Below are positions 1 through 26,897 of a stretch of 26,897 nt of DNA, in pieces. The notes under the pieces are model-generated. The model saw only the letters and a list, made by a program, of their open reading frames with translations. It had not been told where the DNA came from and did no database searches. Origin of the DNA: a virus; the IMG/VR virus record IMGVR_UViG_3300010233_000149, positions 997-27,893 of that record; one strand, given 5' to 3'. Positions within the stretch are counted from its first letter, which is position 1, and the number at the start of each line of letters is the position of its first letter. The position numbers were made by a program, and so were the translations under genes.

Positions 1-543
1 GACGCCATGGAAGGTGTTGTCAAGGTGGTCTGTGATCGCCTCGACATCCCGTTCGTCTCCTGCCGTGGTTACACGTCGGCCACCTCCATGTGGCAGAACG
101 CACAGATGCTGAAGGAGTTCTCACAGGAAGGCTTGACGCCGGTCATCCTGCATCTGGGCGACCACGATCCTTCGGGCATCGACATGAGCCGGGACATCGA
201 AGAGCGGGTGCGCCTGTACATGGACGGCGAAGGTGACAGCCTGGTCTTCACCCGCATCGCCCTGAATATGGATCAGGTGAAGAAGTACAAGCCACCGGAG
301 AATCCGGCCAAGGTCACTGACTCCCGGTACGACGACTACGTGACCAACTACGGCGAAAGCTCGTGGGAGCTTGACGCTCTCTCGCCGGCAGTGATTGACG
401 ATTTAATCATGGAGGAGATCGGTCAGTACTTGGACAGTGATCGGTACGAGGACTTGCTTCGCCGGGAGAAGACCGAGAAGGCGTTGCTGAATAAGTGCTC
501 CGACAGATGGCCGGCTGTGGCGAAGATGTTGAACAAGAAGTAA
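1..543 (+). CDS. Toprim-domain phage protein (5' truncated)
   Basis: The reading frame is open at the left edge (GAC GCC ATG), so the gene starts outside the window and the ATG at 7 is probably internal. Seen: RGYTSATSMW, then HLGDHDPSGIDMSRDI (around residues 50-65) and ALNMDQVKKYKPPENPAK. The GDHDPSG segment is the Asp-x-Asp half of a Toprim fold as found in Spo11/topoisomerase VI-A-like proteins and in a widespread family of unnamed phage proteins. The conserved Glu of that fold is normally just upstream, so it should lie beyond the edge. Toprim domains bind metal and cut or join nucleic acid; the substrate in this phage family is not known to me. The gene ends 1 nt before the next start, suggesting one operon. 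Family assignment is good, function is uncertain. Confidence 0.8.
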   Translation, partial: DAMEGVVKVVCDRLDIPFVSCRGYTSATSMWQNAQMLKEFSQEGLTPVILHLGDHDPSGIDMSRDIEERVRLYMDGEGDSLVFTRIALNMDQVKKYKPPENPAKVTDSRYDDYVTNYGESSWELDALSPAVIDDLIMEEIGQYLDSDRYEDLLRREKTEKALLNKCSDRWPAVAKMLNKK

Positions 544-544
544 C

Positions 545-811
545 ATGGATGCTCGTGAAAAGCACATTCTCCGTGTTCGTTTTCACAGGTTCATGCTCAT
601 GTTGTTGAGCATGAATGATGCAAAGGCCACTATCCGCTCCGAGAAAATACTCGGAGAATGGGTGTACAGGTATAGGTTGCAAACAACAGACGGGGATCGT
701 GTGGATTTTCTAGTAGACAGAACTGCTCTTTGTACTCACAAAGACCCGTTTTCCATAGCCAGGTTGGCTGCGGCTAACATGCGCCGACAACTTGGCCTGG
801 CACCTACTTGA
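545..811 (+). CDS. Hypothetical protein, 88 aa
   Basis: A small basic protein starting 1 nt after the stop of the Toprim gene, so probably cotranscribed and coupled with it. It has a basic N-terminal helix (REKHILRVRFHRFM), a probable beta-hairpin (WVYRYRLQTTDGDRVDFLVD) and a C-terminal helix. I recognise no family. Its stop codon TGA overlaps the -35 box of the promoter for the tail chaperone gene, so the operon boundary lies here. Confidence 0.65.
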   Translation: MDAREKHILRVRFHRFMLMLLSMNDAKATIRSEKILGEWVYRYRLQTTDGDRVDFLVDRTALCTHKDPFSIARLAAANMRRQLGLAPT

Positions 812-835
812 CTTTCCTTCCATCTGTGGTACACT
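808..835 (+). promoter_or_regulatory. Promoter, TGTGGTACACTT class, before tail chaperone gene
   Basis: TTGACT (808-813), a 16-nt spacer and TACACT (830-835). The 12-mer TGTGGTACACTT at 825-836 recurs at 1637, 3629 (one base changed) and 10220. Predicted transcription starts near 842, giving a leader of about 30 nt with an AAGAGG ribosome site before the ATG at 872. Confidence 0.7.
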
Positions 836-871
836 TCTAGTTCGTTCAGTTACTTTAACAAGAGGTTCCTC

Positions 872-1276
872 ATGCCGACATACAAATCGTTCAAAACCAG
901 TTCCCAAAAAGAAACTACTGGTATTTACTTCGACCTTGGTGATGACGGAAAGTTTCTACTTGCCCGCAGCGGCGGCGCAAACGATAAGTTCGAGAAGGCG
1001 TTTATGACGGCCATGAAACCCCACAAAAGCGCCGTCAAGACTGAGACACTGAGCTCTACCATGGCCAACAAAATTCTGGCCGGCGTCTACGCGGATTCAG
1101 TTATCCTGGGTTGGGAAGGGGTGACTGGCGAAGACGGACAATCCCTGCCATACTCCCGTGACAACTGTGTCAAGCTCCTGACAGACTTGCCCGACCTGTT
1201 TGCGGAACTTAGGAAGCACTCCAGTGACATGGGAAATTTCAAAGATGAGATGAACCTGGACGCCGCAAAAAACTAA
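872..1276 (+). CDS. Tail assembly chaperone, short form (gpG-like)
   Basis: 134 aa. The pattern LLARSGGANDKFEKAF, then ILGWEGVTGEDGQSLPYS, then LLTDLPDLFAEL matches the first of the paired tail assembly chaperones of siphoviruses as I know the family. These bind the tape-measure protein while the tail tube is built. The start ATG has AAGAGG 6 nt upstream and a promoter at 808. The gene ends GCA AAA AAC TAA, so a canonical A AAA AAC slippery heptamer sits in the correct phase directly before the stop, followed by a stem-loop. This is the lambda G/GT arrangement and supports the assignment independently of similarity. Oddity: no tape-measure gene follows; that gene is on the other strand at the right edge. 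Confidence 0.85.
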   Translation: MPTYKSFKTSSQKETTGIYFDLGDDGKFLLARSGGANDKFEKAFMTAMKPHKSAVKTETLSSTMANKILAGVYADSVILGWEGVTGEDGQSLPYSRDNCVKLLTDLPDLFAELRKHSSDMGNFKDEMNLDAAKN

Positions 1277-1323
1277 GTGCCTGCCTCCTCTACCAGTTAG
1301 AACACGGTGAGCATGAGGCAGGC
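1267..1323 (+). promoter_or_regulatory. Programmed -1 ribosomal frameshift signal
   Basis: The slippery heptamer AAAAAAC at 1267-1273 is read as (GC)A AAA AAC in the zero frame, exactly X XXY YYZ. After a 5-nt spacer (1274-1278) comes a perfect 9-bp G+C-rich stem, GCCTGCCTC (1279-1287) with GAGGCAGGC (1315-1323), and a 27-nt loop that could also form a pseudoknot. A -1 slip moves the ribosome into the frame that continues without a stop to 1617. Site, phase, spacing and an open downstream frame all agree. Confidence 0.88.
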
Positions 1324-1617
1324 TTGATTGAAAACGCTAAGCGATCTCGTCGTCCACTTCCGGACATAATTCTCAATGCGCCGACCTATGATGACGATTT
1401 GAAGTTTTATTGGAGGGCCTTCTGGAGGCTCTCCTCGTGCCGATCTATCGGTTTCGGCATTGGACCAATACCTATCTCAGACATCTTCCTGTACTGCAAA
1501 CAATTCAAACTTGACCACGAAGATACCGCCGACTTCGTTTTTATGATCCAGAAGATGGACGAGACGTTCCTGGATTTCCATCGTGCACAATCGGAGAAGG
1601 ACAGACCAAAGAAGTAA
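1273..1617 (+). CDS. Tail assembly chaperone, frameshift extension (gpT-like)
   Basis: Read in the -1 frame from the slippery site, this adds 114 aa to the 134 aa of the short form, giving a fusion of about 248 aa. Translation from 1273 runs LSACLLYQLEHGEHEAGLIE and on into a protein-like sequence with FYWRAFWRLSSCRSIGFGIG and PIPISDIFLYCKQFKLDHED. The FYW-AF-LS-R and PIP patterns are those of second tail chaperones in other phages. A separate start at TTG 1324 is possible, but the only purine-rich sequence before it forms the 3' arm of the frameshift stem, and the frame upstream is open and protein-like, so I prefer the fusion. In lambda the minor fusion product recruits the tape measure and tube protein. 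Confidence 0.8.
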   Translation, partial: LSACLLYQLEHGEHEAGLIENAKRSRRPLPDIILNAPTYDDDLKFYWRAFWRLSSCRSIGFGIGPIPISDIFLYCKQFKLDHEDTADFVFMIQKMDETFLDFHRAQSEKDRPKK

Positions 1618-1618
1618 G

Positions 1619-1647
1619 TTGCATATGAAACAACCGTGTGGTACACT
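1619..1647 (+). promoter_or_regulatory. Promoter before the sigma factor gene
   Basis: TTGCAT (1619-1624), a 17-nt spacer and TACACT (1642-1647) inside TGTGGTACACTT (1637-1648). The ATG at 1663 is 15 nt after the -10 box. The untranslated leader would therefore be about 9 nt with no Shine-Dalgarno sequence. Confidence 0.65.
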
Positions 1648-1662
1648 TAACCCAGTTATACG

Positions 1663-2487
1663 ATGGTCCATTCGCCATTTAAGTTTATCTGCCACCTCGA
1701 ATTTCGTCGTGGGTCTTACGTTAAAAAAGCACTGGCATACGTTCTCCCTGACTTCCCCTCATGCCCCGTAACCCATGATCTACGATCCCTCGTCCCCAGT
1801 TCCTCGAAGAACCTTCTCGAAACTCCCGACAACCTAACTCGCGAACAAGAGAGTGTCGTCTTTTTGTATCTGAATTTCTGTAAGCAACAGTACAACAAGA
1901 ACCTGAAGTTGCTTACTCGCAACAAGGTGGAGACTCCTGCTCTATCTCTGTGGTTACAGAAGATAAGACACATGGAAGAGTACATTTGTCGAAACAACAT
2001 TCGTCTGGTTACGGCTCTGGTCGGTAGGTATGCCTACCACAATGCGGCATTGTCATGGAACGAAGCTGTATCTGTGGGACAGGAGGCTCTGCTTAATGCC
2101 ACTCACAGGTTTGACGTGTCACGTGGATTCAAGTTCAGCACATACGCTTCGACAGCAATACTACGTGACCTGAGCAAAGCCAATGTAAAGCAGCAAACCC
2201 ATGGGAAAAGATTTTCTCAGATGCCCGAAACGTTTCCAGAAGGAGACAAGGCCATCACTGTAGAAGATAAATCGGATACGGAAGAATCCTTGGACATGTT
2301 GCGAAAAGTATTGGCCGAAAACACGGCAGGTTTGAACGAACACGAGAAGATAGTTATCTCTCACCGATTCTCTGACACTAAGTGTACGCTGGACGATGTG
2401 GCTGCAATCATCGGTCTGACCCGCGAGAGGGCGAGACAGATACAGGTGTCGGCGTTGGCGAAGCTGCGGAAGGTCATGGTCCAATGA
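1663..2487 (+). CDS. Phage-encoded sigma-70 family RNA polymerase sigma factor
   Basis: 274 aa. Region 2 spans about residues 106-172 (NNIRLVTALVGRY, then SVGQEALLNATHRFD, then RGFKFSTYASTAILRDLSKA). Region 4 spans about 222-270, with a helix-turn-helix LDDVAAIIGLTRERARQIQ. Region 1.1 is absent and the linker between the domains is short, as in compact phage and alternative sigma factors. It should bind host core polymerase and direct it to phage promoters. In region 2.4 the usual Trp-Trp after FSTYA is replaced by Ser-Thr, which suggests changed -10 recognition or melting. The gene is preceded by a promoter of the TGTGGTACACTT class, so it may act on itself. Its stop overlaps the next start (ATGA). 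No Shine-Dalgarno is visible before ATG 1663. Confidence 0.9.
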   Translation: MVHSPFKFICHLEFRRGSYVKKALAYVLPDFPSCPVTHDLRSLVPSSSKNLLETPDNLTREQESVVFLYLNFCKQQYNKNLKLLTRNKVETPALSLWLQKIRHMEEYICRNNIRLVTALVGRYAYHNAALSWNEAVSVGQEALLNATHRFDVSRGFKFSTYASTAILRDLSKANVKQQTHGKRFSQMPETFPEGDKAITVEDKSDTEESLDMLRKVLAENTAGLNEHEKIVISHRFSDTKCTLDDVAAIIGLTRERARQIQVSALAKLRKVMVQ

Positions 2488-3107
2488 AGGAGGAAGTGCC
2501 ACAGGGAATGAAGAGGTGTAGTCGTAAGGATAAGTGCTGCGCGTTGGGTGGACCGGTGCAGTTGGTGGGAAACTACACATTAAACAGGGCGTTAAAAGAC
2601 GGACTGAGTTGCGTATGCCGACACTGTATAAAGGCCAACACCAATACTAGCAAAATGAAAGAGTACCGGAGATCGTATAATTCTAAAAACAGGGCATACC
2701 GAGACGACTTGGGTAAAAAATGGAGAAGCAAAATCGAGGTTCGGTGCAGATTGACTTTAGGTACTTCTAAAAGAACTGCTAAAAAGTACGGTTATACTCC
2801 ATGTACGGCATCTTATGAAGAGTTACTATTGGCTTTCTCAGGTAAGTGTCACATCTGTGGAGCTAAGGAACAAGACAGTAGTCAAAAACTACACATGGAT
2901 CACAGCCATGTAACCGGCCAGTTTCGTGGGTGGCTGTGTTTTAGCTGCAATCACGCTCTCGGAAATGTTAAAGACTCCCCCGAAACTCTCCGATCTCTTA
3001 TACAGTATCTTGAAAGGGCGAAAGAATGTCTCAACCTGCCAGTAGCCATGCTTCAGAAGAATGCTCCTACCCCCGTTGCCGACGCCCCGTTGTTCTCAAG
3101 TACCTGA
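2484..3107 (+). CDS. Endonuclease VII-like HNH endonuclease
   Basis: 207 aa. The core at about residues 121-176 reads KCHICG, then LHMDHSHVTGQFRGWLCFSC, then NHALG and LIQYLE. This is the recombination endonuclease VII (T4 gp49-like) HNH fold with two zinc-binding CxxC pairs. A further Cys cluster, CVCRHC, lies at residues 43-48. Such enzymes cut branched DNA before packaging or act as free-standing homing endonucleases. The start ATG overlaps the sigma stop (ATGA); an alternative ATG lies at 2508. The gene is visibly richer in A+T than its neighbours, which suggests separate acquisition. Its C-terminal 27 residues overlap the next ORF at 3026. Confidence 0.85.
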   Translation: MKEEVPQGMKRCSRKDKCCALGGPVQLVGNYTLNRALKDGLSCVCRHCIKANTNTSKMKEYRRSYNSKNRAYRDDLGKKWRSKIEVRCRLTLGTSKRTAKKYGYTPCTASYEELLLAFSGKCHICGAKEQDSSQKLHMDHSHVTGQFRGWLCFSCNHALGNVKDSPETLRSLIQYLERAKECLNLPVAMLQKNAPTPVADAPLFSST

Positions 3108-3334
3108 AGCGTCTACTGTGTCAACATCATTGGGAAAGGGAATGCAATGAAGAACAATCTTACAGACCACGAGAAACGCCAACTGGAAGCATCCCTGGAG
3201 CAGATGAAGCCGCTCCTGACTCTCTATCTGTTGACGCCGTACCAAGTGGCCAAGGCACTGGAGAAAAAGTTGATGCTTCGGGTGACACCGACCATGGTCC
3301 TTCGGCGGGTGGGACCACAGGGGAAGCTCTTTAA
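3026..3334 (+). CDS. Possible zinc-finger protein in overlapping frame
   Basis: An ORF of 102 aa starting inside the end of the HNH gene and overlapping the next gene (3147-3608) in another frame. Its first 45 residues are ordered and contain C-x4-C-x13-C-x2-H (CSYPRC, then LLCQHHWE), a plausible zinc knuckle. AAAGGG stands 7 nt before ATG 3026. From about residue 45 the sequence becomes low-complexity (Gly, Ala, Asp, Ser), as expected of a shadow frame of 3147-3608. Either this is a real overlapping gene or the tail is an out-of-frame extension of a short real one. Confidence 0.4.
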   Translation: MSQPASSHASEECSYPRCRRPVVLKYLKRLLCQHHWERECNEEQSYRPRETPTGSIPGADEAAPDSLSVDAVPSGQGTGEKVDASGDTDHGPSAGGTTGEAL

Positions 3335-3608
3335 ACACGAGTGGCCGAAGTCCTCGTCAGTGGGCACTCAGATACTGGACCAAACCACGATCACGGAACT
3401 ACTGGAGGCTATTGCCCGATCTGTTGCCATACTTACGACGCCTGCGTTTGCGGCTAAACCAGCCCTCGTCCCTCTTGATCCAGTCATTGCTGAGTTTCTG
3501 GAAAAGATCGACTACCCGGCCGCATCAGAGCCGGAAGAGACCGACGCCGACGTGATGTCCAATCGATTCGATCCAGCGGCGCTGGACAAAAAGGCGATTC
3601 ACGTCTGA
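3147..3608 (+). CDS. Hypothetical protein, 153 aa
   Basis: The N-terminal two thirds is mostly helical and basic, with a helix-turn-helix-like stretch LLTPYQVAKALEKKLMLRVT (residues 27-46). The C-terminal third is acidic and Pro/Ala-rich. AAAGGG precedes ATG 3147 by about 8 nt. I do not recognise a family; DNA binding is only a suggestion. The stop lies 3 nt before a promoter region. Confidence 0.65.
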   Translation: MKNNLTDHEKRQLEASLEQMKPLLTLYLLTPYQVAKALEKKLMLRVTPTMVLRRVGPQGKLFKHEWPKSSSVGTQILDQTTITELLEAIARSVAILTTPAFAAKPALVPLDPVIAEFLEKIDYPAASEPEETDADVMSNRFDPAALDKKAIHV

Positions 3609-3611
3609 TAC

Positions 3612-3639
3612 TTGACTTCCCCCGCATATGTGATACACT
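3612..3639 (+). promoter_or_regulatory. Promoter, TGTGATACACTT class
   Basis: TTGACT (3612-3617), a 16-nt spacer and TACACT (3634-3639), within TGTGATACACTT (3629-3640). It drives the lipoprotein gene with a leader of about 33 nt carrying AGGAG (3666-3670) before ATG 3679. Confidence 0.7.
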
Positions 3640-3678
3640 TGCGTGACTGACAATATCATTCACACAGGAGTATCGCTT

Positions 3679-4377
3679 ATGCGTCATGCCTCTTTTCTGC
3701 TTGCTTCGTTACTTGCTTTGACACTTCTTTTTGGATGTTCCGCCACCGTCCCGGCGACGGTGCCCCAGGGCGCACAGGCACAAACTGGTTTGGACGGTAT
3801 CAGCAACGATCTGACGACTATCTCCACGGCATCATCGGCCATCGTCACCGATGCAGCGGCAACGCAGCCGTCGATTACCGATATCAAACAGAATGCCATC
3901 ACAATTCAGGCCACGTCGAGCCACGGCGGGAAACTGGTTGTCACCGTCAAGGACAGCGTGAACACGTTGAATAATGACTACCAGGTCGTTGCCAAGAAGT
4001 GGAACGATGAGCAGGACTATTTCATGGGACCGAAGTTTTACCGCGATTTACACAGGCTCGAATTCGTTCTCGGTCTTGTTGTTCTCGGATTTATCCTTCT
4101 TCAACTCGCCCCCGAAATCGGCATCCCAGCACTCGCCGGCGCGGCCAATATCGCCGGACACATCCTCACTGGATTTACCGTCCTGTTGTTGAAGCTCGCC
4201 TCCAAAGCCACCAAATGGATTGCTGCCAAGAGTGCACCTGTCATCGCTGACGTGGGCACTGACATCGGCAAGCTCGTGTCATCGGCGGCGTCAAAGACCA
4301 GCACTGCCCTGGCTGTTGCGGCACCGCAGGTTGCTGCGGCATCTATCCCGGCCGTGGTGCAGGCTGTTACGAAGTAA
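3679..4377 (+). CDS. Phage lipoprotein with membrane segments, 232 aa
   Basis: The start is ATG 3679, 8 nt after AGGAG; the longer reading from GTG 3643 begins about 3 nt from the -10 box and is unlikely. Residues 1-20 form a lipoprotein signal peptide ending LLFGC, so Cys20 would be lipidated and the protein anchored in a membrane. A long hydrophobic region follows (LEFVLGLVVLGFILLQLAP and then ILTGFTVLLLKLAS), enough for one or two membrane helices. The C-terminus is Ala/Val-rich. I recognise no family. A role in envelope passage, lysis or superinfection exclusion is possible from topology only. It has its own promoter and is followed by two hairpins. Confidence 0.7.
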   Translation: MRHASFLLASLLALTLLFGCSATVPATVPQGAQAQTGLDGISNDLTTISTASSAIVTDAAATQPSITDIKQNAITIQATSSHGGKLVVTVKDSVNTLNNDYQVVAKKWNDEQDYFMGPKFYRDLHRLEFVLGLVVLGFILLQLAPEIGIPALAGAANIAGHILTGFTVLLLKLASKATKWIAAKSAPVIADVGTDIGKLVSSAASKTSTALAVAAPQVAAASIPAVVQAVTK

Positions 4378-4384
4378 CGGATAA

Positions 4385-4410
4385 AGTAGACCCTGGGTAC
4401 ACGGTCTACT
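4385..4410 (+). terminator. Hairpin after lipoprotein gene
   Basis: Perfect 8-bp inverted repeat AGTAGACC (4385-4392) with GGTCTACT (4403-4410) and a 10-nt loop, 7 nt after the lipoprotein stop. No T-run follows, so it is an RNA structure or a weak, factor-dependent terminator rather than a clear intrinsic one. Confidence 0.4.
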
Positions 4411-4455
4411 GCGACTAGGGTTTGGCTCTTCCAACAAAATAAAAAGAGTAGCCGC

Positions 4456-4487
4456 GCCGGCAGGGCAGGAAATCCCAATCTGCCGGC
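4456..4487 (+). terminator. Hairpin upstream of glycosyltransferase gene
   Basis: Perfect 8-bp G+C-rich inverted repeat GCCGGCAG (4456-4463) with CTGCCGGC (4480-4487) and a 16-nt loop, followed by ATTCCTTT. It could be a weak terminator or a leader structure; the GGAG ribosome site of the next gene (4497-4500) lies just outside it. Confidence 0.45.
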
Positions 4488-4506
4488 ATTCCTTTCGGAG
4501 TCACTG

Positions 4507-5397
4507 ATGAAGACCATTGATGTCCTTAACGCGGCGGTTGAACAATCACTTCCCAACGCTCCTGTCCAAACTCCGAAGCAGCCCATTCTGATCTCTCTGG
4601 TGATCCCGACCCAGACGCAGGAAAAAGCACAGCAGTGTGTGCAAATTTGGGGCAACGCTCTCAACGATCTGCCGGCACATTCCGTGGAGCTTCTGCCGCA
4701 GGTTGGTTGTTCGTCAATGTCTGAAGCATACAATAAGGGACTGGCTGCGGCGAAGGGGATGATTACCATCTTCAGCCACAACGATAACTACCCTTTCCCC
4801 CTGGAGCAAAACAAGGTCGGCAACCGAATCCTCGAACACATGTCCAAAGCAGATGTGATCGGAGTTGCCGGCGCGAGCCGGGTAGTGGCTGATAAGTGGT
4901 ACATGGCCGGCCGGCCATACTGCTTCGGACTCGTGGTCAACGTCTCCCCTACCAACCCACCGCCTCCCGGTATGATCCCCCTGAGCACCGCGATCTGGGA
5001 AATCCCGGCCAAGAGAGTAATGGGGATCAAGGTTCTTGATGGATGCTGCATCATCGCCAAGACGGACGTGGCCAAGAAGATCGGGTGGGACACCCGGTAC
5101 AAACACTTCCACGGCTACGACGTTGACTTCTCCTACGAAGCCTCCCGCGCCGGCTACAAGGTCGCGGTGGTGAGCGATCTTCTCATGTGCCACCAGTCGG
5201 CCGGCAGCTACAACCAGCCGGAATGGGCCACGGCAGCGGAAGAGTTTATGAAGAAGTTCGACGGTTGTTTCTCCGCTCATCCGACTCTGGGAATGGTCTA
5301 CGCCTACGGCAATCTTGGCGGCGCTGATCCGATTACCGTGTATCGAAATCTGAAGGCTCTGATGAGCATGACACAGGAAGAGGTTACAGCAGCGTGA
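4507..5397 (+). CDS. GT-A-fold glycosyltransferase-like protein
   Basis: 296 aa with GGAG 6 nt before the start. Seen: a beta-strand start ISLVIPTQTQEK, then SMSEAYNKGLAAAKGMITIF, SHND (a candidate metal/nucleotide-sugar DxD-type site), KRVMGIKVLDGCCIIAKTDV and HFHGYDVDFSYEASRAGYKV. This order fits a family 2-type glycosyltransferase acting in the cytoplasm on a nucleotide sugar. It is clearly paralogous to the gene at 12956-13735 (shared EAYN, SH(N/H)D, PAKRV-G---LDG, HDV/YDVDFS blocks). The stop overlaps the DNA methyltransferase start (GTGA). Acceptor unknown: host surface glycan, virion protein or DNA. Confidence 0.75.
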   Translation: MKTIDVLNAAVEQSLPNAPVQTPKQPILISLVIPTQTQEKAQQCVQIWGNALNDLPAHSVELLPQVGCSSMSEAYNKGLAAAKGMITIFSHNDNYPFPLEQNKVGNRILEHMSKADVIGVAGASRVVADKWYMAGRPYCFGLVVNVSPTNPPPPGMIPLSTAIWEIPAKRVMGIKVLDGCCIIAKTDVAKKIGWDTRYKHFHGYDVDFSYEASRAGYKVAVVSDLLMCHQSAGSYNQPEWATAAEEFMKKFDGCFSAHPTLGMVYAYGNLGGADPITVYRNLKALMSMTQEEVTAA

Positions 5398-6131
5398 TAC
5401 GGTTACTTCAAAAAACAATGCCTGATGGTCTATCGGAAGTCAAATCTGACTCTGTTCGGCTTGCGTTTGCTGACCCTCCCTACAACATAGGTGTGAAGTA
5501 TGAGGATGACCCCACTCAAGATAACTTGACAGCGGGAGACTACAGGTACTGGTGTTGTCGGATACTTGCCGATATGCGTAGATTACTTTGTCCAGGCGGT
5601 GTTCTCTTCTGGTTATGCCCGTCATCACACATGGATTTTATTCCTCATTTTCTCAGTTCCTATATCGGCACCTGTGTGTACAGAATTGTCAAACAGGAAA
5701 CTTTTGCGCAGTACCAGCAGAAGACACTTACCGACGACTATCGAATGCTTTTCTGCTACCAAAAGCCCGGTGGTCCCCTTGTCTTCAACCCCGACGCGAT
5801 CCGCATCCCGTCCGCTCGGCAGGAAAAGTACAACGACAAACGCGCCAACCCAGACGGTCGCGTCCCAGGCCAGGTGTGGAATATTCGCCGGCTTCAAGGC
5901 ACGTCCATCGACCATGTTCCATGGCACCCCGCTCAACTTCCTCCGGAATTGTTGCTGAGGATCATCAAGGGATGGTCGAACCCAGGCGACTTGTGCCTAG
6001 ACGCTTTCGCGGGCAGCGGTAGCTTCGGTGTGGCCTGCCATAGAACCGGTCGCAACTGTGTGATGATCGAACAGAGTCCACTGTATTGTGAGAACATTCA
6101 GAACAGGATTGATGCACTGGAGAAGGTATGA
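5394..6131 (+). CDS. Orphan DNA methyltransferase, N6-adenine, beta-class order
   Basis: 245 aa, starting at GTG 5394 in a GTGA overlap with the previous gene. Motif IV, DPPYNIG, lies near the N-terminus (about residues 27-33). HPAQLPPELLLRIIKGW and the SAM-binding motif I, LDAFAGSGSFGVAC, lie near the C-terminus. IV-before-I order with DPPY is the beta class of amino-methyltransferases, usually adenine-N6. No restriction endonuclease gene is adjacent, so the likely role is protecting phage DNA from host restriction or marking it for regulation or packaging. Recognition site unknown. Confidence 0.88.
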   Translation: MIRLLQKTMPDGLSEVKSDSVRLAFADPPYNIGVKYEDDPTQDNLTAGDYRYWCCRILADMRRLLCPGGVLFWLCPSSHMDFIPHFLSSYIGTCVYRIVKQETFAQYQQKTLTDDYRMLFCYQKPGGPLVFNPDAIRIPSARQEKYNDKRANPDGRVPGQVWNIRRLQGTSIDHVPWHPAQLPPELLLRIIKGWSNPGDLCLDAFAGSGSFGVACHRTGRNCVMIEQSPLYCENIQNRIDALEKV

Positions 6132-6331
6132 AGCAACAGCACAGCGACAGGGACGTTCTGAAACTGGTCAAGATCATCGACAACAACGGCACCAATCTCA
6201 CGAAGAGCGAGATTACTTTCATTGCCGGAATCATCGATAGCGGGCAGACGGAATTCTCCATTGCCGAAATGCTACGAGCCGTCAGGATTCACCAGAAGCG
6301 AGTCGTCAATGGCAGACCGGAGGAGGATTGA
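6128..6331 (+). CDS. Hypothetical protein, 67 aa
   Basis: A small helical protein coupled to the methyltransferase by an ATGA overlap (6128-6131). The sequence ends AVRIHQKRVVNGRPEED. No family recognised. GGAGG in its last codons serves as the ribosome site of the next gene. Confidence 0.65.
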   Translation: MKQQHSDRDVLKLVKIIDNNGTNLTKSEITFIAGIIDSGQTEFSIAEMLRAVRIHQKRVVNGRPEED

Positions 6332-6333
6332 AC

Positions 6334-6978
6334 ATGACACCAGTACCACAAACACGACATGCCTACTACCGAGTCCGAGTCATCGCACTGGCCAAGCCTA
6401 GTGTGAATGACGCCGGACTGGTTCAACAACTGCGCAACTATGACAATTTTGCGGCAGCGTCGGTGGGCAACGATGGTGAACCGCGACAGCCGATCCTTTG
6501 GGATCGTACTGCATTGCTTGTCACAATGAAGAACTTCAGCGCCCTGCATCCGGATTACTTCCTTATCGTCACTACCACCAGCGAACGAGATGTCCTACTT
6601 CCAGTGCAATGGTACTTCTACAAAGGTGGCTACATTCCCGCCAATATTATTGAATACAACGGAGCATCGTTCGTGGATTACCTGAGTAAGCCGAATCCGA
6701 ATCTAAATGATCTTCCCGCCGATGACGAGTGGGAACTTCGCACGAAACAGAGCAACCATTCCATGTCCAAGGAAAAGTTCTGGGTCATGGAGGTGGTAAA
6801 GAGTCCGATCAAGCAACTGTTGAAACGAATCTTCCCTGTGGACGAAACTGTGCTGATCGAAGTCTGGAACGCCGGCCATGAAGATAAGTTCGTTGCTCCG
6901 ATGCGGCGTGAGCACCTGCTTTATTGGCTTACATCCAAAATCACGCCTCCAAGTAACCCTCAACCATCCATCGGATAA
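6334..6978 (+). CDS. Hypothetical protein, 214 aa
   Basis: Start chosen at ATG 6334, about 9 nt after GGAGG; the TTG at 6328 overlapping the previous stop leaves only 3 nt. The protein is soluble and mixed alpha/beta, without signal peptide or membrane segment. It includes DYFLIVTTTSERDVLLPVQW and a C-terminal MRREHLLYWLTSKITPPSN. I do not recognise a family. It lies in the methyltransferase operon. Confidence 0.65.
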   Translation: MTPVPQTRHAYYRVRVIALAKPSVNDAGLVQQLRNYDNFAAASVGNDGEPRQPILWDRTALLVTMKNFSALHPDYFLIVTTTSERDVLLPVQWYFYKGGYIPANIIEYNGASFVDYLSKPNPNLNDLPADDEWELRTKQSNHSMSKEKFWVMEVVKSPIKQLLKRIFPVDETVLIEVWNAGHEDKFVAPMRREHLLYWLTSKITPPSNPQPSIG

Positions 6979-6987
6979 AGGATTCCC

Positions 6988-7704
6988 ATGATTGCCGGTA
7001 ACATCTACAACGAAGTCAAGAACCACGCCCTGAAGTATGGTAAGGGAACTGTCCAAAACCCCACCGTTCCTGAACCGGAAGTCGTGAAGTACAACACCGA
7101 GTTGATGCACGAATCCTCTCTGGGATTCCTCGTGGCCTTGGAGAGCGGTGATCTTGAACAGATTGCAATCGGCGGCGCTTCGATGATCCATGACATCATG
7201 GGAATCTTCCTTCAGTTCGGTCTGCCGTTCGAGGACTGCTTCACCGCCGTCCATGATGCACGGATGCACCGGCAACGTGCCCATGGCGATCCGAAAAGTA
7301 ATCCGACCATCGCGCCGCCTGGATGGATTGGACCAGAGAAGGCGATTCACAATGCCGTGTTCCGCGCGGCGAATCTTGGTCGCATGAATACCAAGAAGCG
7401 GCCAACTGAACCAGTTCTGGAACCACAGGAACCGGCACCTATGATTAAGATCGACGACGTTAGTCCACCGGCCACCACCGTGGAAACCAAGGCCAGGAAA
7501 CAGGCCAGGGAACGAAAAGTCAAGACGATGACTGCGCCGACGCCGGAACAGGTTGCGCAGGTCGCGGCCGGTGAAGCCAGTGATGACACGGCACCAGCAA
7601 AGGTGGCGGCACCTGCCGGCTCTGTGCCCACCGATCTTATGGATGGACCGCGAGACACGAGTGCCTTGGACAGGATGGAGCGGGAGTTGAAGGGTGGGGA
7701 GTAG
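6988..7704 (+). CDS. MazG-like all-alpha protein, possibly catalytically dead
   Basis: 238 aa. Residues 38-95 (LMHESSLGFLVALESGDLEQ through IMGIFLQFGLPFEDCFTAVH to DARMHRQ) resemble the core of MazG/PRA-PH-type NTP pyrophosphohydrolases in spacing and hydrophobic pattern, by memory alignment. The acidic residues that bind metal in that family (ExxE and ExxD) appear replaced by Ser, Gly and other residues. If the relation is right, the enzyme would be inactive or altered. Residues after about 130 are Pro/Ala/Lys-rich and probably disordered. The weak similarity makes this tentative; otherwise it is an unknown phage protein. Confidence 0.5.
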   Translation: MIAGNIYNEVKNHALKYGKGTVQNPTVPEPEVVKYNTELMHESSLGFLVALESGDLEQIAIGGASMIHDIMGIFLQFGLPFEDCFTAVHDARMHRQRAHGDPKSNPTIAPPGWIGPEKAIHNAVFRAANLGRMNTKKRPTEPVLEPQEPAPMIKIDDVSPPATTVETKARKQARERKVKTMTAPTPEQVAQVAAGEASDDTAPAKVAAPAGSVPTDLMDGPRDTSALDRMERELKGGE

Positions 7705-7715
7705 ACCCCTATAAT
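7687..7715 (+). promoter_or_regulatory. Promoter with perfect -10, before small gene and tail fibre
   Basis: TTGAAG (7687-7692), a 17-nt spacer and a consensus TATAAT (7710-7715). The -10 box sits in the loop of a 5-bp palindrome, ACCCC (7705-7709) with GGGGT (7718-7722), that could be an operator. The leader is about 30 nt and has TAGGAG 6 nt before ATG 7753. Confidence 0.7.
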
Positions 7716-7752
7716 TGGGGGTTAAACTATCTCTGTCCTTTAGGAGTCGATC

Positions 7753-7929
7753 ATGGCGAAACATTGGATCGCGGCTGCTATCAAACATCCCGGCGCGTTG
7801 CGTAAGAGTCTTGGAACCAAATCAGGTCATTCGATTCCAGCATCAAAGCTGAAGGCGGCTGCGGCCAAGGGCGGAACGCTCGGAAAAAGGGCACGCCTCG
7901 CCATGACCCTCAAGAAGCTACATAAGTAA
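7753..7929 (+). CDS. Small basic conserved phage protein, 58 aa
   Basis: ATG at 7753 follows TAGGAG with a 6-nt gap; the stop TAA is at 7927-7929. The protein begins MAKHWIAAAIKHPGALRKSL and ends LARKL-like with RARLAMTLKKLHK. It is very rich in Lys and Ala. I recall very similar short proteins as common phage ORFs near tail genes, without known function; the charge fits a nucleic-acid or virion-associated peptide. It is the first gene after the promoter at 7687 and directly precedes the fibre. Confidence 0.7.
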   Translation: MAKHWIAAAIKHPGALRKSLGTKSGHSIPASKLKAAAAKGGTLGKRARLAMTLKKLHK

Positions 7930-7937
7930 CCTTCAAC

Positions 7938-9863
7938 ATGATTACTGCCGGCGTCACGTTCGGGGGCGGGGGAAGTGGACCGCCTGGACGGCCCGGTAGA
8001 GATGGTGTTGGTATCGCCGGGAAACCCGGCGCAGATGGTGAGTCTTCCCGCATCCCCGGTCCAAAGGGAGAAACAGGACAGGGTTTCCGGTGGGTTAAGA
8101 CCTACGACGCAAAACAAATCTACGAACCCTACGACGTTCTCCATTACCAGGGCGACTGCTATACTTGTGTCCGAGCCTGTCGCGGCATTGTTCCCACGAC
8201 GAAAGAGTACTGGAACATAGTTGCGTTCCAGGGTCTTCGCGGACCCAACGGGGCGAGCGGCACCAACGGTCTTCCCGGTCTGCACTGGACCGGTCCATGG
8301 TCCATCGCCAGCACGTATAGCATCAATGACGGTGTGTCATTCAGCGGCTCATCCTACATCGCCATCCTGGCCGGCGTAGGCAACGAACCAGACACCTCAC
8401 CCTTGTTCTGGAACATTCTGGCGCAGGGTGGCAGCGGTGGAGGTGGATCGACCGCGATCATATCCACCGGGGATTTACTCACTATCGGCAGTACAGGTCA
8501 GCAGACACGTCTTCCTGTTGGATCGACCGGACAGGTGCTGACCGTCAGTAGCACAAGCTCAACGGACCTTGTGTGGGCAACTCCCACAATGGGAGGAAAC
8601 GGCACGGTGACTTCCGTTGGCCTATCTCTGCCGGCTGTGTTCACCGTCAGTGGATCACCCGTCACCAGCACTGGAACGCTTTCTGCTGTGTTCACCAACG
8701 AATCCAGTACATTTGTATTCGCCGGTCCACCTGCTGGTAGTGCTGCGGCACCTCCGACGTTCCGTAATCTCTCCACATCGGATATTTCCAATTATCCGGC
8801 AACTCCAGGCACCGTGACATCTGTTGACTTATCGATGCCGTCCATCTTCACGGTCAGCAACAACCCAGTAACTACCGCAGGAACGTTGACCGTGGCGTTG
8901 AATACTGAAGCGAGCACGTTGGTATTCGCCGGCCCTTCCACGGGCGCTGCGGCAGTGCCGACGTTCCGTCGTCTATCCACGTCGGATATTGCGGGATTCA
9001 GTGGAGGATCAGGGACCGTTACTTCTGTGGCGTTGACTATGCCTAGTACTCTTTTTGTCAGTACAGGAGGGACGCCGATAACGACGAGTGGGACACTAAC
9101 ACCTGCTCTGGTCGGACTTGCCACATCAACACATGTTGTGTTCGCCAGTGCTGCGTCTGGGTCGGGACTTCCTACTCCAGTGTTCCGCGCATTAGCTCAG
9201 GCCGACATAAATTTTGTCTTGGCTGCGAGTAAAGTATCCACAGGGACATTTACTTCTGTTGCAGGTGATCCTGCTATTACAGGTCAAGGGCAGGGATGGT
9301 TCAATAGTCAAAAACTTCAGGCGCGTCTTTGTTACGTGAATGATGGTTTGGGTGATATAAATGTTGGTACAATGAGTCTGATGCTTTTTGATTTGGCTAC
9401 CGATGAAACAATTACGGCCAATACAGTACTTGCTGACTATTCTAACTATCTTCTGACAGTAGCAGATTCTTCCGCAGTCGGTAGCTACGTAGGGATAGTT
9501 GGTCGAGTCATAAGAATAAAAGCGTTTCTTGATTTTGAAATATCTCTTCTCAACTCCTTTACTTTTAACGTTAGTTATGATGACAATGCAGTTGCTACGA
9601 TAACTACATCAAGTATCAGCGGAGCGTCAGGAACTGCTCTTCTCGACATAACTATAATCACCACTGGAACAAACACAGTGCGTGCCACGTGGTCTACTGT
9701 GTCCAGCAATGGTTCTGTTATAGCTACAACCGCTTCTGTAAAAGACACAACACTGGATGAAACCGTTTCGTCTGTAGCTAACATACTTTTTACTGTTAGT
9801 GCTGCATCGACACAAGTTACTGACACCTGCACAATAAAGTCCATGACTATAGAAGGGTTCTAA
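7938..9863 (+). CDS. Tail fibre with collagen-like and carbohydrate-binding-like modules
   Basis: 641 aa. Residues 14-48 and 97-115 are Gly-x-Y collagen-like repeats, which trimerise. Residues 50-95 and 115-163 are two modules with the W-Y--D-V-Y-G--Y---W spacing of CBM5/12-type chitin/sugar-binding domains. After a Gly/Ser linker (163-171) come three repeats of about 67 residues beginning GTVTSV, with PVT(S/T)-GTL, VFAGP and FR-LSTSDI, typical of phage tail-fibre shafts. The last about 215 residues form a different domain encoded by more A+T-rich DNA, probably the receptor-binding tip. No chaperone or autocleavage domain seen. It lies directly before the glycan cassette. Confidence 0.85.
   Translation: MITAGVTFGGGGSGPPGRPGRDGVGIAGKPGADGESSRIPGPKGETGQGFRWVKTYDAKQIYEPYDVLHYQGDCYTCVRACRGIVPTTKEYWNIVAFQGLRGPNGASGTNGLPGLHWTGPWSIASTYSINDGVSFSGSSYIAILAGVGNEPDTSPLFWNILAQGGSGGGGSTAIISTGDLLTIGSTGQQTRLPVGSTGQVLTVSSTSSTDLVWATPTMGGNGTVTSVGLSLPAVFTVSGSPVTSTGTLSAVFTNESSTFVFAGPPAGSAAAPPTFRNLSTSDISNYPATPGTVTSVDLSMPSIFTVSNNPVTTAGTLTVALNTEASTLVFAGPSTGAAAVPTFRRLSTSDIAGFSGGSGTVTSVALTMPSTLFVSTGGTPITTSGTLTPALVGLATSTHVVFASAASGSGLPTPVFRALAQADINFVLAASKVSTGTFTSVAGDPAITGQGQGWFNSQKLQARLCYVNDGLGDINVGTMSLMLFDLATDETITANTVLADYSNYLLTVADSSAVGSYVGIVGRVIRIKAFLDFEISLLNSFTFNVSYDDNAVATITTSSISGASGTALLDITIITTGTNTVRATWSTVSSNGSVIATTASVKDTTLDETVSSVANILFTVSAASTQVTDTCTIKSMTIEGF
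8601..9209 (+). repeat. Three in-frame repeats of the tail-fibre shaft
   Basis: Units start at about 8601, 8808 and 9012 (207, 204 and about 198 nt). Each encodes GTVTSV, LS/LT-P, a short variable part, GTL, VFA-P/AS and a closing FR-L---DI. DNA identity between units is moderate, so they are diverged protein repeats rather than recent duplications. Confidence 0.8.
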
Positions 9864-9874
9864 GAAAGCCAAAC

Positions 9875-10198
9875 ATGAGTATTTTAATCACCAGCGGCGA
9901 GGACGCAGAGTCTGTAGACAAGGCAGAAGTATGGGTAGACATCCTTACTATCCCAGGTACTGTGGTTGTGGACTACATCATTCTCCTCAATGAAGGTGAC
10001 TTTTCTGGAATGTTCCGTTTGGTAGAAGGCGACAAGGAAAGTCCTGCCGCCCGCTTACCGTCCGGCGCAGGAGAACCAGGGCAGCGTCGATCTTCCGTTA
10101 CAATTCCATGTATCGGTTTTAGCGGTGGATCACTCCAAGTAAAGAAGATCAGTGGTGAGGGCAATGTAACCGGTCTCTGGGCTTGGGCCGGTAGATAG
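9875..10198 (+). CDS. Hypothetical protein, 107 aa, downstream of tail fibre
   Basis: Starts 11 nt after the fibre stop and is probably cotranscribed with it. The sequence is beta-rich (VVVDYIILLNEGDFSGMFRL, then GGSLQVKKI) and ends GLWAWAGR. Its position suggests a fibre accessory or attachment protein, but no family is recognised. The stop TAG overlaps the start of the next promoter region. Confidence 0.6.
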   Translation: MSILITSGEDAESVDKAEVWVDILTIPGTVVVDYIILLNEGDFSGMFRLVEGDKESPAARLPSGAGEPGQRRSSVTIPCIGFSGGSLQVKKISGEGNVTGLWAWAGR

Positions 10199-10201
10199 TG
10201 T

Positions 10202-10230
10202 TTGACCTACCCGTACTTCTGTGGTACACT
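10202..10230 (+). promoter_or_regulatory. Promoter for leaderless glycan cassette transcript
   Basis: TTGACC (10202-10207), a 17-nt spacer and TACACT (10225-10230), inside TGTGGTACACTT (10220-10231). The first ATG, 10237, is 6 nt after the -10 box, so the predicted transcription start coincides with the start codon. No Shine-Dalgarno could be transcribed. Confidence 0.75.
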
Positions 10231-10236
10231 TACCCC

Positions 10237-10929
10237 ATGGCCTACAAACTTACCCGTAATTACGTTGGCAAGGGTGGTACGCACGTCGCCACCGACTCGG
10301 AATTTTCTGTTGCGGTTCATAAGCTCGTCAGCCTCAAAACTCCTAGGAAGATCATCGAGACCGGCACCCATCTGGGTACTGGCACAACGAAGATCATTCT
10401 CAGTTCGCTGAAGGCTGCGGGCGTGACCGACGCTAAGTTCATCACCATGGAAGTGAACCCCGGTTGTTACTTCACAGCTAAGGCGAACAACGTCGGTGAG
10501 AACGTGGACTGTCGGCACGGCCTGTCCCTGCCTCTGTCTTCCATGCCAACGCGGGAGCATCTGAGACAGGTCTTTGCCAACGGAACCTTCGACGGAATCT
10601 GGTTGGACAATGATCCGCACCTCTGCGCCGACGGCTACTTCGGAGAGACCAACCACCTCGCCGAAGACGATCTCCTAGGGAAGGCTCTCACTGAGTTTGA
10701 CAACAAGCCTGACATGATCCTGCTCGATTCGGCCGGCCATCTGGGGTACATCGAATTCCTCTACTGCATAGACCGAATCAAGGCACCCTGTCTGATTGTT
10801 CTCGATGACACGCAGCACTGCAAGCACTACCGAAGTCTTCAGTACATGAAGGAGCACTTCGAGAAGTTCGAGATCATCGTGGAGTCGGATGAGAAGTTTG
10901 GGTTCTGTATTGCTGTGTACAAGCCATGA
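10237..10929 (+). CDS. SAM-dependent methyltransferase-like protein
   Basis: 230 aa from ATG 10237; the upstream in-frame GTG 10198 lies before the promoter and would not be transcribed from it. KIIETGTHLGTGTTKIILSS (about residues 37-56) is a glycine-rich SAM-binding loop. FDGIWLDND, DMILLDSAGHLGYIEF and CLIVLDDTQHCKHYRS give the acidic strand ends of a class I fold. The overall pattern is like methyltransferase-24/cephalosporin hydroxylase-type proteins found in sugar-modification clusters. It is first in a five-gene ATGA-coupled cassette, so its substrate is probably a sugar or glycan. Confidence 0.7.
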   Translation: MAYKLTRNYVGKGGTHVATDSEFSVAVHKLVSLKTPRKIIETGTHLGTGTTKIILSSLKAAGVTDAKFITMEVNPGCYFTAKANNVGENVDCRHGLSLPLSSMPTREHLRQVFANGTFDGIWLDNDPHLCADGYFGETNHLAEDDLLGKALTEFDNKPDMILLDSAGHLGYIEFLYCIDRIKAPCLIVLDDTQHCKHYRSLQYMKEHFEKFEIIVESDEKFGFCIAVYKP

Positions 10930-11627
10930 AATCCTTCAAACACGCTGGCAAAATCGGTGATCTGATCTATGCTCTTCCGGCGATACGAGAAGTCGTGTCT
11001 TGCAAGAAGAAAGCTGAATATGCAGATATTATTCTTTTGAAGAATCGCTTGGGACATCAATCGTTTCCAGCGGAGTTGGTCGTTCCTCTCCTGGAGATTC
11101 AACCTTTCATTGCTTCCATATCCATCGTGGATATGCAAGGAACCTCCAAGACAGGCCCGGATACGGACTACGACTTTATCCCATTTGCACAACACAGGTT
11201 AGTATTCTCTCAACATCTGATTCAGACGATGGGAGAAACTATTGGTCTGCTGGATGTTCAATACACACCGTGGTTGATTTGTGAACCGAACCCGGTGGCG
11301 GAAGTGGTAGTGACGCGAAGATCACAACAACAGGGAGGTGGTGATTGGACATCTGTGTATAAGGAAGTGCAACTAAATAAGGCAATATTCCTTGGCACAG
11401 AAGAAGAACATCTCGAATTCGAGAGACTCTTTGGAAAGATTTGGCATCGTAAGACTAAAGATTTTCTTGAGGCGGCGCAAATTATTCAAGGTTGTAATCA
11501 ATACATAGGTGATCCTACGGCACTATATGCCATCGCGGTCGGTTTGGGTAAAAAGGTTCCGGTGGTCAATGGGATGTTGCCGAACGTCTACTACCCGACC
11601 AACAGGAAACCGAGTGTGTACGCATGA
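10926..11627 (+). CDS. GT9 (heptosyltransferase)-like protein 1
   Basis: 233 aa, ATGA overlap with the previous gene. The N-terminus, AGKIGDLIYALPAIRE, and the C-terminal QYIGDPTALYAIAVGLGKKV are the two hallmark regions of family 9 GT-B glycosyltransferases such as ADP-heptose:LPS heptosyltransferases. It is shorter than the usual 320-350 aa, with a reduced middle. The DNA is more A+T-rich than the flanking genes. It may transfer a sugar to a lipopolysaccharide-like or virion glycan, or may be a binding-only relative. Confidence 0.7.
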   Translation: MKSFKHAGKIGDLIYALPAIREVVSCKKKAEYADIILLKNRLGHQSFPAELVVPLLEIQPFIASISIVDMQGTSKTGPDTDYDFIPFAQHRLVFSQHLIQTMGETIGLLDVQYTPWLICEPNPVAEVVVTRRSQQQGGGDWTSVYKEVQLNKAIFLGTEEEHLEFERLFGKIWHRKTKDFLEAAQIIQGCNQYIGDPTALYAIAVGLGKKVPVVNGMLPNVYYPTNRKPSVYA

Positions 11628-12358
11628 GCAAACGCTACTGCCATTCTGGGAAGTGGGGTGACTGTATATGGGCACTACCGTCTCTACGGGCACTTGGTGC
11701 CGGACATCTTCGTCTCGTCAACAACTATTCCTTCTTTCCCTTGAACAAAGAGAACGTGGAGACTATTGCTCCGCTGCTGCGACTTCAGCCGTACATCCAA
11801 TCGGTCGAGTATGCCGAACTGGCATCCCTCCCGCCAGATATCACAGACCTGAACGTCTGGTGGATGGGTCGAGGCATCGTCCCCGGTCTCAGCATCTGCG
11901 GCCACGTGCTCGAACGATTCGGTCTGCCACTGACAGAGCAGGACACCGCATGGATCACTGTCCCCGAACCCACCCCCGTGTCCAAGTACATCTTTTGCCG
12001 TACATCCGCATGGCAGAACCACAACCAGAACATGCCATGGCCCTCCATCGTGGATCAGTACGGCAAGGAAGCAGTCTTCATCGGTCATAAGAGTGAGTAC
12101 TACGACTTCTGCGCCAAGTTCCCAATTCGCAAGGTGGACTACTGGCCGACGAAAGGATTTCTAGAGATTGCACAGGCTATGGCTGCTGCGGAATTCATCT
12201 TCTGCAATCAGTCCGGTCCTCACGCCGTCGCGGAATCGATGAAGAAGCCTTTGCTGCTGGAAGTATGCCCTGGGGAACCAAGTGTGGTGTACGAGCGGCT
12301 GGGTGCTGCGTATGCTTGGAAAGAAACGGTGGACCTGACTAAACTGGAGATTCTATGA
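11624..12358 (+). CDS. GT9 (heptosyltransferase)-like protein 2
   Basis: 244 aa, ATGA overlap on both sides. HSGKWGDCIWALPSLRAL at the N-terminus and IFCNQSGPHAVAESMKKPLL near the C-terminus match the GT9 pattern, with the SGPHAVAE donor-site segment better preserved than in the preceding paralogue. It is also shorter than classical family members. Two neighbouring GT9-like genes in a phage suggest either successive sugar additions or a two-subunit enzyme. Confidence 0.72.
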   Translation: MSKRYCHSGKWGDCIWALPSLRALGAGHLRLVNNYSFFPLNKENVETIAPLLRLQPYIQSVEYAELASLPPDITDLNVWWMGRGIVPGLSICGHVLERFGLPLTEQDTAWITVPEPTPVSKYIFCRTSAWQNHNQNMPWPSIVDQYGKEAVFIGHKSEYYDFCAKFPIRKVDYWPTKGFLEIAQAMAAAEFIFCNQSGPHAVAESMKKPLLLEVCPGEPSVVYERLGAAYAWKETVDLTKLEIL

Positions 12359-12954
12359 ACTTCGTTAAAGGTGCTCAGTTCTATGAAGACCTGTGGATCA
12401 TTCAAAATGAAATGGCCCCGAAGCAAGGCGTCTTCGTTGAGGTTGGTGCAGAAGGCGGCATTCAACTCTCTAACACTATCCTATTCGAGGAGTATCTAGG
12501 ATGGCGCGGTCTGCTGATTGAAGCCAATCCCGAAGTGATCGAAGAACTTCGACACAATCGTCCATTGGCCAAGGTCCATCATTGTGCCATCGGCACTGAC
12601 CCTACCCAGGATTTCTACATTTGTGACAACAGTCGATCTTGCGGCGCTCTTGGCCGGCCGGTGATCGGCGGTCGGCCAGTGAAAGTCCCAGTACAACGGT
12701 TGGACACAGTGCTAGATACTTACGGCATTCAGAAGATCGATCTCCTATCTCTCGACACTGAAGGGTCAGAACTGGAAGTCTGGAACACGATGGATCACAA
12801 CAAGTACAAACCCGGTGTGGTCGTCATCGAGTGGAACACCTGTCATCTGCCCAGTAATGAGGACACGATCCTGAAAGTGTTCGCCGAACTTCCTTACACA
12901 TTCGTTCACAAGACGGAAGCCAACCTGATCTTTGTTCGCAACCCGGAGTGCTGA
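12355..12954 (+). CDS. FkbM-family methyltransferase 1
   Basis: 199 aa, ATGA overlap with the previous gene. GVFVEVGAEGGIQLSNTILF (about residues 25-44) is the SAM-binding region; GLLIEANPEVIEEL, KIDLLSLDTEGSELEVW and VVVIEWNT complete the FkbM pattern of an O-methyltransferase usually acting on sugars. It shares long blocks with the leftward gene at 18662-19252 (VPVQRL/VPVKRL, ALGRP, DHNK, IEWNT, ANLIFVR), so the phage carries two paralogues. Likely role: methylating a sugar added by the neighbouring transferases. Confidence 0.85.
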   Translation: MNFVKGAQFYEDLWIIQNEMAPKQGVFVEVGAEGGIQLSNTILFEEYLGWRGLLIEANPEVIEELRHNRPLAKVHHCAIGTDPTQDFYICDNSRSCGALGRPVIGGRPVKVPVQRLDTVLDTYGIQKIDLLSLDTEGSELEVWNTMDHNKYKPGVVVIEWNTCHLPSNEDTILKVFAELPYTFVHKTEANLIFVRNPEC

Positions 12955-12955
12955 T

Positions 12956-13735
12956 ATGAAAGAGAAATTCACAATCTTAATGGCGACGAACGATCAGGAG
13001 AAGTTCCAGGTCGCTTCACGTTTCTGGTCGCACTCGATGGCAGACATGCCCATCAACTTCATGCCGATAGTCAATCCGAGTAATTTGCCGGAAGCCTATA
13101 ACGCAGCATTAGGTAGAGTAATGACTGAATACGTCATTGTGTCCCATCACGATGCTTTTCCTTTGCAGGCCGAAGGATATGTCATAGGACATAAACTCGC
13201 CAAACACATGGAGGATGTGGATGTGGCTGGCTTCGTCGGTAGTAGTCATCTTTCCACTCCTCTGTGGTGTGGTGGTGGGCCTGCGAGGAACTACGGAGTA
13301 GTCTGTACACCCTCAGAGGCAAAAATATGGGCAAACATATGGGGTATGCCAGCAAAGCGAGTTCTCGGAATGAGAACCTTGGATGGATTTTGTTTAATAT
13401 TTAAGACTGAAGTGTTGCGGAAGATCGGTTTTGATCCGCAGTTCGCCTGGCATTTCTACGACCATGACGTTGTGTCATCGGCCCTCGAAGCCGGTTACAC
13501 AACCGCCTGCCTTAACGACGTGTTTATGACTCATCTTTCTGCCGGCCGGTTCGACTCGGAGTGGGCACGGACAACACCGAAATTTGCGGCGAAGTGGAGG
13601 GGGAGATGTGATTTCTACGACCCTTCCATCGTGATGAACCCCGTAATCATCAAGGCGGAACACTGTACCACTCTGCTCATGCGGTTGCAGGAGATGGTGG
13701 CCATGGTGCCGGATGAGGTTTCGGCCTTGGCATAA
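12956..13735 (+). CDS. GT-A-fold glycosyltransferase-like protein, second copy
   Basis: 259 aa from ATG 12956, 1 nt after the FkbM stop; an upstream in-frame start at 12932 overlaps that gene and is less likely. FTILMATNDQEKFQVASRFW, EAYNAALGRVMTEYVIVSHH with the SHHD site, PAKRVLGMRTLDGFCLIFKT and FYDHDVVSSALEAGY parallel the gene at 4507-5397 block by block. It is the last gene of the glycan cassette. A cytoplasmic sugar transfer is likely; donor and acceptor are unknown. Confidence 0.75.
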   Translation: MKEKFTILMATNDQEKFQVASRFWSHSMADMPINFMPIVNPSNLPEAYNAALGRVMTEYVIVSHHDAFPLQAEGYVIGHKLAKHMEDVDVAGFVGSSHLSTPLWCGGGPARNYGVVCTPSEAKIWANIWGMPAKRVLGMRTLDGFCLIFKTEVLRKIGFDPQFAWHFYDHDVVSSALEAGYTTACLNDVFMTHLSAGRFDSEWARTTPKFAAKWRGRCDFYDPSIVMNPVIIKAEHCTTLLMRLQEMVAMVPDEVSALA

Positions 13736-13756
13736 ACTCGATAAACTCCCTATAAT
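13727..13756 (+). promoter_or_regulatory. Promoter giving a leaderless GTG-start mRNA
   Basis: TTGGCA (13727-13732), an 18-nt spacer and consensus TATAAT (13751-13756) within CCCTATAATTC. The GTG start at 13762 follows the -10 box by 5 nt, so transcription should begin at or within 1-2 nt of the start codon. Confidence 0.7.
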
Positions 13757-13761
13757 TCAAC

Positions 13762-14358
13762 GTGAGCACTCGACACTGGCTATTGTTCTGGGCATTCACA
13801 GCGGCGTTCCTTTGGGGTTGCGGTTCGCCCACGGATCGTGTTCAGACGCAACACACCACTGCACCGTCGGTCATCGTGGACTGCCGCGACGATACGCTAC
13901 AGTTCTCCGCGAATATGTGGGCAACTGAAGTTGCTCGTCGCTTCCCGAACAGTGTGGTACTCTTACTTCACGGTGGAAACAAGACGCCAGACGAATGGTA
14001 TGTGGAAGACAGTCCCAACGCAGGGTATGGTCGAACCTGTACACCGGTGGAGATATTTCTGGCAAAGGAAAGGGAGGAATATCCAGGCCGCACTTTGGTT
14101 TTGATAAGTTGCAACCCTTTACATTTGGCCCTTCATGGATTTGCTAATGTCTGGTATTCTCCTGATGAGACCTGGGTCGTGCCCGACCGGGCGCTGACGA
14201 AAGAGATGATGAGTGAGTCACGTTTTGTTGATCGAAAACTTGACGATCCAGAAGATGATATTCATTTTGACGAACCGCCAACGACAGTGGGACAGACGCG
14301 ATGGGTGACTGATCCTGGAGTGACCGGAAATGTCTATGAATTTCTGAGTGCAGAATGA
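13762..14358 (+). CDS. Lipoprotein with HG/SC motifs (possible clan CD-like fold)
   Basis: 198 aa; GTG is the only plausible start. Residues 5-20 are hydrophobic and end FLWGC, a somewhat atypical lipobox with Cys20. The mature part has SVVLLLHGG (His70) and TLVLISCN (Cys117), each at the end of a hydrophobic strand, followed by VWYSPDETWVVPD. A His-Gly and a Ser-Cys at successive strand ends is the dyad layout of clan CD cysteine peptidases (caspase, gingipain, CHAT). This is pattern recognition, not a family match. It has its own promoter and faces the recombinase tail to tail with 1 nt between stops. Confidence 0.6.
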   Translation: MSTRHWLLFWAFTAAFLWGCGSPTDRVQTQHTTAPSVIVDCRDDTLQFSANMWATEVARRFPNSVVLLLHGGNKTPDEWYVEDSPNAGYGRTCTPVEIFLAKEREEYPGRTLVLISCNPLHLALHGFANVWYSPDETWVVPDRALTKEMMSESRFVDRKLDDPEDDIHFDEPPTTVGQTRWVTDPGVTGNVYEFLSAE

Positions 14359-14359
14359 A

Positions 14360-15184
14360 TCATCGGCCAAGTAATGCGTGAGTCGCCTTCAGCCGTTTAG
14401 TGTCGCAGTGTACATACACAGCCGTAGTCTCCGCTGATCCGTGGCCCATCATCTCAGTGACGTAACGCAAATCAGCGCCGCCACTCACAAGGTGTGTTGC
14501 GAAACTGTGGCGAAGCATGTGTGGGTGAACCTTCTTTACGATCCCTGCATTCCTTCCGTGCTTCCTCACCAACCGATAAACGTCCACCCTTGACAGTGGC
14601 CGACCAGCGGCAGACGTGAACAAGGTGGGACCGTCTGAACGGCAAGAGTCTATGTATCGTTTCACCGCGCCGGCGCAGAAGTTGTTGATAGGCACCTGGC
14701 GATCCTTCCCGCCCTTGCCTTGTCGCACATGAATCAGACGCTCCCTCAGTTCCACGTCTTCCACCTTAAGCGAACACAACTCCGTAGCCCTGAGTCCGGC
14801 ACCATACAAAAGTTCTAGGACCGCTTGGTCGCGGACCCCGATGTCCGTCTGGTCATCTGGGCAGTATGTGAGCTTCACACAGTCTGCTTCGTTTAGGAAG
14901 TCTGGGAGGCGTTTACCCATTCGGGGGCTTTCAACAAGTGTCGAAACGTCTCCACGGCCTATAAAACGCAGGTAGGCACGGATGGAGGATGCTCGCCTGG
15001 CGACCGACCGAGACCCCTGGCCGGCCTTGCTGAGGGACGCCAACCACGACTGGATCATGGATAGGTCCGTCGCCGCTACGCCCCCGCAAAAGGCCGTGTA
15101 GGCTTCCAGATCGGCCCTGTAAGCATCGACCGTTGCCGCCGACAACCCGCATTCTATCCGAAGATGGTTGATATAGCTTTCCAT
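14360..15184 (-). CDS. Xer-like tyrosine recombinase/integrase
   Basis: 274 aa from ATG 15184 (279 from ATG 15199). The N-terminal core-binding domain is SAM-like (LSAATVDAYRADLEAY). The catalytic domain has all the expected residues: Arg in GAGLRATEL, Lys in QGKGGKDR, His/Arg in HMLRHSFATH, His in MMGHGS and the nucleophile Tyr in AVYVHCD. Size and sequence are closer to XerC/XerD than to lambda integrase. It could integrate the phage at a dif-like or other site, or resolve genome multimers. I prefer 15184 because a -10 box ends 6 nt before it. It is the only leftward gene in the left 16.8 kb. Confidence 0.92.
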   Translation of the reverse strand: MESYINHLRIECGLSAATVDAYRADLEAYTAFCGGVAATDLSMIQSWLASLSKAGQGSRSVARRASSIRAYLRFIGRGDVSTLVESPRMGKRLPDFLNEADCVKLTYCPDDQTDIGVRDQAVLELLYGAGLRATELCSLKVEDVELRERLIHVRQGKGGKDRQVPINNFCAGAVKRYIDSCRSDGPTLFTSAAGRPLSRVDVYRLVRKHGRNAGIVKKVHPHMLRHSFATHLVSGGADLRYVTEMMGHGSAETTAVYVHCDTKRLKATHALLGR

Positions 15185-15190
15185 AACTTT

Positions 15191-15218
15191 AAGATACATC
15201 GGATGGCTGGATATGCAA
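15191..15218 (-). promoter_or_regulatory. Promoter for leaderless recombinase mRNA
   Basis: On the minus strand TTGCAT (15218-15213), a 16-nt spacer and TATCTT (15196-15191). ATG 15184 begins 6 nt after the -10 box. Its -35 box lies next to that of the rightward promoter at 15220, so the two are back to back and could be co-regulated. Confidence 0.5.
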
Positions 15219-15219
15219 G

Positions 15220-15247
15220 TTGACTTTTTCTTTTGGGAATGTATACT
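15220..15247 (+). promoter_or_regulatory. Promoter for leaderless small gene
   Basis: TTGACT (15220-15225), a 16-nt spacer and TATACT (15242-15247). ATG 15254 begins 6 nt after the -10 box. Longer in-frame starts (TTG 15233, ATG 15239) lie on or before the -10 box. Confidence 0.65.
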
Positions 15248-15253
15248 GGGACC

Positions 15254-15565
15254 ATGACCCTGACGAAGATCGAATTCCGTTTTCCCATGGGGGTGTTTTT
15301 GAGTGCCGAACGGGACAGAGGCAACGATATAATCGTACTCGTGGAATTCAACGAACCCATGGGCACAGGAACTGCCCTACGGTATCAGTCACTACCTTTC
15401 GACCCCAACGGGGACATGAACACCCTCTCACCGATCATCGGCGACATCTGCCGCGCCGCTACTGGCCAACCCACGGTCGATCCAAATCTCTTCGGCAAGG
15501 TGATGAAGGCTCTCAGCCGCTTCAAGCCGGTGGAAAGTGTCGTGACTGCTGCGGCCCTCCTATAA
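15254..15565 (+). CDS. Hypothetical protein, 103 aa
   Basis: Start ATG 15254 chosen from the promoter position. A soluble protein with two beta segments (KIEFRFPMGVFLS, IIVLVEFNEP) and a C-terminal helix rich in Val/Ala. No family recognised. It is divergent from the recombinase, a common place for its regulator or directionality factor, but no helix-turn-helix is evident. Its stop lies inside the -10 box of the next gene. Confidence 0.6.
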   Translation: MTLTKIEFRFPMGVFLSAERDRGNDIIVLVEFNEPMGTGTALRYQSLPFDPNGDMNTLSPIIGDICRAATGQPTVDPNLFGKVMKALSRFKPVESVVTAAALL

Positions 15566-15566
15566 T
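15561..15566 (+). promoter_or_regulatory. -10-like TATAAT before small gene
   Basis: CCTATAATAA matches the CCTATAAT context of the promoters at 7687 and 13727, but no acceptable -35 box is visible 16-18 nt upstream. If active, transcription would begin just before AGGAGA (15575-15580). Confidence 0.35.
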
Positions 15567-15587
15567 AAAGTAACAGGAGATTTGTCT

Positions 15588-15821
15588 ATGGATACGAAAC
15601 CTACACCGTCGCCTCTTCGCCCGTCGATTGCCACCAACGGTAGCGGCAATGTAAACCTGGCCAAGGCCAAGGACTACTCTGTCAATGCCACAAAAGTTCA
15701 GCCGTACTACAACGTCACAGAGCAGGCTCAGGTAAAGGCAATGGCCAAAGCCCCTGCCAAGACCGATACGACTGGTGGCGGCGGTGGACAAGGCGCACAG
15801 CGGGTTCGCCGGCTGGTTTAA
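15588..15821 (+). CDS. Hypothetical protein, 77 aa
   Basis: ATG 15588 is 7 nt after AGGAGA. The protein is Lys/Ala/Thr-rich, ends with a Gly run and a basic tail (GAQRVRRLV) and is probably largely disordered. No family recognised. It is a possible virion or DNA-associated minor protein by composition only. Confidence 0.55.
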   Translation: MDTKPTPSPLRPSIATNGSGNVNLAKAKDYSVNATKVQPYYNVTEQAQVKAMAKAPAKTDTTGGGGGQGAQRVRRLV

Positions 15822-15833
15822 CCGGGTGCTTAA

Positions 15834-16085
15834 ATGGTGTGCATCTGCCGTCTGATCTTTGATGGTCCGTCCAATGCGAAAGAGGCATTCTACAATCTGT
15901 CGAAAACACAGCCGGTCGCTGCATTACTATCTCTTCATGCCGCTGATGGGATTCATGCGGGCGGTAAAAGGGTCGTATCAGTTCTTAGCAGCCCTGATCC
16001 ACTCAAACAGTCAGAAGTACGAGAATGGATGGAAACAAGACCGTGGTTGGGACTTGCTGGCTTTACTCTCGTCGTCCACGGATAG
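15834..16085 (+). CDS. Hypothetical protein, 83 aa
   Basis: Starts 12 nt after the previous stop, with a weak GGGTG ribosome site. The sequence (IFDGPSNAKEAFYNLSKTQP, then EVREWMETRPWLGLAGFTLV) looks like a normal soluble protein. A competing frame, 15859-16374, covers the same DNA but reads as a His/Arg/Ser-rich peptide, so I prefer this frame. No family recognised. Confidence 0.5.
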   Translation: MVCICRLIFDGPSNAKEAFYNLSKTQPVAALLSLHAADGIHAGGKRVVSVLSSPDPLKQSEVREWMETRPWLGLAGFTLVVHG

Positions 16086-16092
16086 GGTCAAC

Positions 16093-16374
16093 ATGAGAAC
16101 GCTCATTGCCACAATATATATCAGCGGTGAGAAAGAAGCCTTGGCCGTAGCTATTCGTGTAAAAAAAGAAAAACCAGCAGCGGCAGATATGAAACTCTTC
16201 AGTGACTCCGCTGATCCCAAGCATCCCGACGAAAGCGATGTGTGGGAGATTCAGTTGTTCGGTGATGGTACGAACACTGCGGACATTGTGAAATTCGCAA
16301 AGACAACTCACTGGTCGTCCATGGAAGGTGTGGCCCATGTGAGGGTTGAGGTAGATGCCCCATGCGAGTGTTGA
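16093..16374 (+). CDS. Hypothetical protein, 93 aa
   Basis: ATG 16093 comes 7 nt after the previous stop, with ATAGGG just upstream. An alpha/beta-type sequence begins MRTLIATIYISGEKEALAVA; FGDGTNTADIVKFAKTTHW lies in the middle and it ends EVDAPCEC. The longer in-frame reading from 15859 is judged to be non-coding in its first part. No family recognised. Confidence 0.55.
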   Translation: MRTLIATIYISGEKEALAVAIRVKKEKPAAADMKLFSDSADPKHPDESDVWEIQLFGDGTNTADIVKFAKTTHWSSMEGVAHVRVEVDAPCEC

Positions 16375-16493
16375 AACCTAAAATCCCGGCCTGTCTTCGC
16401 GGAACACCGCCGCCTCACAAGGGGGGGAAGTTCACCACACCGGTGATAAAGACTCTGTTTCGGGGTCTTGATCTGCGCAATCGTAAGAAGTAA
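16362..16493 (+). CDS. Small basic protein, 43 aa
   Basis: ATG 16362 overlaps the end of the previous gene by 13 nt and follows GAGG by about 10 nt; stop TAA at 16491-16493. The peptide is strongly basic and Pro-rich (KPKIPACLRGTPPPHKGGKF to LFRGLDLRNRKK). It ends 17 nt before the next start. A short, charged, coupled ORF is plausible but not certain. Confidence 0.45.
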   Translation: MRVLKPKIPACLRGTPPPHKGGKFTTPVIKTLFRGLDLRNRKK

Positions 16494-16510
16494 TTCTACA
16501 GGAGATTCCA

Positions 16511-16858
16511 ATGGCGAAGATACCCAGGAAGATTCTCTATAATCACCAGCCAGTGACGATCAAGCGGGGAAAGACCGGTAAGAACTGGGCATATTTCGAG
16601 GGAAGAGATCGCGTTATCGCTGTTGATACTGCCAGGAAGATGTCCCCAGAATTCAAAGCGGAGTTGATTCTGCACGAGTTGCTTCACTGCATCATCTACG
16701 AGCACGTCGGTCTTAATGGGGCGTTTGCCGGCAAGACGGAGAAGCAGAACGAGCAGAGTGAGGAATGTGTTGTGGACACACTAGCGAGAGACTTGGTGCA
16801 AATCTTGAAACGGAACCCATCGCTCCGTGCGTTTATCAATCAGAGTCTAGGTACTTAG
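16511..16858 (+). CDS. Small HExxH metallopeptidase-like protein
   Basis: 115 aa; AGGAGA stands 5 nt before the ATG. LILHELLHCIIYEHVG contains HExxH (HELLH), the zinc-binding and catalytic motif of gluzincin-type peptidases. An Asp/Glu-rich helix (EQSEECVVDTLARDL) about 25 residues later could supply the third ligand. It resembles the small phage proteins of the SprT/ImmA-like type that are otherwise uncharacterised. Target unknown; cleavage of a phage or host protein is the simple reading. Its last 23 nt overlap, tail to tail, the last gene of the leftward operon. Confidence 0.65.
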   Translation: MAKIPRKILYNHQPVTIKRGKTGKNWAYFEGRDRVIAVDTARKMSPEFKAELILHELLHCIIYEHVGLNGAFAGKTEKQNEQSEECVVDTLARDLVQILKRNPSLRAFINQSLGT

Positions 16859-17039
16859 CTACATTTGCTTCCGGCCACTGCGTTCGTCCATCTTCCCAGA
16901 CTGTAAATTCTTCGCCGTTGGGAATCTCGATCTCCAACCCGCTGTCGAGTTTGACGATCATCTCCTGCGCCGCGAAGTAAGGGACGCCGGCAAAGACACG
17001 GGCACCAATGGAAACGGGACTGGCGGTGTGGTCGGTCAC
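16836..17039 (-). CDS. Hypothetical protein, 67 aa
   Basis: I place the start at GTG 17039, which overlaps the stop of the phosphoesterase gene (GTGA); a longer reading from ATG 17117 would overlap that gene by 82 nt. The sequence is beta-rich, with IVKLDSGLEIEIPNGEEFTV and a final WPEANVAKYLDSD. No family recognised. It is the last gene of the leftward operon. Confidence 0.5.
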   Translation of the reverse strand: MTDHTASPVSIGARVFAGVPYFAAQEMIVKLDSGLEIEIPNGEEFTVWEDGRTQWPEANVAKYLDSD

Positions 17040-18649
17040 GCTCGCCACTTTCCAGCGTAGCAAGTTACTAAAGTACGCTTCCCGTTGGGGTATGTTAGGA
17101 TATGAGAATGGGTCCACCCAGATGGGCCTTTGTTATACGACATATCCAACGTCGTACTCGTCCCCGCCACGTACAGCCCATCCCTAATCTCCGCGACGTG
17201 CGTATGTCCTGTGTTGGCTTTCTTGCCCACTTTGCTCAGGTTCATCGGAGTCCCGCGAGCGCCGTTCACCCCTAAGTGCCCGTGCATACCGTTCTCGATC
17301 TTGCCCCCGCAGGTGGTGAAGGATTCGTCCTGGTGAAGGAAGACCACTCCCTTGGGGCATTCCTCGAATCGAGTCATAGCCGCCTGGATCAGGTTGAACT
17401 TCTTGTCCTTCGTCTCCATGGCATTGTACATGGCCAACTGAAGCTCCAGAAACAAGATCGCGTTCTGTGGAGTCTTGCGATAGTCGTGCTCCCGCAGCCA
17501 CCGACCAAGCCAGTTGTCGTGATTGGAATCAACGACCACCATCTTCGTGTGTGGCCTATGGTATTCGGCCATCACAGCGGCTGTGTCCTTCAGTTCCTTG
17601 GACACCACGTCATAGCCTCGCAGATACGCTTTGAAGAGATCGTGAGGATTGTTCGAGGCATGGTGATTGATCGAGACGCCTTCGAGCATGTCGTGGATGA
17701 ACTGATACTTCGGTAGCAGTGTGTCCAGCATGTCCATGGACAGTTTCTTCACAATGGGATCGACAGTCGTGGCGTGAAGATCACCCCATGTAATGGACTC
17801 AGCGAAATACATGTCGGCGAAACACTTTCCATCCTTCGCCATCACGTTCAAGTCCTGCACCTCGTCATCCGGTCCCGCGTTCAACTGACGCACAAACCAA
17901 TGGCCTTCGTCGGTCACTTCCACAATCAAAGCACCGTAAACGTGATGGAACGACGCTTTCTGACCTTCCTTTTTCTGGATGTAGTTTCTCAGGGTCACGG
18001 TGCCTGTGGTGTACATCAACTTCGTACCCTTGTCGTCGTTCTTCATCGCGGCAACGGACATCATCCTCACCTTGGCATGGGGGAAGATCGAGGAGTGCCG
18101 CTGCGTGTAGACTTCCATTCCGCTTAGGGGATCAACAGCCGTGGGCATGATGTTGATCTCACCACAGAAGACCAGGCCATTGGCCAGGGCTTTGCGGGTG
18201 TCACAGATGAAGGGCTTGATTGCGTCGTCGTACCACAGTTCCTTCTGACGTTCCGCCTTCGTTCCCTGCTTCACCGACAACTGGCCGAAGGCGTTCTGAT
18301 TGTAAGTGAATGTTCCAATCAAAAGCTCTGCGTCGTAATGCTTGGCCAGAGCCTGAAGGTTCTTCCAGAATTCAGCATGGACCTTGGTATTGTTTTGCGC
18401 GCTCGTGACGATGTATCGTTTCACCTTTCCCTTGACGGGAAGGACTGCGGGTTCTGTCTCGGTGCCGTCCACCGTTCCACCGGTCAGAGGCTTCGTCCCA
18501 GGTCCAGTGAGTCCGGCATTCTTCAGATGTTCGTATACCGTTTTCCGGTTTAGACCTGTCTCTCGTGCAACCGCTCTCTGGTTGCCATTGAGACGGTTGT
18601 ATGCTTCCAAGACCCGTTCTCGTGCCGGTGACGGTTTTGCGTTGGGCAT
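17036..18649 (-). CDS. Metallophosphoesterase with N-terminal HTH (T5 A1-like?)
   Basis: 537 aa from ATG 18649, preceded by AGGA. Residues about 10-48 form a helix-turn-helix (NGNQRAVARETGLNRKTVYE). The rest holds the calcineurin-like phosphoesterase signatures in order: GDLHA (about 289-293), SNHDNW (about 375), an isolated His in VVFLHQDE, HGHLGVNG and GHTHVAE (about 481). This family cleaves phosphoesters with two metal ions. Length and layout recall the A1 DNA-transfer protein of T5-like phages, from memory and not tested here. A role in phage or host DNA processing is an inference. It ends in a GTGA overlap with the next gene. Confidence 0.75.
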   Translation of the reverse strand: MPNAKPSPARERVLEAYNRLNGNQRAVARETGLNRKTVYEHLKNAGLTGPGTKPLTGGTVDGTETEPAVLPVKGKVKRYIVTSAQNNTKVHAEFWKNLQALAKHYDAELLIGTFTYNQNAFGQLSVKQGTKAERQKELWYDDAIKPFICDTRKALANGLVFCGEINIMPTAVDPLSGMEVYTQRHSSIFPHAKVRMMSVAAMKNDDKGTKLMYTTGTVTLRNYIQKKEGQKASFHHVYGALIVEVTDEGHWFVRQLNAGPDDEVQDLNVMAKDGKCFADMYFAESITWGDLHATTVDPIVKKLSMDMLDTLLPKYQFIHDMLEGVSINHHASNNPHDLFKAYLRGYDVVSKELKDTAAVMAEYHRPHTKMVVVDSNHDNWLGRWLREHDYRKTPQNAILFLELQLAMYNAMETKDKKFNLIQAAMTRFEECPKGVVFLHQDESFTTCGGKIENGMHGHLGVNGARGTPMNLSKVGKKANTGHTHVAEIRDGLYVAGTSTTLDMSYNKGPSGWTHSHILTYPNGKRTLVTCYAGKWRA

Positions 18650-18661
18650 CAAATATTCCTG

Positions 18662-19252
18662 TTAAGGAGTGGTGGTGCGAACGAAGATCAAATTGGCAAT
18701 CGTCTGGTGAACTTCCTTGTATGGAAGTTTCGAGAAGACTTCCCTCACGGCCTTGTCATTGTAGGGCAGACCGGTGGTGTTCCACTCGATGATGACAATC
18801 GACGGAGTATGTTTGTTGTGGTCCAACGTGGACCATGCGTCCAATTCCGATCCTTCCACATCAATCGACAACAGATCAATATGCCCGATCCCGTGGGCAT
18901 CTAGTACATCGCCCAGCCGCTTCACAGGCACCTTGACTGGCCGGCCTTGGGACGGTCGTCCAAGAGCAGAAATAGGTGTTTGCGGGTTGATGTAGAACAT
19001 CTGAGTGGGATCAGACCCAATGGCACATGATTCGATCTTGCAGTTTGGACGGTTCCGTTGAAGGAAGGGAAGGAGATCAGGATTGGCTTCAATCAGAAGT
19101 CCGGTCCATCCCATTCGCTCGAACGACAGAGTGTTCGAGCCGCCTCCACCATGCTCTGCACCGACTTCTACGAACACACCATTACTTGGGAGTTGGAGGT
19201 TGCCGACCATCCACACGTCTTCGCCGCACTGGGAACTGGGTTGAAATTGCAT
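18662..19252 (-). CDS. FkbM-family methyltransferase 2
   Basis: 196 aa from ATG 19252, 8 nt after the previous stop; the longer reading from 19348 overlaps that gene heavily. GVFVEVGAEHGGGGSNTLSF is the SAM-binding region, with GLLIEANPDLLPFL, HIDLLSIDVEGSELDAW and IVIIEWNT completing the FkbM pattern. It is paralogous to 12355-12954 but lies on the other strand in the tail operon, away from the glycan cassette. A probable sugar O-methyltransferase. No strong ribosome site is visible before the start. Confidence 0.85.
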   Translation of the reverse strand: MQFQPSSQCGEDVWMVGNLQLPSNGVFVEVGAEHGGGGSNTLSFERMGWTGLLIEANPDLLPFLQRNRPNCKIESCAIGSDPTQMFYINPQTPISALGRPSQGRPVKVPVKRLGDVLDAHGIGHIDLLSIDVEGSELDAWSTLDHNKHTPSIVIIEWNTTGLPYNDKAVREVFSKLPYKEVHQTIANLIFVRTTTP

Positions 19253-19260
19253 GATGTTAC

Positions 19261-19575
19261 TCAATGAAAGAGAGAAGAGAATTTCGTCTTCAGGTAGTTG
19301 CCGACGACACTCAGAATGCCGGCCAGTATTGTGGCATACATGCCCCACCCGACAGTTGCTTTCAGTTTGTATCCTTCGAGGGTGATGAGCCGTTTGCTTA
19401 CGTCGGCCTGTTGATTTTCCAGTGTTGTCTGCTTCTGCGCGATTGGCTGGATCAGTTCCTTTATTTCAAGTTTGTGAAATTCCAGTCGCTCATTCATGGC
19501 GTCCACGACAGGATCAACAATTAGCTCTTGCAACTTCTTCGTCTGCGCAAGAAACTGAGACAAATCATCCGGCAT
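19261..19575 (-). CDS. XhlA/holin-like coiled-coil membrane protein
   Basis: 104 aa; GGAGAG lies 5 nt before ATG 19575. Residues 1-70 are a charged helical coiled coil (MNERLEFHKLEIKELIQPIA, then ENQQADVSKRLITLEG). Residues about 73-93 are a single membrane helix (GWGMYATILAGILSVVGNYL), followed by a short basic tail. This is the topology of XhlA-type haemolysin/holin accessory proteins. A lysis role is plausible; no endolysin is visible in the window. It follows the tRNA gene. Confidence 0.6.
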   Translation of the reverse strand: MPDDLSQFLAQTKKLQELIVDPVVDAMNERLEFHKLEIKELIQPIAQKQTTLENQQADVSKRLITLEGYKLKATVGWGMYATILAGILSVVGNYLKTKFSSLFH

Positions 19576-19588
19576 AAAGTCTCTCCAG

Positions 19589-19663
19589 TAGCGGGTGTAG
19601 GATTTGAACCTACGGTCTCCGGGATATGAACCCGACGAGATGACCTGGCTTCTCTAACCCGCC
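19589..19663 (-). tRNA. tRNA-Met(CAU), initiator (fMet) type
   Basis: A full 75-nt cloverleaf on the minus strand. Acceptor GGCGGGT pairs with ACCCGCT (G1-U72 wobble). The D stem is GAGA/TCTC. The anticodon stem is TCGGG/CCCGG with loop TTCATAT and anticodon CAU. The variable loop is AGACC, the T arm GTAGG-TTCAAAT-CCTAC, and the discriminator is A73. G29-G30-G31 paired to C39-C40-C41 and the A11:U24 pair are initiator hallmarks, as is a weak first pair (C1/A72 in E. coli, G/U here). The CCA end is not encoded (CTG follows A73). It sits between the tail hub and the holin-like gene. Confidence 0.93.
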
Positions 19664-19668
19664 ACAGT

Positions 19669-19697
19669 ATTATACCACGAAAAACGGCCCTCGTCCA
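19669..19697 (-). promoter_or_regulatory. Extended -10 promoter for the tRNA
   Basis: On the minus strand TGGACG (19697-19692), a 17-nt spacer and consensus TATAAT (19674-19669) preceded by TGG, an extended -10. G1 of the tRNA comes 5 nt after the -10 box, so transcription should start at or very near the mature 5' end. Confidence 0.65.
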
Positions 19698-19702
19698 GCC
19701 CT

Positions 19703-22700
19703 TTAGTACTGGAACACAGCATAGGCAGTTTGGGTAGAGGTTGCGTTCTGGAACAGGCTGAAAAAGGTCGTCGAGCCGTTGGAGGTGTTCGACGTATGCA
19801 GGAACTTGATTGTGGTTCCGGTGCTGGCAGTAAAGGTACTGGTGCTTGTCCCAGAGGGAATCACGTTGATTGCACCACCACCGTTAAACTCACCCTGAAC
19901 TACCGCTCCACCTGGCAAGACGGTCCCAATGGTTGCCGTAAAGGTTCCTCCAGAGGGGACCGTGTATGTAGATGTCGGTACTGCGAAGGCCGTCGCCCCC
20001 AGGTACTGCTCAGTGCTCAGAGACGTGAGCACGGGGAAGTTAGTCACTCCCAGTTGCTGTAGAGCCTGGAAGGTTGAGCCTGAGAATATGTGACTGGTCG
20101 AGATCGCCACATTCAGAGTCGATGCTGTTGTTGATCCCTGTTGATTGGAAGTCACGATCCACCAGTTACGGGGGATGAACAGGGTATTAGTACTGGTCTG
20201 CGCCGTTGAATAGTAGACCAGGTTCCCGTTGGTAGATGTGTAGTAGGGAGATGCCTGATACTTCGTGCTGTTGTTCGTCGGAAAATCTGCCGGCAATGTG
20301 TTCTCGTTCAGCATTGCCAAAATTTCGTTGGTGTTGCGGTAGTCGCGGCGAGTATACGAAAGCACAACACCACGAGTGTCGTCGCTGACGTTGCTTGGCA
20401 CAAACAGAAGGTCAACGTAATAGCTCTGGTTGATCCCCGTTGTCGGGATGGATGTACCCCCACCTCCATGAACGCCAGTGCTGAAGTAGAGATCACCCAC
20501 GGTGGAGGGGAACGGGGTAGTCAGGAACGGGTAGTTACCTTGCGGCTCATTGACAGCAATGGTGTACGTTGATCCCACGGCAATGGCAATCGGGGGATTG
20601 AACGTGGCTTGTTGCCACCCGCTGGAGGACTCATTGGTGAAGACCGTAGAGCCAAGCATAGAACCTGTAGCTTGGTTGAATAGATAGCCTACATGCGTTC
20701 CACCGTTGGCAGGACCACCCTTGTAGAACCTCGCCGCATTAACAGTGCCTACCGTTGCCGTGGAAAAGATCATGCCCAGGTTGAAGTTGGAGCCGTCCGT
20801 AAAGATCGGGTTCTGAATCGTGGACGTGTTGTTAAACATGCTCTCACCAGTCAATGCGAGATTCACAGTATCCACGCTCACATTCTGCGGCCAGAGAGAG
20901 CCGTTCAGAGACAGGTTGGTCGGCGGGTATGGAGACTCTGCTCGGTTATTAAGAGTGATGAAGTTATTGGGGGAGTTACCAATAGGCAGAGAACCGTTCT
21001 GGTTAATATTGCGCAACTTGATGGAATACTGCATGTTCTGAACAAAGGAAAGATCAGTAACGTTTCCGGCCACGGAAATATTCCACACCATTGCGTTTTG
21101 GTTGTGAACGGTCGGTACAGTATCACATAGGCCACGGAATACTCCAGTATACTCGATAGTCGATGCCGTGGAATTTACTCCTGTGTAGGCAAAGATTTCC
21201 TGATCCACCATAGACAGGTTGAACAGGCCCACGCCAATCTGTGTTGAAGTGGCCGTTGTCAGTGAGGCAAAGACTGTAGCTATGGAATCAACACTCATAC
21301 CAGTAGAGAGGGTGTCTCCACCAATAGTGCTTGGGTAGTTCACAGTTGAAGAAAGCACTGTGCGTGTAAGGAATCCTTGCACGTCTCCTACCTGCTGGAA
21401 GTCCGTCGAAGTATAGGGGTTAGACCAGATTTCGATCTGAGAAGAACCATCATTAGGGTATTCAGCGCCTGCCCAGATGCGATCAAGAGCACCTGGATTG
21501 ACCACGGCCAATTGGTCAAACTTGTAAGGAGCTTCGAAGATCAACGAATTTTGGATCGTGATGGGAGCAGGTAAGATACCGCCAGGATTGGTCCATTGCG
21601 TAGAAGTTGGGTCTGCATAGGAAGGTGCACCAAAACCGAACACGTCTTGTGCCAAGTCAAGGACTATTGTCTGATCGTCTGACTTACCAAGGTCCACACG
21701 AATGATGCGCATGGGACGATTGATCACTCCCAGCGATGTGTTGGTGAACGCAACCACGTCTCCTGGATTATTCAGATAGAACGTACGATCCACCTCCACT
21801 GTCACCTTGCTCATAGGAACACACAGTGCTCGCAGATCACGCCATGCTATGTTATTGGCCAGAGTCTGATCTTTTACTCCACTGTACTTTTCTTCCACGG
21901 AAATAACAGTGCCACCCTGAATCATCACGTTGGCCATGTCCTGGGCAAGACCGTATGCCTCCTGATAACTATCCTCACGTGCGGAGAAACGAACGTTGAT
22001 CTGGTTAGTGGTGTCTTCCCATGCCCCTTGCGTATAAGATTTCACGCGAATGGTGTTTGATTCGTTGATTGCCGGAACAGTGTTTATGTTGTACCCTGCG
22101 CGGGCTAGGGTGCATTCCCACAAACCAGAGTTTCGATTGACAAAAATAAAGCCATCTATCTGACGTTCAATCTCTATTAACAGTTCCGTGCATTGAATTG
22201 TGTTATCAATGACAAGGCTGATGCCATTACCTTCGTTGTACAGGGTAGTAGCTGCCGCCTGGAAGTTTGCAACATTAACTAGAGTGGGGCTTTGTCCCAA
22301 CCCCCACACCGTGTTGGTAAGAATCTCGTATATTACTTCCATGGGATTGGAATCAGTACCAATCCCGTTTGAGTCCGTGTTTACAATGTTCATTCCGCCG
22401 CTCAACCCAAGATTGTTGGGACAGCGGCGCACCTCAAAGGCCCATGGCTCGATCTGACTTGAGTTACCAAACCAGAACCCCCAAGCCAGTACATAGGCGA
22501 GACCCCGGAAGGCTGGAGTAACAGCAGTGAATACACTGTTCAGAGAGGCAATGCCCATCGAATAGATTCCGTAAACGCTGAAGTCCGGCTCAACACTATT
22601 TGTTTCTGTGTTAAGATTGCCACCAAAACCCAGCATGAATCCTTGATTGATATCCGTAGGGATGTCCAAAATTCTGGGGTCGGACCAAGTACCACCGAAC

Positions 22701-23818
22701 GGGGTTATTGTTCCGTTGATCTTAATGGTAACAGTGTCTCCGGATATATCCATCTCAACCGTAGCCTGCGACGATGTAAGGTCCACGCCGGTGATGTTAG
22801 CCAGAGTAACTCTACCGGCACTTGTGGGAGAGGTGAACGACACAAAATACTGTTGATCTATGTATTCAAACACCACACCGTAGCTATTTGGAGAAGTCAG
22901 TCCCTGGTCCTGCACTTTACATGCGAATCCGATGACCGAACCTTGATCGGAGGCAGTAGTAACATCGCTGCCTTGCAGTACGACCACCATCTTGATTTGA
23001 TCGGATAGTCTTGGCCGGCTAGGTTGTTGTAACAGAGCAACGTATGTGGAATTATCACCAGTTCCAAGTCCTGCCTGAATCGACGATCTCATATGAACCG
23101 TGTTCGAAGAGTTTTCAGTCGCGTAAATATTCGAAGCTGTAACCATGACCTGTTGTGTTGATTGTAGTGCACCACCTCCTGTTATTGGCCCCTCTGTCCC
23201 TGTGTTGTAGACAGCATAGTATGCGTTGGGATCAGTAGCTTCGAATTCCTGGACAGGTTGTCTTTGCTGTCCTTGACTGAAGTCGTCGAACCAGATAAAG
23301 GCCGGTTGAGCCGCGCCTAGATTGGGATCAACGTTCTGGGTCGTCGTTCCCACATAAAAATCTACCTCACCTGCAACACCACCGTTTCCAGGAGGAGCGT
23401 TTCCACCATACATGTCCTCCATGTCTATGAAGATACTACCTTCTCCTTGCGCACCAGAGAATACAACAAAATCCCCGATGTAAATGGTTTTATAAAAGTC
23501 AATAGGACCGAGACACACAGCCATTTGAATAGAGGCATAGTATCTATAGCTAATAGTAACCCGACTGGAAGAAAACAACCCTGACTTTATGTGAGTGGTG
23601 TTAGCCACAGAGACGATGTTTCCATACCACACAACATTGGGGGCGTTGAGCAAAACGGTTCCCCACACCAACGGTATAACTCGCCCCTGGGTGGCGGTCG
23701 GAAACTGGAAGTCACCAAGAGAAGCAGGTCGTGCATTCTCTACATGTGGTTTGGGCTGAAGCAAGATGGAAATGGCAAAAGCAGCAACCCAGAGAATTAG
23801 TGTTGTTAATGTAAACAT
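19703..23818 (-). CDS. Tail tip/central hub protein (gpJ/GTA gp15-like)
   Basis: 1371 aa; AGGA 5 nt before ATG 23818. It starts with a hydrophobic helix (LTTLILWVAAFAISILLQP), then PASLGDFQFPTATQGRVIPL and VWGTVLLNAPNVVWYGN, the conserved opening of phage hub proteins. The middle (VYEILTNTVWGLGQ, then CTELLIEIERQIDGFIFVNR, then NNPGDVVAFTNTSLGV) matches the putative phage tail protein domain of lambda J and RcGTA gp15-like hubs. The last about 550 residues are Ser/Thr/Asn-rich beta modules, probably exposed fibre-like domains. It forms the needle end of the tail that contacts the cell. It follows the BR0599-like gene directly. Confidence 0.85.
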   Translation of the reverse strand: MFTLTTLILWVAAFAISILLQPKPHVENARPASLGDFQFPTATQGRVIPLVWGTVLLNAPNVVWYGNIVSVANTTHIKSGLFSSSRVTISYRYYASIQMAVCLGPIDFYKTIYIGDFVVFSGAQGEGSIFIDMEDMYGGNAPPGNGGVAGEVDFYVGTTTQNVDPNLGAAQPAFIWFDDFSQGQQRQPVQEFEATDPNAYYAVYNTGTEGPITGGGALQSTQQVMVTASNIYATENSSNTVHMRSSIQAGLGTGDNSTYVALLQQPSRPRLSDQIKMVVVLQGSDVTTASDQGSVIGFACKVQDQGLTSPNSYGVVFEYIDQQYFVSFTSPTSAGRVTLANITGVDLTSSQATVEMDISGDTVTIKINGTITPFGGTWSDPRILDIPTDINQGFMLGFGGNLNTETNSVEPDFSVYGIYSMGIASLNSVFTAVTPAFRGLAYVLAWGFWFGNSSQIEPWAFEVRRCPNNLGLSGGMNIVNTDSNGIGTDSNPMEVIYEILTNTVWGLGQSPTLVNVANFQAAATTLYNEGNGISLVIDNTIQCTELLIEIERQIDGFIFVNRNSGLWECTLARAGYNINTVPAINESNTIRVKSYTQGAWEDTTNQINVRFSAREDSYQEAYGLAQDMANVMIQGGTVISVEEKYSGVKDQTLANNIAWRDLRALCVPMSKVTVEVDRTFYLNNPGDVVAFTNTSLGVINRPMRIIRVDLGKSDDQTIVLDLAQDVFGFGAPSYADPTSTQWTNPGGILPAPITIQNSLIFEAPYKFDQLAVVNPGALDRIWAGAEYPNDGSSQIEIWSNPYTSTDFQQVGDVQGFLTRTVLSSTVNYPSTIGGDTLSTGMSVDSIATVFASLTTATSTQIGVGLFNLSMVDQEIFAYTGVNSTASTIEYTGVFRGLCDTVPTVHNQNAMVWNISVAGNVTDLSFVQNMQYSIKLRNINQNGSLPIGNSPNNFITLNNRAESPYPPTNLSLNGSLWPQNVSVDTVNLALTGESMFNNTSTIQNPIFTDGSNFNLGMIFSTATVGTVNAARFYKGGPANGGTHVGYLFNQATGSMLGSTVFTNESSSGWQQATFNPPIAIAVGSTYTIAVNEPQGNYPFLTTPFPSTVGDLYFSTGVHGGGGTSIPTTGINQSYYVDLLFVPSNVSDDTRGVVLSYTRRDYRNTNEILAMLNENTLPADFPTNNSTKYQASPYYTSTNGNLVYYSTAQTSTNTLFIPRNWWIVTSNQQGSTTASTLNVAISTSHIFSGSTFQALQQLGVTNFPVLTSLSTEQYLGATAFAVPTSTYTVPSGGTFTATIGTVLPGGAVVQGEFNGGGAINVIPSGTSTSTFTASTGTTIKFLHTSNTSNGSTTFFSLFQNATSTQTAYAVFQY

Positions 23819-23824
23819 GGTATC

Positions 23825-24691
23825 CTAGAGATTGTCGTTTATTCCAGACACGAACGGGTTACTGGTCGGAACCTGAATGAAACCTAGAAAATTGATTCCA
23901 TTGGTGAACTTCACATTGCATGTACCAAGAGAGTGATCGCATCCCGCGAAAGTAGAGATCGTTTGTGTTGACACGTTCTCAAAGAAGGGCAAGATCAGTT
24001 GTAGAGTATCTGTGCTCTGACCAACAACCAAACGGTAATTTCCATTATGGAAAGCGAAACCAGAAATGGCCCAACCTGTTCCCTTAGCTGCTGATATACC
24101 AGCCACAGTCACGAGAGACTCGTTGGTACTGGTGACCGTGCTGGCATACACGAAAGCGGTAGAATTTACCGTACATCCGGAATCATACAACACATGGTTG
24201 CAATTGGACTGAAAGATGAATCGGGGTAGTTGTCTTTCTAGGTTCTGAGACACCGGGAAAACTCCGACATCTGTCATACCACCGGCATCATTGTATGTGA
24301 CTGATTTAATTGTCCCGTAGAACATCGGTTGTGCAAAGTTCGTACTATCTAAAGCCTGCAACCGATAGATGGACAAAGTACCTGGAGTGGCTGGCAGATT
24401 GTTCGCATACACCTGCGCAAGAGGATGGGAATTCGGCATGGAAACCTGAAGCACCTGCGTCCGAGTTTCACTTCCTACCTGAATGTTTTGCCTACTGATG
24501 GCGACGGGTTGAAACGAGATAGTAGATTGAGTGCTAGAGGATACACCTGGATTAAAAGTCGAAATGTAGTTGAATGTTTTCGACTGATTGCTCATGGGGA
24601 AGGTACTACCGTTGCACGACCAAAAGTAAAGTTCAATCGGTCGGGACTGTTGTACAGAGTCCTCATAGAAATTAAAATTAGTACTATTCAT
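23825..24691 (-). CDS. Tail tip protein, DUF2163/phage BR0599-like
   Basis: 288 aa. The C-terminal part contains CNHVLYDSGC and later FAGCDHSLGTCNVKFTNGIN followed by FLGFIQVPTSNPF, the Cys-rich closing motif of the BR0599/DUF2163 family (RcGTA gp13-like). In the GTA tail these cysteines bind an iron-sulfur cluster in the hub, which could apply here. It lies between another tail protein and the large hub, as in GTA-like modules, with gaps of only 3-6 nt. The NlpC/P60 peptidase usually found next in GTA-like modules (gp14) is absent. Confidence 0.82.
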   Translation of the reverse strand: MNSTNFNFYEDSVQQSRPIELYFWSCNGSTFPMSNQSKTFNYISTFNPGVSSSTQSTISFQPVAISRQNIQVGSETRTQVLQVSMPNSHPLAQVYANNLPATPGTLSIYRLQALDSTNFAQPMFYGTIKSVTYNDAGGMTDVGVFPVSQNLERQLPRFIFQSNCNHVLYDSGCTVNSTAFVYASTVTSTNESLVTVAGISAAKGTGWAISGFAFHNGNYRLVVGQSTDTLQLILPFFENVSTQTISTFAGCDHSLGTCNVKFTNGINFLGFIQVPTSNPFVSGINDNL

Positions 24692-24694
24692 GTA

Positions 24695-25954
24695 TTATGC
24701 CAAAACCGCCAACGTGGGAAAACTCATAGTCATGGTGCCTAACAGATCGCTGTGAGAGCACTTGATCGCGTCACTTGCCGAACGTGTTTTTTCCAAAACA
24801 CAGACACGACTTACGGTGGATACCGGAATAGTATAGGGAGAAATTGGAGTGAATGTTACAGATTCCGTACTGGCGGATACCACGGCGGTTGAAATAACCT
24901 GAAAATCGTTGAATCCAGTACTCGTGTTGGTGGTGTTGTACACACGTATGTACACCCTGGGCTGCTTGCCGAGTGCTGTATTGGACGTAATACCCGTGTT
25001 CTGTACCAACATAGTTGACGTTGATATAGGTAGGTTCTGCTGCAACAAGAGATCATTACCGAATGTCGGCATTAAAAAGGCAGTCTGTTGTCCGGCTAGG
25101 TAGTGCGACAATAGGCGTAACTGCCACTGTCTGGTACGACTGAAATTCGACACAAAGGTTTTGGCGCTCCCTCGTTTTGGGTTAGCCTGATACGAGAACT
25201 GAGACTGAGCACCCGTCTGTCCGTCCACTATCACGATAGAGATGTCGCTACTCTCTTTAGCGGATTCCTGAATCATGTTGGGATCGTCAAGGATCAATGC
25301 CCCTGCATCTGGGCCGAATGTCATTACATTGAACCCTCCCGTGGAGGAGGGTAGAAAAACAGTGGACGCTGGACCGTTTCCTGCCAGGTTCACAGAATTG
25401 TCCAGACATGCAAACTCAATGCTGTAGTCTGTTACGTTAGTGTATCCACGTGCACTTTTTACAGGTATCTTTACAAAGAAATTTCTCACCGGGTATACTT
25501 GCGTTCCAGCCGGCCACGCAAACGCAGTGCTTGAGGCAAACGTCAAACTACTGGACGTAACCATGGTGATGGTGGACGGAGATGCGTAGTCCGTACTCAC
25601 ATCATCATTGCTTATCAGCAGAACACCGTCCCCCACTCTAAAATCACTAAGCGTCGTATTACAGAAGATAGTAGATGCTCCACTTGAACAAGATGCCGTT
25701 AGATAGGTAACATCAGGCCATAACGGTACGGCATAAGTGGAAGACTGAGTACCCCAAAAGATGTTTTCGATCTGGTCTCTAGTAGACGACTCTTCAGCAT
25801 GGACCAACATTGAATACGATTGCCGTGGCGCAACCCGCAAGGATACACGTTGTTCCGTACCATCTTTGTGGATCAGAACGCTGGTCAATGCCTCAAAAAC
25901 TTCCGGCAGAGGAGTCTCCGGCCGGAACAAGAATGGAGTGGGTGCAACACTCAA
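24695..25954 (-). CDS. Tail protein between tape measure and hub
   Basis: 419 aa. The N-terminus has VFEALTSVLIHKDGTEQRVS followed by LRVAPRQSY, a pattern I know from siphovirus virion proteins encoded directly after the tape measure (distal tail-type proteins). The rest is Ser/Thr-rich beta sequence. The start directly abuts the tape-measure stop (1 nt or less) and the stop is 3 nt from the next start, so the tail genes are tightly coupled. Distal tail function is inferred from position and the N-terminal pattern. Confidence 0.7.
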   Translation of the reverse strand: MSVAPTPFLFRPETPLPEVFEALTSVLIHKDGTEQRVSLRVAPRQSYSMLVHAEESSTRDQIENIFWGTQSSTYAVPLWPDVTYLTASCSSGASTIFCNTTLSDFRVGDGVLLISNDDVSTDYASPSTITMVTSSSLTFASSTAFAWPAGTQVYPVRNFFVKIPVKSARGYTNVTDYSIEFACLDNSVNLAGNGPASTVFLPSSTGGFNVMTFGPDAGALILDDPNMIQESAKESSDISIVIVDGQTGAQSQFSYQANPKRGSAKTFVSNFSRTRQWQLRLLSHYLAGQQTAFLMPTFGNDLLLQQNLPISTSTMLVQNTGITSNTALGKQPRVYIRVYNTTNTSTGFNDFQVISTAVVSASTESVTFTPISPYTIPVSTVSRVCVLEKTRSASDAIKCSHSDLLGTMTMSFPTLAVLA

Positions 25955-26897
25955 TTAAACTCCTATGCCTTTCTTAACCGCATTAGGATTGCGAGTAATC
26001 GCGTTGATGACGTGATTCTGTCCTTCAGGGCTGTTTAAGAATGCCCCAAGCTCGTTAGGGTCTGTGAAGTTTGCAATATGAACATTAACAGACGGAGCAA
26101 GGGCAGCACCATTAGGCACGATTGAGCCGCTACTCTTTGGCATGAATATTTCTGGTCCTTGCTCGCCAACCAAATAGGGCGTTCCACCGCTGACATCACC
26201 GCCAGAGGCTTTACCACCGCCGAACAGACCGCCTATCAGGCTTCCAAGACCGGCTCCTGCGCCCCCTCCTGCTCCTGCCCCTCCGCCTCCTAACAACATT
26301 TGGAACGTCTGATTCAGGGCGAGCTTGATTAAATCCTGTTGGATGTTACCCAGTAAACCCTGCCAGTTAACCTTGCCTTTTTGCACGAACTGAGTCACGG
26401 CGTCTGTCATATCTTTGTAAGAATCTGTTACCAGACGCTTGGTCCCGGTCACGTTGTCGTCTATCTCTGCTTTGACGGATTCGAACCCGGCCTTCAGACC
26501 ACCGCTGAACGTATTGCTCTGTTCGTCCATCTTCTCTTTGATCTTGTCCTGTTCCAAATTATACTGAGCAAGAGTTATCTTGCCTTCAGCATAAGCATCG
26601 GTGAGACCCTTGAGTTCATTGACAGCCTTGGTGGTATCAAACTTATCCAGGATTTTCTGTGTTTCCTTCATGGCCTCCAGATGGGCTTTAACTTCTTCAG
26701 TGTCCTTTACGCCAGGGGATGCCGATTCAGGCCCACCGGAGGGTTGTGTTGTGGACTGTGCTGACGGGGCTGCGGCTTTGGAATTCTCTCTAAGTTTCTT
26801 CATGAGATCACTGAACGCTGTTTCAGTGGTGCCTTGTTCAGAAGTGAACCCCTCAGCAAACGCCTTGGCCGCTTTTTTTCCATCACTAGCCAGTGCG
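25955..26897 (-). CDS. Tape-measure protein, C-terminal part (5' truncated)
   Basis: The minus-strand frame is open through the right edge, so the first visible Met (26803) is not the true start. Seen: a charged helical region (KDTEEVKAHLEAMKETQKIL and following), WQGLLGNIQQDLIKLALNQT, a Gly/Ala-rich stretch GGGGAGAGGGAGAGLGSLIG, and GGTPYLVGEQGPEIFMPKSS near the end. The last motif and the Gly-rich segment are typical of the C-terminus of lambda-type tape-measure proteins. The full gene probably extends a long way beyond the window. Its chaperones are on the other strand at 872-1617. Confidence 0.88.
   Translation of the reverse strand, partial: ALASDGKKAAKAFAEGFTSEQGTTETAFSDLMKKLRENSKAAAPSAQSTTQPSGGPESASPGVKDTEEVKAHLEAMKETQKILDKFDTTKAVNELKGLTDAYAEGKITLAQYNLEQDKIKEKMDEQSNTFSGGLKAGFESVKAEIDDNVTGTKRLVTDSYKDMTDAVTQFVQKGKVNWQGLLGNIQQDLIKLALNQTFQMLLGGGGAGAGGGAGAGLGSLIGGLFGGGKASGGDVSGGTPYLVGEQGPEIFMPKSSGSIVPNGAALAPSVNVHIANFTDPNELGAFLNSPEGQNHVINAITRNPNAVKKGIGV

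Follow-up and report, generated by a model that had tools for sequence, protein, structure and literature searches.

The locus at the start of this window (the whole 26,897-nt stretch of viral DNA analyzed here) raises the question of whether two tail chaperone ORFs are joined by a programmed −1 ribosomal frameshift, and what is to be made of their position, detached from the tape measure gene. The features discussed are listed in Table 1. ORF1 ends in the codons GCA AAA AAC TAA. Each element of the cassette proposed in the initial annotation was located, namely, a slippery heptamer in phase directly 5′ of the first chaperone stop, a 5-nt spacer (positions 1274 to 1278), a perfect 9-bp stem, and a −1 frame that stays open into the second ORF up to 1617. 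The −1 frame opens at 1249; thus, a fusion, with a predicted length of 134 + 114 = 248 aa, could be made only by a shift between 1249 and the TAA. Judged from sequence, this is very probably a site of programmed −1 ribosomal frameshifting that belongs to a pair of phage tail assembly chaperones of the lambda G/GT type.

Table 1. Coordinates of features of the chaperone locus and of related genes in the window
Feature	Position	Strand	Basis or remark
Promoter-like repeat TTGAC...TGTGGTACACTT	808..836	+	Chaperone start codon follows after 35 nt; putative function
First chaperone, ORF1 (0-frame product, 134 aa; putative gpG-like role)	872..1276	+	Tail chaperone family matches
Slippery heptamer A_AAA_AAC	1267..1273	+	In phase, abuts stop
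0-frame stop TAA	1274..1276	+	
−1 frame extension (114 codons; begins at CTA 1273, stop ends at 1617)	1273..1617	+	
Hairpin, likely stimulator: outer 9-bp arms (1279-1287 / 1315-1323) plus inner helix	1279..1323	+	Folding
Possible separate ORF2 start: GAGG 1315-1318, 5 nt, TTG 1324	1315..1326	+	Read from sequence
Phage sigma-70 family factor, regions 2 and 4	1663-2487		Directly downstream of the chaperone pair
Tape measure gene	End at 25955, start in next contig	−	

The distinctiveness of the slip site was assessed by counting. When both strands were scanned in all frames, 1,816 stop triplets were counted, and AAAAAAC or GGGAAAC preceded just one of them, that at the end of ORF1. The looser pattern RRRAAACTRA occurred twice versus 0.91 expected, which indicates that the short motif is not decisive by itself and that homology is. 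Both ORFs matched tail chaperone families, in agreement with the identity first assigned to the pair. ORF1 matched the tail assembly chaperone families PHROG 313 (E value, 7.8e-25) and PHROG 8233 (5.7e-18) and had no match in Pfam; ORF2 matched PF23812, Phage_TAC_18 (5.8e-17, over 1324-1614), and PHROG 3817 (1.3e-27). PHROG 8233 covers both halves, at profile positions 8 to 140 and 160 to 254. Close relatives by single protein in viral_contigs numbered one for ORF1 (L008) and none for ORF2, the sigma factor, or a 288-aa tail protein.

The 17 codons from 1273 to 1323 were then considered, because they bear directly on how ORF2 is reached. In the −1 frame they read LSACLLYQLEHGEHEAG, which, when compared with 18 relatives, outscored every other 17-codon piece in the window (53,692 in total); this score was not equaled in any of 10,000 shuffles, and the other two frames scored negative. 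These codons therefore resemble the relatives only in the −1 frame. A competing explanation is that ORF2 is initiated or reinitiated separately at TTG 1324 by means of GAGG, that the hairpin serves to hide this site, and that a fusion is unnecessary. The ORF list does begin ORF2 at this TTG, as the initial annotation had anticipated of a gene caller, and the Shine-Dalgarno-like GAGG, which sits within the 3′ arm of the stem, is spaced 5 nt from it, so that ORF2 could also start independently. However, a TTG start would leave the 17 homologous codons untranslated, and when 19 −1 extensions are aligned, the slip-site residues K1 and L2 are invariant. Conservation of the heptamer and of the frame relation, described next, also argues against this explanation, which we regard as improbable.

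Conservation was examined in a hand-checked set of 21 loci (the window and 20 phage relatives) and in a larger junction set. An in-phase AAAAAAC or GGGAAAC was present in all 21 hand-checked loci; it abuts the stop in 18 and lies 39 nt upstream in YuA and CN1 and 3 nt upstream in Domovoi. For the larger set, IMG/VR loci were added from two lists of relatives (80 of 90 and 80 of 160 kept), giving 167 sequences with ORF1 and 165 with both halves; the 165 collapsed to 139 distinct junctions, including the window. Two were omitted: L029, which is truncated by the end of its contig, and L105, whose ORF2 went unmatched. In L105, AAAAAAA stands in phase ahead of TAG, and the −1 frame is open. ORF2 stood in the −1 relation in 139 of 139 junctions, and a canonical heptamer was in phase in 131 (60 with AAAAAAC and 71 with GGGAAAC). 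Close variants accounted for six more (AAAAAAT twice and GGGAAAA, GGGAAAT, GGGAAAG, and AAAAAAG once each), leaving two junctions, L043 and L089, with none of the listed heptamers. The initial annotation had named relatives lacking both the heptamer and the open −1 frame as evidence that would speak against a frameshift; the relatives instead keep both.

In L043 (around position 8393) and L089 (around 3547), the −1 relation is retained and the frame is open; their first frames end in CAG GAC TGA or CGG GAC TGA. Either a different shift site or another route to the second frame may operate in these two.

The junction set also bears on two further explanations of the paired frames. In one, RNA polymerase would slip on the run of six A that is present in the window, and mRNAs with an altered A count would fuse the frames. 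Yet GGGAAAC, found in 71 of the 131 canonical-site junctions, offers just three consecutive A; replacement of one heptamer by the other leaves tandem slippage of tRNAs possible while the long A run is lost, which argues against polymerase slippage, as does the hairpin-prone stretch 3′ of the site across the set. In the other, one continuous gene was split by a sequencing or assembly indel, as might be expected from an ORF2 lying one base off the ORF1 frame in a record that is a scaffold with N gaps (three, each of 10 N). The window, however, contains no N, and the identical −1 relation recurs in all 139 junctions, from many independent records. Polymerase slippage and an indel are both considered very unlikely.

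For the programmed frameshift, a stimulatory structure downstream of the heptamer was sought by folding. Positions 1274 to 1323 folded as one long hairpin (minimum free energy, −22.7 kcal/mol; z score, −4.06; equaled by 0 of 200 shuffles), although in a 101-nt context the z score was only −1.50 and 10 of 200 shuffles did equally well. The initial annotation had given a 27-nt loop for the 9-bp stem, but this loop is partly paired and the fold extends the stem inward. The case for the suggested pseudoknot is weak: the best pairing of the loop with downstream sequence was equaled by 118 of 2,000 shuffles and would compete with the inner stem.

Across the relatives, the 55 nt after the heptamer were folded for 138 junctions. 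The median z score was −2.12, and 53% were below −2, compared with 8% (n = 139) and 4% (n = 138) in two control stretches; about 47% of the junctions fall short of this value. Many relatives share a 12-bp hairpin with a 5-nt loop, from which the window hairpin differs while occupying about the same place. The shared hairpin paired in 68.5% of pair cells versus 34 to 53% with slid partners. Covariation in it did not exceed that of the slid controls (81 double-change cells versus 66 to 125). Since pairing was enriched and double changes were not, a claim of covariation was dropped, and the conservation of this hairpin may owe something to codon constraint.

We infer the slippage itself, its efficiency, and its role in assembly as follows. 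Most ribosomes would halt at TAA 1274 and release the 134-aa chaperone. A minority would be paused by the hairpin while AAA is occupied by tRNA-Lys and AAC by tRNA-Asn; the tRNAs would slip back one base to AAA AAA, and translation would resume at CTA 1273 to yield a fusion protein approximately 248 aa long. By analogy to lambda, the short form would coat the tape measure protein and the fusion would recruit the tail tube protein. Published text on lambda describes a low-level −1 frameshift that joins two chaperone parts as gpG and gpGT, with the short and fused products acting on the tape measure and tail tube proteins (PMC5009743). Lambda serves here as a functional model only.

Closer counterparts are found in the published text on two other phages. 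For gp12/gp13 of Acinetobacter phage vB_AbaS_Loki, the same cassette has been predicted; that pair precedes gp14 and the tape measure gp15 (PMC5313236), whereas the window pair is detached from such genes. In Burkholderia phage KL1, GGGAAAC was predicted immediately 5′ of the gp18 TGA, with a stem-loop (PMC3483164). KL1 gp18/gp19 (locus L017), which is annotated as a joined CDS, resembles the window in the heptamer that abuts the stop, the predicted stem-loop, and the homologous proteins; it differs in its heptamer, GGGAAAC, and in the synteny of the pair with the tape measure gene. The available text of the PRFect paper describes training on annotated phage frameshift genes, mostly tail assembly chaperones. 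Because both the mechanism and members of this cassette family have already been published, the window cassette is a further example and is not new in kind.

The position of the pair is a different matter. In relatives, the tape measure gene follows the pair closely and in the same orientation, and the window departs from this arrangement. A gene annotated as tape measure was just downstream on the same strand in 17 of the 20 fetched phage relatives; in the other three, the long gene was called hypothetical (one) or the record ended (two). The junction loci were tested for an ORF of 500 aa or more on the same strand that starts no farther than 2.5 kb away, a test of length and not of identity. 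Such an ORF was present in 107 of 139 junctions, 31 had too little sequence, and the window was the sole negative among the 108 testable loci. Here the pair is about 24 kb from the tape measure gene, is on the opposite strand, and adjoins the sigma-factor gene, while a Neck1-like gene stands beside the tape measure gene. The initial annotation was right in assigning the cassette to tail chaperones as a family, but at this locus the cassette lies outside the tail operon. No chaperone pair was found near the tape measure gene on the minus strand, and the 32-kb record, which may be incomplete, yielded single matches only and no second pair. A large tail protein (1371 aa; 19703-23818, minus strand) has a DUF4082 domain at residues 1004 to 1134, and its start matches PHROG 1180, labeled tail assembly chaperone. 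The partial texts of the literature searched state no detached chaperone pair, which is no proof of absence.

Sequences around the pair suggest how it might be expressed. The promoter-like repeat TTGAC...TGTGRTACACTT occurs on the plus strand at 808-836, 3612-3640, and 10202-10231, just upstream of genes, and its second half occurs alone at 1637-1648. The 12-mer TGTGRTACACTT has four exact copies in the record, all on the plus strand; none was found on the minus strand or in the control. We put at about even the chances that the cassette has left the tail operon and become an independent unit beside the sigma-factor gene, with a phage promoter to itself and with a chaperone schedule or level unlike that of the tape measure protein.

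Assembly quality was considered in this connection. Tetranucleotide profiles differed between the tail blocks and the remainder (correlations, 0.31 to 0.55), and the chaperone block correlated with the tail blocks at 0.39 to 0.50, values that neither show nor exclude a chimeric assembly. The scaffold gap at L003:3895-3904 falls inside the tape measure gene. To its right, the bases resemble by eye an inverted copy, about 30 bases long, from near the window's own end, and the join may therefore be a scaffolding artifact.

The cassette is a clean and well-supported addition to a known class; automatic annotation would tend to miss the fusion, as had been expected at the outset: a joined CDS was annotated in just 4 of the 20 fetched phage relatives. 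Only the detached position merits closer attention; provided that the assembly is correct, it would offer a natural test of whether production of the chaperones must keep pace with that of the tape measure protein.

Follow-up and report, generated by a model that had tools for sequence, protein, structure and literature searches.

Promoters abutting start codons point to leaderless mRNAs at several genes of a phage

At four genes of the phage studied here, a promoter stands so close to the start codon that transcription would begin on or beside it. This raises the question of whether these genes are expressed from leaderless mRNAs and, if so, whether they form a coordinated alternative initiation programme together with the phage's own initiator tRNA, as the initial annotation had proposed. 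The window, i.e., the whole stretch of DNA that was analyzed (26,897 nucleotides), corresponds to bases 997-27893 of a 32,334-base viral record. It codes for lambda-like tail genes (tape measure, tail protein), a tail assembly chaperone, a sigma factor (regions 2 and 4), endonuclease VII, a DNA methyltransferase, glycosyl- and methyltransferases, a tyrosine integrase and one tRNA-Met. Gene 10237 heads a series of genes, overlapping or separated by short gaps, that extends to 13735 and includes an FkbM methyltransferase and a glycosyltransferase. Within the FkbM-type methyltransferase gene, the DNA at 12499-12940 (plus strand) is 65% identical over ~440 bases to 18676-19111 (minus strand) in opposite orientation, and on the basis of this identity the two look like diverged copies. 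No close relative was found among phage records or viral contigs, the latter searched with the proteins of 10237, 15254 and 13762, the 1371-aa tail protein and the integrase; searches of known-phage proteins with 10237 and 13762 returned no match. As pointers to the host, the methyltransferase and integrase gave generic matches only, and scanning genomes for the leaderless promoter yielded 29 scattered matches across unrelated phyla, among which there was no clear prophage relative.

The description of a -10 box 5 or 6 nt before each of the four starts, with a -35 box 16-18 nt further up, was confirmed by direct reading (Table 1). The leaderless spacing was scored with a generic sigma-70 weight matrix and compared with all window positions, resulting in p values of 0.0001 for both 13762 and 15254, 0.0004 for 10237 and 0.004 for 15184, whose promoter matches the consensus at only 3/6 and 4/6 positions; none of the remaining scored gene starts in the window had p <0.015. 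A Shine-Dalgarno (SD)-like 4-mer 3-12 nt upstream is absent at all four starts, and no better promoter was found within 120 nt of any of them. Most likely, the +1 of a sigma-70-type promoter coincides with the first base of the start codon at genes 10237, 13762 and 15254, and probably also at 15184. With the +1 at this position the mRNA would be leaderless, having no 5' UTR and no SD site, and its 5'-terminal AUG or GUG would be recognized by a ribosome with fMet-tRNA.

Table 1. Promoters, starts and genes discussed in the text (window coordinates).
Feature	Position	Strand	Description
Promoter and start 10237	10202..10239	+	TTGACC(10202-10207)-17-(TGTGG)TACACT(10225-10230)-6-ATG
Promoter and start 13762	13727..13764	+	TTGGCA(13727-13732)-18-TATAAT(13751-13756)-5-GTG
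Promoter and start 15254	15220..15256	+	TTGACT(15220-15225)-16-TATACT(15242-15247)-6-ATG
Weak promoter and integrase start 15184	15182..15218	-	TTGCAT(15218-15213)-16-TATCTT(15196-15191)-6-ATG
230-aa protein gene	10237..10929	+	Family not assigned; methyltransferase-like by eye
198-aa lipoprotein-like protein	13762..14358	+	MSTRHWLLFWAFTAAFLWGC signal peptide by eye; homologues in L036, L124/G1
Tyrosine recombinase (phage integrase), 274 aa	14360..15184	-	PF00589, PF02899
103-aa protein	15254..15565	+	Family search: no match
Leadered promoter, gene 872	808..836	+	Phage consensus; 36-nt gap; SD GAGGT
Leadered promoter, gene 3679	3612..3640	+	Phage consensus; 39-nt gap; SD AGGAG
Sigma-factor gene 1663 promoter	1619..1647	+	TTGCAT-17-(TGTGG)TACACT; 15-nt gap; without SD
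tRNA-Met(CAT), initiator hallmarks	19588..19663	-	GGG:CCC anticodon stem, A11:U24, weak G1:U72
tRNA promoter	19669..19697	-	TGGACG-17-TATAAT; ends 5 nt before tRNA position 1

A consensus scan of 9800-16000 returned 5 promoter-like sites compared with 5.1 in shuffles, and 3 of the 5 sit 5-6 nt upstream of a start; with promoter-like sites at the shuffle rate in this region, the significance of the four cases rests on position and score. This background rate, the weakness of the 15184 promoter and its p of 0.004 among ~33 genes would be in keeping with boxes lying next to start codons by accident. Such an accident is nevertheless highly improbable, given p values of approximately 0.0001-0.0004 at three genes and the replication of the arrangement in two relatives, whose selection took no account of spacing, and in the peak of a viral promoter sample, both described below. 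Folding of the first 40 nt revealed no difference marking the leaderless genes, and no operator-like repeats were found between the integrase gene and 15254. A moron (independent accessory unit) was also considered; own promoters are present but own terminators are not, terminator-like sites in 9800-16000 occurring at shuffle level and away from gene ends, and this reading was therefore dropped.

The start of 13762 is forced by an in-frame TAA within its -10 box, which closes the frame upstream, and it is also backed by a signal-peptide-like N-terminus. The start choice of the other three genes is partly assumed because in-frame codons lie upstream (GTG 10198 for 10237; TTG 15233 and ATG 15239 for 15254; ATG 15199 for 15184). 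In the sequence TAGTG, GTG 10198 overlaps the stop codon of the gene before it, an arrangement suited to coupled re-initiation. This overlap and the in-frame ATG codons at 15239 and 15199, along with simple promoter-like sites being no commoner than in shuffles, lend some weight to the alternative that main translation proceeds from longer upstream transcripts, through operon read-through or in-frame starts, with the near-start promoters adding little. It is rather unlikely, however, because all four starts lack an SD-like site, 13762 cannot begin upstream of its own -10 box, and the integrase gene and 15254 share a divergent gap of 69 bp in which their promoters stand back to back, with no better promoter nearby; additionally, the 6-nt spacing recurs in a relative at a start whose frame has no open stretch upstream (G1 32830). 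Under the preferred leaderless reading, 13762 would start on GUG, which is documented as a leaderless start in actinobacteria (PMC9031893). Recognition of leaderless GUG may be weaker outside this group, which is a point against the leaderless reading of 13762.

A promoter pattern taken from the phage (TTGAC...TGTGRTACACTT), with 3 matches in the window and 0 in shuffles, was used to fetch viral contigs. Promoter sequence, irrespective of spacing, was the basis on which the contigs L036 and L124 were chosen. L036, a distant relative, has in common with the phage the 4507 glycosyltransferase, the 13762 protein and endonuclease VII, and it carries TTGACT-17-TGG-TACACT-6-ATG before an endonuclease VII gene. 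The sole viral match of a narrower pattern was L124 (full contig, G1), which encodes a 13762 homologue; here TTGACT-16-TGG-TACACT-6-ATG precedes a DUF6899 gene, an in-frame TAG lying shortly before the start, and in a second case TTGACT-17-TGG-TATACT-6-ATG precedes an endonuclease VII gene. Across the three phages, promoters scoring at least 12 have an ORF start 5-7 nt downstream in 7/24 cases, compared with a mean of 0.66 and a maximum of 5 in 5000 shifted controls; one of the seven, G1 10350 (GTG), is probably spurious. With regard to the spacing among relatives the picture is mixed: a distance of 6 nt is found again at other genes in both L036 and G1, whereas at 13762, the sole comparable gene, the spacing is not conserved. 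Neither L036 nor G1 has a leaderless 13762 homologue, the G1 copy having a GGAG site, and the trait is therefore not conserved gene by gene; no homologues of 10237 and 15254 were found for a spacing comparison. The endonuclease VII genes with leaderless layout are located at 5648-6211 (minus strand) of L036 and 6107-6442 (minus strand) of L128, and their leaderless layout in both relatives suggests that such genes travel with their own promoter. Relative G1 also contains a tRNA-like gene with anticodon TTA (L128 15278-15347, minus strand), called a stop-codon tRNA by ARAGORN, which is adjoined by a second short tRNA-like gene at 15364-15420 (Rfam).

The same spacing was seen in a sample of 91 distinct promoters of the phage type from viral contigs. 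Seven ATG starts lie at 5-7 nt (5 of them at exactly 6), compared with 1 at 0-4 nt and 2 at 8-12 nt, and those outside 0-12 nt are mostly more than 18 nt away; the p value of the 5-7 nt peak under a shift null is 0.0005. An SD-like site accompanies 0/7 of the starts at 5-7 nt vs. 34/46 of those at 18-60 nt. Such bimodal distances would be expected from two initiation modes, one with the start at the leaderless spacing and one with enough room upstream of it for an SD site. Combined, the boxes, the spacing, the absence of SD sites and the recurrence of 6 nt, both in the two distant relatives and elsewhere among viral contigs, are the sequence-based parts of the argument, and they support the predicted leaderless expression of the four genes.

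The contrasting group of genes with longer leaders and good SD sites (872, 3679, 7753 and 15588) was found as stated in the initial annotation, the -10 box lying 36, 39, 37 and 21 nt before the start, respectively, with SD sequences GAGGT/AGGAG. Absent from that list was gene 1663, with a 15-nt gap and no SD site; this gene (1663-2487, plus strand) encodes the phage sigma factor with regions 2 and 4, and its own promoter is of the phage consensus type. The 10237 promoter has the consensus that is also found at 872 and 3679, both of them leadered, so the leaderless and leadered groups are not set apart at the level of transcription. No shared promoter feature separating the two groups was found, and the promoters of 13762, 15254 and 15184 have no single motif in common.

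These observations bear on the proposed coordinated programme, in which the phage initiator tRNA would raise fMet-tRNA and thereby selectively boost the leaderless gene set. That the phage has its own initiator tRNA appears correct, judging from the hallmarks of its tRNA-Met and from similar phage tRNAs: the anticodon stem contains three G:C pairs, the purine11:pyrimidine24 pair is A11:U24, and the 1:72 pair is a G1:U72 wobble and not the usual C1:A72. The tRNA matches tRNA-Met genes annotated in many phages, one of them annotated as tRNA-fMet. A link to the tRNA is plausible because an increase in fMet-tRNA is reported to give a strong boost to leaderless translation, lambda cI being an example, but only a slight one to canonical translation (PMC9031893). 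Even so, the programme is unlikely to exist as proposed, because one promoter class drives leadered and leaderless genes alike, the counterparts of 13762 in the two relatives lack the leaderless layout, and no initiator tRNA was found in the 34.8 kb of G1 (possibly incomplete) despite at least two leaderless-type genes there. Additionally, similar tRNAs often occur in large phages, where the tRNA has other likely uses, and the four genes are tied by no shared regulator or motif. The promoter of the tRNA gene itself is also closely placed (p 0.0005, weight matrix), and on the unrelated contig L034 (1916-2024) TTGACA-18-TACACT-6 precedes an initiator-like tRNA-Met. With promoters ending 5-6 nt before the tRNA, such tRNAs would have almost no 5' leader, and RNase P would possibly not be needed for the phage tRNA, whose promoter abuts position 1; in the archaeon Nanoarchaeum equitans, which is RNase P-free, leaderless tRNAs have been a subject of discussion (PMC10100707). 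The idea that phage tRNAs are generally leaderless was rejected, as the -10 distances of viral initiator tRNAs vary widely and few are at 5-7 nt. It is very unlikely that the phage tRNA, with its abutting promoter, serves to favor the phage's own leaderless mRNAs.

Leaderless genes of this kind are already known from lambda cI, PY54 cI/cro and the -10-motif genes of Deinococcus. In the telomere phage PY54, the cI and cro mRNAs were found to be leaderless by RACE (PMC4488713); as with the integrase gene and 15254, the promoters abut the starts of two neighboring divergent genes in a temperate phage, but the PY54 genes are repressors in an immunity region, whereas here an integrase and a 103-aa protein are involved and the leaderless 5' ends are predicted from sequence. 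The lambda cI mRNA, a model for fMet-tRNA-dependent initiation (PMC9031893), likewise begins at its AUG without an SD site; the present case differs in that no repressor was identified among the leaderless genes and in that several genes are concerned, one with GUG. In Deinococcus-Thermus, TACACT is the commonest -10 motif and lies about 6-7 bp upstream of the ORF (PMC12340547), and TA-led genes occur across bacteria (PMC3160421). The likeness to these systems extends to TACACT itself (10237, L036, L124), to its distance and to the coexistence of SD-led and -10-led genes in one genome, whereas the phage has clear -35 boxes and the genes concerned are phage and not cellular genes; the Deinococcus likeness is a parallel in layout and not evidence of the host. 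Gene 90 of mycobacteriophage Adephagia is predicted to be leaderless (PMC11373665), also in a temperate phage and from promoter position, but it is one gene only and the host is actinobacterial.

The favored reason for the arrangement is that short, self-contained transcription units would be read by a sigma-70-type holoenzyme and would serve accessory or lysogeny-type genes, namely the integrase, its divergent neighbor, the lipoprotein, the glycosyl/methyltransferase run and, in the relatives, endonuclease VII; lambda cI and PY54 cI/cro would be comparable cases. Leaderless translation in phages is usually discussed via a few repressor genes; the present analysis suggests that in a phage group several genes of one phage, with differing functions, use it. 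The uniform 6-nt spacing from -10 box to ATG would also mark true start codons and thereby aid annotation. With an initiator tRNA in the same genome, the published effect of fMet-tRNA on leaderless mRNAs would be testable in a natural setting.

Follow-up and report, generated by a model that had tools for sequence, protein, structure and literature searches.

It has long been asked why phages carry tRNAs. The sequence features of tRNA described for initiation and formylation are the three consecutive G:C pairs of the anticodon stem (29-31/39-41; 3GC), together with G2:C71, C3:G70 and A11:U24, the last three being described as formylation aids (PMC7949028). Phage initiator-type tRNAs are already known, and an initiator body is found in tRNAs of the cultured phages phi92, JohannJBalmer, CcrSC, pf16, phiCbK, Myrna, phiAS5 and phiLM21. 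Most phage initiator-bodied tRNAs are annotated as tRNA-Met; those of JohannJBalmer and CcrSC are, respectively, annotated and noted as tRNA-fMet. Their anticodon stems are of several kinds: 3GC in pf16 and LRRHood, AGG:CCT in Myrna, XbC2 and CBB, TGG:CCA in phiCbK, CcrSC and phiLM21, AGC:GCT in phiAS5 and Muntaha, and AGT:GCT in phi92. In other phage tRNAs, anticodon-loop changes have been proposed to confer resistance to anticodon nucleases (PMC10264068), and an enteric VapC cleaves tRNAfMet at A38/C39 (PMC4105405). A 2023 analysis found that the phages examined for a host with an fMet-targeting VapC generally avoided encoding tRNA-fMet (PMC10264068).

The tRNA described here is a further, somewhat unusual member of this group. 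It lies in the window, i.e. the whole stretch of DNA that was analysed (26,897 nucleotides; positions 997 to 27,893 of IMG/VR record IMGVR_UViG_3300010233_000149), and is the only tRNA in the entire 32,334-base virus record. The original prediction had placed a CAU tRNA here without giving its strand; ARAGORN (tRNA-Met(CAT), 19588-19663) and Rfam RF00005 (19589-19663, full length 1-71, 61.2 bits with 29 required, E 3.5e-11) both confirm it, on the minus strand. This E-value and a fold z-score of -3.3 argue against a chance match. The minimum-energy fold did not return the cloverleaf, which is not counted against the identity of the tRNA; minimum-energy folding of single tRNAs commonly misses the cloverleaf. 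The 5′ part parses as GGCGGGT TA GAGA AGCCAGGTCA TCTC G TCGGG TTCATAT CCCGG and the remaining 3′ part as AGACC GTAGG TTCAAAT CCTAC ACCCGCT A, with CTG following nucleotide 73. The stems and invariant positions (T8, A14, G18G19, TTC, A58, C61) are intact, so the gene is not a decaying copy. All of the pairs on which the prediction had drawn, namely G29:C41, G30:C40, G31:C39, A11:U24 and the G1-U72 wobble, are seen in the parsed cloverleaf, as are G2:C71, C3:G70 and A73. Two features that it had not included are the altered positions 32 and 38 of the anticodon loop and a promoter-like sequence 5 nt upstream (Table 1).

Table 1. Features at and around the tRNA gene, in window coordinates.
Feature	Position	Strand	Remarks
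Initiator-type tRNA(CAU), nt 1-73, no encoded CCA	19589..19663	minus	ARAGORN, Rfam, cloverleaf parse, profile score
CAU anticodon (34-36)	19626..19628	minus	ARAGORN
G29-G31 of the three G:C pairs	19631..19633	minus	Cloverleaf parse
C39-C41 of the three G:C pairs	19621..19623	minus	Cloverleaf parse
U32	19630	minus	C in all sampled cellular initiators; loop comparisons
U38	19624	minus	A in all sampled cellular initiators; loop comparisons
5′ side of the enteric VapC cut 38/39 (U38)	19624	minus	Cut site as given in PMC4105405
Promoter-like TGGACG-17-TATAAT, extended -10 (TGGTATAAT)	19669..19697	minus	Ends 5 nt before tRNA nt 1
Tail (hub) protein, 5′ of the tRNA gene	19703..23818	minus	Relatives mainly in Pseudomonas and other Gram-negative phages
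104 aa ORF, hydrophobic segment near C-terminus	19261..19575	minus	No family match
FkbM-type methyltransferase, PF05050	18662..19348	minus	True start probably 3′ of the listed GTG
T5 A1-like DNA transfer protein (phrog_1745)	17036..18652	minus	
Tyrosine recombinase (integrase)	14360-15199		4.4 kb from tRNA
Second FkbM-type methyltransferase, PF05050	12355-12954	plus	
Sigma-70-like factor (regions 2 and 4)	1663-2487	plus	

The tRNA shares 3GC, A11:U24, G2:C71 and C3:G70, thus all of the features named for initiation and formylation, with E. coli tRNA-fMet (metZ/W/V), as well as A73 and the CAU anticodon. It differs in having a G1-U72 wobble instead of the C1xA72 mismatch, the loop UUCAUAU instead of CUCAUAA, and no encoded CCA. 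To build a position-specific profile, genomes across phyla and E. coli supplied 88 cellular initiators and 25 cellular elongator Met/Ile2 tRNAs as training sets. The phage tRNA scores +33.4 (+31.9 without the anticodon arm), compared with 42 to 87 for the training initiators and -164 to -68 for the elongators, both ranges not being leave-one-out; in a leave-one-out version the initiators span 29 to 76 and the phage tRNA scores 26. This classification bears out the original assignment to initiators rather than to elongator Met or Ile2, and supports an initiator-type tRNA at the edge of the cellular initiator range, slightly outside it. A tRNA-Ile2 read through lysidine at C34 would agree with the gene in its CAU anticodon only. 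The body and stem are unlike cellular Ile2, the closest sampled cellular non-initiator reaches 72% identity, and position 38 is U rather than A38, which is among the E. coli Ile identity elements; this identity is highly improbable.

The terminal pair is another matter. The weak G1-U72 pair had been taken as a mark of initiators, a claim that the counts do not support: G1 occurs in 0/100 cellular initiators and G1-U72 in 12 of 27 cellular non-initiator CAU tRNAs. A wobble, neither a Watson-Crick pair nor a mismatch, it is elongator-like when judged against these tRNAs and is one feature that pulls the phage tRNA to the edge of the initiator score range. It could also weaken formylation or resistance to peptidyl-tRNA hydrolase. 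Bacillota elongator tRNA-Met likewise has G1-U72, A73 and U32, but differs from the phage tRNA in having Y11:R24, no 3GC and C38. The gene might be read as an elongator tRNA-Met that has an initiator body and acts inside reading frames: two of its features, G1-U72 and U32, occur frequently in cellular elongator Met but not in initiators, and many phage relatives, among the matches listed, no longer have all three G:C pairs. With 3GC intact, A11:U24 present and an initiator-class body, where elongators score below -67, we consider this unlikely. Plain elongator and Ile2 identities, as well as the integration-site reading discussed below, were tested and are placed low.

The first unusual feature of the initiator-type tRNA is its anticodon loop, which matches no sampled cellular initiator. 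In a pattern scan that left positions 32 and 38 free, CUCAUAA was found in 44/44 Bacillota, 49/49 Pseudomonadota and 49/49 Actinomycetota matches (142/142), and a general genome scan added 121/121 further tRNAs. This loop is near-universal in cells, and is not a listed functional requirement for initiators. A separate search for non-A38 initiator forms returned none in 299 Pseudomonadota genomes; as its positive control, 60 of these genomes were searched more loosely, and all matches except for one isolated AUCAUAG were CUCAUAA. With 32 and 38 again left free, 11 of 64 distinct viral-contig tRNAs among the matches listed in one scan are altered at 32/38, vs 0/90 cellular tRNAs (Fisher p 4e-5), which makes such changes characteristic of viruses.

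These loop changes raise the possibility of a nuclease-resistant replacement, in which C32U and A38U would let the tRNA survive host cleavage so that initiation continues. A loop change at or near a known anticodon-nuclease site would be expected of nuclease-evading phage tRNAs (PMC10264068), and U38 is such a change, adjoining the 38/39 bond cut by VapC (PMC4105405). The near-invariance of the cellular loop and its alteration in viral copies fit this reading, as does the protective role proposed for loop changes in other phage tRNAs. On the other side, viral initiator-type tRNAs, among the matches listed, vary at rates equal to or greater than this at 4:69, 73 and 13:22, positions that are fixed in cells, so that nuclease evasion is compatible with the variation at 32/38 without being singled out by it. 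Mutual exclusion of loop and stem changes, a possible prediction of nuclease evasion, was not found: altered loops are equally frequent in viral tRNAs with and without altered stems, again among the matches listed (p 0.77). Resistance of this tRNA to host anticodon nucleases is thus plausible, not specifically supported, and as the reason for the gene we hold it to be doubtful.

Tracing the initiator body in other phages corrects the expectation that such genes are uncommon among phage tRNAs. E. coli metZ is matched by 345 and the window tRNA by 191 of 50,697 phage records; some of these matches have eroded 3GC, and some come from records of bacterial DNA. Scanning viral contigs by pattern gave at least 120 matches to initiator-bodied tRNAs. 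As lists of limited length from IMG/VR, which contains some host DNA, these are samples and not frequencies. Contamination with host DNA would make viruses look more, not less, like cells. The best phage match to the window tRNA has 81.6% identity. The UUCAUAU loop of the window tRNA recurs in phi92 and JohannJBalmer. Its full 3GC, in contrast, is missing from phi92, phiCbK, phiAS5, phiLM21 and others. An initiator-type tRNA on a 457 kb viral contig (L012), with 89.6% identity over 67 comparable positions, has both 3GC and UUCAUAU; unlike the window tRNA, it combines U1 with C72, has an encoded CCA and adjoins a tRNA-Asn.

With the anticodon stem left free, cellular genomes gave two stems alone, GGG:CCC (126) and AGG:CCT (16, exclusively from the Pseudomonadota sample). 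Viral contigs gave mostly other stems, with AGG:CCT, TGG:CCA, AGC:GCT, AGT:ACT and more, still paired, among the matches listed; in L531-L630 many initiator-bodied CAU tRNAs lack one or two of the three G:C pairs but retain G30:C40. The stems of the cultured phages named at the outset follow the same pattern. Only a minority of the listed viral-contig initiator-bodied tRNAs keep 3GC; G30:C40 is kept in 91-94% of them, G31:C39 in ~70% and G29:C41 in 26%, the losses at 29:41 including the A:U type that cells also show. Such retention of G30:C40, among the matches listed, is what selection for initiator function would predict. Taken as a group, the viral tRNAs in these matches have become diverse in the anticodon arm, and G30:C40 is mostly the only one of the three pairs that they keep. 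Several other forms were observed. Eight phage contigs of ~165-175 kb, presumably T4-like (L014, L017, L019, L045, L052, L062, L064 and L076), encode a CAU tRNA with 3GC, UUCAUAU and U1xC72 whose D stem lacks R11:Y24; these tRNAs combine features of initiators with those of elongators. Unannotated initiator-type tRNAs occur in Bacteroides phage BI-TP1 (L639; loop AUCAUAG) and in Aeromonas phage ZPAH1 (L330; loop CUCAUUA, with position 37 changed).

The second unusual feature of the window tRNA is its placement. Several initiator-bodied tRNAs of cultured phages lie within tRNA arrays, whereas this one stands alone in its record, directly behind a strong-looking predicted promoter of its own. 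Across the whole window there is a single TGNTATAAT, where chance would give 0.5 in the 54 kb of the two strands; this copy sits 5 nt before tRNA nucleotide 1, and the odds of a chance hit at that spot are ~1e-4. Transcription is predicted to start at G1 or G2 of the tRNA, yielding a leaderless tRNA transcript, and G1 would suit a transcript beginning at nucleotide 1. An exact TATAAT 4-7 nt upstream was found in only 3 of 181 viral initiators among the matches listed, and in 0/100 cellular initiators, where it is 10 nt or more away; a general rule of leaderless phage tRNAs was rejected on these counts as at most a weak trend. The record also encodes a sigma-70-like factor, which could bear on promoter use, that of the tRNA included.

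The tRNA gene is located between the tail gene, which ends at 19703, and a run of three genes encoding the 104 aa protein, the FkbM methyltransferase and A1. Past tRNA position 73, a GGAGAG ribosome-binding site comes first and the ATG of the 104 aa ORF starts 13 nt on; no terminator is predicted between the two genes. This arrangement, with the promoter directly 5′ of the tRNA, could mean that the main role of the tRNA is that of a 5′ leader or processing signal of the 104 aa ORF-FkbM-A1 mRNA, with initiator function coming second. A punctuation role would not need the full set of initiator determinants, and we rate it as quite unlikely.

Other genes of the record encode tape-measure and tail proteins and a topoisomerase fragment, and by its predicted gene content the record is a tailed-phage fragment bearing T5 A1. 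Two FkbM-type methyltransferase genes are present. The integrase gene suggests a further reading, a captured host gene kept as an att integration site, and partial initiator tRNAs at other viral loci (L236, L240 and L265) do resemble att halves. The window tRNA, however, is complete and 4.4 kb away from the integrase; it is preceded by a predicted promoter of its own and carries a loop unlike any sampled cellular initiator, and is thus not a host-gene copy recombined across that region; we find this reading very improbable. No relatives with the same gene order were found via A1 or the tail protein, the latter returning no loci as a query, and these searches gave no case of the tRNA being conserved at this position. 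The A1 relatives L002-L004 have only A1 in common with the window and none has the window tRNA; the 92.8 kb record among them has tRNA-Asn and tRNA-His as its only tRNAs. A search of the phage collection with the right-hand 12 kb of the window gave no near-identical DNA, and in viral contigs a 20-base probe for the downstream ORF had no match.

Overall, we think it probable that this is a phage initiator-type tRNA with its own sigma-70-type promoter that adds to or replaces the host initiator pool in infection. Transcripts from this promoter would begin with tRNA nucleotide 1, or no more than a base away from it, and would run on into the genes for the 104 aa protein, the methyltransferase and A1. 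CCA would be added by the host, MetRS would charge the tRNA via CAU and A73, and formyltransferase would act on it via the weak 1:72 pair, G2:C71, C3:G70 and A11:U24. The three G:C pairs would then admit it to the ribosomal P site, and the host initiator pool would be supplemented or replaced, to the presumed benefit of the phage. More tentatively, phages may keep a distinct initiator-tRNA family whose anticodon arm has diverged from the near-invariant cellular form, giving a nuclease-proof pool that still passes the host P-site check. In such a family often G30:C40 alone would be kept, or 32/38 altered, the window tRNA being a case of 3GC kept and loop changed.

Codon compensation hardly accounts for an initiator tRNA that stands alone and has its own promoter. 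Such a gene therefore offers a clean test of initiation supply vs nuclease evasion. Its added interest lies in the loop, in the placement of the promoter and in the wider diversification of phage initiator-bodied tRNAs. Among the matches listed, the viral set shows which G:C pairs are dispensable (29:41 and 31:39) and which is retained (30:40). The comparisons also suggest that initiator-bodied tRNAs are common across phages, where they would be hidden under the label tRNA-Met.
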